DNA of 64,000 nucleotides, taken from the NCBI GenBank assembly GCA_026018925.1, contig JAKSZU010000005.1, forward strand, positions 84,433,398 to 84,497,397. The letters are read 5' to 3'. Position numbers and translations under genes: made by a program. The notes under the pieces were generated by a model. It made no database searches. It worked only from the letters and a program-made list of their open reading frames with translations, and was not told where the DNA came from. This DNA comes from Tupaia tana. Taxonomy: Eukaryota; Chordata; Mammalia; Scandentia; Tupaiidae. Numbering within the stretch: the stretch's first letter is position 1; each line of letters starts with the position of its first letter. Below are positions 1-64,000 of this stretch, piece by piece.

Positions 1-37
1 TGTGAAACCAATGAGGTATTGGTAATTTATGCAACCA

Positions 38-75
38 AAAAAAAAAAAAAAAAAAAGCAAAACAAACAAAAAAGA
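38..75. repeat. A-rich simple repeat
   Basis: An 18-base A run followed by A-rich sequence (aaacaaacaaaaaa). It may be the tail of an element lying before the window start; no body is visible. Confidence 0.6.
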
Positions 76-82
76 GTAATTA

Positions 83-1020
83 GTGATGAGGAGGCCAAGA
101 GAAGCCATTCCAAATAAAAGTGGCAAGTTTTTTGGCCTCATTTCTACCTTTGAGTATGTTTTCAGCTCTGGATTCCATGGATTGAAAGAAAAACTGTTTT
201 TTCAAGGTATTAATAATAAAAATGATTACTATAAAAACAAACAAGTAAAAGGCTGAATAGACAAATATTGGTGAATGACTGTCCCGCAAATCTTTGTCCT
301 GGGGATTAAAAGGCTCCTTTTGAGGACCAACAGTGTGACTGACTTGTGAGGTCACTAATTCTGTGCACATGCACCTTTCAGAGTTCTACATGATAGTACC
401 AGGAGATCTGATGTTTGCTTTGCTGATGAAGGGAATAGAAAATCACAGATAAGCTTGCTAGAATTTGCCAAAGAGAACAGATGAAAAAATCACAAGGGAA
501 ACTGAACAAGGCATCCTATTATGTTCAGAACAAGGTAATTCAGAGTCAAAGTTGAGGTTTCCATCGTAGTTGCACAAACCTTTTAAGAGTAAGAATTCAG
601 TTTATGTTGATACGTGGCATTTACTGATAACTAAAGATATTGAGATACCCTCAACATCAGAGATGTGCCAGAGATAAGAGGAAATTATGTAGAATAAAAC
701 ATCGATATTACTTCACTATAGCTGTGAGACTTTATCCAAGTATCTGTGAGAAAATGTGTGATTATGAGCCAGGAGATAGATGGAGCATAGCACTAGATAG
801 GGACAAAGTCTAAGAGAGAAACACAGTTAGCTTTACCCAAGATGGAGTCACAGTGGCTAAGTTTTCATGAAGAACTGGCTGCATTAGGACTCAAGACAAG
901 TATAGCTACAGGCAACAGTTTCTATCTGCTAACTATATTCTAACAGGAACTAGATTACTATGGTCTCCTAAGCCCACAAAGAATGGGATAATAAATCACC
1001 TAGACTACCATGTAATTATT
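83..1020. other. Unique AT-rich sequence; one lone ORF on minus strand
   Basis: No repeat family is recognised here. Positions 80-370 on the minus strand hold a 96-codon frame with one hydrophobic segment (about residues 36-54, FVYSAFYLFVFIVIIFII) followed by a basic stretch. The frame has an in-frame stop shortly upstream of its ATG and no visible splice or promoter context, so it is not called as a gene. Confidence 0.4.
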
Positions 1021-1045
1021 CTCATTTTATACATATATGTATTTG

Positions 1046-1047
<2 letters not shown>

Positions 1048-1081
<34 letters not shown>
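1048..1081. repeat. (CA)n microsatellite
   Basis: About 16 uninterrupted AC dinucleotides preceded by an alternating atacatatatgtat stretch. Confidence 0.95.
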
Positions 1082-1250
1082 ATGCTTACTTATTTAGACA
1101 AATAATAAGTTCAAAGAGAAATCAGGAGGGGCAAAACTTGAATCTAAATTTTTTGATTACAAAACTCTGCATCTTGACCACTGTATCATTCTATCTCCTC
1201 CCTTTTTTAAAAATTTCAGGTAATAATATTTTTACCTGTTCTTCAGAAAT

Positions 1251-1256
1251 TACTAT

Positions 1257-1287
<31 letters not shown>

Positions 1288-1533
1288 TTTTGAGAGGTTT
1301 TTGCTACAGGGCACATGCACTTGCCAGAGAGACGGAGAGACAGAAAGCGAGAAATCACCCCCCCCAGGGAGGATGACCACGTAGCAATCCCTTCTCCTCC
1401 ATTCTCCTCTCAGGACCTTGGACATGCACACACATGTGCCTGGTGTGAGTATAAGCCACGGGGTCCGGGATTCAAACTGCAGTCGACTACATGGGAATTT
1501 AATAACATAGCCATTATGCTAACTGCTGGTCCC
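1251..1533 (-). mobile_element. SINE-A copy with (TTTA)n tail
   Basis: First copy of the dominant SINE in the window, here called SINE-A. In sense orientation (minus strand here) it starts gggaccagcagttagcataa, has a tRNA-like head with a box B-like ggttcgagtcc, and then a body reading gaggagaatggaggagaagg. Next come a C-run/G-run motif (cccccctgggggg), a CT-rich stretch, and the end motif ccctatagcaaaaacctctc before an A-rich tail. This copy is moderately decayed; its tail on this strand is (TTTA)n at 1251-1290. Confidence 0.9.
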
Positions 1534-1964
1534 ATTACTCTTTATTTTTTAAAGTCTCCTTTATTAGAAAGCCAGCCCATTGCTCAGACTGCTAGGTAAA
1601 AACCCTTTTCCTCAGCTCCTCTTTAGCAAACTATTTCTAGAACCACTTCACGCTTGGAAGCTCTGTTCTTCCTTCCCTTTCTTTATATCCTCCTCTTTGC
1701 TATCCTTTCTCTGTGTCCATGTCTATAATTCTTTGTGAGTGTGGGACAAGAACCTGGTCATCTTACCGTCCTGAATCCAGCATTGGTATTGATCCTGAAC
1801 ACTTCAATATACCGCACAAATTAAGCACTGTTACCCATAGGATTGTCTGTTTTAGAAAGAACAGACTGTGTTTCAAACTTCAGTTTTGTAAAGTAGAAAA
1901 TGACATTAAGCAAGATCATAAGCCTCTTTTATAAAATGTGATTAATAATAATAATACATTCCTT
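1534..1964. other. Unique sequence, no feature seen
   Basis: No repeat, RNA gene or credible coding frame was recognised between the two SINEs. Confidence 0.4.
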
Positions 1965-2160
1965 GGGCCAGCAGGTGACATAGTGGTTAAGGTGCTGGAC
2001 TCCCACATGGATGAGTGCCATCCAAGTCCCAGACCTGGCAGCTTGGCTTTCTCACTTTCCCTCTCTCTTTCTCTATCTCTCTCTCTGGTGAGTGAATGTG
2101 CACTGTAGCAAATTTAAAAATAACAATAATAAAAAATAAATTAAATAAATGATTTTTAAA
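1965..2160 (+). mobile_element. SINE-B copy (short form)
   Basis: Short SINE related to SINE-A. The head reads gggccagcaggtgacatagt then ggttaaggtgctggactccc and a box B-like ccaagtcccagacctgg. It goes straight into a CT-rich stretch and ends ctctctggtgagtgaatgtg plus an A/T-rich tail, without the long SINE-A body. Confidence 0.88.
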
Positions 2161-2700
2161 GTTACAATACATTCCTGTAGAGGGCAGTTTTAAATAACTA
2201 CAACATTCTGCTGCCTCTATCCAAACTGAAGTCTGAACCTCAGAGACCATGCTGGTTTGGGGACTTGATTTTATATTTATGCCCAAGGGAAGAGAGTTTC
2301 TGGCTTAAAGATAATCTCATCTCTCCTGTGAGTGATTAGTTAAAGATGGAACATTTGTTTAGGCTCGGTTTAGAAGACTGCTGGATGTGCTACAGTTACA
2401 AGTCCCTCCTGGCATTTCTTGGAAAGCTCTCCAAGGAAATTTTGCTTTTTCCTTTTGATGTTAGGAGATATAACATAGAGTGTCAGCTACAGGTATTTCA
2501 ATATCAGTGTGACACATGGGGAAATAACAAAGCACACTCCCACATAAATAGAATTTGAGAGTCTGAATAAAGTCAATTCTGAAGTTTCTAGACTTAGGAT
2601 GGTGAGCAAATCAATTTTCTTATTGATTAAGTCAGTTTGAGGTTTTTGGGTTTTTTTTGTTTTGTTTTGTTTCAGTTTGTTTTCTCTGTTGTCAGCTGCC
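2161..2700. other. Unique sequence, no feature seen
   Basis: No recognised repeat or gene. Contains a T/G-rich run at about 2647-2690. Confidence 0.4.
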
Positions 2701-2721
2701 AAAAGTGCCCTATGGTATCTT

Positions 2722-2803
2722 ACAAAGCTATGAGTGCCAAATATGATAATGAATATAGAACAGTAATAGTAGTGCCTGGCTCATAATTAACACTCAATTT
2801 TGG
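2722..2803 (+). mobile_element. MIR 3' fragment
   Basis: The stretch agtgcctggctcataattaa followed by cactcaatttt matches the MIR 3' end (agtgcctggcacatagtaag...ctcaataaa) with typical decay. Confidence 0.5.
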
Positions 2804-2897
2804 AAAAATGTGAATGTTTGTTCCAGCTCAGTCCAGTAACTAAATATAGTATTTTTTTTTTCTTTTAACTCAAATTTAGCTACCTTTATAAATTTTT

Positions 2898-2901
2898 TCC
2901 T

Positions 2902-2936
<35 letters not shown>

Positions 2937-3170
2937 CTTATAGCGCACACAGAAGAGAGTGAAAAGGGATTTATCCTCAACAGGGTCACTCATGCTGTGA
3001 TTCCCTTTCTCCAGTCTTCTCAGTTCATCAGGTTCTTGGCCACGCACCCAAATACCCAAGGATTCAAGCCTGTCTGAGGATCTGAGCTTAGAGTCAGCCA
3101 TGTGGCTTCCAGCCCTATAATTCTGTTTGTTGCCTTCTGGTACCACCAGGCTGGCCAAAAGTACCTACAG
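2898..3170 (-). mobile_element. Diverged SINE-like element (type D) with poly(T)
   Basis: A 35-40 base T run is followed by tatagcgcacacagaagaga, a body, and tagagtcagccatgtggctt near the far end. This resembles a tRNA-like head and A tail on the minus strand. The body differs from SINE-A and SINE-B; similar bodies may lie at 31.63, 49.5 and 30.26 kb. The family is not identified. Confidence 0.45.
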
Positions 3171-3289
3171 TTTTATTAGACATTCTTTCAGGGTTATTTC
3201 TATTTATAATGTTTGTACTTTTTAATTTTTCTACTTTTTATTTTAATCTAATGTTCCTCAAAATGGTATGAAGATCTACTAAGAAGATC

Positions 3290-3974
3290 AAATGTGATAA
3301 TGCTTTTAAAAAATATTAATGGTTTAATTTTCACAGTTTTAATTATTTTAAATAATGTCCCTCTATGTATTTATACACACTACACTTTGTTTTTTCATTT
3401 CTTGATGGACATTTGGGTCCATCTTTGGCTCCTGCTAATAATACTACTATTGACATTGCTATGTGTTTGTTTTAGTCTCTGCTTTCAATTATGGCAGGTA
3501 TAAAATTAGAATCATATGATAATTCTACTTTTTCAGGAACACACACACTATTTTTTAAAGCAAATGTGCTATTTTATATTCCTACAAGCTATGCACCAGG
3601 GCTCTAATTTATTCATATTTTAGCCAACATTTGTTAGTTTCCTTTTTCAGATCATTTTTCTCTTCTCCTTCATTTTCTTGTATGTATTTTGATGCCAGCC
3701 TTCTAATGGATGTGAAGTGGAATGTCACTGTGGTTTTGATTTTCATTTACCTAATGAATAGAGATGTTGAAAGTGCTTCATCTGTTGTATTTATTGGCTA
3801 TTTGAGTATCTTCTTCAGAGAAATGTCTCCTAGGTCTTTTGTACATTTGGGAATTCTCTTGTTTTAGTTATTGAGTTGCAGGACTTCTATTTATATTTTG
3901 GATATTAATCCCTTTCAAATAGAGGATGTGAAAATATTTTTTCCTGTGAGTTTTCACTCAATTATCAATTTTTA
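3290..3974 (-). mobile_element. L1 3' part (ORF2 end/3'UTR), antisense
   Basis: The plus strand carries decayed but recognisable antisense L1 landmarks: gatggacatttgggtccatc, ggatgtgaagtggaatgtca, gattttcatttacctaatga, agagatgttgaaagtgcttc, gagttgcaggacttctattt and gatattaatccctttcaaat. These match the classic 3' region of mammalian L1M. No frame is intact. Confidence 0.85.
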
Positions 3975-4231
3975 AGATACTTTTGCCTTAGGTTGCATGT
4001 GTTCATTAGAGAAACAGAGAGACAGAGACAGTGAGAAAGAAAGTGATAAATCAGCCCCTCAGAAGGGATGACCATGCCACAATCTCTTCTCCTCTCTTCT
4101 CCTCCCAGGATCTTGGGCACACATGCACAAGCATCTGACAGTGAGTTTTAAACCACCCGGTGCGGGACTCGAACTGTGGTCAACCATGTGCAAGTTCAGG
4201 GATGTAACCACTACACCACCTACTGGCCCCC
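3975..4231 (-). mobile_element. SINE-A copy, decayed
   Basis: Contains gagaaacagagagacagaga, cagaagggatgaccatgcca and a far end ctactggcccc. It interrupts the end of the antisense L1, so it inserted later than that element. Confidence 0.85.
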
Positions 4232-4520
4232 AGTTCTTAATATCTAATATACTTTTAGCTGTCAGATATTTAATACATTAGCCATATGCTTTTTACTTCT
4301 TTGGCTTCATTTTTCTCTAATGCATCTTACTACAGACTTCTTGTGCTAATTTTTCTTAAATTTGAAGTACATCCTTTAGTAGTTTTTCTTAGAAAAATAC
4401 TAATTTATCACAATTAATTTGATTAACTTTGTATTCATCCTCCATTTTAATAGTTTTTCTAAGCATAATTCCACATTTAAAAGTTTCTCACAGCATTTGG
4501 AGATAACATTTCATTGATTC
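4232..4520. other. AT-rich sequence, possibly more decayed L1
   Basis: Low-complexity AT-rich text (agatatttaatacattagcc) that could continue the interrupted L1, but I cannot anchor it. Confidence 0.3.
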
Positions 4521-4776
4521 TCAGGCCAGCAGATGGCATAACAGTTATGTCATAGGACTCCCTCATGGCTATCCACAGTTTGAGTCCCAGACCCATTGGC
4601 TTGGATATCACACAGGTCATGTGTACGTGAGTGCCCAAGATCCCAAGAGTAGAATGGAAGAGAAGTGATTTCTGGTGGCCATGCACCCTGGAAGGTGATT
4701 TCTCACTTTACTTTCACTGTCTCTCTTTTTCCCTGGCAAGTGCACATACCCTAGGGTAAAAAGCTCTTAAAAAAAT
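4521..4776 (+). mobile_element. SINE-A copy, decayed
   Basis: Starts ggccagcagatggcataaca and ends taccctagggtaaaaagctc; sense orientation on the plus strand. Confidence 0.85.
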
Positions 4777-5289
4777 CACTTTTTGTCAGAAATCTTTTCT
4801 TTATTGGTTGACATTTTTTAATATTATTCTGTACTAAATTCCATAGGTCAAAACCAGCTGCTTCTTATACTTTATGCCCATTTTTGGAGTTTTCTGATAC
4901 ATTTTTGTAATTGTTACTGAATCTTCAATGCTACTGAGTTCCCATATAGAAACACTGCACCATGATATTAGGACATGTCCCTTCAAAATTAGAACTAAAT
5001 ATGCATTCATACTATGGAAATAGAGAGTGAATCACTGCTTGTTGATTCTTGTTACAGATGCAGTTATCATGGTAAGAAACCAGTTCCTAACTAACATAAA
5101 AAGATAATTTTTAGAGAGTGTATTACCAGAATGAAGACAGTGAACGGCTATTAAGTTATATTGAAAACAGAAGTAGAAGCAAGTTACCTTTGGTCCCTGG
5201 GAAGAGTGAGATAACATCTTTCCTCACAGAAATGGAACTTCTTGCTCTCTTTCTTTCTCCATGGACTTGCCATTTTCTGGCTCTAAAAT
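4777..5289. other. Unique sequence, no feature seen
   Basis: No recognised element. Lies just beyond the 3' end of the following antisense L1. Confidence 0.35.
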
Positions 5290-5877
5290 AAATGTACATG
5301 CATATATTTAAGTGGTTTGTATTGTATTCACATAGTTGTGCAACCATCACCACTATCCAACTTTAGAACGTTTTCATCTTTCCAAAAAGAAATTTGTACT
5401 CATAGTAGGCATTTCCATATTCTATTTCCAAACTCTGGTAACCATTTACCTACTCTCTTCCTTTATAGATTGACCTCATCTGGAAATTGTATGTGAAAAT
5501 AAATATACAATATACATTTTAGTGACTGAATTCTCCTACTTGTCATAATGTTTTAAAGGTTTATACAAAGGTTAACATACATTCATAATTTATCTACCTT
5601 TTAATTGCTAAATAATACTTCATTTTATGGATATATCAGCATTATTTATTCATGCATGAGCCAAAAATATTTAGAATTTATGGCACTTTGCAATATTATG
5701 AATATTATGAAATATTTGCATTTCTATAAATATCTGCATACAAACTTTTGCATGGACTTATGTTTCCAATTATCATGACCTAGTGTACTGGGTTATATGA
5801 AATACCACATTTAACCTACTAAATATTCATCAACATTTTTTGTAAAATTATTTATTTAATATAATTTATTATTTTAA

Positions 5878-6021
5878 TTTTTTTTTATAGGGCACATGTA
5901 CTCACCAGAGACAAAAACCGAGAGAAATAAAGTGAGAAAGTAAGTCACCAGGTTAGGCCTTGAACGATGATCGGTCATGTGGGTGTCCAGAACCTAAATC
6001 ACCATACCACCTGTTGACCTG
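5878..6021 (-). mobile_element. SINE-B copy
   Basis: Reads tatagggcacatgtactcac, then gaaagtaagtcaccaggtta, gtcatgtgggtgtccagaac and a far end ccacctgttgacc. The short body without the ggagaatggaggag core marks it as SINE-B. Inserted in the antisense L1. Confidence 0.82.
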
Positions 6022-6199
6022 CACCAAATATTTTCTAATAGGACCATCATATTATTTTTCCACTAATGGAACACGAGGGCACAAAGCTTAGAATTTTTTT
6101 CTTATTTTTTGTGGAGCTGCAAGATTACAAAAAAAATTCTGTCTATAATTCCCTTATTCCACATAAAATTTGCACATTTTTTTCCTGTTCTTTTGGTTG

Positions 6200-6499
6200 T
6201 CCTTTCAGTTTTTTTGTTTTTTTTGTTTTTTGAGAGATTTTTCACTATAGGGCGCGTGCGCTCGCCAGACAGACAGAGAGAGACAGAGAGATAGAAAGCG
6301 AGAAACCACCCCCCAGGGGGGATGGTCACGCCGCAATCCCTTCTCCTCCATTCTCCTCTCGGGATCTTGGGCACGCATGCACACGCGCCCGGCGTGAGTT
6401 TTAAGTCACCGGGTCCGGGACGTGAACCGCGGTCGACTACGTGGGAGTCCAGCGACATAGCCATTACGCTAACTACTGGTTCCCTCCTTTCAGTTTTTT
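6200..6499 (-). mobile_element. Young SINE-A copy with 15 bp target duplication
   Basis: CpG-rich, little-decayed copy (ggcgcgtgcgctcgcc; ggtcgactacgtgggagtcc; far end ctactggttccc). It is flanked by a perfect 15 bp direct repeat, tcctttcagtttttt, at 6200-6214 and 6485-6499. The insertion is clearly in the L1 at 5.3-8.9 kb and is more recent than it. Confidence 0.95.
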
Positions 6500-7229
6500 G
6501 AGTGTCCTTTAAAACTCAAACTATTTTCATTTTGAGAAAGTTCAATTTATAATTTTTGTATCTTATCATTTGTGATTTGAAGTCATATCTAAAAATACTG
6601 TAACCTAAAGTCATGAAAATTCACTTCTATGCTTCCTTATAAGGGTTTTACATTTTTAGCTTTTACAATGAAGTCCACATTCTATTTTGAGATATTAATT
6701 TGTGATGTAAGCAGCAATATTATTATTTTCTGTTTTTGTATGTGAACATCAATTGTCCCAGAACAATTTGATTAAAATATATTTCCTAATGAGTTTTCTT
6801 GATATCCTTGAGAAAAATCAATTGACCATAAATGTAAGGCTTTATTGTTGAACTCTTGATTCTATTTAAATGATCTGTCACCTGTAGGGATTTAGTATCA
6901 CATATTTTCTAATTATTCTATCTATGCAATATGTCTTAAAATAAAAAAGTATGGGTCCTTCAACTTCTCTTTTTCAAGATGATTTAGTTATTCTGGGTCT
7001 CTTGCAACTTCATGTAAATTTTATAAACAATTTGCCAATTTCTACCAAAAGGGCTGCTGAGATTTTGATGGTGTTGGGTTATATGTGTACATTCATTTGT
7101 AGAGTAATTTCACCTTAGCCTACAAAGTCTTTTGATTTATGTTTTCATTTATGAACTTGAAATCTCCACATAGTAGGTCTATAATTTCTTACAACAGAGA
7201 TTTGAAATTCTCAGTGTATGTTACAGCTA

Positions 7230-7476
7230 TATTTTTTTTAATCTTCCATAGGAAAATGTTCTCACCAGGGAGAGATATGAGACAGAGAAAAAAAGCAACT
7301 GTCAATCAGATATAGTCACACTGCAATCCCTTCTTCTCTATTTCTCCAACCTTTTGGGATTTAAGAAGGCATCAATTTGTGTCAAGTATGTTTTACAAGG
7401 CACCAGGGCTGACATCGGATTTGTGCAGTCAACCATGTGAAATCCAGCTCCTATAATCACTAGGCTACTAGGTAGC
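7230..7476 (-). mobile_element. SINE-A-like copy, decayed
   Basis: Reads cataggaaaatgttctcacc, gagagatatgagacagagaa and caatcccttcttctctattt, ending with a weak head (ctaggctactaggtagctc). Old copy inside the L1. Confidence 0.75.
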
Positions 7477-7569
7477 TCAATGTTACATACTTCTAGATAA
7501 AAATTATTTCTATATTTAATGCTATTGTAGTGAAAATGTTTGTTTAATTTTATTTTTGGAATATTCATT

Positions 7570-7570
7570 T

Positions 7571-7628
<58 letters not shown>
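7570..7628. repeat. (TA)n(CA)n compound microsatellite
   Basis: About 10 TA units run directly into about 18 CA units. Confidence 0.95.
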
Positions 7629-9008
7629 ACACGTCTGTGTATGCACATAGAGAAATATTTGTATATTGATATTTTGACAGTAAGCATGGTGAAATTTCTT
7701 ACTTTCTAATTTAAAAATTGTTTTCTGTGGATCCATTAGAATTTTCTACATAAACGATCATGTCATTGGAAAATAGAGATATACTTACTTCTTGCTTTCT
7801 CATCTAACTTTTTTCTTTATTTTGTCTGATCACTCAGATGGTATCTTTGATACAATGTAGACTAGAAGTAGCAAAAGCAAACATCGTTGCCTTCCTAATG
7901 ATATTAGGTGAAAGTTTTCATTTTGTCATGATTATGTACCATGTTAACTATAGATTTTGAGTAGGTATCACTTATTTTGTTGATGTAGGTTTCATACAGT
8001 TTTAGTTCATTAAAATTGTTTTCAGAAATGGGCACTGTAATTGAAATTGTTTTCCCCATGTGTATTGAGATGATTGCGTAACTATTTCTATTTCTTTAAT
8101 GTGGTATATTACATTGATTTATTTTCATGTGTTAAACTAATCTTTCATTTCTGGGATTGATGCCAATTGTTTTTGATACATTATCATTTATATGTTTTTC
8201 TTGACTTGCTTTGCTGATATTTTATTAAGGATTGATTCATGCATTTGTATTCATTAGGATATTTTTATGAAGTTTTCTTTTCTTGAGATACCTTTATAGC
8301 TTTAGCATCTGGGTAATGCTGGCCTTGTAGAATTAATAGAAAATATTCCCTTATCTTTTATTTTTTGGAAGAATTTGTGAATAATGGTAGCATTTCTTTT
8401 CAAATAATTTTCCAGCGTTAACCTGTGAAGCAATAAGTTCCTGAGCTTTTCTTTTGAAAAATTTAAGAATTACTAATTAGTCTTTGCCATTACAAGTCTA
8501 TTCACATTTTACTTTTCTTCTTGAACCAGGTTTGGTCATTTGTCTTAAATAAGAATTTGTTAATTAAACCTAGGTTATCTAATTTGGTAGCATGTAATTA
8601 TTCACAATTAAATTGTTCTTTTCCATTTCAAACTTAGAACTGAACTTTTCTACAAATCAGATTCCCTTCAAAGTTTATTCTTGTTGCTATTTATTACTGT
8701 TTCTGTTGTTACAGTTATCTTTGTTGTTGCTGCTCTTTTTTTAATAACTTTCTTGGGCAAGTTCGATTAAGTCTGTATTCTTTGTCATGTGTGGTGAATG
8801 AGCTCTCTAGTCAGTTAACACTTGTTCAGATATTTATTTGGATGTCTTAAGTCAATAAATCTTCCACCTTTTCTATGCTCTGAGTTTTCCAACTCTGCCT
8901 TACTTTGATTTTCTGCTCATGGAAAATCTCAAGGTCTGTTAGAATTGTGAAACAAAGACTTTCCCAAGACTTTTCAGGTGCATACAGCCCAGTATATATA
9001 TGCACATG

Positions 9009-9308
9009 ATTATCTAGATCTTTTTTTTTTTTTTTTTTTTTTAGAGGTTTTTGCTACAGGATGCATGAGCTCGCCAGAAAGACAGAGAGAGAGAGAGACA
9101 GAGAGACAGAAAGCGAGAAGTCACCCCCCAGGGGCGATGGCCATGCCACAATCCCTTCTCCTCCATTCTCCTCTCGGGATCCTGGGCACACACGCACATG
9201 TGCCCGGTGTGAGTTTAAGCCACTGGGTCCGGGACTCAAGCCGTGGTCAACTACATGGGAGTTCAGTGACATAGCCATTATGCAAACTGCTGGTCCCATC
9301 ATCTAGAT
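9009..9308 (-). mobile_element. SINE-A copy with target duplication
   Basis: A T run at about 9020-9042 is followed by agaggtttttgctacaggat and a full body, ending tgctggtccc at 9297. The flanks attatctagat (9009-9019) and atcatctagat (9298-9308) form an 11 bp target duplication with one mismatch. Confidence 0.93.
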
Positions 9309-9360
9309 ATTGAAGAATTATCAGTGATGTATGTGCCCTATGGAGACATATCATTCTGAA

Positions 9361-9406
9361 GACTTTTTTCTCTTCTTCCTTCTTTCCTTTCTTCCTTCCT
9401 TCCTCC

Positions 9407-9457
<51 letters not shown>

Positions 9458-9556
9458 TTTTTCTTTTCTTTCCTCCCTCCCTCCTTTTCTTCCTTCCTTC
9501 CTTCCTTCCTTCCTTGCTTCCTTCCTTTCTTCCTTCCTTCCTTCTTCTTTCTTTAT
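9361..9556. repeat. Polypyrimidine tract (CTTT)n/(CTTCC)n
   Basis: About 190 bases almost entirely C and T on the plus strand, with (TTTC)n in the middle and (TTCC)n on both sides. The purine/pyrimidine strand asymmetry is complete over most of its length. It produces long but meaningless open frames of Phe/Leu/Ser or Lys/Arg/Glu. Confidence 0.97.
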
Positions 9557-10380
9557 TTTGGCTCATTTCTTGAGTGCCTTTACTGATAATTCTGGTCTGG
9601 ATGCAATGCTTAAGAATGTTTTATATTATTTTATACAAGGAGCAGGCGGATAGGGTTTTTCCCACATAATGAGCTCTGAGTTAGTATATATAAGAATGAA
9701 ACCTGATAAATGGAGCTTTTCGAGGGAGATTGCAGGCAACTAGAGTAGAAAAACATTTGGGTAATTATAAAAAGGTTCCATATCCATTGTCTTTCTTTTA
9801 CTGGCCTCTCACCTACTATTTTTTATTAGTATCATAGTTGCAAAGCTATTGACTTTCAAGGATACCAAGAGGTAAAAAAGTGAAATAAGAATAGAACAAG
9901 GTAAATTACGAGAAAGCTTGCTGCTGTTTTTGAAGATTACTGAGATTGCTTGTTATTACCAAGATTCAGATTTATTATTTTCTGAATGAATGATCCCAGA
10001 TTGTTAAAAGTATTTACTTACTTTCTAGAAGTGAGAAAGTTGTTTTTGACTATATTTGCCAGAGTTGCACTGCTTCCACAGAGGACACAGCTTTTGAGAC
10101 ACTTACTCTACCAAAAGAAATACATTTTTTTTTGTTTTTACCAAATCTTCTGATATTTTAACAACAAATAAACTCTGTATGAATTCTTAGTTATCAATAG
10201 GTAATAATATTAGAAGTATGGTGGTTTAGCAAGAAAGGTTTCAAACATTAACCAATTTTGCACTTTATAACTGATATTAGGCTGAACAGTCACAATTTCT
10301 TTACTGCGAGATTAACCAATTTAATGTTTATAAAGTGAAATAACATAGCACAAAGGAATAAACAACAAGCCTTAACAAAT
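9557..10380. other. Unique AT-rich sequence, no feature seen
   Basis: No repeat, RNA gene or credible coding frame was recognised. Confidence 0.4.
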
Positions 10381-10384
10381 TTGT

Positions 10385-11045
10385 TATCCTATCATTTAAG
10401 AGAAATATGTTTATTCCATATGCCTTTTGGCTATTCATCTGTCATCCTTAGAGAGTGGGTTTTTCAACTCATTCTCCTATCTTTTAATAGAATTGGATCA
10501 TCTTTTTTGGGGACAGCTGCTTGAGTTTTTTGTGTATTCTGGTTATCAGTCCCTTATCTGATGCATAGCTTACAAAAATATTTCCCCATTCTGAGGGTTG
10601 TTGATTCACACTCATTACTGTGTCTTTTGCCACTCAAAAAATTCTTAGTCTGATGTAATCCCACTTATCTATTTTGGGGGTTATCGACTGTGCTTTGGAG
10701 GTCTTATTTAAGAAGTCTTTGCCTACCCCAATGTCTCCCAGAGTTTCCCCAGTGTTTTCCAGAAGCAATTTTATAGTTTGAGGTCTTAGGTTTTAGATCT
10801 TTGATTCACTTTGACTTGATTTTTGTCAATGGTGAGAGGTAGGGGTTAATATTCATATTTCTGCAGGTGGATATCAAGTTTTTCCAGCATCATTTGCTAA
10901 AGAGGTTTTCCTTTTCCCACTGGATTAACTGGTACCCTTTGTCAAAAATCAGTTGACTGTATGTTTGGGAACTTATTTCTGGGGACTCTATTCTGTTCCA
11001 TGGTCCATCTGTCTGCTTCTGTGCTAGTACCATGCTGTTATGTTT
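10385..11045 (-). mobile_element. L1 ORF2 3' region, antisense, less decayed
   Basis: Clear antisense L1 landmarks: ttctggttatcagtccctta, gagggttgttgattcacact, aagtctttgcctaccccaat, gatctttgattcactttgac, tttccagcatcatttgctaa, ttctgttccatggtccatct and tagtaccatgctgtta. Decay is visibly lower than in the L1s at 3.3 and 5.3 kb. It breaks off sharply at tgtttggc near 11,045. Confidence 0.92.
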
Positions 11046-11524
11046 GGCAAATAGAGAAGATTTACGTATAAGTAAAGGATATAAAACTTGATAAGAAATA
11101 TTATATGCATTTGCTTAATATTCAATATAAAACATTCATAAAAATTTTAAAATGACCATTAACAAATTAAGAAAATACATATATTACAAGTAACAATATA
11201 AAGCCCTTAATTAGTAATGAGAATGAGAATTAACAAGTTATATTTTTGCTATATTAAATGCTTATTTTATTAGTTTGTATTATTTTCAACTACAGATGAT
11301 GAGAGATGTAGTATGACTTTTTATTATTTAGGTCTCTAAATGTTTTCTTCTAGCCCTGTTCATATAGAGGTCAGCACTGAGTTGATAGTTATAATTTGGA
11401 ATATATTCTCTAAATTCTAAAATAGTAACATTACCTTGCTCTTAAATTCTTAACTAGTTTTCTTTTTAAAAATGATTACTTATTTTTAGTTTTATTCATT
11501 ATTAGTATTACTATAATTATTATT
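11046..11524. other. AT-rich unique sequence, no feature seen
   Basis: Nothing recognised between the L1 fragment and the following SINE-B copy. Confidence 0.4.
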
Positions 11525-11653
11525 AATTCCCAGAAAGATATAAGAGAGAAAGAGAGAGAGGGAAAGTGAGAAAGCAAGCTACCAGGTCAAGGATGTGAAC
11601 TGCAGCTGGCCATGTGAGTCCAACAGTAACCACCATGCCACCTGCCAGCCCCT
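11525..11653 (-). mobile_element. SINE-B copy
   Basis: Reads gagagaaagagagagaggga, aagcaagctaccaggtcaag and gccatgtgagtccaacagta, with far end ccacctgccagcccc. Confidence 0.82.
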
Positions 11654-13644
11654 TGACTAGTTTTCTATTTACTTGCATTCTTTACTTACGTCACTTGAAA
11701 CAAATACTCTGTTTTGATACTAACATTAACTAATACCTTTGAAAAAATGATTTTTAATTATGAGATAATAAAATATGTAAAATGTACATGTAAAACATTG
11801 AATATCATTAATGTTTGTTCTAAAAGTACAGCTTGTATTGATTTTTATATAAATACATGTAAGAAGAGAAAAAAGTGAATTGTATTTCAGAGACTGGACT
11901 ATAACATAATTGTACCTTCAGAAGAAAGCGCTATTTATGTTAAAAGCTGAAAATTTATACATTTTATATTTAAAGCCAAAAATACATGTGGTTAATAGAT
12001 GCTTTGAAATATATGTTATACAAATGTTGTGTTATATGAATAGAGAATTAGAAGCAATCATTTAAAATGAAAATATTTATTTTATTTTATAGTTCTATCA
12101 GATTCCTCATAACACAAACATACACAAAAATGTGTTTATTAAAGTAGGCTTCTTTTAAAATAATCAATGCTCATAAAATATTTTAAAAGGCAAATTACCT
12201 TCATGGGACTTATTTTAGCACATCTCTGGGCATGTTGGTTTTTTATTTTATAAAAATTTTGATTTAAGCATAATATGTTTGTTATTATACTAATTGTATG
12301 CTGTTCTCTTGGTGCCTTATTTCTTCCAAAATTGTTCAAATATTGTATTTCAAAAAAGATGCTAGTAATAAATTAAATATTTACAAATACCTATATCTAT
12401 ATTAATTTTTTGGAAATTAGTTAAAAGTAATGCTTATAAATGAACTGGCATTTCTCTCTTGTCCATATTTAAATATTTTCTGACCAGCGGTGGATTTTTT
12501 TGTTTCTTTCTTTAATTGTATATGCCTGCACATATAATGTATAATTTCTATGTTGACAGCATTGTCATTGAAAAATTTACATTGTATGACACAGAAAATT
12601 AATATTTAATAAATAACTACATATTGAATAAAACTTCATATTGACTAAATCAGACTAAAAATCACTAAAGTGATATTTGTGTAAATTCAAGCCTATAACC
12701 AAATTTAAGCAACCTTAAATCAGTTACGTAAAGAGAGAATTTCAGTCAAGCATGCAGTTTTGTATCTGCCTTTATGTGACTGAAAGTATCTGGTATATTG
12801 CCATAGTATGGATATTGGTCCAGATTTTCCATTTTTATCCAGATATTTGCAATAGTGACTATATAGCCTAAAAGTTTTGAGCAAACTACAGTTCTAGAAA
12901 TAGTCTTAGCATTGTTATACTCTGCTGATAGAATTGGCTCACCTTTTGTCCACTTACAGAGTATTTTAGAATGTGTAAAATTATATGAAAAGTCTTTTAA
13001 GGAAAGTTTTAAAACAGCTAAACTTAAATTCAGATTCTGCATAGCGCATTAGATATTTTATGGTTGTCAGTTCCTACCAATAGAGACCAACACTCTAAAG
13101 TCCTAGAGTTTTATTGCAAATTCCCCATTTTTCAGTTAATTTTCAGCGTGACAAACTGAGACATAGCTAGTCAGATCCCACTGGGCTCATTCTTCCTTTG
13201 GTTCAGCAGCCCTGCAGGGTTGATCTCAACATAAAGATCACACTGGCTTTAAATAGAATTCCATAGAAGGCAAGATGAAGTGAAAGAAAAGAAAGAAAAA
13301 ATTCTATACACACAGTGCTCAAAAGGAAATACTTGTTTTAATTCCAAAGAATTATTCCTATTATAATATCTTCTATAGCAAAAATATATTTTCCCAGACA
13401 TGCTTGAGGCAGTTGAATTTCTACATTTGCAAACTTCCAAAATCTATGTGGTTTAGCAAATTTGATTTGGAAGGGCAAATCTACACATATAGATTAAATA
13501 ATTTTAATTATTTTCCAAGTATTATTATCATATAACTTTAGAATATTAGAAAGGCTTTAAAGTAATTTAATGTAATTCCTAGGAATGAAAGAGGAGAAAA
13601 CATAAAACCTTATTTTAAAGAATTGAAAAAATAATTTTTTATTT
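11654..13644. other. Long AT-rich unique stretch
   Basis: Two kilobases with no recognised repeat. Open frames of 60-100 codons on the minus strand (12139-12339, 12746-13042, 13249-13440) have no domain that I recognise and no codon bias suggesting selection. I see no RNA gene. Confidence 0.45.
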
Positions 13645-13900
13645 ATTTTAGATTTTTGCTCTAGTGTATTTATGCTCATGTGTTCACTAGAGAGAGACAA
13701 AAGGAAAGAGAAATTACTCCCCAAGGGGGTTGGCCAGGCTTCAATCCCTTGTCTTCCATTCTTCTCTTCGAATTTTGGAAATGCATGCACAAACTCCCGC
13801 AGATTCCCAATGTGATATTCAAGCTTCCAGGTCGAGGACTTGAACATTGGTTGACCATGTAGGTGTACAGCATTTTAATTACTATTCCACCACTGGCCCC
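13645..13900 (-). mobile_element. SINE-A copy, decayed
   Basis: Reads ttttgctctagtgtatttat, agagagagacaaaaggaaag and gttgaccatgtaggtgtaca, far end ccactggcccc. Confidence 0.82.
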
Positions 13901-14009
13901 TAAAGAATCCTTATTTACTTATTTATTTTGATTTTTTTCTTCTTAAGAGCAGTTTTTGCATTTTTTTTTTTTTCACAAAACTATTTTAATTCCCAGCCAC
14001 GCTGAGATC

Positions 14010-14015
14010 ATAGGG

Positions 14016-14050
<35 letters not shown>

Positions 14051-14310
14051 AGAGGTTTTCACTATAGGGCGCGTGCGCCAGACAGAGAGAGACATAGAGA
14101 CAGAAAGCGAGAAATCACCCCCCAGGGGGGATGGTCACGCCGCAATCCCTTCTCCTCCATTCTCCTCTTGGGATCTTGGGCACGTACGCACATGCACCCG
14201 GCGTGAGTTTTAAGCCACCGGGTCCGGGACGCGAACCGCGGTCGACTACGCGGGAGTCCAGTGACATAGCCATTACGCTAACTGCTGGTTCCCGGCTTTT
14301 TTCATTATTA
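14010..14310 (-). mobile_element. Young SINE-A copy
   Basis: A 30-base T run at 14019-14049 precedes gagaggttttcactataggg and gcgcgtgcgccagacagaga. The body is CpG-rich, including ggacgcgaaccgcggtcgac, and the far end is ctgctggttccc at 14293. A ggctttttt repeat on both sides is a probable target duplication. Confidence 0.93.
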
Positions 14311-14614
14311 CAACAATGGCATCTTCGAATTAAGGAATTATCACACTACATTGATAGAGCCTTGTCATAGAGACTGTTTAATTGAAATAATTATCCCAGA
14401 AACATTTTTAACAAGAAAAGAGGCAATGAAAATGTGATTAAGCTTTGCTTTCTGAGCCCTTAAATTCACCAAAGGTTCAACCAAACCCTTTTCTTTTTTT
14501 TTTTCTTTCATTTATTTATTTTTACATTTTTTCACAAACATTTACTTTACATAGCAAAAAATTTTAGCTCATACTCCATAATTCTTGACAGTTTACAAAC
14601 AACTTTCAAAATTT
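14311..14614. other. Unique sequence, no feature seen
   Basis: Includes a T-rich run at 14491-14530 but no recognised element. Confidence 0.4.
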
Positions 14615-14842
14615 CAGTTTTTGCTATAGGGTATGTGTGCTTGCTGAGGAAACAGAAAGCGAGAAATCACTCGCCAGTGAAGATAGCCACACCACAATCC
14701 CTTCACCTCATCTCCTCTCGAAATCTGAGGCACATATGAACAAGTGCCTGGCATGAGTTTAACATACAGGGTCTGGGACTCAAACCATGGTCAACTACAT
14801 GGGAGTCCAGCGACTTAACCAATACACCATCTTGCTGGTCCC
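14615..14842 (-). mobile_element. SINE-A copy, decayed
   Basis: Reads tttttgctatagggtatgtg, cagaaagcgagaaatcactc and catgggagtccagcgactta, far end ttgctggtccc. Confidence 0.87.
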
Positions 14843-15344
14843 AATAATCATTTCTGAAATGGTCAATTTTTACCAAGTCTTTCTGGCCCCTCTGAAACTA
14901 TTTTCTGTTACAATACTGTGATTCATATTATGTTCATTTTATATTGACAAGGAAGAAAGCTGGCTAATCTGTTTTAAAATACTAATTTTTGGCCCACTAG
15001 TTATAATACTGAACATAATTTTCTATTTAATTTCTTCTTCATTATTTATTTGGTATTTTCATGTAGAAGAAAAAATAATTTGCAACATTGGCTTGAAGTT
15101 GACATATCACAAATCCAAGCTGAATGTGAAAGTCTATTTCAAGTACGTGCAGATAAATGAGAAAAATACAGGGTCATATGCGCACTAGGGCAAAATCTAA
15201 AATAAATAAAAAATGATTTTTTCAATTTTTTAAAATATGGTTTTATGTTTTCTCCTCTTCCATTCATAGGAATTACATTAAGTTACTTTAATGCCTTTCT
15301 AATATTCTAAAGTTAAATGATAATAATATAAAACGCAATGCTCT
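14843..15344. other. Unique AT-rich sequence, no feature seen
   Basis: No element or gene recognised. Confidence 0.4.
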
Positions 15345-15530
15345 GCGAGGCTAACTCACATAGAAAAGTTCTGGATTTTTAATCCAGAGACCTGGATGAG
15401 TATACTGAGCAGGAGTATGTCCCTGATCCAGGCTGTTGAAGCTAGGAATGAAAGAGCACAGCATTGAGAACTTGTTGGGGTACTAGATCTCTGACTCTGT
15501 CTTTTATGGAAGAAATCAATAAATCACCCT
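15345..15530 (+). mobile_element. SINE-C fragment
   Basis: Third SINE type, here SINE-C. It matches the copy at 52.5 kb over gttgaagctaggaatgaaag (versus ggttgaggctaggggtggat), cttgttggggtactagatct and the terminal tcttttatggaagaaa. The head is decayed. Confidence 0.6.
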
Positions 15531-15533
15531 TTA

Positions 15534-15814
15534 AAAAATGAAAAAGATGGGAGCAGCAGTTGGTGTAATGGCTATGTCGTTGGACTCCCATGTAGTGAAC
15601 CAAGGTTCAAGTCCCAGACCCGGTGGCTTAAACTCACGCTGGGCACGTGTGTGTGCATGCCCAAGATCCCAAGAGAAAAATGGAGGAGAAAGGATTGTGG
15701 CATGGCCATCCCCTCTGGGGAGTGATTTCTCATTTTCTGTCTCTTTGTCTCTCTCTGTCTTTCTGGAGAACACATATGCCCTATAAAAAAAACTCTCAAA
15801 AAAATGAGAAAGAT
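15534..15814 (+). mobile_element. SINE-A copy with 15 bp target duplication
   Basis: Starts gggagcagcagttggtgtaa at 15549 and ends ccctataaaaaaaactctc. The flanks aaaaatgaaaaagat (15534-15548) and aaaaatgagaaagat (15800-15814) match at 14 of 15 positions. Confidence 0.93.
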
Positions 15815-16074
15815 AATTATTATATTGGTTTTGAAGAAAAACTTGGTTTGATTTTGCATCTTAAATGGTAAAAAGTAGAAGGAAGAGACTGCTAAGATTA
15901 CATAAAGAGTCTAATTTAACACACAAACTCTCCAACCCCTGATTTCTTATTGCAGTTGTGTCTATAATCACTTTTCACTTTATGCTATTCTATGAATTAT
16001 TTGTTTTGTAATTATGCTGTAATTAGGTGTTCAGTTATGTTCACTATTTGCATTTTACCTTTTTTTTCTTTTAT

Positions 16075-16332
16075 TTTTTATAGAGTTTTGTTTGTTTGTT
16101 TGTTTGTTTACTATAGAGCATGTGCGGTCACCAAAGACACAGAGAGAGACAGAGAGACAAACAGAAAGCAAGAAATAACTCCCCCAAAGGAAGAAGGCTA
16201 CACCAAAATCCCTTCTCCTCCATTCTCTTGGGATCTTAGTCACTCTCACACATGTGCCTGGCACCAGGTCCAGGACCATGGTCAACAACATGGGAATCCA
16301 GCAACATAACCATTATACCATTTGCTGGTCCC
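16075..16332 (-). mobile_element. SINE-A copy, decayed
   Basis: Reads ctatagagcatgtgcggtca, agagagacagagagacaaac and catgggaatccagcaacata, far end tttgctggtccc. Confidence 0.85.
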
Positions 16333-16551
16333 TTCTTTCATTTTCTTAAGACTCTAAACCACAAATTTATTACCTTACAGTTTTGTAGTTCGAAGATCCA
16401 GCTCAGGTTTATTGGGGTAAAATCCAAGAACTAGCTGCATCATTTTCTGAAGGCTCTAGGGTAGCTTCTGTTTCCAGTTATTTTCCAGCTTCAATAGATT
16501 TCTAACATTCATTGGCTCAAGGCCTCATTCCTCCTTCTTAAAGCTAGCTAT

Positions 16552-16800
16552 GGGGACCAGAAGGTGGTGTAGTGATTATATCACTGGACTCCCACATAGT
16601 GGACTGTGGTTTGTGAGGGCCAGGTACATGTGCATGCATACCCATAATCCTGAGAGAAGAATGGGTAAGAGGGATTTCAGCATGTGGCCATCCCCCTTGT
16701 GGGTGATGGGAGTATTTCTCACTTTCTGTCTCTCTCTCTCTCTGTCTCTCTGCCAAGGACCACACCCTATAGCAAAATTCCTTTAAAAAATAATACTTAT
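16552..16800 (+). mobile_element. SINE-A copy, decayed
   Basis: Starts ggggaccagaaggtggtgta and ends caccctatagcaaaattcct. The head lacks several bases around box B. Confidence 0.83.
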
Positions 16801-16984
16801 ATAGCATCTTTCAGACTTATTATTATTATTATTTATTCTCTGACACTCACTCTTTGCCTTCTTTCCTTATTATTAAATGTATTTATTTACACATTTACTA
16901 TAAACATTATGGTGTATGGCATGATATTTTGCTATTCCTATATATAGTAAAATGGCTACTATGCTCAAAAAATTAGTTTTTGTT

Positions 16985-17318
16985 ACTTCTTCATTTATAA
17001 GTTGCAGAAACATAAGAGTACCTATCTCAAAGAGACTATCAGTATAGTTAGTGAATGCTAACTCACAAAGCATGTTTACATAATGCCAAGTGCCAATATT
17101 TAATATTACTTTATCAAACCTATAGATCTCATGGTCAGTTTTATTATCATATCTCTTTTGTAAATGAGAAACTAAATATATAGAAATTTTAAATAAGTTG
17201 CTCAAGATTATACAAGTAACATTGCAAAACCAGGTTTTGGATCCAAGTAGTTTATATGTACAGTTCACATTCTTAATTTTGTTTTAACCTCAGTAACTAG
17301 ATTCAGTATTGTTGATTT
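16985..17318 (+). repeat. Copy 1 of a 300-330 bp direct duplication containing two MIR-like pieces
   Basis: Aligns over its whole length with 26431-26742. Shared blocks include gttttggatccaagtagttt, acagttcacattcttaattt, taacattgcaaaa and actagattcagtattgtt (g for a in the other copy). The left half resembles a MIR 3' region (tacctatctcaaagagac; cataatgccaagtgcc). The right half resembles a MIR in the opposite sense (tctcttttgtaaatgagaaa; agttgctcaagattatacaa; aaccaggttttggatcc). Confidence 0.8.
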
Positions 17319-18142
17319 TCCATCACCTCACGTGGTTATATTTTTATCTTCTCTTGATACGAATACTGAAAATCGACCCTTAACAAATTTGCAGCACCTA
17401 ACACAATATAATGATATAGTCTATATACTGTACATTGAATCTCTAGGGTTTTGTTTATCCTGCTTAACTAAAAACTTGTATTTAAGCTATATTTTCTCAT
17501 TTCTCCCCTCTTCCCACCTACAGTAAGCACAATTACTCTTCTTCTCTATGCATTCTACTGTTCATTTGTTGAGACTTCACATATGAGAGATTATGCAGTA
17601 CTTTTTTTCTTTTTGTGTCTGGCATATTTCACCTAGAATAATGTCCTCTAGAATTACTCACGTTGTTTCAAGTGGCAGGATTTACTTTTTTAAGTGGCTA
17701 ATATTCCATTGTGTGTATGTTTACACCCCACAATTTCTTTATCTATTAATGGAATTTATCTTGATTCCTTTTCTTCGCTATTGTAAATAATGCTGCAGTA
17801 GGTATAGGAACAAAGATGTTTCTATGGAGTGTAGATTTCAATCCTTCTGGATACATGTCCAGAAGAGAGAATATTGTGTCACTCAATAACTTTTTTAAGT
17901 TTTCAAAGCATATTCATATTGTTGTTCACAATGACTGTACCATTTACATTCCTAATGTGTAATAGGGCTCTTTTTTCTCCAAATACATGCCAGCGCTTGT
18001 TGGATTTTTAATAATAGTTGTTCTAACAAATGTGAGGTGATGGCTTACATCTGCTTTGTTTGCATATCCCTGATGCTTTGTGATGTTGAGAAGCTTTTCA
18101 TTTATCTGTTGGATTTTTAAAATGTATTATTATTATTATATT

Positions 18143-18276
18143 AAAATTTGCTATAGAGCATGTGCACTAAGCAGAGAGAAACAGAGAGAGAGAGAAAGCC
18201 ACTGGGTCTGGGACTCAAACCGTGGTCAGCTATGTGGGAGTCCAGAACCTTAACCACTATGTCACCTTCTGGCCCC
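18143..18276 (-). mobile_element. SINE-B copy
   Basis: Reads aaatttgctatagagcatgt, gagagagaaagccactgggt and gtcagctatgtgggagtcca, far end ccttctggcccc. Inserted in the L1. Confidence 0.83.
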
Positions 18277-18352
18277 AACCTGTTGATATTTTTATGTCTT
18301 CTTAGAATAAATGTCTATTTATATACTTGGTTTCCTTTTTTTTTCCTCTTTC

Positions 18353-18590
18353 TTAGTTTTTTGCCATAGGATGCATGCACTAGCCTGAGAGAAGCAGAGA
18401 GAGAGAGAGGGAAAGTTAGAAATCATCACCCCAGGGGGTTGGCTATGCTACAATACTTTCCCCTTCATGCACCACTTGGGAGTTTGAGTACAAGTGCTCA
18501 ACATGACTTTTAAGCTGCTGAGTCTAGGACTCAAACTGTGGTCAGCCATGAGGAAGTCCACCACCTTAAACACCACATCACCTGCTGGCC
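18353..18590 (-). mobile_element. SINE-A copy, decayed
   Basis: Reads ttttttgccataggatgcat, agaaatcatcaccccagggg and caccacatcacctgctggcc. Inserted in the L1. Confidence 0.85.
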
Positions 18591-18723
18591 TTATTTTGCA
18601 CGTTTTTGTTGGTTTATTTTTGTTTTTCTGTTTTTTCTTTTTGTTTTTCTTTTTGTTACTGTTATTGAGTTCTCTATTACTTATATGTTTTTGTATAAGA
18701 TACATAGTTCACAAATATTTTTT

Positions 18724-18752
18724 CTATATATATACACACACACACATATATG

Positions 18753-18799
<47 letters not shown>
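18724..18799. repeat. (TA)n(CA)n(TA)n(TG)n microsatellite
   Basis: Alternating purine-pyrimidine tract: TA, short CA, TA, then about 16 TG units. The CA and TG arms can pair with each other. Confidence 0.93.
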
Positions 18800-19093
18800 G
18801 CTGTGAAGAAACTCAGGTTTTGGTCTCACTCTTTTAATTTTGCTTTGTTACCTGTGCTTTTGTTATCTTACCCAAAAAATTACTGTGAAAATCAATGTGA
18901 AGGAGCTTTTCTCGTGTTTTAGAAATGTTATAGTTTCAGGGCTTATGTTTAGATCTTTCATTTATTTTGAGTCAATTTTTTGAGTGTAGTATATAACCAA
19001 CACAGTTTCATTTTTTTGCATGTGACTATGTAGTTTTTCCAGAACCATTTATTGAAGAGTCTATCTTTTCCCATTGTGACATTTTTACTTTTC

Positions 19094-19356
19094 TAGAGAG
19101 ATTTTTGCTATAAGGCTCATGTATTTCCCAGAGAGACAGAGAGAGACAGTGAGATTGAAACTGAGAAATTACCACCACACCCCCCAGGGGTTATAGCCAT
19201 GCTGAAATCCCTTTTCCTCCATTCTCCTCTCAGGATCTTGGGCATGCATTAACAGGCACCTGGTTTGAGTTTCAAGCTGCCAGGTTCAGGAATTGAACTG
19301 CAGTCAACTATGTGGAAGTCCAGCACCATAACCATTATGCCATCTACTGGTTCCCC
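19094..19356 (-). mobile_element. SINE-A copy
   Basis: Reads tagagagatttttgctataa, agtgagattgaaactgagaa and ccattatgccatctactggt. Inserted in the L1. Confidence 0.88.
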
Positions 19357-19966
19357 ATTGTGTCCATTTAGTATCCTTGTGGAAAATTGGTTGATCTTAT
19401 GTGCTTGGGCTTATTTTTGGGCTACCTCTTCTGTTCCATAGGTCTATGTGTTTGTTTTTATGACAACCCCACAATCTTTTGATTAATATAACTGTAATAG
19501 AGAGTAAAACCAGGGAGTATTATGCCCTCAAGTGTATTTTCCTTTCTAAAGTATGCTTTGGCTATTTTGAGATTTACTGTAGTTTCTTAGGAATTTCAGA
19601 GTTTTTTTTTTTTTTTTATAAAAAAATGTCATTGGAATTTTGATAAGCGCTGTGTTGAAACTCTATGTCATATTGAGCAGTATGGACATTTTAACTATGT
19701 TAATTCTCCCAATCCACAAATGTGATGTATTTTTCCATTTATTTATGTGTCCATCAATTTCCTTCATCAATATTTTATCACTTTTGGTGTACATGTCTTT
19801 TACCTCCTTGGTTAAATTTATACTATGTATTTATTTTTGATGCAATGTAAATAGATTTATTGTCTTGATTTCTGCCTCAAATAAATTGCTATTGGTTTAA
19901 AGAAATGCAACTGTTTTTATTTGTTGAATTATAGTATGCTATTTCATTGACTAAAAATGGACTGTA

Positions 19967-20090
19967 TTATGGCATGAGGACCCTGTTGGGGTGCCTGTCT
20001 CTCTGTCTCTGTTACTCTCATTCTTTTTTCATCATCTCTTATTCATGGAAGAAAAAAAGAAGAATCCTAAACACAACATGCCTTTAAGAT
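19967..20090 (+). mobile_element. SINE-C 3' fragment
   Basis: Shares the SINE-C end: ccctgttggggtgcctgtct, a CT-rich stretch and cttattcatggaagaaaaaa. The head is missing. Confidence 0.65.
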
Positions 20091-20103
20091 TTTAACCCTA
20101 AAT

Positions 20104-20395
20104 GGCCAGAGAAGGCACAGTGGTTAAGGTGCCAGACTCCCACATGGCTGACGGAGGTTTAAGTCACAGTCCGAATATCTTGAAACTCATGTTGGTCATG
20201 TATGTGTGCATGTATGAGTGCCCAATATCCTGAGAGAATAGTGGAGAAGAAGAGATTGTGGCATGGCCATCTCCCCTGGGGAGTGGTTTCTTGTTTCCTG
20301 TCTCTGTTTCTCTGTGTCTCTCTGGCAAGCATATGAAACCTGTAGCAAAAATCCCTCTCAAAAAAAAAAAAAAATTTGACACTAAATAAAGTCTT
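20104..20395 (+). mobile_element. SINE-A copy
   Basis: Starts ggccagagaaggcacagtgg and ends gaaacctgtagcaaaaatcc plus an A run. The flanks accctaaat and acactaaat (after the tail) are a probable imperfect target duplication. It lies about 70 bases before the satellite array. Confidence 0.88.
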
Positions 20396-20466
20396 AAAGA
20401 AGGTGAAATTTTGTTAAATGAGACAATATAAGCTAAGCCGCTTAATTAGATGATTGGATGTCCCAG

Positions 20467-23400
20467 TTTTCAGGGATGTGTGCGGTGGTCTCAGGTGGTG
20501 CTCAGACTGTCACAGTGGGGTGCATGGTGGCTAAACATGGGGTGTGCTTTAGATCCAGTGAATGGTGCTGTGGGTGTCAGTGATATTTTCTGTGGGTTTC
20601 AGTGAGCTTTGAGACTTAGTGAGGTGTGCTATGGGTCTCAGGATTGTGTGGTGAGTTTCAGGGATGTGTTTGGTGGTCTCAAGGAGGTGTAATGCCTGTT
20701 GTATTGGGGTGTGCAGTGACTTAAAGTGGAGTGTGCTTTGGGTGCAGTGTATGGTACTGTGGGAGTCACTGACGTTTGCTGTGGTTCTCTGTAAGCTTTG
20801 AGACATAGTGGGGTGTGTCGTGTGTCTCAAGATCATGTGGTGGTTTTCAGGGACTTGTGCAATGGTGTAAATGATGTGTACTTTCTGTCACAGTGAGGTG
20901 TGCCGTGGCTTAACGTGTGGTGTGTTTTGGGTCCAGTGAATGGTACTGTGGGTGTCAATGAGGTTTGCTCAGGGTCTCAGTGAGCTTTGAGACTCATTGG
21001 GGTGTGCTATGTGTCTCAGGTCTGTGCGGTGGATTTCAGTCATGTGTTCAGTGGTCTTAATGAGGCCTGCTGCCTGTCGCAGTAGGGATTGTGGTGGCTT
21101 AAAGTGGGGTGTATTTTGGGTCCAGTGAATGGTACTGTGGATCTCAGTGAGGTTTGTTTTGGGTCTCTGTAACATTTGAGACTTAGTTGGGTGTGTTGTT
21201 GGTCTCAAGTTTGTGCGGTGGTTTTCAGGGATTTGTGTGGTGGTCTCAATGAAGTGTTTTTTTTTTTTTTTTCTGTCACAGTGGGTTGTGTTGTGGATTA
21301 AACCAGGGTTTGCTTTGGGTCCAGTGAATGGTACTTTAGGTAATGTGTTCGGTGGTCTCAATGAGCTGTGTTGCCTGTCACAGTAGGGTGTGTGGTGGTT
21401 TAAAGTGGTCCGTGCTTTGGTCCAGTGATTTTTATTGTGGGTGTCAGTGAGATTTGCTGTGGGTCTCAGTGAGGATTGAGATTTAGTATGGTGTGCTGTG
21501 GTGCTCAGGTTGGTGCAATGGGTTTCAGGGATGTGTGTGGTGGTCTAAATGAGGTGTGCTGCTTATCGCAGTGGGGTATGTTTTGGCTTAAAGTGTGGTG
21601 TGCTTTGGGTCCAGTGAATGCTACTGTGGTTCTCACTGAGGATTGCTGTGGGTCTCAGTGAGTTTTGAGACTTAGTGGTGTGTGCTGCTTGTCTCAGGAT
21701 TGTGCATATGGTATCAGGAATATGTGTGGTGGTCACAATGAGGTGTGCTTTCTGTCACAGTGGGGTGAGTTAGCTTAAATTCAAGTGTGCTTTGGGTCCA
21801 GGTAATGGTTCTGGGATATGAGTGAGGTTTTTTTGTGTGACTCAGTGATGTTTGAGATATAGTGGGGTGTGCTGTGGGTCTCAGGATTGTGTGGTGCGTT
21901 TCATGGATGTGTGTGGTGGTGAGGTGTGCTGCCTGTTGCAATGAGCGTGAGGTTGCTTAAAGTGGGGTGTGCTTTGGGACCAGTTAATGTTACTGTGGGT
22001 GTCAGTGAGGATTGCTGTGGGTCTCTGTGAGGTTTAGGTCTGTGTGGAATTTGCTGTGGGTCTCATATTTGTGTGGTAGGTTTCTGGGATGTGTGCAGTT
22101 GTCTCAATGAGTTGTGCTGCTGGTCACAATGGGGTGTGCTGTGCCCTCAGTGGAGATGATTTGGGTCCATTAAATGGTACTGTGCGTGTCAGTGAGGTTT
22201 ACTCTGGGTCTCAGTGAAGTTTCAGTCTGAGTACGGTGTGCTGTGGTTCACAGTTTTTTCAGAAGGTTTCAGGGATGTGTGCAGTGGTCTTAATGAGGTG
22301 TGTTGCTGGTCACAATGGGGTGTGCCATGGCTTCAATTGGGTTGTTCTTTGAGTACAGTGAATGTTACTCTGTTTCTTAATGTGATTTGCTGTGGGTCTC
22401 AGTGAGGTTTTGGTCTGAGTGGTGTGTGCAGTGAGTTGCTGATTTGTGCAGTGGGTTTTAGGGTTATGTGTGGTGGTCTCAATGAGGTGTGCTGCTGATT
22501 GCAGTGGAGTATGCTGTGGCTTATAGTTGGGTGTGCTGTATGTCCTGTGAATGGTACTGTGTGTCACAATGAGGGTTGTTGGGGGTCTCAGTAATGTTTG
22601 GATCTGACTGGTATTTGCTCTTGGTTGCAGTTTTGTGTGGTATATTTCAGAGATGTGTGCATTGGTCTCAATGAGGTGTGCTGCTGTTCTCGGTGAAGTG
22701 TGCTGTGGCTTAAAGTGTGGTGTGCATTGTGTCCAGTAAATGGTACTGTCAGTCTCTGTGAGGTTTTCTGTGAGTTTCAGTAAGTTTTAGGTTCATGAGG
22801 GATGTACAGTGGGTCCCAGATTTGTGTGGTGAGTTTCAAGGATGTATGTGGTGGTCTCCATGAGGAGTGTGGCTGGTCGCAGTGAAGTGTGCCTTCACTT
22901 AAAGTTGAGTGTGCTTTGTGTCCAATGAATGGTGCTGTGAGTTTCAATGAGGTTTACTGTGGTTGTCAGTGAGGTTTGGGTCTGAGTTAGGTTTCCGTGG
23001 GGCTCATATTTCTGCAGTAGGTTTCAGGGATGTGTACGGTGGTCTCTAGGAGGTGTTTCACTGGTCGCAATGGGGTGTGCCATGTCTTAAAGTGGGGTGT
23101 GCTTTGGATTCAGTGAATGGTGCTTTGGATCTCAGTGAGGTTTACTTTGGATCTCAGTGTTGTTTGTGTCTGAATGGAACGTGCTGTAGGTCTCAGGTTT
23201 GTGCAGTTGGTTTCAGGAACATGTGCATTGGTTTCAATGAGCTGTGCTGCTGGGTCAGTGAGGTTTGGGTCTGAGTGGGGTGTGCTGTGGGTAGCAGTTT
23301 GTGGGTAGGTGTCATGGATATGTGTGGTGGTGTTAATGACAAGTGATGCTGGTCACAGTGGGGTGTGCTTTGGGTCCAGTGCATGTTACTGTGGGTCTCA

Positions 23401-24302
23401 GTGAAGTGTGCTTTGTGTCTCAATGAAGTTTGTGTCATTTGGTCTGTGCTGTGGTTCTCAGGTCTGTGCAATCTGTATCATGGATGTGTGCAGTGATCTC
23501 AATGAGGTGTGTTGCTTGTTGCAGTTGGATGTAACGTGGCTTAAAGTGGGGTGTGCTTTCGTCCCAGTGAATGGTGGAGTGGGTGTCAGTGAGGTTTGCT
23601 GTTGGACTTGGTGATGTTTGGGTCTCAGTGAGGAGTGCTGTGTGTGGCAGTTTGTGCAGTAGTTTTCAGGAATGTGTGTGGTGGGCTCAATGAGTTGTGT
23701 TGCAGGTCACAGTGGACTGTGCTGTGGCTTAATGTAGAGTGTGTTTGGGTCTGGTGAATGGTACTTTGGGTTTCTGTGAGGTTCACTGTGCGTTTCAGGG
23801 AGATTTGCTGTGTTTCTCAAGTTTGCGTGGCTGTTTTCAGGGATATGTGCTGTGGTCTCAATGAGGTGTACTACTTGTCACAGTGGGGTGTGCCTTTGCT
23901 TAAATTGGGGTAAGCATTGCGTCCAGTGAATTGTACTGTGTGTCTCAGTGAGGTTTGTTATAGGTCTCAGTGTGGTTTGAATCTGAGTGGGGTGTGCTTT
24001 CAATCGCAGATTTGTGTGGTGTTTTTCAGGGATGTGTGCGGTTTTCTCAATTTTGTGTCCTGCCGGTCACAGTGGGGTGTGCCATGGCATAAAGCGGGGT
24101 GTGCTTTGGGTCCAGTGAATGGTGCTGTGGATCTCAGTGAGGGTTCCTGTGGTTCTCGATTAGGTTTGGGTCTGAGTGGTATGTGATGCTGGTCTCAGGT
24201 TTGTGCAACTGGTTTCAGGGATGTGTGTGGTGGTCTCAATGAGGTGTGCTCCTGGTTGCAGTGGCATGTGCTGTAGCTTAAAATGGGGTGTGCATTGCTT
24301 AC
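20467..24302 (+). repeat. Satellite array of 189 bp units, forward block (about 20 units)
   Basis: Tandem array with a marker (tttcagggatgtgtg) recurring at about 20468, 20656, 20845, 21034, 21223, 21523, 21712, 21899, 22081, 22267, 22456, 22645, 22834, 23022, 23211, 23476, 23662, 23835, 24024 and 24213. The spacing is 188-189 except where units are shortened (near 21.34, 23.3 and 23.8 kb). Each unit is nine related subrepeats of 17-23 bases whose shared core is like tctcagtgaggtgtgctgtg. The strand is strongly G+T-rich. The unit length is a multiple of 3, so the same 63-residue peptide pattern recurs in ORFs without being a gene. Confidence 0.96.
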
Positions 24303-25562
24303 AGTGAGCAACAGCACACCTCATTGAGATCACCACACACATCCGTGAAATCCACCGCACAAATTTGCGACCCACAGCACACCCCCCTCAGACCCAAACC
24401 TCATTGAGATCCACAGCAAACCTCACTGACACCCACAGTAAATTTCACTGGAACCAATGCACAATCCTCATTGAGACCCACAGGAAATCTCACTGACACC
24501 CACAGTGCCATTCACACAACTCAAAGCTCACCACAGTTTTAGTCACAGCACAGCCCACTGAGACCAGCAACACACCTAATTGAGAGCACTGCACACATCC
24601 CTGAAATCTACCACAAAACCTCCCACCCACATCACACCCCACTCAGACCTAAACTTCACTGAGACACACAGACAACCTCACTGAGACCCACAGTACCATT
24701 CACTGGACCCAAACTACCACACTTTAAGCCATGGCACACTCCACTGCAACTAGTAAGACACCTAACTGCACACATGACTAAAACCCATCACACAAAACTA
24801 TGACCCAGAACACAACCCACGTAGACCCAAACCTCACTGAGACCCACAGCAAACTTCACTGAGACCCACAAAACCATTCACGGTGACCCAAAGCACACCC
24901 CATTTTAAGCCATGAGACACTCCACTGTTCCCAGCATCACACCTCATTGAGACCACTGCACACATCCCTGAAACCCACTGCAGAATTCTGTGACCCACAG
25001 CACACCCCACTCAGACCCAAATCTCCCTGAGACCCACAGCAAACCTCAATGAGACCCATAGTACCATTTACTGGACCCAAAGCACACCCCAATTTAAGAA
25101 AAGGCACACCCCATTGCGACCAGTAGCACACCTTATTGAGACTGCCTCACTCATCCCTAAAACCCACTGAACAAATCTGTGACCTACAGCAAACAGCACT
25201 CAGACCCAAACCTCACTGAGACCCACAGCACCATTCACTGGAACCAAAGCACATCCCACTTTAAGTCACAGAACACCCCACTGTGACCAGAAACACACCT
25301 CATTGAGACCACCGCACACATCCCTGAAACCCACCACACAACTCTGTGACCAACAACACACCCCACTCAGACCCAAACCTCACTGACACCCACAGCAAAC
25401 CCCACTGAGACCCACAGTACCACTCACTAAACCCAATGCACATCCCACTTTAAGGCACAATATTCCATGCTGCGACCAGCAGCACACCTCATTGAGACCA
25501 CAGCACACATCCCTGAAAGCCACCACACAATACTGTGACCTACAGCACACCCCACTCAAACC
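24303..25562 (-). repeat. Satellite array of 189 bp units, inverted block (about 6-7 units)
   Basis: Same unit as the forward block but reverse complemented, now C+A-rich on the plus strand. The complementary marker (acatccctgaaacccac) recurs with gaaa ending near 24350, 24606, 24783, 24973, 25162, 25329 and 25518. Spacing is mostly 189, with one longer and two shorter intervals. It ends at a SINE at 25563. Confidence 0.95.
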
Positions 25563-25620
25563 CCTGGGAGATAACCACTTCTCAATTCCTTTTCCTCCAT
25601 TCTCTTCATGGATACTGGGT

Positions 25621-25654
<34 letters not shown>

Positions 25655-25763
25655 ACAAACACACACACCCAGTGTGATGTTCAAGCCACTGGGTCCAGGA
25701 CTTGAACCACAGTCAGTCATGTGGGAATTAAGCATCTTAACCAGTATACCACCTGCTGGCCCC
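25563..25763 (-). mobile_element. SINE-A copy lacking its tail half, with internal (CA)n
   Basis: Reads cccctgggagataaccactt directly next to satellite, then a CA microsatellite (about 25620-25670) replacing the acgcacacgc part. It ends gccactgggtccaggacttg and cacctgctggcccc. The CT-rich stretch and A-tail side of the element are absent, so the satellite joins it in mid-body. Confidence 0.9.
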
Positions 25764-26100
25764 ATCAAGCTTCTTGATTAAAATAGTTTTAATCTTGCAT
25801 CTATTTCTTTAAATATTCACTTATTTTTTTCTATTAAATAATTAACATGCAAAGGAAAATTTCTATTAAGAAATGAGAAAGTTACATTTTCCATTTTGGT
25901 ATCTTATATCTTATTTTTGTTCACTAGTAAGTAAACTGTCTGGCCTTCTCCTGTCTAAGCACTTTACATTTCTCTCTAAACATTTTAAGATAATTGTGTG
26001 GATGAGCATTCTTATGATCATCCAAATATTTATTATGTAAAAGTTTGTCCAATACATTCTAAAAGTTAAGGAACATTCCCACACAACATATCTAAATAGT
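25764..26100. other. Unique AT-rich sequence, no feature seen
   Basis: No element recognised. Confidence 0.4.
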
Positions 26101-26290
26101 TGCTAATATGGGGTCTGGGGAAAAACATTTGGAGGAGGGATACGGAGACAGCATTGTTGAGACAGGGAGGTAGTATTGTTATATTTTGATCAACTGGACT
26201 GGGGATAAATGTTCACATATTGAAATGATCACCTTGTAAGCTAAATAATGTGATTGAATGTATTAAAAATGTAAAAAAATAAAAATAATT
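26101..26290 (+). mobile_element. L1/HAL1-type 3' end
   Basis: Contains gatcaactggactggggata, gatcaccttgtaagctaaat and gattgaatgtattaaaaatg followed by an A-rich tail. This matches the 3' end at 63.42-63.55 kb (tcaactggactggtctgaga; ttacaagccaaatgatgtat) and more loosely those at 55.4 and 56.2 kb. Confidence 0.7.
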
Positions 26291-26394
26291 AATGAAAAAA
26301 ACTAACAAACAAGAAAAAAATAAGAGCTACTGATAAGAAGAAGAAATGGGTGTAATTCTAAAGCAAACCCTCATCTAAATCCTACTTTCTATCT

Positions 26395-26742
26395 ATGCCC
26401 TTAGGCAAGTTATTCAAACTTTCAGATCTTCAAATTTTTCATTTATAAGTGGTAGAAACATACAGTGCCTACCTCAAAGAGACTTAGAATTAAGTGAGAG
26501 AACAAAGCATACTTGCATAATGCCAAGTGTAAACATTACCTCGTCAAACCTATATATCTCATGATCAATTTTGTTATTATATCTCTTTTGTAAATGGAAA
26601 AGTGAATACATAGAGTGTTTAAGTTACTCAAGATTAAACAAGTAACATTGCAAAATCAGGTTTTGGATCCAAGTAGTTTATATTTACAGTTCACATTCTT
26701 AATTTTTGTGTTTGCCTCAGTAACTGGATTCAGTATTGTTAT
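26395..26742 (+). repeat. Copy 2 of the direct duplication (two MIR-like pieces)
   Basis: Homologous to 16985-17318 in the same orientation. This copy extends about 35 bases further left with clear MIR text (cccttaggcaagttattcaa, ttcatttataagtggtagaa), then continues through the opposite-sense MIR-like part (tctcttttgtaaatggaaaa; caggttttggatccaagtag). Confidence 0.8.
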
Positions 26743-29360
26743 TACAATATGTTCAAAAAACATGTAAAAGAATATAATTATTATCATCAATAGAAATGTT
26801 GCACTAATATTAGGTGAAAATACTACTGAGAATTTTTCTATGGAAGAGTAAAATAGATTTATCTCTACTCTTAAATTAATGAGAACATACTGCAAAGATG
26901 GGTCATATCATCTTATTAACATTTCTATAATTCCACCTACATATTCTCTCTTAAAATATTCTGACTATTACTTAAAAATAATAATAAAATACAGCATACC
27001 TACACTGAAAACTCAGGCTCTGAAATTATCACATAGTTTTACATTACATATAATAATTTCCTTCTATGCCAAATGAAACTGGGTCATTTGTATATGTGAT
27101 CCACCTTAACATTAGAAATAAAGATGATCAACTACTAAAATCAGGTCAGTGTGCATTCCTAAGCAAGATTGACAGAAGATGAAACAGTTGGAAAGATCAA
27201 GAGATTACAGATTTTGACTTTGGCTCTTTGAAATGGATGCATAAATCACAACTATGGCTCATCTGTATTTTAGACATCCTTTTCACTTCATAGGTCTATT
27301 TGGCAACATTTTTTATATTAATATCATTAATTAAAGAGAAAATTCTCAAATATTCACTTTTATGTGCTGAATAAGATTTAAAAATACATGGAAAATCCCT
27401 TGCTCCTATATTAATTGGTAATAAGAAAGAGACAGTGAACCAAGAAAGCAATCATTTACTTAAAACAGAAGGAAAATAATCTTTAATTGAAGGAAAAATA
27501 TTTAACATATTTATAACAACTAAATAATAAATTATATTATAGAAAATATTTATACATCGTTTTCAAACTACCGAACACTGTTTTAAAGAAACCAACTTTA
27601 TTCAAATGTTAGAAGTGTTAATCCTTATTCTTTCCTAATACTTTAAGCAAGGCAAGCTAATCTGGATTTATGTCATCTAAATAATGTCCTATATTCAAAC
27701 ATGATGTAATCTCTTATTCCCTCTGGACAAAACCCTAATGTCTTTCTGTCTTTGCTTTCAGCACTCTTCTTTTCTCTTTTTATAATTTCCATTAGCTTTA
27801 ACCTAGTGATCATAAAATGAGTGAAAGAGGGTAAGTAACTAACATTGTAGCAAGTGGTGATGATGATATTGTCACAGAACATTCAATAGAAATGGTCCTC
27901 CCTGGAATTTTTACAGTATGTCCAGATTTTATTTAAGAAAAGTACTGATGCATAATGCACTAAATATGTTCTTCTGCTAAGTAGGACAAATAAAAATGTA
28001 AAGCACACAAAATCATCTTGAATACTATGAAACAATACCATATTTTTCAGTTTCTGTTTTTCAAAATATCTGAGATACAGATTTTCACAGGATTTGGCTC
28101 TTTAGTCATGGTGCAGGGGAAAAATGAACTTTTGAGAAATTATCATTGTATGTTATTAATATGTCTTAAAATTAATAGAATTATAATATTTGGAGACTTT
28201 CTTTTTAAGCTTTTCATATTTTCAGATTTTCATTAAATTCCAGAGATGGAAGCACTTTCTACTTATTCCTAAAAAGTACTTGAATTTTTTTCATAAAACT
28301 GCCTATATTTGCAAATTGTTTAGTTTGTAATTTAAAATTGCTCTTATTTCTCACCTTTCTACAGCTCCATGTTTAGAGTATAACATATTTAGAACATTCC
28401 AAAAGTGTATATGAAGTATGCTTTAATCCATGTGATTAAAGTTATAATTATACATAGTTGTTCAAATATGCTACTGTTATTCTAAGAATCTTTAATAACA
28501 GTGTTTTATTAACTAAAATGTTGTATGTTTGCTTAGTTTCTGAAAAAAATATATATACATTGGCATATATATTATATAACATAATAAATTCAGCTTTATA
28601 AAATTCTGAAGTCTAAGTTTGCATACAATGATGTTTTTGTTTGGATCAGAGGACCAATACTGTGACTTTGTGATGAACATTCCTGCAGTACTTTCCCAAA
28701 GACTCCACTGAAAGTTTAGTGTCTGGGTCACAGACTTCATCATCCTGGTATAAAAACTGCTGTCAATGTACTTAAAGAGATCTGTGTTCTGTCTGATTAA
28801 CTATGACATATACTTTATTTCCTTTGAATGAATACATTTTATTTTAAACATTTTACATAATTTTAGAGGATTGGAAAGTGTAAATCTCATTGGAAAATTA
28901 TGCACTTTTTTCTGACAAGAATTATATCATCCAGTATTTGTGTAATCGGAAAATATTCTTCTGCCTTCATTACATAATGATTGCAATCCACATTTTTTTA
29001 AAGAGAGGAAAAGCTAAAAGTCATGGACTAGAAGTATTTATCATATATAGGAGCTGGTCATTGGAGTACTGACCTCAAGTATTAGAAACCAAAAATGAAA
29101 TAAAGTGTAGTCAAACTCAGAAAACAGAACAAAATAAAAATATATCTTTAAGAAAGTCCAGCTTTATAAAATTACATTTTCTTATATTTATAATGTTTCA
29201 TAGGAAAAATTTTAAAAGTAAAATCCTTTAAAATTTAGAAGGTGTCAGTGAAGCCAAATATTACCAGTTGCTTTATTAATAATAAACACACTAAATTTTT
29301 AAATATGACATATCTGATACTTACACTTAATTTTATGTATGTGTAATTGTTTTCTTTCTT
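26743..29360. other. Long AT-rich unique stretch
   Basis: About 2.6 kb without a recognisable repeat, RNA gene or credible gene. Short open frames (27673-27882 minus, 28018-28236 plus, 28513-28743 minus, 28890-29072 plus) show no domain that I know. Contains ttaaatatt-type AT-rich segments only. Confidence 0.45.
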
Positions 29361-29626
29361 TCTTTTTTTTTTTTGGAGAGGTTTTTGCTATAGGGCATGT
29401 GTGCTCGCCAGACAGACAGAGAGAGACAGAGAGACAGAAAGTGAGAAATCACCCCCTAGGGGGATGGCCCTGCCGAAATCCCTTTTCCTCCATTCTCCTC
29501 TCGGGATCCTGGGCACACACGCACACACACCCAGCGTGAGTTTTAAGCCACCAGGTCCGGCATGCGAACCACGGTCGACTACGTGGGAGTCCAGTGACAT
29601 AGCCATTATTCTAACTGCTGGTCCCT
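29361..29626 (-). mobile_element. SINE-A copy, young
   Basis: Begins after a T run with ggagaggtttttgctatagg and reads tgtgctcgccagacagacag and ggtcgactacgtgggagtcc, far end ctgctggtccc. Confidence 0.93.
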
Positions 29627-30254
29627 GCTATAATTTTTTTATGAATGAATATGTTACTCATATTTGGAAACATTGGATATTAAAATTAACTAATGAATTA
29701 ATATGCTAATCACTCATATTTGGAAAGATTTGATATTAAAATTTTCTTACAAATTTTAAAACTAGTTTGGAAAATTATTTGACACTTTAATGTGAATTTT
29801 TATAAAGATGTTATTCAACCTTTAAGTTTATTTTTTCCAGGTATCTTGCATGTCAGTTTAAGGATGACAGCAAAGATGAGGAAAAGCATAAAATTGGCAC
29901 ATATAAAGAAAGAAATAAGTATAGACTGATTTAAAATGCATTGTGAAAATACAATACAACAAACAATTTGGATCCTGGAATTTTTTATAATGTGGAAGTT
30001 GAGGGTTTTCGAAATGTGCAGACTAAGTACAAAGTTCCGAAGTTCAGTCATGTAATCTGGTTTACAATGAAACATGCCAGGTGTGGGGAAAATACTTGCT
30101 GTAAGTGGATTCAATTAGATGGATCACAGACAGGCTGAATTGCCAATATCCAATGAGCATTTGTTAACTAAATACCCAAATATTCCCAATGTTATATGAA
30201 GTTTTGAATCTCACTGCTTTCCTTGGCTGTCATACCTTTCATTAATATAAGTTG
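29627..30254. other. Unique sequence, one minus-strand ORF
   Basis: A 99-codon minus-strand frame at 29815-30114 includes a hydrophobic segment (SFFICANFMLFLIFAVILKL). I recognise no family and see no supporting gene context. Nearby, actcatatttggaaa occurs twice (29656 and 29710), a short local direct repeat. Confidence 0.35.
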
Positions 30255-30400
30255 TTTTGAAAAAGTGTACTTGTTTCTTCTGAGAGAAATAGAGAGAGAA
30301 GAGTGACAGAGAGAAAGCATCCCAACAGGTTCCGGACACTTGCTAAGGGTGCAAAATACCCTTAACGTTCAGTAGGCCAGATCATGGCCAAGTGCATGCC
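30255..30400 (-). mobile_element. Possible diverged SINE (B or D type)
   Basis: Contains gagagaaatagagagagaag, agaaagcatcccaacaggtt and a distant match to a SINE head (cagtaggccagatcatgg). Assignment is weak. Confidence 0.35.
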
Positions 30401-30499
30401 TGGTGTACACGAGCAGGAATAACACTACTTGATCAGGATCCTTCTCATAAGGGACTGCCTCACAAAGCATCGTATTTTTATCATGGTGCCACTGTCTGG

Positions 30500-30802
30500 C
30501 ACCTATTTGTGGTTTTTTTTTTTTTTTTTTTTTCTTTTTTTTTTCTTTTTTTGGAGAGGTTTTTGCTATAGGGCGCGTGCGCTCGCCAGACAGACAGAGA
30601 GAGACAGAGAGATAGAAAGCAGGAAATCACCCCCCAGGGGGGATGGCCACGCCGCAATCCCTTCTCCTCCATTCTCCTCTCGGGATCTTGGGCACGCACG
30701 CACACGCGCCCGGCGTGAGTTTAAGCCGCCGGGTCCGGGACTCGAACCGCGGTCGACTACATGGGAGTCCAGCGACATAGCCATTACGCTAACTGCTGGT
30801 CC
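30500..30802 (-). mobile_element. Young SINE-A copy (first half of a dimer)
   Basis: A long T-rich run (30512-30552) precedes ggagaggtttttgctatagg and a CpG-rich body (gggcgcgtgcgctcgccaga; ggactcgaaccgcggtcgac), far end ctgctggtcc. It directly abuts a second copy in the same orientation. Confidence 0.95.
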
Positions 30803-31116
30803 TTTGTTTTGTTTGTTTTTTGAGAGGTTTTTGCTGTAGGGTGTGTTCGCTCGTCCAAAAGACAGAGAGAAACAGAAAGACAGAAAGCGAGAAATCACCC
30901 CCCCACCCCCCCACCCTCCCCCCCACCCCCCCGGGGCGGAGGGGAGGATGGTCATGCGGCAATCCCTTCTCTTCCATTCTCCTCTCGGGATCCTGGGCAC
31001 CCATGCACACACACCCAGCCTGAGTTTAAGCCACCGGGTCTGGGACTCGAATCACGGTCAACAACATGAGAGTCCGGCGACATAGCCATTACGCCAACTG
31101 CTAGTCTCATTTGTGG
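30803..31116 (-). mobile_element. SINE-A copy (second half of a dimer) with C-run expansion
   Basis: T/G-rich linker (30803-30822), then gagaggtttttgctgtaggg and a body in which the usual six-C motif has expanded to about 40 bases of cccacccccc (30897-30940). Far end ctgctagtctc at 31108, followed by atttgtgg. The same atttgtgg lies just before the T run of the first copy, so one target duplication flanks the pair. Confidence 0.92.
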
Positions 31117-31408
31117 GTTAGACAATTAGAAATCTATAGTTTGCTCAAATCTCTATGGTGAGTATTTCTTGGTTTTGTATTCCAATACAACTTTGTCTTG
31201 GTAAAATGTAATCCAGTTATGGTAAGTTTTCTTTTTTGGCTGCATTACTACATATTTGTCACTATTATGTCTAATTTGACAAATTTATGAAATGATACAT
31301 GTGCTCTTGTCTTTTTATTTCACATATAGTTTGTTTCCAATATGTATTTAGACCTACTTGTCATCACTAATATATTACTAAAGAAGAAAGAACGTTAGAG
31401 CGTCATAA
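31117..31408. other. Unique sequence, no feature seen
   Basis: No element recognised. Confidence 0.35.
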
Positions 31409-31560
31409 GGGTTGGTAGGTGGTATGGTAGTTAAGGCGTTGGACTTCCCACATGGCTGACTGTGGTTTGAGTCCTGGTGGTTTGTGTTCAAATTTTCCTT
31501 CTCTTTCTGTCTTCCTCTGGTAACAATAAAAAATAATAGTAATAAATAAATATAAAATTC
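31409..31560 (+). mobile_element. SINE-B copy
   Basis: Starts gggttggtaggtggtatggt, has cacatggctgactgtggttt, a CT-rich stretch and an A/T-rich tail (aataaataaatataaaat). Confidence 0.83.
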
Positions 31561-31624
31561 GATGAATAATTATGTTTTTTTTTAAGAACATTATCAACTG
31601 TTTGTAGTTAGGTTTTTATTTTTT

Positions 31625-31875
31625 CTTTTGATGACACCATCAGTATTTATGTGCGTGCACATATGTAAGAGAGAGAGAAAGAGGAATACCCTCAATGGGA
31701 TTTTGTCATGCCATGATCTATTTTACCCAGCCCCTGAGATTCTTGGCATCCTGGATTCATGTGCAGCCCAAGTATTTTTCATAGAGACTCTGGAATCTGA
31801 ACCTGCAATTGCCGATATGCTTTCCAGCCTTACAGAGAATTTGGGTTATTACTGTGCCATAGGGAGCAGAGTTAC
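31625..31875 (-). mobile_element. Diverged SINE-like element (type D)
   Basis: Reads gtaagagagagagaaagagg, taccctcaatgggattttgt and tctggaatctgaacctgcaa, the last resembling a box B complement. Layout resembles 2898-3170. No family named. Confidence 0.4.
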
Positions 31876-32026
31876 AGTTAGACTTCTTACTCTTATTTTG
31901 CATTACAAGGGAATTAAATAATATTTAGGAATTTATTTAGGAATCTTTCTATGAGCAATTCACATAAAGCACATCTCAAATACATGAAACACAATGACAT
32001 TGATGTTTCAAAAACAAAAATGTTTT

Positions 32027-32290
32027 GGGCCAGCAGGTGGCGTGGGGAGTAAGGCACTAGATCCCACATGGCTGACTTTGTTCTGCAAGTCCTGGACCTG
32101 GTTGTCTGAAAACCATTCCGTGCCTATATGAGTGCCCCAAATCCCAAGATGAGAATGAAGGAGAAGGGATTACTGCCTTGCCAAGTACCCTAGGAGATTT
32201 CTCTCTTTCCTTCTTTCTCTGTCTCTCTCTAACTCTCTCCAGTGAGCACACACACAGTAAGAAAAAAAAGAAAAGACTAAAAAAACAAAA
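32027..32290 (+). mobile_element. SINE-A/B-type copy
   Basis: Starts gggccagcaggtggcgtggg, contains atgagaatgaaggagaaggg, a CT-rich stretch and an A-rich tail. Confidence 0.83.
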
Positions 32291-32458
32291 TTTTAAATAT
32301 TTAAATATGTATTTTAACATACAATTTTCCAAAATGAAATTTGTTAAAATTTGAAAATGCCAAGGGAACTTTCTCTAACAACAGAAAAGATAGAAAAAAT
32401 CATTAAAAGAAAAGTCTGTTTGATTGAATAAATATTTCTGTTCTTTACAGATATAAGA

Positions 32459-32540
32459 TATTGCATCATTGGAAAAGTCATGATGTCTTTTTCTATGTTT
32501 GTATGCAAAAATATGTTATGACTTTTCTGATGACCCAATA
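32459..32540. mobile_element. Mariner-like MITE (copy 1)
   Basis: A 78 bp imperfect palindrome flanked by TA on each side (32459-60 and 32539-40). The left end tattgcatcattggaaaagt and the reverse complement of the right end (tattgggtcatcagaaaagt) agree through aaaagtcat. The size, TA target and palindromic structure fit a Tc1/mariner-derived MITE. A related copy lies at 48049-48131. Confidence 0.8.
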
Positions 32541-33036
32541 AATTAACTTGGTAATATATGGTCTTTTCTTGTGATGTTCATATTATATATTTACTTTCAG
32601 TTATGTCAGTAAATATGAAACAATAAGTTGACACATTTTATAGCATCCAATTATGGCACACTTTTTTTACTGCGAATATTTGGAGTTTTTGGTGGTAGAA
32701 CTAAACCAGCCTTTGCTTAAACCATTCATGATACAAAATCAGAGCTTGCACATTTAACGGAGTTAAGAAATTGTAGGGTGAGGATAGACCAGACCATGTC
32801 TTTACTTTGCAACAATATCATTAATGATTAACAGAAATGGAACAGTTTAAAAATACATGACTCAATCTCAACTATTTTTGATGGAAAATAGAGTGTGTTT
32901 CCCTAAAAATGGACTCTTCTGATATTACTTTTAGAAGGATTGTTTGTTAGACAAAATGTCATCAAAAATATTTCATAAGTATAGACAAGGGATGCCAAAT
33001 ACTGTTCCATTTTCTTGCATATGTTCAGCAACTTGG
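32541..33036. other. Unique sequence, no feature seen
   Basis: No element recognised. Confidence 0.4.
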
Positions 33037-33088
33037 GCTGTGCTGTGGCTTAATATCTGGTCTGCTTCAGGTCCAGGGAAATTCACAT
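33037..33088 (+). repeat. Solitary diverged piece of the 189 bp satellite unit
   Basis: Reads gggctgtgctgtggcttaat then atctggtctgcttcaggtcc and aggga. This follows the satellite order ggtgtgctgtggcttaaagt, ggggtgtgctttgggtccag, tgaat, in the forward orientation. About 80 percent of the roughly 48 bases match by eye. Confidence 0.65.
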
Positions 33089-33972
33089 GCATGATTAACT
33101 TCATTTAGATAAAGATTAACACTTTTCTATGTGGCTTTTTAAAAAATATTCTGGGTTATTTAACAAGTCCACACATGTTCCTTTGGTAAGGACTACATTA
33201 ATTGAAACACATTGCTTCTATAAAGATTACTTTAGATCACCAACTTTACATTTACACTTGCTATTTCTGGTCTGGTATTTTTGTGGACTAAGTTTATGAC
33301 TCTTTGCCTTACTCTCCCATCTGACTATTTTCAACTGTATTATTTATAAACATAACTTTAGGGATGGAATAAAATAAAGTTTATTTAGTTAATTTATTAT
33401 GCTAACTGCATTGTTTTTACATAAGGACAATTAAATGATCTTAGTAAAAATGTGTCATTAATGATTGATATGCACTTTTTCTCAATTAGTGGTTTTCCAT
33501 GATACTTTAAAGCCATTTATTATTGAAAGCATGTAGAGGACAAATGATGAAAAGTCAATATAAAATTATCACTCCATATTATCTTTAATAAAATAATAAT
33601 GTAGTCTATTACTTAGTTTTAAAAAATATAGAATGAGTAGTATTAAATGTTTTAATTTTTTTCATTTTGAGTGAGTGACTGCATTTGAATGGTCAGATGC
33701 ATATATAAAATGAAACAAACAAATGATAAGGTGGAAACTTTGTCTTACTAAATTTGATACATCATCACTTAAATAATTTAAAAATCATGTTATATCAGAT
33801 GAATAAATTATGTATTTTGAAATCCATTACCAAAGATTTAAAAATTAATATATTAAATTTAAGGTAAATATATAACAATTGCAAAGTGAAAAGAGTTTAT
33901 TATTTAAAATACTTATTTTGTATGATCTTTAATGTAATGGAATCTTTAAATATTTCATTTTATTTTTTTTTC
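33089..33972. other. AT-rich unique sequence, no feature seen
   Basis: No element recognised. Confidence 0.4.
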
Positions 33973-34536
33973 AAAGAGGACTTTGCTTTAGGGTATCTGC
34001 GCCCACCAGAGAGAGAGAGAGAGAGACAGAGAGAGAGAGACAGTGAGAGGGAAAATGAGAAACCACCCCCAGGGGCAGGGACCAGCAGTTAGCATAATGG
34101 CTATGTTGCTGAACTCCCATTTAGCCAACCATGGTTCGAGTCCCAGACCTGGTGGCTTAAAACTCACGCCAGGTGCGTGTGCGTGCATGCCCAAAATTCC
34201 AAGAGGAGAATGGAGGAGAAGGGATTGCGGCATGGTCATTCCCCCTGGGGGGTGATTTTTCATTTTCTATCACTCTGTGTCTCTGTGTCTGTCTGGCGAA
34301 TGCAAGCACCCTATAGCAAAAACCTCTCCAAAAACAAAACAAAACAAAACAAAACAGAAGTCACCCCCTTGGGGGGATGGCTACACCACAACCTATTCTC
34401 ATTCTTTCTCTTCCAAGTATCTTGGGCATGCATGCACATGTGCCTGGTGTGATTTTCAACCCACCAGGTCTTGGACTGGAACCACAGTTGACCATATGAG
34501 TCCAGCGATGTAACTGCTATGCTATCTGCTGGTCCC
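33973..34536 (-). mobile_element. SINE-A copy split by a later SINE-A insertion
   Basis: The tail-side piece (33973-34077: tttgctttagggtatctgcg, then gagaaaccacccccagggg) and the head-side piece (about 34357-34536: gaagtcacccccttgggggg to tatctgctggtccc) are one element. Between them lies a plus-strand SINE-A. The junction sequence (gaa..caccccc..gggg) is repeated on both sides, as expected for a target duplication. Confidence 0.88.
34078..34356 (+). mobile_element. SINE-A copy nested inside another SINE-A
   Basis: Starts gggaccagcagttagcataa and ends caccctatagcaaaaacctc with an aaaacaaaacaaaac tail. It is inserted at the C-run/G-run motif of the surrounding minus-strand copy. Confidence 0.93.
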
Positions 34537-35061
34537 AATATTTCTATTCTTATAATGTTTGATCATGGCCTAGATAATGACTTCTGTGATAGGTCATAGC
34601 TTCCAGACAACATCTGGATTGTATTTCAAGGGATTTTTTTGTGTGTCTTGCTTAGATTGTTTAGATAGTAGAATGGCTGAAACCAAAAATGAGTATCACA
34701 TGTTGAGTATACCATTCAGGAAAAGCAAGTTTTGTTTTGCTTTGGTTTCCAAAATATGTTTATCAACTCCTTCAGGCTACTTAATGTTATTAAATTAATT
34801 CATTATGCACATATATAAAATGTTGCAGCTGAAACAGAGTCATACAATGAAGTCAAGACAAATCAAAGATCTGGAGAAATGATGAGTCAATTTACATAAG
34901 GAGCCTGGGGGCAATTTTGGAAAATGCTTTCAGCATTTTCCTCAAGATGGCTATAATCAAGATCCAAAGCAGACGAAAAATAAAGAAAATGCCAAAGAGC
35001 AACTCCTAAGAAACAAGTGAACATGAATTGGTGTTATACACTACAGAAAAAACCAAACGAT
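34537..35061. other. Unique sequence, no feature seen
   Basis: No element recognised. Confidence 0.4.
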
Positions 35062-35262
35062 GGGGCCAGCAGGGGGCGTGGTGGTTCAGGGCACTTGACT
35101 CTCACATGGCCGACCACTGTTTGAGTTCCAGAACTGGCAGCTTGTTTTTTTTTTTTTCTCTCTCTCTGTGTCTCTTTCCTCCTCTCTGGTCAAAAATTAA
35201 AAATAAATATATAAAGTTAAATAATAAAATATTTAAAAAAAAAGCAATCTTAAAAAAAGAGA
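35062..35262 (+). mobile_element. SINE-B copy
   Basis: Starts ggggccagcagggggcgtgg and reads ctcacatggccgaccactgt, with a T run inside the CT-rich stretch and an A/T-rich tail. Confidence 0.87.
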
Positions 35263-35750
35263 AAAGTACCAAGTGAGATCCTGAAGAAGTCCAATTGCTG
35301 CCTAGTGTAAAGCTACCTGTAAGAAAACTTAAAGGAACTAAGATTAGTTTAAGCGGACAATTTTTCCATCCAGGCGTTTACAAACCAGTAAGGGAAAACA
35401 GAGTGCACTTCATTTCTAGAAGAGATAGACAGAAATTTCTAAGCAAGTCACAGGCAGAGGTCTTTATAAATTTGCTTTGTGAGCATTTGAAAGACTTTAA
35501 TGGAGGAGGCAACACTGAAAGATGGGGAATGTTTATTGATGTATAAATATTGAGTAAAGTTGTAACACACAGCATTTTGGATGAAAAGAATGTTTACTAA
35601 TTCTTAAGTTCAAAGAATATTTCTAGATGAAATAAGAGTTAATATCCTAGACCCTTCAAACACCACATTAAATCTGGTAACACTCTTCTTACTTACAGTC
35701 TAATTATTTTTCCTACTTTAATTTTTATTATATGCTTTTTGTGAACATAT
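35263..35750. other. Unique sequence, no feature seen
   Basis: An 83-codon plus-strand frame (35295-35546) has no domain I recognise. Nothing else seen. Confidence 0.35.
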
Positions 35751-36072
35751 TAAAAAGGGGTAAACTAAGTCAAATTGTATAAATCAGAAAGGGGTTTATT
35801 GGGCATAAACATGAGGACCACAGCTAACACACTGTGGTGTCTGAATGAACATATTACAGTTCCCACAACATATCCACCAAGGTCTTAGAATCCTCAAGAA
35901 GTATTTAAAGGCAAAAGCAACCAGAGGGAGAGGATGGAGAGGACAAGATTACACCATTTGTTCTGCTACAGTCCTTCTTAGTTACTGGGACCAATAAGGA
36001 GTGGCATCAGTCCAAGGCTGGCCAGGCAGTCTCAGGGTAGAAGCCTTTGCAGCAGTAATCTTTGTGTCAAGT
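35751..36072 (-). mobile_element. Probable old LTR, antisense
   Basis: On the minus strand this reads like an LTR. In order it has a CCAAT-like element (attggtccc on the minus strand), a TATA-like cctttaaatacttc, then about 100 bases later a polyadenylation signal in cccaataaacccctttc. The ends are not resolved and no target duplication was found. Confidence 0.4.
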
Positions 36073-36084
36073 TTTTATTTATTT

Positions 36085-36362
36085 ATTTTTATGTATTTAT
36101 TTATTTATTTTTTTCAAGAAAGATTTTTGCTATAGGGAGTGTGTGCTCCCCGGAGACAAAGTGACAGAAAGTGAGACATCATCCCTCCCCCTCCAAGAAG
36201 ATATGGCCATGCAACAACACCTTCTCCTCCATTCTTCCTTGGGACTTTGGGCAGCACACATACATGCCCAGCAGAAGTTTTAAGCCACCAGGTCTAGATC
36301 TCAAGCTATGGTTGACTATGTGAGAGTCCAGCAATGTAATCATTATGTCATCTGCTAGTCCC
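36085..36362 (-). mobile_element. SINE-A copy, decayed
   Basis: A TTTA-rich run precedes agatttttgctatagggagt. The body is readable and the far end is catctgctagtcccc. Confidence 0.85.
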
Positions 36363-36547
36363 CCAGCAGTTTTTAACATAATGATTCTTGTTAATGAGCA
36401 CAACCAGTGTGAGAAAATACCTCCTCCATGAGGTTCCCTGGCATGCTTTAGTAAGAGTTTAGCCCAACTTGATACAAATGACTCCATTCTATTTCTGAAA
36501 ATCTTACACATTTTTTACTTTCTTTTAACATTTGTTTTTAAATCACT

Positions 36548-36796
36548 TTTTTTTTTTTTAGAGGTTTTGTTTTAAGGCACATATGCTTACTGGAGTTGGG
36601 GGGGGGAGGGAGTGAGAAATCACCCCCTGAGGGCATGGCCATGCTACACTCCCTTGTCTTCCTTTCTCGGCCCTGAATCTTAGGCACGCACACACATGTG
36701 CCCAGCACAAGTTTCAAGCCACAAGGTCCAGGACCTGAATTTCTGTCAGCCATGTAGGTGTCTAGCAATGTAAGTGCTATGCTGTCTGCTGGGCCC
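36548..36796 (-). mobile_element. SINE-A copy, decayed
   Basis: A T run precedes agaggttttgttttaaggca. Contains a G run (gttgggggggggaggg) in place of the agagagacagag stretch; far end gtctgctgggccc. Confidence 0.85.
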
Positions 36797-36869
36797 TAGA
36801 GTCACATTTTAGATAGTTTTCTTAGAGTGCTTTTCTGTCATTTCAGTTATCCTTTAGATAATTAACAAT

Positions 36870-37350
36870 ACTAGCCTCCTATCCTGTCTCAAATACTTTA
36901 GTAGATGCCTCACATTATCTATAATTAAATTCCACGGGGGGGGGGGGGTAAAACAGGCAAGTGTGGATTTTTCTCTCTTTTATTTATTTATTTATTTTTA
37001 GTTTTTTGCCATAGGGTGTGTACTAATCAGAGACAGAGAGAGGGAAAATAAGTTACCCTCCAGGGGGATGGTACACCACCCCTTTCTTCCCTTTTCCTCT
37101 TGAGATTTTGTGCATGTATGCACATGTATCTGGTGTGATTGTCAGGCCACCGGGTCCAGGACTCGAACTGTAGTGATCATGTGGAAATCCTGCACCTTAA
37201 ATACCATGCCACCTGTTAGTCCAGTATGGATTTTTAATGCCATTCAACAGATGAATGAATGAGCTCCAAAATATTAAAGATACTTTTCTAAATGTTTGAG
37301 CCAAATCTGCCTGACACTAAAGCCCATAGATTCTAAATGCCATATTCTAT
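36870..37350 (-). mobile_element. MIR, split by a SINE-A insertion
   Basis: The left part (tcaaatactttagtagatgc; cacattatctataattaa) and right part (ccattcaacagatgaatgaa; tgcctgacactaaagccca) match successive pieces of a MIR. They are separated by the SINE at 36.98-37.22 kb. A 14-base G run lies in the left part near 36,940. Confidence 0.55.
36976..37222 (-). mobile_element. SINE-A copy, decayed
   Basis: (TTTA)n tail, then gttttttgccatagggtgtg, aagttaccctccagggggat and a far end ccacctgttagtcc. Confidence 0.85.
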
Positions 37351-37404
37351 GTCTGTCTCAAGCAAAGTGACTCTCAAAAGCTATAATTTAACTTCTTGGC
37401 TGCT

Positions 37405-37490
37405 CCAGTGTATGTCTGGCAGTATTTGAAAGCTGCAGGTACTTACAGCATGTGTTGAATAAATAAAAGAAAATAGGAATCTACTTTTTC
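37405..37490 (+). mobile_element. MIR-like 3' end fragment
   Basis: Reads gtatgtctggcagtatttga then acttacagcatgtgttgaat and aaataaaa, like the MIR 3' end (gtgcctggcacatagtag...tgttgaatgaat). Confidence 0.45.
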
Positions 37491-38597
37491 ATGTTAGTCC
37501 AGAAACTTCTGAAGACCAATCTGCCAGCATATCGTTTCTATAAGACAAACAATAAGCTAAATCATTAAATTAAACATGTTAGTTTGGAGAGGTCAAAATA
37601 GTGAAATTGATGACCTACCAGCCCATCTTTTTTTTGCCTTTTTTCCTTTCCCAAAGTATTTTGTGTTGTAATATATGTCCTTGGAGAAGCTCTGTATTTA
37701 ATATTTAGTCTATTTAATATTTTAACTCTAAGCTATTGTTCACTGAGGCAGAAATTTGGATACCGAAATCATGCAGCTAAATCCTATTAGAAGGCTAAAG
37801 AATCTACTTAAAATTTCAGAACGTTGATCTGGGCCATTTGCAGTGCATTGCAATGAAGCAGAAAATGCATTTTAGAGTTTGACATATTAGAGATAATGCA
37901 ACTGCTTTGCTCAAGAATAAAGAGATAATTCAAATATAATTTTTTGCTTCATATACAATTTCACTATGTGTTTTAGAGTGACTCATATTACATAATGCCT
38001 ATCTCTGCAGTTTTAATGTAATTACAACATTTCATTAGTTTCAAATGCCTCTCCCCCAGATTTGCATCTCTGGTAAATACCATCTCACCACGCTCTCACT
38101 CATTCAGGCCACCCCACCCCCATTTTTATGGCACTAGATCTCCTCTTTTTGTCATTATTTTTCTGACTTATGCCTTGAAGACAGTTCTTGACCTCTCACT
38201 GGCGTGTCAGTGCTATGCTGTGACAGCTGACACACATTTGCACCATGCTTTGAACGCTTTGTTTGCATAACATCTTTTCACCTTAACTTTTTCTATGTTT
38301 TTGATGCTTCTTGCTCAGCTTAATCTATGGGTGACATGAATTAAATTACTTTTCTTGCACATCCATAAAAAGGAGAATTCAATGGTAAAGACAGGAAAAC
38401 CCAACCATAAGAAAGTTCAGAGAATATTAGTTGTGGGATTCCAAGACTAAAAGTATGAACTTTTTCAGAACTGAGTCGGTAAAATATTTCATACTAATCA
38501 GAGCCCTTGTTAGCTTTGTGATGCATCCAGTCTTCTGGATAGCATAATAGTTTGTGTATAACCTTAGTTCTGTGCTTCTGAGGAATTGAAAAATAAT
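37491..38597. other. Unique sequence, no feature seen
   Basis: About 1.1 kb with no recognised repeat or gene. It is less AT-skewed than its surroundings around 38.05-38.3 kb. Confidence 0.4.
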
Positions 38598-38870
38598 GGG
38601 ACCAGTAGATGGTGTAGTAGTTACATTGCTATACTCCCACATGACTGACCACGTTTAATGTCCTGTATCTGGTGGGTAGAAACTCATGCTGGGCACATGT
38701 GCATATATGCCCAAGATTCCAGGAGGAGAATGAAGAAGAAGGGTTTTGGGTGTGGCCATACTCCCCGGGAGTGATTTCTTACTTTTCCTCTCACTGTCTT
38801 TGTCTCTGTCTCTCTCCAGTGAGTGCAAGCACTCTAAGCCAAAAACCTCTACCAAATAATAATAATAATT
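38598..38870 (+). mobile_element. SINE-A copy
   Basis: Starts gggaccagtagatggtgtag and ends ctctaagccaaaaacctcta with an (AAT)n tail. Confidence 0.88.
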
Positions 38871-39019
38871 AAATCGTAATATTATAAAGTGAAGCATTGA
38901 TTATTGTTATATACAGACAGGAATCCTTACAGGATCCCATAATGTCCATAGCATTTCCTGAAGTGGGCATGTAAAAATTGGGTTGTAAGATGTTTTGTTG
39001 TTTTATTTGTTTTGTTTCA

Positions 39020-39180
39020 TTTTAGATGGGGTTTCTCTAAGTATGGCTCCTCTTGCCTCAGTTTCTCTTCTCACTGGAACTACAGGCACATGCCTTATGT
39101 CTGGATTTATGGTGGGTCAGGGATGAAACCCATGCCTCCATGTAGCCTCAGCCTGTAAAGTTGCAGTGTCTGTCAGGATG
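39020..39180 (-). mobile_element. Possible 7SL-derived SINE fragment
   Basis: Reads ttttagatggggtttctcta, then cttgcctcagtttctcttct and ggaactacaggcacatgcct. This is the order seen in antisense Alu/B1-type elements (gagacggggtttct; gcctcagcctc; gggactacaggcgcatgcc). A following gggatgaaacccatgcctcc resembles a tRNA box B complement. If correct this would be a lineage marker, but decay is high. Confidence 0.4.
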
Positions 39181-40094
39181 GACTATCAGGACTGCTTACA
39201 ATTTTTATGTCATACAGCCAGTCAGCAAATTTTATAGAGCTCCCATCAGGATAATTTCCATGGACAATCTATAATTCATCTCAGCCGTTGTCCACTCAAT
39301 CTATCCACTCAATCAGCAAGTCCATCTCACTTCCCCCTGAGGAAAATGAAGCTTTGTTTGCTTGAATGCATTTATAATAAACACATATGTCAACTGCATA
39401 ACGAAGTTGTAAAGATTAACAAAAAAGAATCTTTAACCTCAAGGAGCTTATGATTTAACAGATATCTCCATATATTTTATTAACTGGATTTTGTTTCAGT
39501 TTTGGTTGATGGTTTTCTTTAGGATGTATCCATACATTTAGTATAGTCTATGATTCTGTGTTGTAGCCTTTACCTTTCCCAAAGTTTCTCTTTTTATTCT
39601 TTGAATTAAACAAATACACTTCACCTGCCTTACATCTACATTACCATAATTTTACTATCTAGCTATCTTTACAAATATGGTTCTACTGTCTTTATGAATA
39701 TGATCGGATACTCTCCTGGAGATAAAAGTTACCCAATTGTTCCTCAATCGTCATTTAAATAAACGTCAAAAGATTCAGCTTTCCACAGTATCAAATCCTT
39801 AAACTTCTAAGACATTCAAAACCCTCTTTAACAATTATTTTTGGAAAGCCAGTATTTGACAATCTTGGAAGTCCATGGACTATCAAGTCAAACGCTCTTT
39901 ATCACTATGGCCTATGACCTTTAATTCACAAACAGCATTTATTTTGCAAGTCTTGGCCATCTCACTGAGGTATCTGTCAATACATGATGACTGGTAATTA
40001 ATGTTGAGTCCAAACTTCATTTATTTTTGCATTATAGTTCTCCAAATACAGAGTTAATATATCCTTGAGTTAATAAAAATAACAAAATCTTTTT
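39181..40094. other. Unique sequence, no feature seen
   Basis: No repeat or gene recognised. Confidence 0.4.
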
Positions 40095-40250
40095 AGAGCC
40101 ATCAGTAAGTGTAGTGGTTAAGATTCTGGACTATCACATGATTGACGTGATTTGAATCTCGAACCCAGTGGCCTGAAATTCATGCTGCGTATGTTGTGCA
40201 AGCATGCTCACCCACCTTGAGTTAATAATAAAAATAAAGAAAATAAAAAT
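40095..40250 (+). mobile_element. SINE-B/A copy (first of three in a row)
   Basis: Starts agagccatcagtaagtgtag and reads gattgacgtgatttgaatct. The body is shortened, ending with an (aataaaaataaag) tail. Confidence 0.78.
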
Positions 40251-40253
40251 CTT

Positions 40254-40530
40254 TGTACCATTAGTTGGCATAATGGCTATGTAGTTGGACTCCCATGTAG
40301 TCAACCATAGTTCAGATCCTGGACCCGATGGCTTAAACTCACGCTGGGCACGTGTGCGTACGTGCTCAAGATCCCGAGAGGAGAATGGAGGAGAAGGGAT
40401 TGCAGTGTGACCATCACTTCTAGGGGGTGATTTCTTGCTTTCTGTCTCTGTCTTTTTCTGTCTTTCTGGTGAGTGCACATGCCCTATAGCAAAACCTCTC
40501 CAAATATTATATATATATATATTTTTTTTT
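40254..40530 (+). mobile_element. SINE-A copy (second of three in a row)
   Basis: Starts gtaccattagttggcataat and ends gccctatagcaaaacctctc, followed by (TA)n and a T run. Confidence 0.9.
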
Positions 40531-40540
40531 TTTTTTTAAG

Positions 40541-40735
40541 GGGAGAGCCAGGAGGTGGTATAGTGATTAAGACGCTGAACTCCCAGGTGGTCAATCATAG
40601 TTTGAGTCCTAGACCTGGCAGCTTGAAACTCATGCTGGGCATATGTGCATGGGGTGGGGGGTGATGTCTCACATTCATCTCTCTGTCTCTCTGACACCAC
40701 ATGATTCTTAGAGCAAAAAAATCTCTAAAAATATC
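40541..40735 (+). mobile_element. SINE-A copy with internal deletion (third in a row)
   Basis: Starts ggggagagccaggaggtggt, jumps from gggcatatgtgcatgggg to gggggtgatgtctcacattc (the ggagaatggaggag core is gone), and ends agagcaaaaaaatctctaaa. Confidence 0.87.
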
Positions 40736-41360
40736 CACCCATAAGGGTCCTCTGAGTATCTGGTTGGATGTAAAGAGTTCTATTATTTACAAGTTTGTAA
40801 TAATTTTACCATTGACAACTTAAAGGACATTATCTTTTGTATCTTCCTTCATTTGTCCTTTTTTTGTTGTATGTCTATAAGAAAAGTTTCTAGGGAAGAA
40901 GGTAGAGTAGACACACATAAGCCCATTCTTCAAAACAAACCCAGAGAATAAAAAATTAAGAAGGTTTCTTATGCCAGTGTTTTTCAGTTAAATTTTACTT
41001 CAGGTCACTTACCAAAACTTTTAAAGGACTTTCCGCACTCTTTTCTGAACATCTGAATTTGAGAGTGATCCCTTAACAATACTTTCTTTCTGAGAAGAAC
41101 TGTAGATGACTTTGGTGAGCCATTGAAAATGATGTAGCCATTGGCCTGAGAGGCCCAAAACATGAGGTCATAGCAACTATTTTAGCAACCATTTAAATGG
41201 ATCTGTTTCAACCTAAATTTTAGTCAGTATTTTCTCCAGAACCTCTTGCTTGTTCATAAATGTATTCATGCTATAACTCATATTTGTATACTGAGAGAGA
41301 AAATCAATTCAGAGCAGTCTGTGGAATGAAAGGTCAATTTAAATTTTAAAGGCCTGAGGA
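40736..41360. other. Unique sequence, no feature seen
   Basis: Nothing recognised; may include the start of the LTR-like element that follows. Confidence 0.35.
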
Positions 41361-41750
41361 AAGCATGAGCCTAAGATTGGATTATGTCCCACACCTGTCA
41401 GAGTTATTGCCCAAAGTCCTGTTTTAGTCAACAAACTGAGATGGTGCAAAAGGCTATACATTAACAATGGGACTCCTACCCTTTCTTCATCCCAGGGACC
41501 TGCAGTTCCTCATGCAAAGAATAAGAAATAGCTAAATCAGTTACTTGCATTATTTTAAACGACACTATATGAACTCTTAACAAGCAACTGCTAACCTCCT
41601 CTTTCCTTGTACTTTTCTTTGGTATATAAGCCAACTTTCTTGGCTGTCATTTGAGTGAGCACATTTCTGGGCAACCAGACGTTTCTGTCACCTGAGAAAA
41701 TTTTTATGCCCTCTCAAACAAATAAATTCTATTTCACTCATTATATTTAA
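41361..41750 (+). mobile_element. Probable old LTR
   Basis: Has the order of an LTR: a TATA box in ttggtatataagccaacttt (about 41,623), then about 95 bases later caaataaattctatttcact (polyadenylation-like signal at about 41,722). No target duplication was found and the left end is unclear. Confidence 0.4.
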
Positions 41751-41789
41751 GTCTTCTTTTTAGGTTGACAATACTTAATTTTTATTATT

Positions 41790-42048
41790 TTAGAGAGATT
41801 TTATTTATTTATTTATTTTGCTTTAGGGTGCATGCACTTGCCGGAGAGACAGAGACACAAAGTGAAAAATCACCCTCTCCCCAGGGGGGTAGACCATGTC
41901 ACCATCCTGTCTTCTCCATTCTCCTCTTGGGATTTTGGGGACACACATGTGCTTGGCATGAGTTCGACATCACTGGATTCAGGACTCAAACCACAGTCAA
42001 CTACGTGAGAGTCCAATCACATAACCATTTTTCCATCTATTAGTTTCT
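41790..42048 (-). mobile_element. SINE-A copy
   Basis: A TTTA tail precedes tgctttagggtgcatgcact. The body is readable (cagtcaactacgtgagagtc) and the far end is weak. Confidence 0.85.
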
Positions 42049-42329
42049 ATAATTCTTAATTATTAAATGGCATAATTTTACCACTGATAATGTTACAAAG
42101 ACCAATTTTGGAAACTTAATATCAACAAGTTTGTTGATATCAACAAACTTTATTGATTGAAAAGTGCCTTTTAATTGAAAGAGAACAATATTTCAAACAT
42201 CAAATGCAAGCGTTTCATTTATTTTAGACAATAGTGAAATAAAATAAAAAAATTTAATGTGTTTTATGATGTGTATGTTTTATGATATTCAAAATACGCT
42301 TTAATGAGAAACCACCCCAGAATACTTTC

Positions 42330-43430
42330 ATCTTCCTCAAAATAAGCCCTATATGTACTAGCTGTCACCCTTCAAACTCAACTCCAAACTGCCTCACCCA
42401 GCACCCCGTTAACTAATTCCACCAGTTTAGGCAAATACTGATCTGCCTTTCTTTTTACTATTTTTTTTTGTTTGGAGAGGTTTTTGCTATAGGGCATGTG
42501 CACTCACCAGACAGAGACTGAGAGACAGAAAGTGAGAAATCACCCTCCGGGGGGATGGCCACACCGCAATCCCTTCTCCTCCATTTTCCTCTCGGGATCT
42601 TGGGAACGCACACACACGCACCCAGCATGAGTTTTAAGCCACCAGGTCCAGGACGCGAACTGCAGTCGACTATATGGGAGTCCAGCGACATAGCCATTAC
42701 GCTAACTGCTGGTCCCTTACTATATTTCTTTATTCTAGACAGTTTATAAAAATGGAAATATGTATTATATGGTGTTTTGTGACTACATGCCCCTATGCTA
42801 AAATGCTTTCAAAGGTCATCTCTGTTGTAGTATATATTAGTAAATCATTTGTTTTGCTGCTGAATGATTTTTACTGTATGGGTAAACATATTTTTGTTTA
42901 TTTGTTCATCAGTTCATGAAGCATTGTGATGTTTTCACCTTCAAGCTATAATGAAGAAGGTGCTACACACATTTGTGTTCAATTATTTTTCTAGACAGAA
43001 GTTTTAATTTGTTTTGGCTATGTATCTGGGAGTGGATTGGCTGCATCATATGGTAATTTTGTCTTTACCATTCTAAAACACATAAAACCTTTTTCTACAT
43101 TGGCTAAAATACTTACATTCCCAATAGTAGTGCATTAGTCTTTTCATTTCTTCACTTCCTCAGAAATACTTACTCTGACTTGTCTTTCTGTCCACCTTGT
43201 GAGTGGAAAGTGTTATTCCATTGTTGTATCATTTCATTTTCTAGTCATTAATAGTGGTGAACATCTCTTCATTTATTCATTAACAACATTCATTAACATT
43301 TATTCATTATTTGCATATAACTTCTTTGTAAACTATAAAAATCTTTTGGTTACTTTAAAATTAGGTTATGTATCTTTTTATTAAATAGAACTCTAAAAAC
43401 TCTTTATGAAAATCAGTTAAGAATGTTTTT
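42330..43430 (-). mobile_element. L1 3'UTR/ORF2 end, antisense, split by a SINE
   Basis: Antisense L1 landmarks lie on both sides of the SINE: ctagctgtcacccttcaaac before it and gtgttttgtgactacatgcc, gtatctgggagtggattggc, ttcccaatagtagtgcatta and aatagtggtgaacatctctt after it. Decayed; no open frame. Confidence 0.75.
42462..42716 (-). mobile_element. SINE-A copy, young
   Basis: Reads ggagaggtttttgctatagg, ggacgcgaactgcagtcgac and ctgctggtccc. The flanking ttactattt and ttactatat suggest a target duplication. Confidence 0.92.
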
Positions 43431-43569
43431 TGGGAACCTGTATTTCTTTTTTATATTTTAACGCTAGGTCGTAACAGGAATATATATGCATTTATGATAT
43501 TACAAAGATATAATTTATGCCATATTATACATTGTATAGATGCTTTAAACAAAATTTTAGATTAGCTAT

Positions 43570-43795
43570 GGTGAGACAGTGATGATGCAGCAGTTCCTGA
43601 TGCTGACGCCATAGGGGAAGGTCCCAGGTTCACGTCATGTGGACTCCTGTTGTGTGCTGGGTATGCTCATACCCAGCCCATACTCATGGCTGACTGAGGC
43701 TGAGGTAGAATTGTGACAATAAAGACCTTCGGGGGGGAGGGGAGGACTGACTCTCTCATCTCCCCTGTCTCTCATATAAGAAATAAATGAACTTT
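43570..43795 (+). mobile_element. SINE-C copy
   Basis: Starts ggtgagacagtgatgatgca and contains catactcatggctgactgag. A G run (cttcgggggggagggg) follows, and the element ends ctcatataagaaataaatga. Shares its layout with 52.5 and 62.7 kb. Confidence 0.65.
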
Positions 43796-43796
43796 T

Positions 43797-44060
43797 GGAA
43801 CCAGCAGATGGCATAATGGTTACATCGCTGGACTCCCACATAGTCAACCACGGTTCAAGTCCCAGACCCAGTGGCGTAAAACTCACACTGGGTGCATGTG
43901 TGTGCATGCCCAAAATCCCAAGAGGAGAATGGAGGAGAAGCGATTATGGTGTGGCTATCCTCCCTGAGGAGTGATTTCTTGCTTTCTGTCTCTTTATCCC
44001 TATCTGTCTCTCTGGAAAGCACACACGGCCTATAGGAAATAGAGAAACTTTTAAAAAGAT
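43797..44060 (+). mobile_element. SINE-A copy
   Basis: Starts ggaaccagcagatggcataa and ends acggcctataggaaatagag; probable target duplication gaactttt/gaaactttt. Confidence 0.9.
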
Positions 44061-44808
44061 TTTAAGTAAAGATTTAAAAAAAAAAAAGATTTGTTTTGTT
44101 AATTGTATAAAAATGTCTGCCATAAGAACTAATTGGCAAGACCAACTGCTGCAGTCAAACCAATCAACTAAATCAGATTTTCTGTCAGAAACATCTTATT
44201 TCATTTTTCAATTTGCATAGAAATGTTAATATGTGCCTGAATGACTAACACACTACTTCTGAATTCTGATTCTAATATAGGAATCTACTAGTTAAAGCAT
44301 GGAGACTTGCCATGATTTTGTCTTTTTTATGAAGTCAGTTACATTCCCTTTCAATATTTCTTGCTTTGTGCTAATGATAATCTTATTTGGAAGCAAGCAG
44401 ACTCTTTTTTGTTCTAGCAGGTCCAAGAAATGCATCATGTTAGGATTGATAAAGGATATATGTATTTATTTGTAAAGACAGAAAGGTGTTTGTGAAAGAG
44501 GAGTTGGAAAAGCAAATAAGAAAAAGATAACTCTGCAGGCAGCTCTCTTTTTAGGAGAGAGTACATACAGAAAAAATGAGATTCTGGAAATTGATTTCCT
44601 TAAAATTTTCTAAATTACCCTACTGCCTTGACTGTCATAGATTTATCTCCATGGGAATACTTGGATGATCAAGCAATCCTACTCCGTTCCTTCGTTGATA
44701 GATTTTTTGATCCATTTACAGTGCTTGTTTTGAGATTCTACTATCTTAAACATTCTACAATTCATACTGACTCTTTTCTATGTAATTTTTAGGGTAATTT
44801 CCTTTTGC
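44061..44808. other. Unique sequence, no feature seen
   Basis: Short A run at 44078-44090; otherwise nothing recognised. Confidence 0.4.
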
Positions 44809-44860
44809 TATATTTATTTATTTATTTGTTTATTTATTTTTTGAGAGGTTTTCACTATAT
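44809..44860 (-). mobile_element. SINE-A tail stub
   Basis: A (TTTA)n run followed by ttttttgagaggttttcact and ata, then unrelated sequence. Only the last 17-20 bases of SINE-A plus its tail are present, a heavily 5'-truncated copy. Confidence 0.7.
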
Positions 44861-45424
44861 TATTTTGTAATTCAACATTGAAAATAAGCTTTTTAAAATT
44901 TCTAAATTTTGAAGGTTCCATATATATTTTGCCTATATAAAAATTCAGAATATTATTTTATGGTGTTTTATGGTTTTCAAAAATGCCTTGAGTACCATTG
45001 TCTTCCCTCTAAGGAAGTAATATAAAACATATTTGCATTACATTGTTTTATAAATAAGAAAATTTCAGATATCTAATGATCAGTGAAGTAACTGACAATG
45101 TTTTGATTTACACAGATCGAGTCCTTTTCTGTCTATTGAAGCACATCCAAACTTTCAGTGAATATCAAAGAAGAGCTTCATAGTACATTTCTCAAATCTA
45201 ATTAATGGTATTGGAGGATAGGCAAAATTTATTGGCCAGAGTTGAAATTGTATTTTCTATTGAATCCAATCAATGGATTAGAAAAACAACACAATACAAA
45301 CATAAAATATTTAATAGAACACAGTGTATAAAATAACTTTAAGACAAGTTTGAAAAAGCATCAGAAAATTTTGTACTCTAGTGATCCAATATAGGTATAT
45401 CAATGGATAAGAAAGCAAAAAATT
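44861..45424. other. Unique AT-rich sequence, no feature seen
   Basis: Nothing recognised. Confidence 0.4.
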
Positions 45425-45665
45425 CAGGCCACCAGGTAGCATGGTAGTTAAGGCAGCTGGATTCATGGCATTGAAGGTGACTGGATTGTACATGTCTGAC
45501 TTCATAGATCAAATCCTGAACTTGACATCCATCCTGAAAAACATGTCGGGCATGACCAAAACTCCCAAGAAGAGATTGGATAGTGGTGTGGTCATTCACT
45601 GTGGGGAGTGATTTCTCTCTGTCTTTCTCTTTGGCAAGAGCACACACCCTATAGGAAAATAACAA
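45425..45665 (+). mobile_element. SINE-A copy, decayed, with a small local duplication
   Basis: Starts aggccaccaggtagcatggt and ends acaccctataggaaaataac. Near the head, ctggattcatggcattgaag is followed by ctggattgtac, which looks like a small internal duplication. Confidence 0.82.
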
Positions 45666-45748
45666 CAACAAAAAGAAAACAAAAATTTTACTAGAGCTTT
45701 GATTGGAATTATTTAGTTATTCTAAGGAAAATAAAAAGTATATTAAAT

Positions 45749-45825
<77 letters not shown>
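45749..45825. repeat. (TA)n(CA)n microsatellite
   Basis: About 20 TA units followed by about 17 CA units. Confidence 0.95.
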
Positions 45826-45826
<1 letters not shown>

Positions 45827-45883
45827 ATGTATTTTATCATGTATTATATATTATAAATTATATATTATTAATGCATTAAAAAC

Positions 45884-46131
45884 TTGGCTATACGGTATAT
45901 GTGCTCAGCAGAGAGAGACAGAGAAAGAAGGAGAGAGAGGAGGAAAGTGAGGAAGCACTTACCAAAAGTGGATGGACACTGCAATCTCTTCTCCATTCTT
46001 CTGTAGGGATTTTGGGCACAGATGCACAAACGTCCCTGGTGAGTTATTCAAGTTGCTAGGTCTGGGATTTGGACCATGCAGTCAGTCAGGTGGGGTCTAG
46101 CTGCCTTAATTATCATGCCACCAGCTGACCC
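45884..46131 (-). mobile_element. SINE-A copy, decayed
   Basis: Reads ggctatacggtatatgtgct, gagaggaggaaagtgaggaa and tcatgccaccagctgaccc. Confidence 0.82.
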
Positions 46132-46945
46132 AATTAATGCATTTTTATTGCCTACTTTCAAATATATTAATGGAGCATGGACTAATTGGGATATAACACA
46201 AATGAGTGTGATTTAAAATAAAAGTGGCTTAAGAAATAGGAGATACTTTCAATTTTATAAAAGTTTAAGCTGGTCTGCTATATAAATTATTCTGGAGCTC
46301 AACTCCTTCTGTAATATGGCTTTACAGGATTGTTTCACATTCATACAGAGAAGATGATCACCACCTGGAGCTTACAGCAAACAATGGAAAGATGAAAAGG
46401 AGAAGTAAAAAACATAGACCTAGCTTCTAAGGAAACAACCAGGAAATTACACACATTAATTCCCACTTGTATCTTTTGCCAGAATATAGGCACACTTAAT
46501 TGAAAAATAAATGAAAATATCTCCTATATTCTGAATAGTTTTGTGCCCTCTATAGATTCAGTACTGTGGAAGTGGAGTAAAGAAAATTAAATAGAAGTAA
46601 CAGATTCTGCAATTTGGAAGGTAAGAGATTAAGCCAAATTGACAAAATTACCAAGTCAGAAAAGTTGTCATATATTGACTATTTGTATTATTTAATAGGC
46701 ATACTTATGTATTTATAGATTTTCAAAAGGATACGGCATTTTACTGAGAATTTTCTGAAAAATAAATTCAAAATATTTAGAAGTAGGAATGCTGTCACCT
46801 TACTGACAAATGGCTTATGAACTTGTGATTTATTTTCTTTAACTGTAGGTGAAACTTTAATCAATAACATAAGGCTTCTAATGTATTTCAGCAAAAAAAA
46901 AGCAACAAAAGGAACAGCAAAAACTAAAAAAAGACATTTTAATAG
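46132..46945. other. Unique sequence, no feature seen
   Basis: Nothing recognised. Confidence 0.4.
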
Positions 46946-47209
46946 GATTTTTTGTTTGTTTTTATTTATTATTATTATTTTGCCACAGGGTCCTGTTCTA
47001 GGCAAAGAGAAATAGAGAGAGTAGAAGTGAAAAATCACCCACCGCCCAGGGAAAATGGCCTCACAGCAATCCTACTCTTCCATTCTCCCATCAGGATTTT
47101 GGGCATGCACACACACACTGCCTGGCATGTTTTTCAAGCTGCTAGGTCTGGGACATGAACATGCCATCTGTGACTCCAACACTTTAAATACCACACCACG
47201 TACTGCCCC
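46946..47209 (-). mobile_element. SINE-A copy, decayed
   Basis: T/A-rich tail, then ttttgccacagggtcctgtt, the ctcttccattctcccatcag body and a far end cacgtactgcccc. Confidence 0.82.
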
Positions 47210-47392
47210 TTAATAGGATATTTTAACTGCTGTTAAAGGACGATAGATTTCATCATAGAGCTTTAAACATGTAGATAAATAAATAATTTTGATATGTCAC
47301 AAAAGCAGTAGGGTTTAAAATATTAAAATTGGCAAATCATTATTTTCCTTTTATTGGATGAACTGTAAATAAATATTTGTTCCCAAGTATTT

Positions 47393-47691
47393 CCCAACTT
47401 ACAAACTTTTTTTTTTTTTTTTTTTTTGAGAGGTTTTTGCTATAGGGCACGTGCTCTTGCCAGACAGAGAGAAACAGAGAGACAGAAAGTGAGAAATCAC
47501 CCCCCAGGGGGGGAAGGCCACGCCACAATCCCTTCTCCTCCATTCTCCTCTTGGGATCTTGGGCACGCACGCACACGCACCCGGCGTGAGTTTTAAGCCA
47601 CCAGGTCGGGGAATTGAACTGCGGTCGACTACATGGGAATCCAGCGACATAGCCATTATGCTAACTGCTGGTCTCCCAACTTACAAACTTT
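47393..47691 (-). mobile_element. Young SINE-A copy with perfect 17 bp target duplication
   Basis: Full copy (gagaggtttttgctataggg to ctaactgctggtct) flanked by cccaacttacaaacttt at 47393-47409 and 47675-47691. With the plus-strand copy 24 bases further on it forms an inverted pair. Confidence 0.97.
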
Positions 47692-47702
47692 GATAACTGG
47701 TG

Positions 47703-47998
47703 AAAAATATTCGGGGGAACCAGCAGTTAGCATAATGGCTATGTCGCTGGACTCCCACATAGTTGACTGCGGTTCGCGTCCTGGACCCGGTGGCTTAAAA
47801 CTCACGCCGGGCGCGTGTGCATGCGTGCCCAAGATCCTGAGAGGAGAATGGAGGAGAAGGGATTGTGGCATGACCATCCCCCCTGGGGGGTGATTTCTCA
47901 CTTTCTGTCTTTATGTCTCTCTCTGTCTGTCTGGCAAGTGCACGCGCCCTATAGCGAAAAAACCTCTCCAAAAAATAAAAAATAAAATAAAAATATTC
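47703..47998 (+). mobile_element. Young SINE-A copy with 10 bp target duplication
   Basis: Best reference copy for the family: starts gggaaccagcagttagcata at 47715, reads tcgctggactcccacatagt and cgggcgcgtgtgcatgcgtg, and ends gccctatagcgaaaaaacct plus an A-rich tail. The flanks aaaaatattc lie at 47703-47712 and 47989-47998. Confidence 0.96.
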
Positions 47999-48048
47999 AG
48001 TACCTTGCCACCATTAAATTCTTATTGATTACATTCAATATTATAAGT

Positions 48049-48131
48049 ATTAGACTGGCAGGAAAGTCATGACATGTTTTTCTATGTTTTTCTATGCAGC
48101 AATACATTGTGACTTTCCTAATAACCCAGTA
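48049..48131. mobile_element. Mariner-like MITE (copy 2)
   Basis: A 79 bp imperfect palindrome flanked by TA (48049-50, 48130-31). The left end ttagactggcaggaaagtca mirrors the right end, whose complement reads ctgggttattaggaaagtca. Shares aagtcatgac and the central tttttctatgtttttctatg with the copy at 32.46 kb. Confidence 0.82.
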
Positions 48132-48645
48132 CATTGAAATATATAAACAAATTGACAACTAATGGTTACTTTCATAAAGATTGCATTTTGTTGGGAGGTC
48201 TTTACATCTAATTATAGATAAATGGTGTGAATAAATACACAATTGTTGAATGAGATTTTCACTAATGAGTCAAGGCAATTATATAAATACACAGAAATAA
48301 ATGTTAATTAGGTTAGACATTAGGATGTATTTTGAAAGGCTGTTATGTGGAAGTGATTTTTTAAATCTTAAACTGAAAGACAAATGAGTAGAAATAACCG
48401 ATTTAAAAGAAGTTGAAGAAGAATGCAATGGAAAGAAGAAAAGCATACCCTCCTTTATAAAGAGGAAGGAAACATAAGAATCTGTAAAACCAAAGGCGAT
48501 CGGTTTGTAGAAATTATGGGGGATGCAGTGTGAGATAGCTATGAAGGTTTGGTAAAGACAGGATCACTCTGGGAAGTAAAACTCATGTCAGTTAATTTTG
48601 TTTTCAAACTAAGAGAAAAAAAAAATAAATCAGAAAGGCCTCTCT
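48132..48645. other. Unique sequence, no feature seen
   Basis: Nothing recognised. Confidence 0.4.
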
Positions 48646-49020
48646 GTAGCAGTGAAAATCATGGATCGCGGGTTCCCAGCTGTGCTGCTTACTAGCAGTA
48701 TGACCCTCATAATTTCCTCTTGACAGTTTTGTTTCCTGTTTAATAAAAATAATTTATTAGCTACTTTAGAGTACAGTGTAAGGGGAGAGGTTCCTGCTAA
48801 CCAGAGTTGCAAGAGTGGGACTAATCACTCCATTTTTGTTCACTGGACAGATAACATTTGAAAAGAGGTAACTCTATAGTTAATTAAATTTCATAACTAA
48901 CAACAAATTAAGAAATTACCTCTCTGCACAGAGTTATGGGGATAATTGAATTATCGTCCTTAATATATTTAAAACACTGCCCTGACCATAAATGTATAAG
49001 CATTTAATAAATGTATCTTT
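48646..49020 (+). mobile_element. MIR in two pieces
   Basis: The 5' piece (catggatcgcgggttcccag; ctgcttactagcagtatgac; gttttgtttcctgtttaata) follows the MIR order of box B, then cttactagctgtgtgac, then cagtttcctcatctgtaaaa. A 3' piece (48,905-49,020: gagttatggggataattgaa; taaaacactgccctgaccat; agcatttaataaatg) completes it. The text between does not match. Confidence 0.65.
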
Positions 49021-49415
49021 TAGAAAGGTGAAAGCAGATACCAGAGGGAAACTATGTTCCCACAGTTAACTTTGCAGTCCAGGCAAGAGAAAATGATAGT
49101 TCAGAACATCTAGCCACCTGACTTTTTAAACTGTTCTTATTTCAAGCTGGTAAGATCAGCGTAGAGGAGCTTCCTTGCACTGAGGATGCCTCCCATTCAT
49201 CTTGTCATGGGGCTCACCTACACTAAGTGTGCTTAAGGACATCCTTTGCTTTTTCTCCACACAGAATTTTACATAGGGTTGCACTCTACCCGTATTCCCC
49301 AGAGGGTGTCTTGTGTTTCAAGCCAGTTGTGGTTATCAATTGTTTGCAAAATTATATTGTAAATCAGAGTAAAGGCTGTGTGCAAGACCATATTATTATA
49401 GTAGTAATTTAAATG
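49021..49415. other. Unique sequence, no feature seen
   Basis: Nothing recognised. Confidence 0.4.
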
Positions 49416-49518
49416 TGTATACACACACACACACACACACATAAAATGTGTATCTATATAAATGTGTGTATATATATATATATATGTACACACACACACA
49501 CACACATATATATATATC
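49416..49518. repeat. Compound CA/TA microsatellite
   Basis: Two CA blocks with TA/TG blocks between and after (tacacacacacacacacaca; gtatatatatatatatatgt). Confidence 0.93.
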
Positions 49519-49736
49519 TTCTGTATGAGTGAAAGAGGCAGAGAAAAAGAGCACACGCCCACAGGGTCTTGACGCCACCTCAGTAAGTCTCAGATTATGA
49601 ACCTCTCGAGGTGCTCTGAGAGGTCTTTTTACTTGAATCAGAAATCTTCCTTGTGGGACTGCTTCACAGTGCTTACATTTTAACACTGCACCATATCTGG
49701 TTACACTGATTAGTAATTGTACTGCGATCATTAAAT
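49519..49736 (-). mobile_element. Diverged SINE-like element (type D)
   Basis: Reads gtgaaagaggcagagaaaaa, gcacacgcccacagggtctt and cattttaacactgcaccata. The layout (GA-rich, then body, then a head-like caccatatctggtt) resembles 31.63 kb. Confidence 0.4.
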
Positions 49737-50876
49737 AGCAGTGTGGCTGTTAAGGAAAAAAAAACGGTGTATCAATGCTTTTCTGAACTGCAAATAAATC
49801 CCTTCATATGATCACAAATGCCAAAATATTAAGATGTTATTTTTTTATTTGTTAAATAAATGTACTTTATTGCATTTAATTTTGCTAGCCTAATATAAAT
49901 TTCTGTTTTTTTTTTTTTCATACAGCATATGTGAACTAAAGATAAAATAAAATATGATCTATCATCTCAGGCTACTAAAAGGTCAGAAGTATTTTGAGTG
50001 TGATTTTGATGCTTTTTTGTTGTAGTTGTTTTCTTTCTTTTTTTTTTTTTTTAAATGGTTATGGCCGTACAGATGATTTAAAAGTCAATTGGGCTTATAC
50101 ATATCTTTGTGCTACATTTTCAGAGACGATATTTCAGAGTTGCTCGGTTTGGTTCAGTCTACCATTAAACCACACTCGATCCTTGTTTCGTATGAGAACT
50201 ACACATTCAGATATCAATTATGGCAGGAAACCATTGTGCCGGGATTTAAACACATTCTAAGGAATAGATTTGGAAATGGCAAAGGATGAGGATGTGGCTT
50301 CTGTTTGGAACCATTATCATGTGGTGTCATGTATCTTTCACAAATTTGATTTTCTTAATGCATCCAAGAAAAAGAGCTGTTCATTTTATGAATATTTAAA
50401 AGATGCCTCAGGTTCTGAAGTAAATGTGTACAGATGAAAAAACATATCCAAACTAATTCAGGAAGTTTTTGTTGTAAAAAAGATCCTTTTTATTTAATTT
50501 CTTCAGATTTAAAATTGTTTCTTTTTAAATTGAAAGTAGAAAGTAGATTATAAATCAGTAAATCAGCAGAATGTTATCTCTCCTGCAGTGTCTGACTGCC
50601 ACCAGGTAGATAAAAATGAATAATTGCTCTGAAGCCAAGATATAGACCATGTTGGCATCAATCCATGTCCCAGATGCTCTTCCTGGCCTAAAGTCAAGTC
50701 TCTTTCACATTTTCTCCAAAACTGTCCTGACTGCTTTTGTGTTTATCAATTGTTAATTGGTTTACTCTAGAGTTATGGAATTCATGATAGCATAGAATTA
50801 TGAGAAAACTTTAAAAATCTCTTTTAAAAAATGCAAACTAAATAATTTTAACAATATTAAAAACTTATGAGTGTTG
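49737..50876. other. Unique stretch with one compact region of lower AT content
   Basis: 50,060-50,290 has fewer A/T runs and several CpGs (ggccgtacagatg; gacgatatttcag; ctcggtttgg; ttgtgccgggatt). It carries overlapping plus-strand frames of 88 and 66 codons. No domain recognised. The rest is AT-rich. Confidence 0.35.
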
Positions 50877-51040
50877 GAGGGCAAGCAGATGGCATGGTGG
50901 TTAAGGTGCTCGACTCCCACATGGCTGATGATAGCTCAAGTCCTAGACCTGGCAGCTTGCTTTCTCACTCCTTCTTTTTCTCTCTCTCTATGCCTCTCTC
51001 TGGTCAAGTTGAATAATAATAAGAATCAAGTAAAATAAAG
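50877..51040 (+). mobile_element. SINE-B copy (first of tandem pair)
   Basis: Starts ggagggcaagcagatggcat; CT-rich stretch; ends ctctctggtcaagttgaata with an A/T-rich tail running into the next copy. Confidence 0.88.
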
Positions 51041-51215
51041 GAGCCGGCAGGTGGTGTGGTGGTTAAGGGTGCTGGACTCCCACATGGATGATCATGGTTT
51101 GAATCCCAGACCTGGTGACTTACTTTCTCACTTTTCTTCTCTCTCTCTTTCTGTTCCTCACTGGTCAAATTAAAATAAATAAATAAAATTAAATAAAATA
51201 ATTCTTTAAACAAAG
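51041..51215 (+). mobile_element. SINE-B copy (second of tandem pair)
   Basis: Starts ggagccggcaggtggtgtgg; ends cactggtcaaattaaaataa with an (AATA)n-like tail. Same orientation as its neighbour and abutting it. Confidence 0.9.
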
Positions 51216-51540
51216 AGGAAAAATTAAATAATTTCTTTTATAAAATTATGAATATTTTTCTATAAATGCATAATTCATTCATACCTGGATTTAGACATGA
51301 AATTATAAGGTTTAGTATGGTATATTACCAAAATATAGACACTAATAACGTGGTTTTACATATTTTATTGCAAATAAACCAACAGTTTGCCAATTATTTT
51401 AGTTTTTTAATATCTATGTCATGACAAGCCTATATTATAATGAAAGCAAGCAAGTCTATTGACATATTAAACATTGTTTATTATTGATAACAAATGAACT
51501 ATTGAGCATATATTTGGTCTTATATAGACTTGTGTAATTG
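51216..51540. other. AT-rich unique sequence, no feature seen
   Basis: Nothing recognised. Confidence 0.4.
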
Positions 51541-51547
51541 CTTCCAC

Positions 51548-51842
51548 TTAAAAACGTATTTTTTTTTTTTTTTTGGAGAGGTTTTTACTATAGGGCATGT
51601 ACGCTCGCCAGACAGACAGAGAGAGACATAGAGACAGAAAGCGAGAAATCACCCCCAGAGAGGATGGTCACGCTGCAATCCCTTCTCCTCCATTCTCCTC
51701 TAGGGATCTTGGGCACGTATGCACATGCGCCCGGTGTGAGTTTTTAAGCCACCAGGTCCGGGACGCAAACTGCGGTCAACTACGTGGGAGTACAGTGACA
51801 TAGCCATCACGCTAACTGTTGGTTCCCCAGAAACATATTTCA
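51548..51842 (-). mobile_element. Young SINE-A copy
   Basis: T run, then ggagaggtttttactatagg, ctcgccagacagacagagag and a far end ctgttggttcccc. The flanks aaaacgtattt and gaaacatattt suggest a target duplication with two mismatches. Confidence 0.92.
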
Positions 51843-51872
51843 TTTAAAACGCAAATTTTATTTGGCAGCATT

Positions 51873-52222
51873 TGAATTCACTTTTTTCTTTTTTTAAAAT
51901 TTATTTTAATTACTTTCTTTTTCTTTCTTCTTTTTTTTTTTTTTTTTTTTTTTGAGAGTTTGTTGCCATAGGGTGCATGCACTTGCCAAAAAGACAGAGA
52001 GAGACAGAGAGACGGAGAATGAGAAATCACCCCCTCAGGGGAAATAGCCATGCCACAATCCCTTCTCCTCCATTCTCCTCTTGAGACATTGGGCACTCAC
52101 GTACATGTGCCCAGCGTGAGTTTAAGCCACTGGGTCTGGGACTCAAACTGCAGTCGACTACATGAGAGTCCAGTGACAAAGCCATTATACCAACTGCTGA
52201 TCCCTGAATTCACTTTTTTCTT
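51873..52222 (-). mobile_element. SINE-A copy with perfect 18 bp target duplication
   Basis: Full copy with a long T-rich tail (51891-51953), gagagtttgttgccataggg, and far end ctgctgatccc at 52204. It is flanked by tgaattcacttttttctt at 51873-51890 and 52205-52222. Confidence 0.96.
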
Positions 52223-52514
52223 AATATTTACTTATAATATATCAATATTTGTATTTTGAAAATAAGTTGATTTTATCATATTTTCTGAGAAAATAATGAC
52301 TTTAATAACTAACTTCTACTGTAAGATTGAACTTGAGCAACTAATAATTTTAAGATAATTGTAGCTGAGTTAGTGAGGATGAGCAATGTCTAGAAGCAGA
52401 ATTAGTCATAATTGATTTCAGCTATTTTTGGTAAAGATATTCATGAATTCCCAGAAGAAAAAAAAAATACCAGAAGAAATTTTATTTGACTAAAATTAAG
52501 AAAACAATGATATT
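52223..52514. other. Unique sequence, no feature seen
   Basis: Nothing recognised. Confidence 0.35.
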
Positions 52515-52760
52515 GAGGAGGGACAGTGGCATAGTGATAATGCAATACTTTGCATGGCTGACCTACTCAAGAAAGTACCAGTTTTGTTTCTGGAGACCTC
52601 CCTGAACTCAGCACATACGTGTCCATAATCTACGGTTGGTTGAGGCTAGGGGTGGATTGTGGAGTCAATACCTTGTTAGGGGTGCTGTCTCTCTATCTAT
52701 TTGTCTGTCTCTTTTATTCATGGAAGAAAAAAACATAAAATGAAAAAGAAAAAAATTTAT
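52515..52760 (+). mobile_element. SINE-C copy
   Basis: Best-preserved SINE-C. It starts ggagggacagtggcatagtg and reads ttgcatggctgacctactca and ctccctgaactcagcacata. Then follow ggttgaggctaggggtggat, a CT-rich stretch, and cttttattcatggaagaaaa. Confidence 0.75.
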
Positions 52761-52970
52761 TTTAAACAAAACCAATATGTTGATCAATCATAGGTAGGTG
52801 GTATTCATTAATTTTTTTTAATAGGTAGCAGGGTCACACTTTCTGTCCCAGTTTCATTCTTTTTATTTTCCTAGTAACACCTGATCTGCCCAGCTGTTGA
52901 TTTTTCTTTCAGTTTTCAAATTGTTTTCCCTTATCTAGTTGTAAAGGGATTTCTTTGAACTATTGCTGAT

Positions 52971-53460
52971 CAAAAGGCAGGGATTCAGAAGATGATTACT
53001 CATAGCTCCCGAGAACTAGTGATTTCAGGGCAAAAAGAGAAATGAAGATTTCCTACTGATAATTCAGCCTCCAGCCCACAGACTTGAGTGCAGTAGAGGC
53101 AAAAGGCAGGCCTTCAGAAGACAATTCCTCATGGCTCCTGAGAACTAGTGATTTCAGGGGAAAAGAGAAATGAAGATTTCCTACTGATAATTCAGTCTCT
53201 TGCCCACAAACTTGAGTGGTAGGGAGCTCTTCTAGCCTTCTCTCTGTCTTTGTCTCTGTGTCTCTGTCTTTGTCTGCTTCTGTCTTCTCATTTTTTCTTA
53301 ATTTTTCCCTCTTAAAGTTTTTTTAAGGTAAAGTATTCTCTTGCTTTCAGCTTCACCTTTGTCTTGTTAAAAAATCCCTCTTCTCCCTCCCACCCAGGCA
53401 GGAGAGGCAAAAAGCAGGCTTTCAGAAGATGATTCCTCATGGCCCTGAGAACTAGTGAGC
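52971..53460 (+). repeat. Promoter-like 129 bp monomers in the HAL1-like 5'UTR
   Basis: Unit 1 starts at 52971 (caaaaggcagggattcagaa) and unit 2 at 53100, giving a 129-base period. Both include gagaactagtgatttcaggg, gaaatgaagatttcctactg and ataattcag. A third, partial unit starts at 53408 (caaaaagcaggctttcagaa) after about 180 bases of pyrimidine-rich sequence. Tandem 5' monomers are known as promoters in rodent L1; a promoter role here is inference. Confidence 0.85.
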
Positions 53461-53879
53461 ATGCTGCATGGTTTTCTATTTTGTGCTTTTTAAAGAAAAA
53501 TAATAATTTTTTTAGTTTTTAATTTTTTTTTACTTTTTTTCTCTGCTTCTTTGTTCTTGTTGTTTCTCTCTTTCTGTTTTCTTTTTCTTTTATCTCATCT
53601 CTACTCTCTCTATCTCTCTACTCCTCAATCTCCATTTACTGGGCTCCTAGATGGATATTATTAGGGTTAACATATTCCTCAATACCTACTGAGTCTGCTG
53701 CACAAAGGGATCAAACAGAATGGCAAAGAGATTACAGATCACCTCTTTCTGCATGCTCCCAAATGATCTGATTGAACTTCAAGAATGAGGAAGAAACACA
53801 CCATCCATCTAATGACTTGAAATCACCGCAAGACCACAAGAAATACGGGAAAGCAAGAACATACCACTCCTCCTAGGGA

Positions 53880-54830
53880 AAAGAATAACTCCTCTTCATC
53901 CGCAGACAGTTCAATGGAAATTATGGAAATGTCTGATAAAAAATGTAGAATATTCATAATGGCAAAACTAACCGAGATGGAAGAGAAGAGAGACAATGAA
54001 CTGGAAAAGAGTAAGAAGAAAGGGGCTGACAAGTTCCAGGAGGTAAGGGAATTCTTGCAAGATCTAAAAGAGGAATTACACACTTTAAAAAAAGAATCAA
54101 ATGGATCTGTTAGAGATGAAGGCTATAATACAGAATGTCAAAATCTCCCTTGAAAATACAAAAGGCTGATTAGATCATACAGAAAATAGAATCTCAGATG
54201 TAAAAGAGAAAATTACTGGCCTAGAAAAATCCATCACAAAGACTGAGAAAATGGCCCCAAAAATGAGAATAATATATGAGAAATACTAGATACCATCAAA
54301 TATCCAAACATCCAGATAATTGTTATCCCAGAAGGCAAAAAGTCTCATAAGGGCATTGGTAATCTATTCCATGAAATCCTGCAAGAAAACTTTCCAAACC
54401 TAGAGAGGCACTCAAAGTTCTAGTCTAAAGAAATACAAAGGACCCCAATTAGAATCAAACCAAGAAGATCTTCTCCAAGACACATTATAGCTATATTGAC
54501 CAAAACCACAAAGACAAGATAGTAAGATTGTCAAGAGAAAAACATCAAGTTACCTACAAAGGATATCCCGTCAGGATAACAGCAGACCTCTCATCAGAAA
54601 CAATGAGAGCGAGGAAAGAATGGAAAAAATATTTTCAAAGTGTTACAGGAAAAGCAATTTCAACCAAGAATACTGTATCCAGCAAGATTATCCTTCATGT
54701 GAGAAGAAAAGACAAGAACACTCTCAGAAAAACAAAACCTGAAAGAATTTACCAGCACCAGGTCAGATCTCCAAGAAGTTCTCAAGGGAGTGCTATATCA
54801 GGAAAATTAAATACAGACACACAAAAATAA
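53880..54830 (+). pseudogene. Degenerate L1/HAL1 ORF1 (RNA-binding protein remnant)
   Basis: L1 ORF1 proteins are coiled-coil trimeric RNA-binding chaperones. Here the first readable part (from about 53,914) is rich in Glu/Lys and has heptad-like spacing (MEEKRDNELEKSKKK). A second part encodes an N-terminal-to-CTD linker and the conserved CTD core (VTYKGYPVRITADLSSET). The two parts are in different frames with stops between them, for example near 54,150 and 54,420. No intact product is possible. Confidence 0.8.
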
Positions 54831-55315
54831 AAGTTCAGAAAATAAGAAAATTGCCAACTTAATCATAGGGACAAGCCTGGAGTTGAATATTATTTCCCAG
54901 AATTCAAACAGGAAGATCGAACCACAACAGAAGGTAAAGTACATGAGACTGAATTGGTAAAGTAGAATTTCATGACTTGACTAAAACATTGCTGAATTTC
55001 TCTTAGGCTTTGTTGTCCGGTTTTAAGGATTTGTGTCCTGTCTTGAGATGTCAATAGGTTCATGTACCTACCATTTGAACAGAATCCTAACCTGTTTCCT
55101 GGCTTTAAGTTTTAAGCAATGTTCACTTAGTTGATTTAAATTAAAACTGCTTTTCTTGAAATTATCAGCTGAGCTTGCTCTTGAAAGTAGTTAGATTACT
55201 TAAGAGATTGTGTGATCAATACCATGTGGGGGGAAAAGGAATGGAAGACAACTGTAGACACTAGAGATAGTGTGAGAAGAGGGTGGGAAAGCACAGAGAA
55301 TCAGAAATAAGGGTA

Positions 55316-55325
55316 ATATATATAT

Positions 55326-55372
<47 letters not shown>
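55316..55372. repeat. (TA)n/(CATA)n microsatellite
   Basis: About 56 bases of alternating TA with a few C substitutions, inside the HAL1-like 3' region. Confidence 0.93.
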
Positions 55373-55373
<1 letters not shown>

Positions 55374-55496
55374 GAAACTAGAAATGGAAAATTTCTGACG
55401 ATGACATGAACGATTAAGCCACTATGCAGTATATTATGGATGGGAAATCACATTTTGTATGTTGTGACCATGCTTAGGGAATTAATGTAAATAAAG

Positions 55497-55766
55497 TTTT
55501 TTTTTTTTTTTTTTTGAAGAGGTTTTTTGCTGTAGGGTGCGTGCGCTCACCAGCCAGACAGAGAGAGACAGAGAGACAGAAACCTAGAAATCACCCCCCA
55601 GGGGAGATGGCCATACTGCCATCCCTTCTCCTCCATTCTCCTCTTGGGATCTTGGGCACGCACCTACATGCGCCCAGCATGAGTTTAAGCCACGGGTCCG
55701 GGACGCAAACCGTGGTTGACTACACGGGAGTCCAGCGACATAGCCATTACGCTAACTGCTGGTCCC
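55497..55766 (-). mobile_element. SINE-A copy in the HAL1-like 3' end
   Basis: T run, then gaagaggttttttgctgtag, a CpG-containing body (gggtccgggacgcaaaccgt; acgggagtccagcgacatag) and far end ctgctggtccc. It sits exactly after aatgtaaataaag, so it probably landed in the poly(A) region of the half-L1. Confidence 0.93.
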
Positions 55767-55784
55767 ATAAATTAATTAAGTTTA

Positions 55785-55855
55785 AAAAAAAAAGTTTCAG
55801 AAAAAAAAAAAAAAAAACTAAAACTGTTCTTCTTGAAACTAAAAAATAAAAAAGC
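55785..55855. repeat. A-rich runs
   Basis: Two A runs (about 10 and 17 bases). They are likely the displaced poly(A) of the HAL1-like element. Confidence 0.6.
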
Positions 55856-56039
55856 ATTAAAATACCTATTTGATGAGTGCAGTAAGATATATAGCCCCAG
55901 TTAGGTGCTACTTTATTGTATGTTCATTCTACTTACTGAGGTTTATGCCTAAAGTCAGACTTGTGTTCATGGATATGTATATGTCAGCTGTGCTTACTAA
56001 TCAACATATTTAGATTAATTAAGATCTTTAGTGAATCAA

Positions 56040-56330
56040 TAAAATGTGTGTGGGGGGGAGGCATAGAAAGCAACCATAGATACCAGAGACAGTGTGGGAG
56101 AAGAGTGGGAGATGGCAGAGAGCGAGAGAAAGGGAATCAAGGATGGGAAAAAGAGAAAAATATACAAGAAACAAGAAATGGAAAATTATTTGTTGATGAT
56201 AACACATATCTTGGTGTGCTTTATTGAGCCAATATACAGTGTATTCTGGATAGAAAACTCATTTTGTATGCTGTAATGATGTACAGTGAATGAATGTAAA
56301 CAAATTTAAATTTAAAATATTATAAAAAAG
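56040..56330 (+). mobile_element. Second HAL1/L1-type 3' end
   Basis: Shares with 55.25-55.50 kb the order: G-rich start, agagacagtgtgggagaaga, aagaaatggaaaattatttg, gttgatgataacacatatct, gtgtattctggatagaaaac, attttgtatgctgtaatgat and aatgaatgtaaacaaattta. This is a 5'-truncated copy of the same 3'UTR. Confidence 0.82.
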
Positions 56331-56604
56331 GGTAAAATTTCTTAGCTTTTCCCACTTCCACCAAAACAAACAGTATCTAGAATAGTTAAAACATATTTTT
56401 ATAAATACACATGTGAGGAAAAATAGACAGATAGAAAAAAATTAAAATGAAATTCAAATTAATCCATAGCCAAAGGAAATGAAATATTATAGAAGGATAT
56501 ATTTGTAAACCTATGTAAATATATATAGTGTGGGAAATGGACTTAGAGCTATGGTTGAAGTACCCATAGTGATATGGTAAACAGAAACAAAATATTTAAA
56601 TAAC
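56331..56604. other. Unique sequence, no feature seen
   Basis: Nothing recognised. Confidence 0.35.
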
Positions 56605-56800
56605 ACATTCTGACCCAACTACAGTGGTGTAGGTTGCAGGATGTTGTTGTGTGAAAGTGGAGCTATATGAGAGACTGGGTTTTGATTCCTGCCAGATCGG
56701 AACATATTTAGCAGACCCACAGGTGTGCCCATGGTCCTACCTGGCCAGAGGTCTGGTCTGGGAGATGGGGAATGTGGCACAGCAAAGCGCTATCAAGGGA
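56605..56800 (+). mobile_element. Possible SINE-C-like or other tRNA-derived element
   Basis: Reads gacccaactacagtggtgta then ggttgcaggatgttgttgtg and gagactgggttttgattcct (box B-like), with no CT-rich stretch. Assignment is uncertain. Confidence 0.4.
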
Positions 56801-56859
56801 TTTTCTTTATGCTAGATCATGAGTATTAGATATCTTAAATATAAATTAGATCATCATCT

Positions 56860-57480
56860 ATATTTAACTTTTGGAAAAACTACCAAAACATTTTTCAAAG
56901 CCCCTGCACCATTTTACATTTCTACCAGCAATGTGACAGTGTTTTAATTTTCCCCTATGCTAATATAAACAGTCTTTAAAAAGAATTTTTGAAAATTCAT
57001 GGAAAATGCATGTTTTGAAGAAGCAATTCCTGCATCTCTCAAAAATTTTTGCACCAAAATAAACTTGTACTTTAATTCTATGCTTATGCAAAATTTTTGA
57101 AGTGCCATCATAGTGGGTGTAAAATGAATGTGATGATAGCCATCTTAATTTGTGTGAAGTAGTATTTCTTTGCTCTTTTCTAGTTACTGATTTTTAAAAT
57201 TAATTTTAATTTATGCATAATAGTTGTACACAGTATGGCTTTTAAATATGTAAATATAATATGTAATGATCAAATTAGGACAATAAGCATAGCTATCTTC
57301 TCAAACATTCATCATTACATTCTGTTGTGAGCATTCATAATCCTCTTTTTAGCTCTTCTGAAATATACATTGAATTGTCATCAACTTCACTGTGTTATAT
57401 TACTCTCAATCTCATTCTACTGATCCACGTACACTTTTATATGTGCTAATACATTTCTCTCTGTAATGCCCATCCTCCAC
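56860..57480 (-). mobile_element. L1 3' fragments, antisense, possibly two elements
   Basis: The first fragment: cccctgcaccattttacatt and taccagcaatgtgacagtgt, later gatagccatcttaatttgtg. It is followed by a second piece with a different 3'UTR (gcataatagttgtacacagt; tgtaatgatcaaattaggac; catcattacattctgttgtg) typical of the L1MA/L1P-type 3' end. The text between the two halves of the first fragment (about 56,965-57,105) is not L1 that I recognise. Confidence 0.7.
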
Positions 57481-57594
57481 CCCTTTCCAGCACCCTCCAA
57501 ACATTAATTCTACATGTAAGTAGCCTTTTCATATTCTCCAGGTATGTGTGCAGCATTATTTGTCACAACAACTGAGCCAAATTTTGGAAGTAGG

Positions 57595-57725
57595 TGTATT
57601 TATCCTGCCTTTGTAACAAGATAGTTGCAGAATGCATTGCATATTAGAAGAGTTAAAATATCTGAAGCACTGAGGACAGTGCCCTACGACAGTAAATGTC
57701 TACCACATTAGTCATTAACAGATGC
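57595..57725 (+). mobile_element. Possible MIR fragment
   Basis: Reads gcatattagaagagttaaaa, tctgaagcactgaggacagt and gccctacgacagtaaatgtc, similar to the MIR 3' half (taaagcgcttagcacagtgcctggcac..taa). Weak. Confidence 0.4.
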
Positions 57726-58433
57726 TGAGCACTCCTCCTCTCTCCCAGGGTGTTGACATTGGAAACATTATTTTAATGTGAGCATAAAATTTTCACAGAG
57801 GTATAAGCATTATTTCCCAAACCTTAGAAGCAGCAAATCACACCTGGGAGACTAGAAAGATATATGGTAGTGACGGTGGTAGCCTCAGTAAAAGTCACAG
57901 TAAAATGGAGTCTCATATCCCTCATCTAGTGACCTAACACCCATTTCAAAAAGCATTAACATGAATTATGTATATATACAGACTTGCAGCTTATTCTAAA
58001 TACTTCCACCTCTTACTTACATTTTGTCCAATCTTGCAATTACAAATTTGTGATATCACACCTGACCATCAGAGACATTACAAGAACTGGTGTAGAAGCT
58101 GACCTTGGAGTAATTATTTTTCCAGAATAAATCAAGTAGCATATAAAATTCCTAATTCTGCCTACTGTGAGCATTTCCCTTCTCTGGAATTTTTCAGTGC
58201 TTGTGCTATATTGCTCTGGCATGGTGCTGACATGACAGGCTGAACCATCTGTAAACCAGACTTCATTTGCTTTATTCTTTTCTCATTTTTTTTTTTTAAG
58301 TGATCTAGTGAAGCAGATCATTTAGGTTGGTTTGCTCACAATTCCTCCTAACCTTCATATAGCACACTCCAATTCTGGATATGATGTATGTCCTACTAAC
58401 TAGTTTCACAGTGTGTGACTTGGATTAGTTCTT
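57726..58433. other. Unique sequence, no feature seen
   Basis: Nothing recognised. Confidence 0.4.
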
Positions 58434-58699
58434 TCTTGAGAGATTTTTGCTATAGGGCACATGTACTCGTGAGAGAGAGGGAGAGAGAAAGAGAGAGAGA
58501 GAAAGTGAGAAGTCACCCCACCCGGGGAGATGGTCATGCTGCAATCTCCTCCATTCTCTTCTTAAAATTTTGAGCACTCATGCACACATGCCCAGCATGA
58601 GTTTGAAGCTGCCAGGTCCAGGCCGTGAACCATGGTTGATCACACTGGGAGTCCAGCACCTCAACCACTATGCCACCTGCTGGTTCCTGTGACTTAGAT
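58411..58699 (-). mobile_element. SINE-A copy with target duplication
   Basis: Reads gagagatttttgctataggg and a GA-rich run, far end ctgctggttcc. The flanks tgtgacttggat (before) and tgtgacttagat (after) match at 11 of 12 positions. Confidence 0.92.
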
Positions 58700-59746
58700 C
58701 TATAATTGAGTCATGGGAAGAGAAAGGAGATGCAAAAGGCATCAGTTTTGCTGCTATAAATTGGGTCATGTAGGACATGATTTTGGGTCCAGAGCGATCA
58801 TAGTATCTTCTTATCTCAACAGGCAGTTTTTATATTCTACAACTTCCTACTAAAAGCCAGCTCCTCTAACTCTTTGATAGCCCTACTTTGCAGTATGGTA
58901 ATGGAAGAAGTGTCTGCATATTCAGTTTATGATTTGTACCCTCACTTCCTTGTTTTCCCAACGTTGTATGCACAATTTGATACAATTATAATATTATTTG
59001 CTTCTTTAAATTAACTAGAGAAGATTAACCTTTCAGTACCTGAACTCTGTCTGATAGAGTAATTGTGAAGTACTATTGTGAGCAACAAATCCTCATAGAA
59101 AGAAAAACCTTGAACTACACTAAAAGCAATGATTTAGGGCCATTATTTTCTGTTTGTTTGTCACTTGCTGTAAGACTTTCATAGTAGCTAATACTAAACT
59201 CAACTGATTATGAGAGAGCCCATAAATTAGCTGCATAAAAGCTATTTTGAGGCTCACCTCCCCTATATGTTCCCTTTAACAACTTTGATTTTGCCCTTAT
59301 TTTAACATTATGGATGGCATATGGTGATCTCCTTCCAGTCCCCGAGCTTCCACAGGAAACTGACTTGCAGCTGGAATTCGTAATGTAGTGATGCATCCCA
59401 GGGCTTTCTTCGGTTACATATGGCACTTCAAAGGATGTTAAAAGGGACCAATGGAGAGGAACGAGGGACAGCCTAGAAATGGCAAAGGGATCAACATGTG
59501 AGGTGCTGCCTTTGAAGAAACACATGTCGCAGTAGACGTCAGAACTTTGGTACATGTGGTATATTTTACTTGAAGACCCAACTTAATATACAAAGAAGGG
59601 CCTGGGAAGAATTAGAGCCCCAAGGAGCCTGCTTCACTTAGATGGAAAATAATGTTCTTTGTTATTTAAACATATACAGCCAAACTCATTATGGCATTTA
59701 AATTTAGGAAACACAATAAAGAAGAGGTCAAAAAGAAGATACAATT
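58700..59746. other. Unique sequence with an unexplained minus-strand ORF
   Basis: 59,208-59,555 on the minus strand is open for 115 codons in a part with more balanced base composition. It contains Cys- and Ser-rich text (YCDMCFFKGS; CKSVSCGSSGTG). I recognise no domain or gene. The rest shows no feature. Confidence 0.35.
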
Positions 59747-61042
59747 CTAGAATGACGGGGCCATGCAGACAACACAAGTTGGTAAAGAGGCTGTCTCCCA
59801 TGGCCTGGGTTGGGAAGAAACGGCAAGATAAAGCCAGCAGTTTACTAACTCTCCTTGTGTCATTTTTCTGGCCTGTAGTTAATTTCTCTGCCGTGAGTTT
59901 TACTGTTATTACGGTACCCTGTAAGGGTAAAACATTACCCCCTACCATTACAATAAAGCCAATTAGTGACCTTGTAAGAATGTGGTTCCCTAAGACTGGC
60001 AGGAGGACCAGGAAGTTTAAGACTCCCCTACCTGTCTGTTTTTAAGCCGAAATTAACATATAAATTAAGTTAGTATAAACCAAATTAGCATCAGAAGTAT
60101 ATGTAGACTAAGTTAGTTTAAGGCTAGTATATACCCCTTGCTAAAGCTACAGTCCAAAGTTAACTCATGCTAGGCAAAGTCAGCACACTCACCACATAAC
60201 AGAGACTCAGAGATAAAACAAAAGAACTCACTAATTGACAGACTCAGCAAATAAAATGCAGAAACCTGCAGGTTTATTAAAGGAAAAGGCCTGGCTGGGA
60301 CAACAGGATAAACAAACCTGAGGGCTCCAGAGAAAGATTAACTTAGCTGAGAGCTCTTATCTAAAGCAACAGGTAGTTTTCAACTACAAAGAGTTTCTCA
60401 TCTATGCGCTGTTGACTATGAAAAACTGCTAATAAAACATCCTGTGTTGTCTCCTGAACTACAAGATCATCTTCCTTTCCCATATAAGATCATAAACTCA
60501 CTCTTTATTGTTGTAATGTATAAATAGTCCATATATTAACTGTGTCTTTACTTAGCAAGACAAGATTTCTATCTAGGTCTTTGCAACCAGCAATGTTATC
60601 GCCCTGGCCCAGGACTGAAGTGATCAAACATCCTGCAAGCCCCCTCTTCAAAAGACCCTTCTCAGTAATCAAGATCCAAAAAGAAGATACAACAGACAAA
60701 TGGACTTCCTCATCCTAAAAACTGTGATTGATTTTTAACTAATCTGACAAGACAAACAGCATGTTTTATAATTATTGCTTCCATGCTTTGTATACCCTGT
60801 TCCTTAGAGTAAATTTTTTACTGCCCCTCACCCATTTACCTGCATGTATCACATTTTCAATAAAAAGGCATGATGATTCCTAGCAGTTGTCACTCCTCAG
60901 AGACCGATCTCTGAGGGGTGTCCGGCATAGGACGTGCATAAAAAGGCACCGAGGCCTTTGTCTTCTGTTCACCTGCGCCGCTTCCCACGAGTCAACCCAC
61001 CCCCGCCGAGGCTAGACCCCAGGCTGGACCCCGGCACTAGAA
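59747..61042 (+). mobile_element. Solo LTR of a class II (betaretrovirus-like) ERV with 6 bp target duplication
   Basis: The LTR runs 59753-61036 (1,284 bp), starting tgacggggcc and ending ggaccccggca, so it has TG...CA ends with a 7-of-8 terminal inverted repeat. It is flanked by ctagaa at 59747-59752 and 61037-61042. A 6 bp duplication, long LTR and pyrimidine-rich end part (tgttcacctgcgccgcttcc) fit class II ERVs such as the MMTV group. A TATA-like tataaata (60519) and caataaaaagg (60859) are possible U3/R signals, and a 9 bp hairpin follows. There are no internal viral genes and no second LTR. The orientation is taken from those signals. Confidence 0.85.
60895..60916. other. Hairpin in the LTR
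   Basis: cctcagaga, loop ccga, tctctgagg: a perfect 9 bp stem with a 4 base loop, lying between the AATAAA-like and ATAAAAA-like motifs. It may be an RNA hairpin of the R region. Confidence 0.6.
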
Positions 61043-61334
61043 TAACAGCTATAAATAGATAAGGTTTGTATTGTGATTTTTTTTTGCTAAAATAATGCCT
61101 ATTATACCTAGAATAGCTTTATTATTTACATAAAATAAAATATTATATCATCATTTTTATGTTAGCTTCAGTCAGCTTCTTCCATCAGCGTCTGATGATA
61201 GCTCATGGTGTGCAGGTCATACGCACCAAGAGGGGATCCAAACAGGACCTGTAGGAGTAAGCACAGAGAGAAACTCTCTTCCCCAGGTTATTAGAGGAGC
61301 TGGATTTTGCCACATTGGATCTGGTGGCATCTTT
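61043..61334. other. Unique sequence, no feature seen
   Basis: Nothing recognised. Confidence 0.35.
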
Positions 61335-61599
61335 AAAAAGACTTTTGTAGGTACCAGCAGTTAGTGTAATGACTGTCACTGGACTCACATGTAGTCGACC
61401 GTGGTTCGAGTATGGATCTAGTGACTTACACTCATGCCGGGTGCATGTGTGTGCATGCCCAAGATCCCAAGAGGAGAATGGAAGAGAAGGGATTGCAGTG
61501 TGATCATCTCTCCTGGGCTTGATTTCTCACTTTCTGTGTGTCTCTGTCTGTTTTTCTGGTGAGTGCACATGCCCTATAGCCAAAAAAAAAAGACTTTTG
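61335..61599 (+). mobile_element. SINE-A copy with perfect 13 bp target duplication
   Basis: Starts about 61348 (taggtaccagcagttagtgt) and ends gccctatagccaaaaaaaa. It is flanked by aaaaagacttttg at 61335-61347 and 61587-61599. Confidence 0.95.
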
Positions 61600-62028
61600 C
61601 TCCATTGATGTAATTTTTATCGAAAGTCAGATTTAGATGATTCAATTTAAATATGATTAAAGAAAGCAATTTGGTAGCATGAGTAGAAGGGGGCCCTAGA
61701 TTCCCCCTTTTCTGTTTTAAAAATATGGAGAGGATTTGTTTTATCAACAAACTAAAATAGCAAATTAGGTCAATGTAGACTGTATTTCAGCACTGAATAT
61801 TGTGGCCCATGGTTTTATGGCCACCTCAGGTACCATGTGTCATATATACATCTTTTCAGAAAATCTTTATAATTCTTTACAATTCCCTCTCAGACCTTCT
61901 TCAACATAACTCACACCTTTTGTGACATACTTTATTCCTTGATTGTTTGTCCACTTTTACTTTTTTCCTTCAGGAATAATCCAGCCATCTTACTTTAGGA
62001 CAAAAATTTTACTATACAAAACTCCTTC
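61600..62028. other. Unique sequence, no feature seen
   Basis: The string ttatggccacctcaggtacc (61815) recurs at 62741 inside the SINE-C copy, so part of this stretch is related to that family or copy. Confidence 0.4.
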
Positions 62029-62229
62029 AATATTGAAAATTTTGGGGGCCAGCAAGTGGCATGGTGGTAAAAGGTGCTGGACTCCCACATGGCCGACCAC
62101 GGTTCAAGTCTCAGACTTGGTGGTTTGCTTTCTCACTTCCTCTCTCTCTCTCTGATCAAACTGGAAAATAATAATGATAATAATGATAAAGTTAAATAAA
62201 ATAATTGTTTAAAAAATATTGAAAATTTT
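62029..62229 (+). mobile_element. SINE-B copy with perfect 15 bp target duplication
   Basis: Starts gggggccagcaagtggcatg and reads cccacatggccgaccacggt. A CT-rich stretch and an (ATAATG)n-like tail follow. It is flanked by aatattgaaaatttt at 62029-62043 and 62215-62229. Confidence 0.95.
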
Positions 62230-62686
62230 TAAATCTTTTTTTACCACAAATATATCTTTTACTTATATCTTTTATTTTTTTATAAATTTATTTTTGGAGA
62301 TAATAGTTACCTTTGATTAATTAGATAAGGAATGCATTTTGTTTGTTACTTTAAGGATTATTTTAGGCTTGTCACAGCCTATCTCTTGTTTTTAGTCTAG
62401 CTTGGGGAATTGAAGTTTATATGTAGGACTTTACTTATTTATCAGAATTTTTAGTATTTTTTTTACAAAATATTACATAGTCTGTGGGCTAAACATACAA
62501 TTCCATCAAAAATTTAACCCATTCAACTTATAAGCAATGTCTGCCAAGCCTCAAATGCTCATCCAAAACCAAAATTACTTTTTTGTTATAAATCAAATAA
62601 TTCGCTTTTGATTTCAGTATGTGAAGGCTCATTTTTTTAAGGTACATATTAAGAATATTAGAAAATAAATTATAAAACAAAAACTG
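62230..62686. other. AT-rich unique sequence, no feature seen
   Basis: Nothing recognised. Confidence 0.4.
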
Positions 62687-62972
62687 GAGTGAGGTGATGG
62701 TGCAACAATGACAGAACTGTACCCACTAGGACCATTGTTTTATGGCCACCTCAGGTACCATGTGGTTTGCACCTCAGGTCCTGGGTTTGCATCCAGTGGC
62801 CTCCCTGAGCACAGTGAGGACATATGGAGTTCCCGTTATCTGGACCAGCTGAGACTGGAATGGACCACAGAAAAAAGACTCTGTTGAATGTGTCTATCTC
62901 TCCATCTCTCTTTGTATCTATCTTTGTCTTTCTCTCATGAAATAAATAAATAAATAAATAAACAAACAAACC
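62687..62972 (+). mobile_element. SINE-C copy
   Basis: Reads gagtgaggtgatggtgcaac, cctcaggtcctgggtttgca and tggcctccctgagcacagtg. A CT-rich stretch follows, then ctctcatgaaataaataaat. Confidence 0.75.
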
Positions 62973-63102
62973 AAAAAACTATATGGCGAATAATTAAAAT
63001 TTGACAATGTTATAATTATTTATGTAAAAATGAATGATTTTTGTAATGTTTCACATAAGCCTGATATACATAAATTTGAGATATATTTTGTTACATTTAA
63101 AT

Positions 63103-63378
63103 AAATCTGTGGTCGATCAGGTGATGGGTTGGTTAAGATGACTGGATCCACATGGCTGGTTATATAGTTTGAGTCCCAGACCTGAGAGCTTGAAATCACA
63201 CCATGGGTATATATGTGTGCACCAAATCCTGAAAGGAGAATGGAGAAGAAAGGATTGCAATTTGACTATCCCACATGGGGTGTAGGGGGTGATTTCTCAT
63301 TTCCTTTTGTCTGTCTATATCTTTCTCTAGTGAATGCTTGTGCCCTGTAACAAACACTAAAATAAAATAAAAATCTGT
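63103..63378 (+). mobile_element. SINE-A copy with 8 bp target duplication
   Basis: Starts ggtcgatcaggtgatgggtt and ends gccctgtaacaaacactaaa. The flanks aaatctgt lie at 63103-63110 and 63371-63378. Confidence 0.85.
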
Positions 63379-63414
63379 ATGAGGGTTACCTAAAATGAGA
63401 AGTGAGGCATCAGA

Positions 63415-63556
63415 TTTAAATTACTGGTTTAACCTGTTGACGATAACATGTACAGTATTCTCAACTGGACTGGTCTGAGATGTATTTCACGTTGGGTAAA
63501 TTCACTTTACAAGCCAAATGATGTATAGCAATCAAATGTTAAAAAATATAATAAGA
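63415..63556 (+). mobile_element. L1/HAL1-type 3' end
   Basis: Reads gttgacgataacatgtacag, ctcaactggactggtctgag and ttacaagccaaatgatgtat, then an A-rich end. Matches 26.10-26.29 kb and the HAL1-like 3' ends at 55.4 and 56.2 kb. Confidence 0.7.
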
Positions 63557-63559
63557 CTT

Positions 63560-63812
63560 GGGACCAGTAGCTAGCATAATGGCTATGTCACTGGACTCCC
63601 ATGTAGTCGACCGTGGTTCGAGTCCTGGACCTGGTGACTTAAAACTCAGGCTGGGCACACGTGCATGTGTGCCCAGGATCCCAAGAGGAAAATGGAGGAG
63701 AAGGGATTGCAGCATGGCCATCCCCCCTGGGGGGTGATTTCTCACTTTCTGTCTCTCTGTCTTTCTCTGTCTGCCTGCAAGTGCATGTACCCTATAGCAA
63801 AAACCTCTCCAA

Positions 63813-63852
<40 letters not shown>
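63560..63852 (+). mobile_element. Young SINE-A copy with (AAT)n tail
   Basis: Starts gggaccagtagctagcataa, reads catgtagtcgaccgtggttc and tggaggagaagggattgcag, and ends taccctatagcaaaaacctc. The tail has become an (AAT)n microsatellite of about 13 units (63813-63850). Confidence 0.94.
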
Positions 63853-64000
63853 TAAAAAAATACTGGTTTATAAAAAAGGTGTGTATGTGTGCATATAGCA
63901 GATCATAAGCCATTATTTATTTTTCCCAATTTTGAAAGCAATTAGTGAGTAAAAATCACACTTTTTTCATAAATACTATTAGACATATCAAGCAATTTCC

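What the first reader, a model, noticed from the sequence alone, without database searches (positions are those of the whole stretch)
20467..25562. A 5.1 kb satellite with a 189 bp higher-order unit made of nine 21 bp subrepeats
Seen directly: a marker recurs every 188-189 bases about 20 times forward, and its complement about 7 times in reverse. Each unit splits into nine related pieces of 21, 22, 21, 23, 21, 22, 17, 22 and 20 bases that share a core like tctcagtgaggtgtgctgtg. This is two-level organisation: a 21-mer amplified to 9 copies, diverged, then amplified again as a 189-mer. I do not recognise the unit as any known satellite. The block is G+T-rich on one strand for 3.8 kb, so it could favour unusual structure or R-loops (inference).
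Basis: partly seen in the sequence, partly recalled or inferred. Interest (0 to 1): 0.85.

Follow-up and report, generated by a model that had tools for sequence, protein, structure and literature searches.

The report
Scattered fossil satellite of nested repeats
A 5 kb block of 189-base repeats, each built from nine copies of a 22-base word, turns out to be one of at least 35 scattered remnants of a repeat that spread through a mammal-like genome and then decayed mostly copy by copy, which is unusual because tandem repeats normally keep their copies alike.

Summary
The array fills 20466-25563: about 20 forward units, an inversion at 24307/24308, then about 6.6 inverted units. The unit is 189 bp and splits into nine related pieces (21,22,22,22,21,22,17,22,20), so the base word is 22 bp rather than 21. 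The host assembly (2.95 Gb) holds at least 35 such arrays on 18 contigs. A whole-assembly pattern scan (369 hits, reversed control 0) implies very roughly 1,500 units (~280 kb) and no large homogeneous parent array. Over 17 loci (420 units), units of the same array are scarcely more alike (75.3%) than units of different arrays (74.7%), and their tree is about as star-like as that of dispersed SINE copies. Edges fall at scattered unit phases in unrelated flanks, without target-site duplications or consistent poly(A). Best reading: a 189-mer amplified rapidly, scattered as tandem fragments (perhaps via circles), then largely froze, probably methylated and inert. Two of the longest arrays contain a domain that kept turning over. 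Unexplained: an excess of G-to-T changes on the G-rich strand that differs between arrays. Known kind (dispersed satellite); Dfam/Repbase could not be searched, so the name remains open.

The parts
20466..24307 (+). Forward arm: about 20 head-to-tail 189-bp units, G+T-rich on this strand
24308..25563 (-). Inverted arm: about 6.6 units of the same 189-mer; not separable as a population from the forward arm
24300..24315 (.). Inversion junction inside the array (different unit phases meet)
   Evidence: phases read from the sequence
22456..22644 (+). One complete 189-bp unit as an example (unit F13)
21223..21334 (+). Short unit (112 bp, internal deletion) that carries a run of 16 T at 21257-21272
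23211..23475 (+). Long unit (265 bp, about 76 extra bases)
25561..25754 (-). Truncated copy of the genome's common SINE (model positions 1 to about 165) directly joined to the array; its tail is not found at the other end or at the inversion
20110..20369 (+). Complete SINE copy about 95 bp left of the array, read as a separate insertion
   Evidence: inference

Best explanation
This is one array of a dispersed, largely fossil satellite family. A 22-bp word was multiplied to nine copies, which diverged into a 189-bp unit. That unit was amplified into near-identical tandem arrays in a burst. Pieces of random length, phase and sometimes mixed orientation were inserted at dozens of unrelated sites by a non-retrotransposition route; circular or linear tandem fragments joined by end-joining are the most likely vehicle. 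Since then most arrays have had little homogenising exchange, so each unit mutated mostly on its own, as interspersed repeats do. CpG decay suggests they were methylated in the germ line. Shown: nested structure, dispersal, shared consensus, near-star-like divergence, unrelated flanks, scattered phases, no TSD or consistent poly(A). Inferred: the burst, the circular/fragment vehicle, methylation and lack of function.
For: Nested repeat statistics. Genome hits: 195 matches with 18 of 373 candidates scored; 795 matches with 40 of 866 scored; 369 pattern hits against 0 reversed control; calibration 153 hits in about 613 units of 17 loci gives about 1,480 units, 280 kb. 420 of 432 extracted units from 17 loci: locus consensus differs from the global one at 1-9 of 189 sites; identity within loci 0.753, between 0.747. 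Internal-branch share of the tree 0.105, against 0.094 for 73 SINE copies. In this window's forward arm identity does not depend on distance (lag 1 0.742, lag 8 0.746, adjacency p 0.43; Mantel p 0.30). Between lag 1 and lag 8 identity falls by less than 0.02 in 11 of 15 arms of 12 or more units, and lags 1-5 are flat in three of four later loci. Of the rows listed for the consensus search, one unit has 94% identity and the rest 92% or less. 30 array edges lie at scattered phases without a shared flank at a common distance; no TSD and no consistent poly(A) in 17 loci. Only 16-24% of the three CpGs intact, with TG about equal to CA at two of three sites. Non-CpG transition rates 0.91-1.18 times those of SINE copies from the same sequences, and G>A not significantly heterogeneous over 19 arms (p 0.12), as expected of one age.
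Against: Freezing is not complete: nearest neighbours lie in the same locus in 27% of cases (7% expected), and the small within-locus excess is significant (0 of 200 permutations). Linked variants show subfamilies. C286a, C286b, C342 and C242 have falling lag profiles. C286a and C286b (and a short stretch of C342) carry domains of a diverged variant; the two long domains lose identity steadily with distance, 0.74 to 0.64 and 0.73 to 0.60 over 25 units, so exchange continued there. The two arms of C331 are distinct populations (0 of 1000 permutations) and differ in G>A (p 0.004). Transversions are too frequent for plain neutral decay. A parent array might sit in unassembled centromeric DNA or differ at more than 2 of the 21 scanned bases. 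Circles were never observed.
Confidence: 0.62

Rival explanations
1. The arrays are remnants of old pericentromeric or centromeric satellite layers left behind by centromere repositioning and chromosome rearrangement, rather than inserted fragments.
For: Layering of a turning-over variant next to the frozen variant in C286a and C286b, with a short stretch in C342, recalls layered centromeric satellites; three array places lie within about 133 kb on C975.
Against: At least 35 places, arrays of 1.5-19 kb in the 17 loci measured, flanks without common sequence at the edges, several places per contig, widely separated.
Confidence: 0.17
2. Arrays were seeded independently and then homogenised across chromosomes by inter-locus conversion until exchange stopped.
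For: All 17 loci share nearly one consensus.
Against: Needs efficient exchange between dozens of short interstitial arrays and a near-simultaneous stop; scattered phases and mixed orientations fit insertion better (inference).
Confidence: 0.1
3. The array is a functional GT-rich element (transcribed, R-loop forming or protein-binding).
For: Strong strand asymmetry over 3.8 kb; G>T excess on the G-rich strand could reflect strand exposure.
Against: No sequence constraint visible: units diverge about as SINEs do at transitions; no G3+ quadruplex motif in the forward arm; no Pfam match in the two open frames of the array that were tested; no Rfam match in the window at gathering score.
Confidence: 0.06
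4. A composite retroposon: a SINE head carrying a tandem-repeat body, as in SVA-like elements, moved the array.
For: In this window a SINE is truncated exactly where the array begins.
Against: Only 3 of 33 examined array edges touch a SINE, at about model positions 163, 53 and 74, while SINEs cover 21% of the window outside the array; no TSD, no consistent poly(A). A genome search for the join itself did not complete.
Confidence: 0.02

Closest known systems
D20S16 satellite of the human genome (PMC12287470; start of abstract and passages seen)
   Same: Tandem clusters on several chromosomes (20 clusters), unit built of related subunits (98 bp = 2 x 49 bp), described there as closer to minisatellite than to classical centromeric satellite
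   Different: Different subunit number and length (nine of 22 bp here); here units group only weakly by locus, and no expression data exist
ZP3AR satellite array of mouse chromosome 7 (PMC9616502; start of abstract in the listing only)
   Same: A satellite coating megabase regions that hold genes
   Different: On chromosome 7 and targeted by the zinc-finger protein ZFP819; nothing of the kind tested here
Tribolium TCAST satellites (PMC3411249, PMC5844308: starts of abstracts in listings; PMC8122249: passages)
   Same: Satellite copies partly dispersed in euchromatin
   Different: TCAST makes up 35% of that genome as pericentromeric satellite; no large source array is seen in this assembly
Mouse major satellite and bovine 31-bp-subrepeat satellites (recalled, not from a call)
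   Same: Two-level origin: short subrepeats diverged, then amplified as a longer unit
   Different: Those form huge pericentromeric arrays under concerted evolution (recalled)
SVA/LAVA composite retroposons (recalled)
   Same: SINE joined to tandem repeats in this one window
   Different: No recurrent join, TSD or consistent poly(A) over the loci examined

Membership tests
Satellite DNA (tandem family) | Head-to-tail repeats of one unit over kilobases | tested here: met
Satellite DNA (tandem family) | Several arrays of the same unit in the genome | tested here: met
   at least 35 places (hand count of the rows listed)
Satellite DNA (tandem family) | Concerted evolution: units of one array more alike than units of different arrays | tested here: inconclusive
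   0.753 against 0.747, significant but tiny; stronger in C286a, C286b, C342 and C242
Higher-order repeat satellite (alpha-satellite sense) | Multi-unit period with copies clearly more alike than neighbouring units | tested here: not met
   lags 1-8 all 0.72-0.75 in this array; TRF lists a weak 378-bp row at 20507-21237 (79% against 75%); a weak two-unit period in the C286a variant domain
Centromeric satellite | Large arrays at centromeres, CENP-A | not testable with these tools
   no large array in the assembly by the pattern scan; centromeres may be unassembled
Composite SINE-VNTR retroposon | Recurrent SINE-array join, TSD, poly(A) | tested here: not met
Described satellite in Dfam/Repbase | Sequence match to a named entry | not testable with these tools
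   no such library; no paper held all of '189 bp', 'satellite', 'subrepeat'

The most novel reading that the evidence does not exclude
Because the scattered arrays share one ancestral unit and about one age, they act as strand-marked recorders of germ-line damage. G>T (and in this locus A>T) on the G-rich strand varies about twofold between arrays and between the two arms of this one, while G>A hardly varies overall. If real, single-stranded exposure of the purine-bearing G-rich strand, through transcription or replication at the insertion site, drives purine-to-T changes.
Probability: 0.12. Interest if true: 0.65.

Novelty: new member of a known kind. Interest (0 to 1): 0.42.

Why it matters
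Satellites as a rule evolve in concert (established view, recalled). Here hundreds of tandem units at 17 loci behave nearly like independent interspersed copies, so the ancestral unit is read directly and the start and stop of homogenisation can be dated. The same unit placed in many contexts and both orientations also gives a natural test of strand-dependent mutation.

Tried and rejected
SINE-satellite composite: attractive because a SINE is cut exactly at 25561, but only 3 of 33 examined edges touch a SINE, at three different model positions, against 21% SINE cover (right edges of four extended loci not examined). TSD around array plus SINE: best score 8, p 0.38. TSD over 17 loci: mean score 5.2, below the 5.95 of mismatched pairs. 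Copying between subrepeats as source of unit variants: no (p 0.71 forward arm, 0.27 inverted arm). Quadruplexes: no G3+ motif in the forward arm, one on the minus strand of the whole array. Coding: two open frames on the minus strand of the array have no Pfam match. Mirror palindrome in C331: no. The 'private variants' filter is biased, since recurrent hits are common at this divergence, and is not used; with it the own-arm G>T difference vanished (p 0.17), G>A became strongly heterogeneous and G>A differed between the own arms (p 0.004). Comparing transitions/transversions with SINEs over all columns (0.87 against 3.1) exaggerates the contrast because of CpG sites; the fairer figures are 0.88 against 1.62, or 0.78 against 1.87 with a stricter column filter; the older half of the SINEs has 1.39, the younger 2.91. 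A last line used a wrong slice and is ignored. Unit R08 is misaligned at the junction; it and the short F06 were left out and of the Mantel test and tree, but were. 12 of 432 units under 70% identity were dropped, and the variant domains of C286a and C286b lie largely outside that set. Viral-contig scans for a satellite 21-mer and a SINE 22-mer: 0 hits. No tRNA or Rfam hits in the window. Paper searches aimed at the unit held no paper; one search was a guess at the host and also empty; some searches gave context only. The species was not identified.
Full report
What is there. The window is SINE-rich (63 matches of one SINE model; 21% of the sequence outside the array) and carries an L1 ORF1-type fragment at 54453-54827 (Pfam Transposase_22). 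Its assembly has 2.948 Gb in 1198 contigs, five of those met here over 100 Mb. At 20466-25563 lies a tandem array. Tandem Repeats Finder, autocorrelation and a wrap-around alignment agree on a 189-bp unit: about 20 forward copies to 24307, then about 6.6 inverted copies to 25563. The unit divides into nine pieces of 21,22,22,22,21,22,17,22,20 bp with mean pairwise identity 0.72 (shuffles 0.32, maximum 0.385 of 2000). The autocorrelation peak is 22, not 21.

How the units relate. In the forward arm, identity between units is about 0.74 whatever their distance (lags 1-8: 0.731-0.749; adjacency test p 0.43; Mantel p 0.30, internal branches 8.5% of tree length). TRF does list a slightly better two-unit period over 20507-21237, so weak local structure is not excluded. 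Forward and inverted arms are as alike as units within an arm (0.736 against 0.740 and 0.729; one search also finds no separation). So the inversion involves one population of units, and no neighbour-to-neighbour spreading of changes is detectable.

Elsewhere in the genome. A 601-bp query gave 195 matches with only 18 of 373 candidates scored. The 189-bp consensus gave 795 matches with 40 of 866 scored; of the rows listed, one is at 94% and the rest at 92% or less. A pattern scan of the whole assembly (21 bases, up to 2 mismatches; counts stated as whole) gave 369 hits, with 0 for the reversed control. Calibrated on 17 loci (153 hits in about 613 units; 0.08-0.67 hits per unit by locus), this suggests very roughly 1,480 units or 280 kb. 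The rows listed fall into 35 places on 18 contigs (my hand count; lists are cut, so a lower bound). The pattern scan leaves no room for a large homogeneous array of this unit in the assembly; unassembled centromeres, or a parent differing in the scanned bases, could still hold one.

Shared ancestor, little homogenisation. I fetched 16 further loci, chosen from the best-scored matches. Arrays in the 17 loci span 1.5-19 kb. Of 432 extracted units, 420 with over 70% identity were used. Locus consensuses differ from the global one at 1-9 of 189 sites, and mean identity is 0.753 within and 0.747 between loci. The internal share of the unit tree is 0.105, close to 0.094 for 73 SINE copies. From lag 1 to lag 8 identity falls by less than 0.02 in 11 of 15 arms, and by more in C286a, C286b, C342 and C242. 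Four later loci repeat the pattern: identity to global 0.835-0.856, and flat lags in C275, C264c and C331b but not in the middle arm of C420b. Against a perfect star: nearest neighbours are in the same locus in 27% of cases (7% expected), linked variants mark subfamilies, and C286a and C286b contain long domains of a diverged variant in which identity falls with distance (0.74 to 0.64 and 0.73 to 0.60 over 25 units). Subrepeats are more alike in the common consensus (0.72) than in that variant (0.59-0.66), so the common form looks closer to the ancestor.

How the arrays got there. The 30 array edges compared fall at scattered unit phases (the right ends of C286a, C286b, C342 and C111 were ends of the fetched stretch, not edges). 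Their flanks share only interspersed repeats at varying distances; the nearest case is one repeat 4 bp from the right edge of C975b and 77 bp from that of C264a, in opposite orientation, also present far from the edges elsewhere. No target-site duplication is seen in 17 loci, and A or T runs of 7 or more lie near an edge in 3 of 17. Substantial inverted arms occur in 3 of the 21 loci fetched (this one, C331, C420b; three of the later four were fetched in part), with short inverted bits in C1086 and C286a. In C331 the two arms are distinct populations (0 of 1000 permutations) and not mirror copies. A SINE touches the array here, but only 3 of 33 examined edges do so, at different SINE positions, with SINE cover of 21%. 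Random fragments of long tandem arrays inserted by end-joining fit best; circles are a likely vehicle (inference).

State and age. The three CpGs of the consensus are intact in only 16-24% of units, with TG and CA products about equal at two of three sites, which suggests germ-line methylation and long decay. At non-CpG sites, transition rates are 0.91-1.18 times those of SINE copies from the same sequences. G>A is not significantly heterogeneous over 19 arms (p 0.12), although the two C331 arms differ (p 0.004). Overall this fits one age near the SINE average.

The odd mutation spectrum. At non-CpG sites transitions/transversions are 0.88 for units and 1.62 for SINEs; G>T is 3.5 times, C>G 3.0, G>C 2.6 and A>T 2.4 times the SINE rate. 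In the forward arm G>T is 138 against 58 expected from context-matched SINE rates, and G>A 166 against 221; in the inverted arm G>T is 24 against 17.4 and G>A 47 against 66. Over 19 arms G>T ranges 0.037-0.088 (chi2/df 7.4); C>T, T>A, C>A and others also vary, less strongly. In this locus the forward arm has 109 of 1245 and the inverted arm 15 of 406 (p 0.0005; 138 of 1599 against 24 of 481, p 0.009, with all columns), and A>T 20 of 319 against 1 of 104 (p 0.03); C331 shows no G>T difference (p 0.76). In C286a, C342 and C242 (and slightly in C308 and C420) shared local variants contribute (over-dispersed columns), but not in this window's forward arm (dispersion 0.97). The SINE control is small and has subfamilies. 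I regard this as a real but unexplained asymmetry; purine damage on an exposed G-rich strand is one candidate (recalled chemistry, not tested).

Verdict. A real, two-level tandem repeat; a member of a dispersed, mostly frozen satellite family, of a known kind. Whether it has a name could not be tested: no Dfam or Repbase was available, and the paper searches aimed at the unit held no paper.

Noticed in passing
window 20466-24307 and 24308-25563; 19 arms in 17 loci: G>T on the G-rich strand is raised and differs between arrays and between the two arms here, while G>A hardly varies overall.
   Followed up: partly
C286a (L019, L020, L029, L030), C286b (L021, L031, L032), C342 (L024): Domains of a diverged variant of the 189-mer sit next to the common variant; in C286a and C286b identity falls with distance, with a weak two-unit period in C286a.
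   Followed up: partly
L039 1605-6384 (C420:181.86 Mb): Three alternating orientations in one array (-, +, -); units of the two outer arms are more alike within each arm (0.82, 0.80) than between them (0.74).
   Followed up: partly
window 21257-21272: A run of 16 T replaces unit sequence inside the array.
   Followed up: no
window, e.g. 1973-2045, 11575-11643, 50887-50959, 51049-51121: Elements that match only the first ~73 bp of the SINE model, perhaps a second class; at 50895-51201 two copies are in tandem.
   Followed up: no
window 52971-53218: Tandem duplication of a 128-bp unit, 1.9 copies.
   Followed up: no
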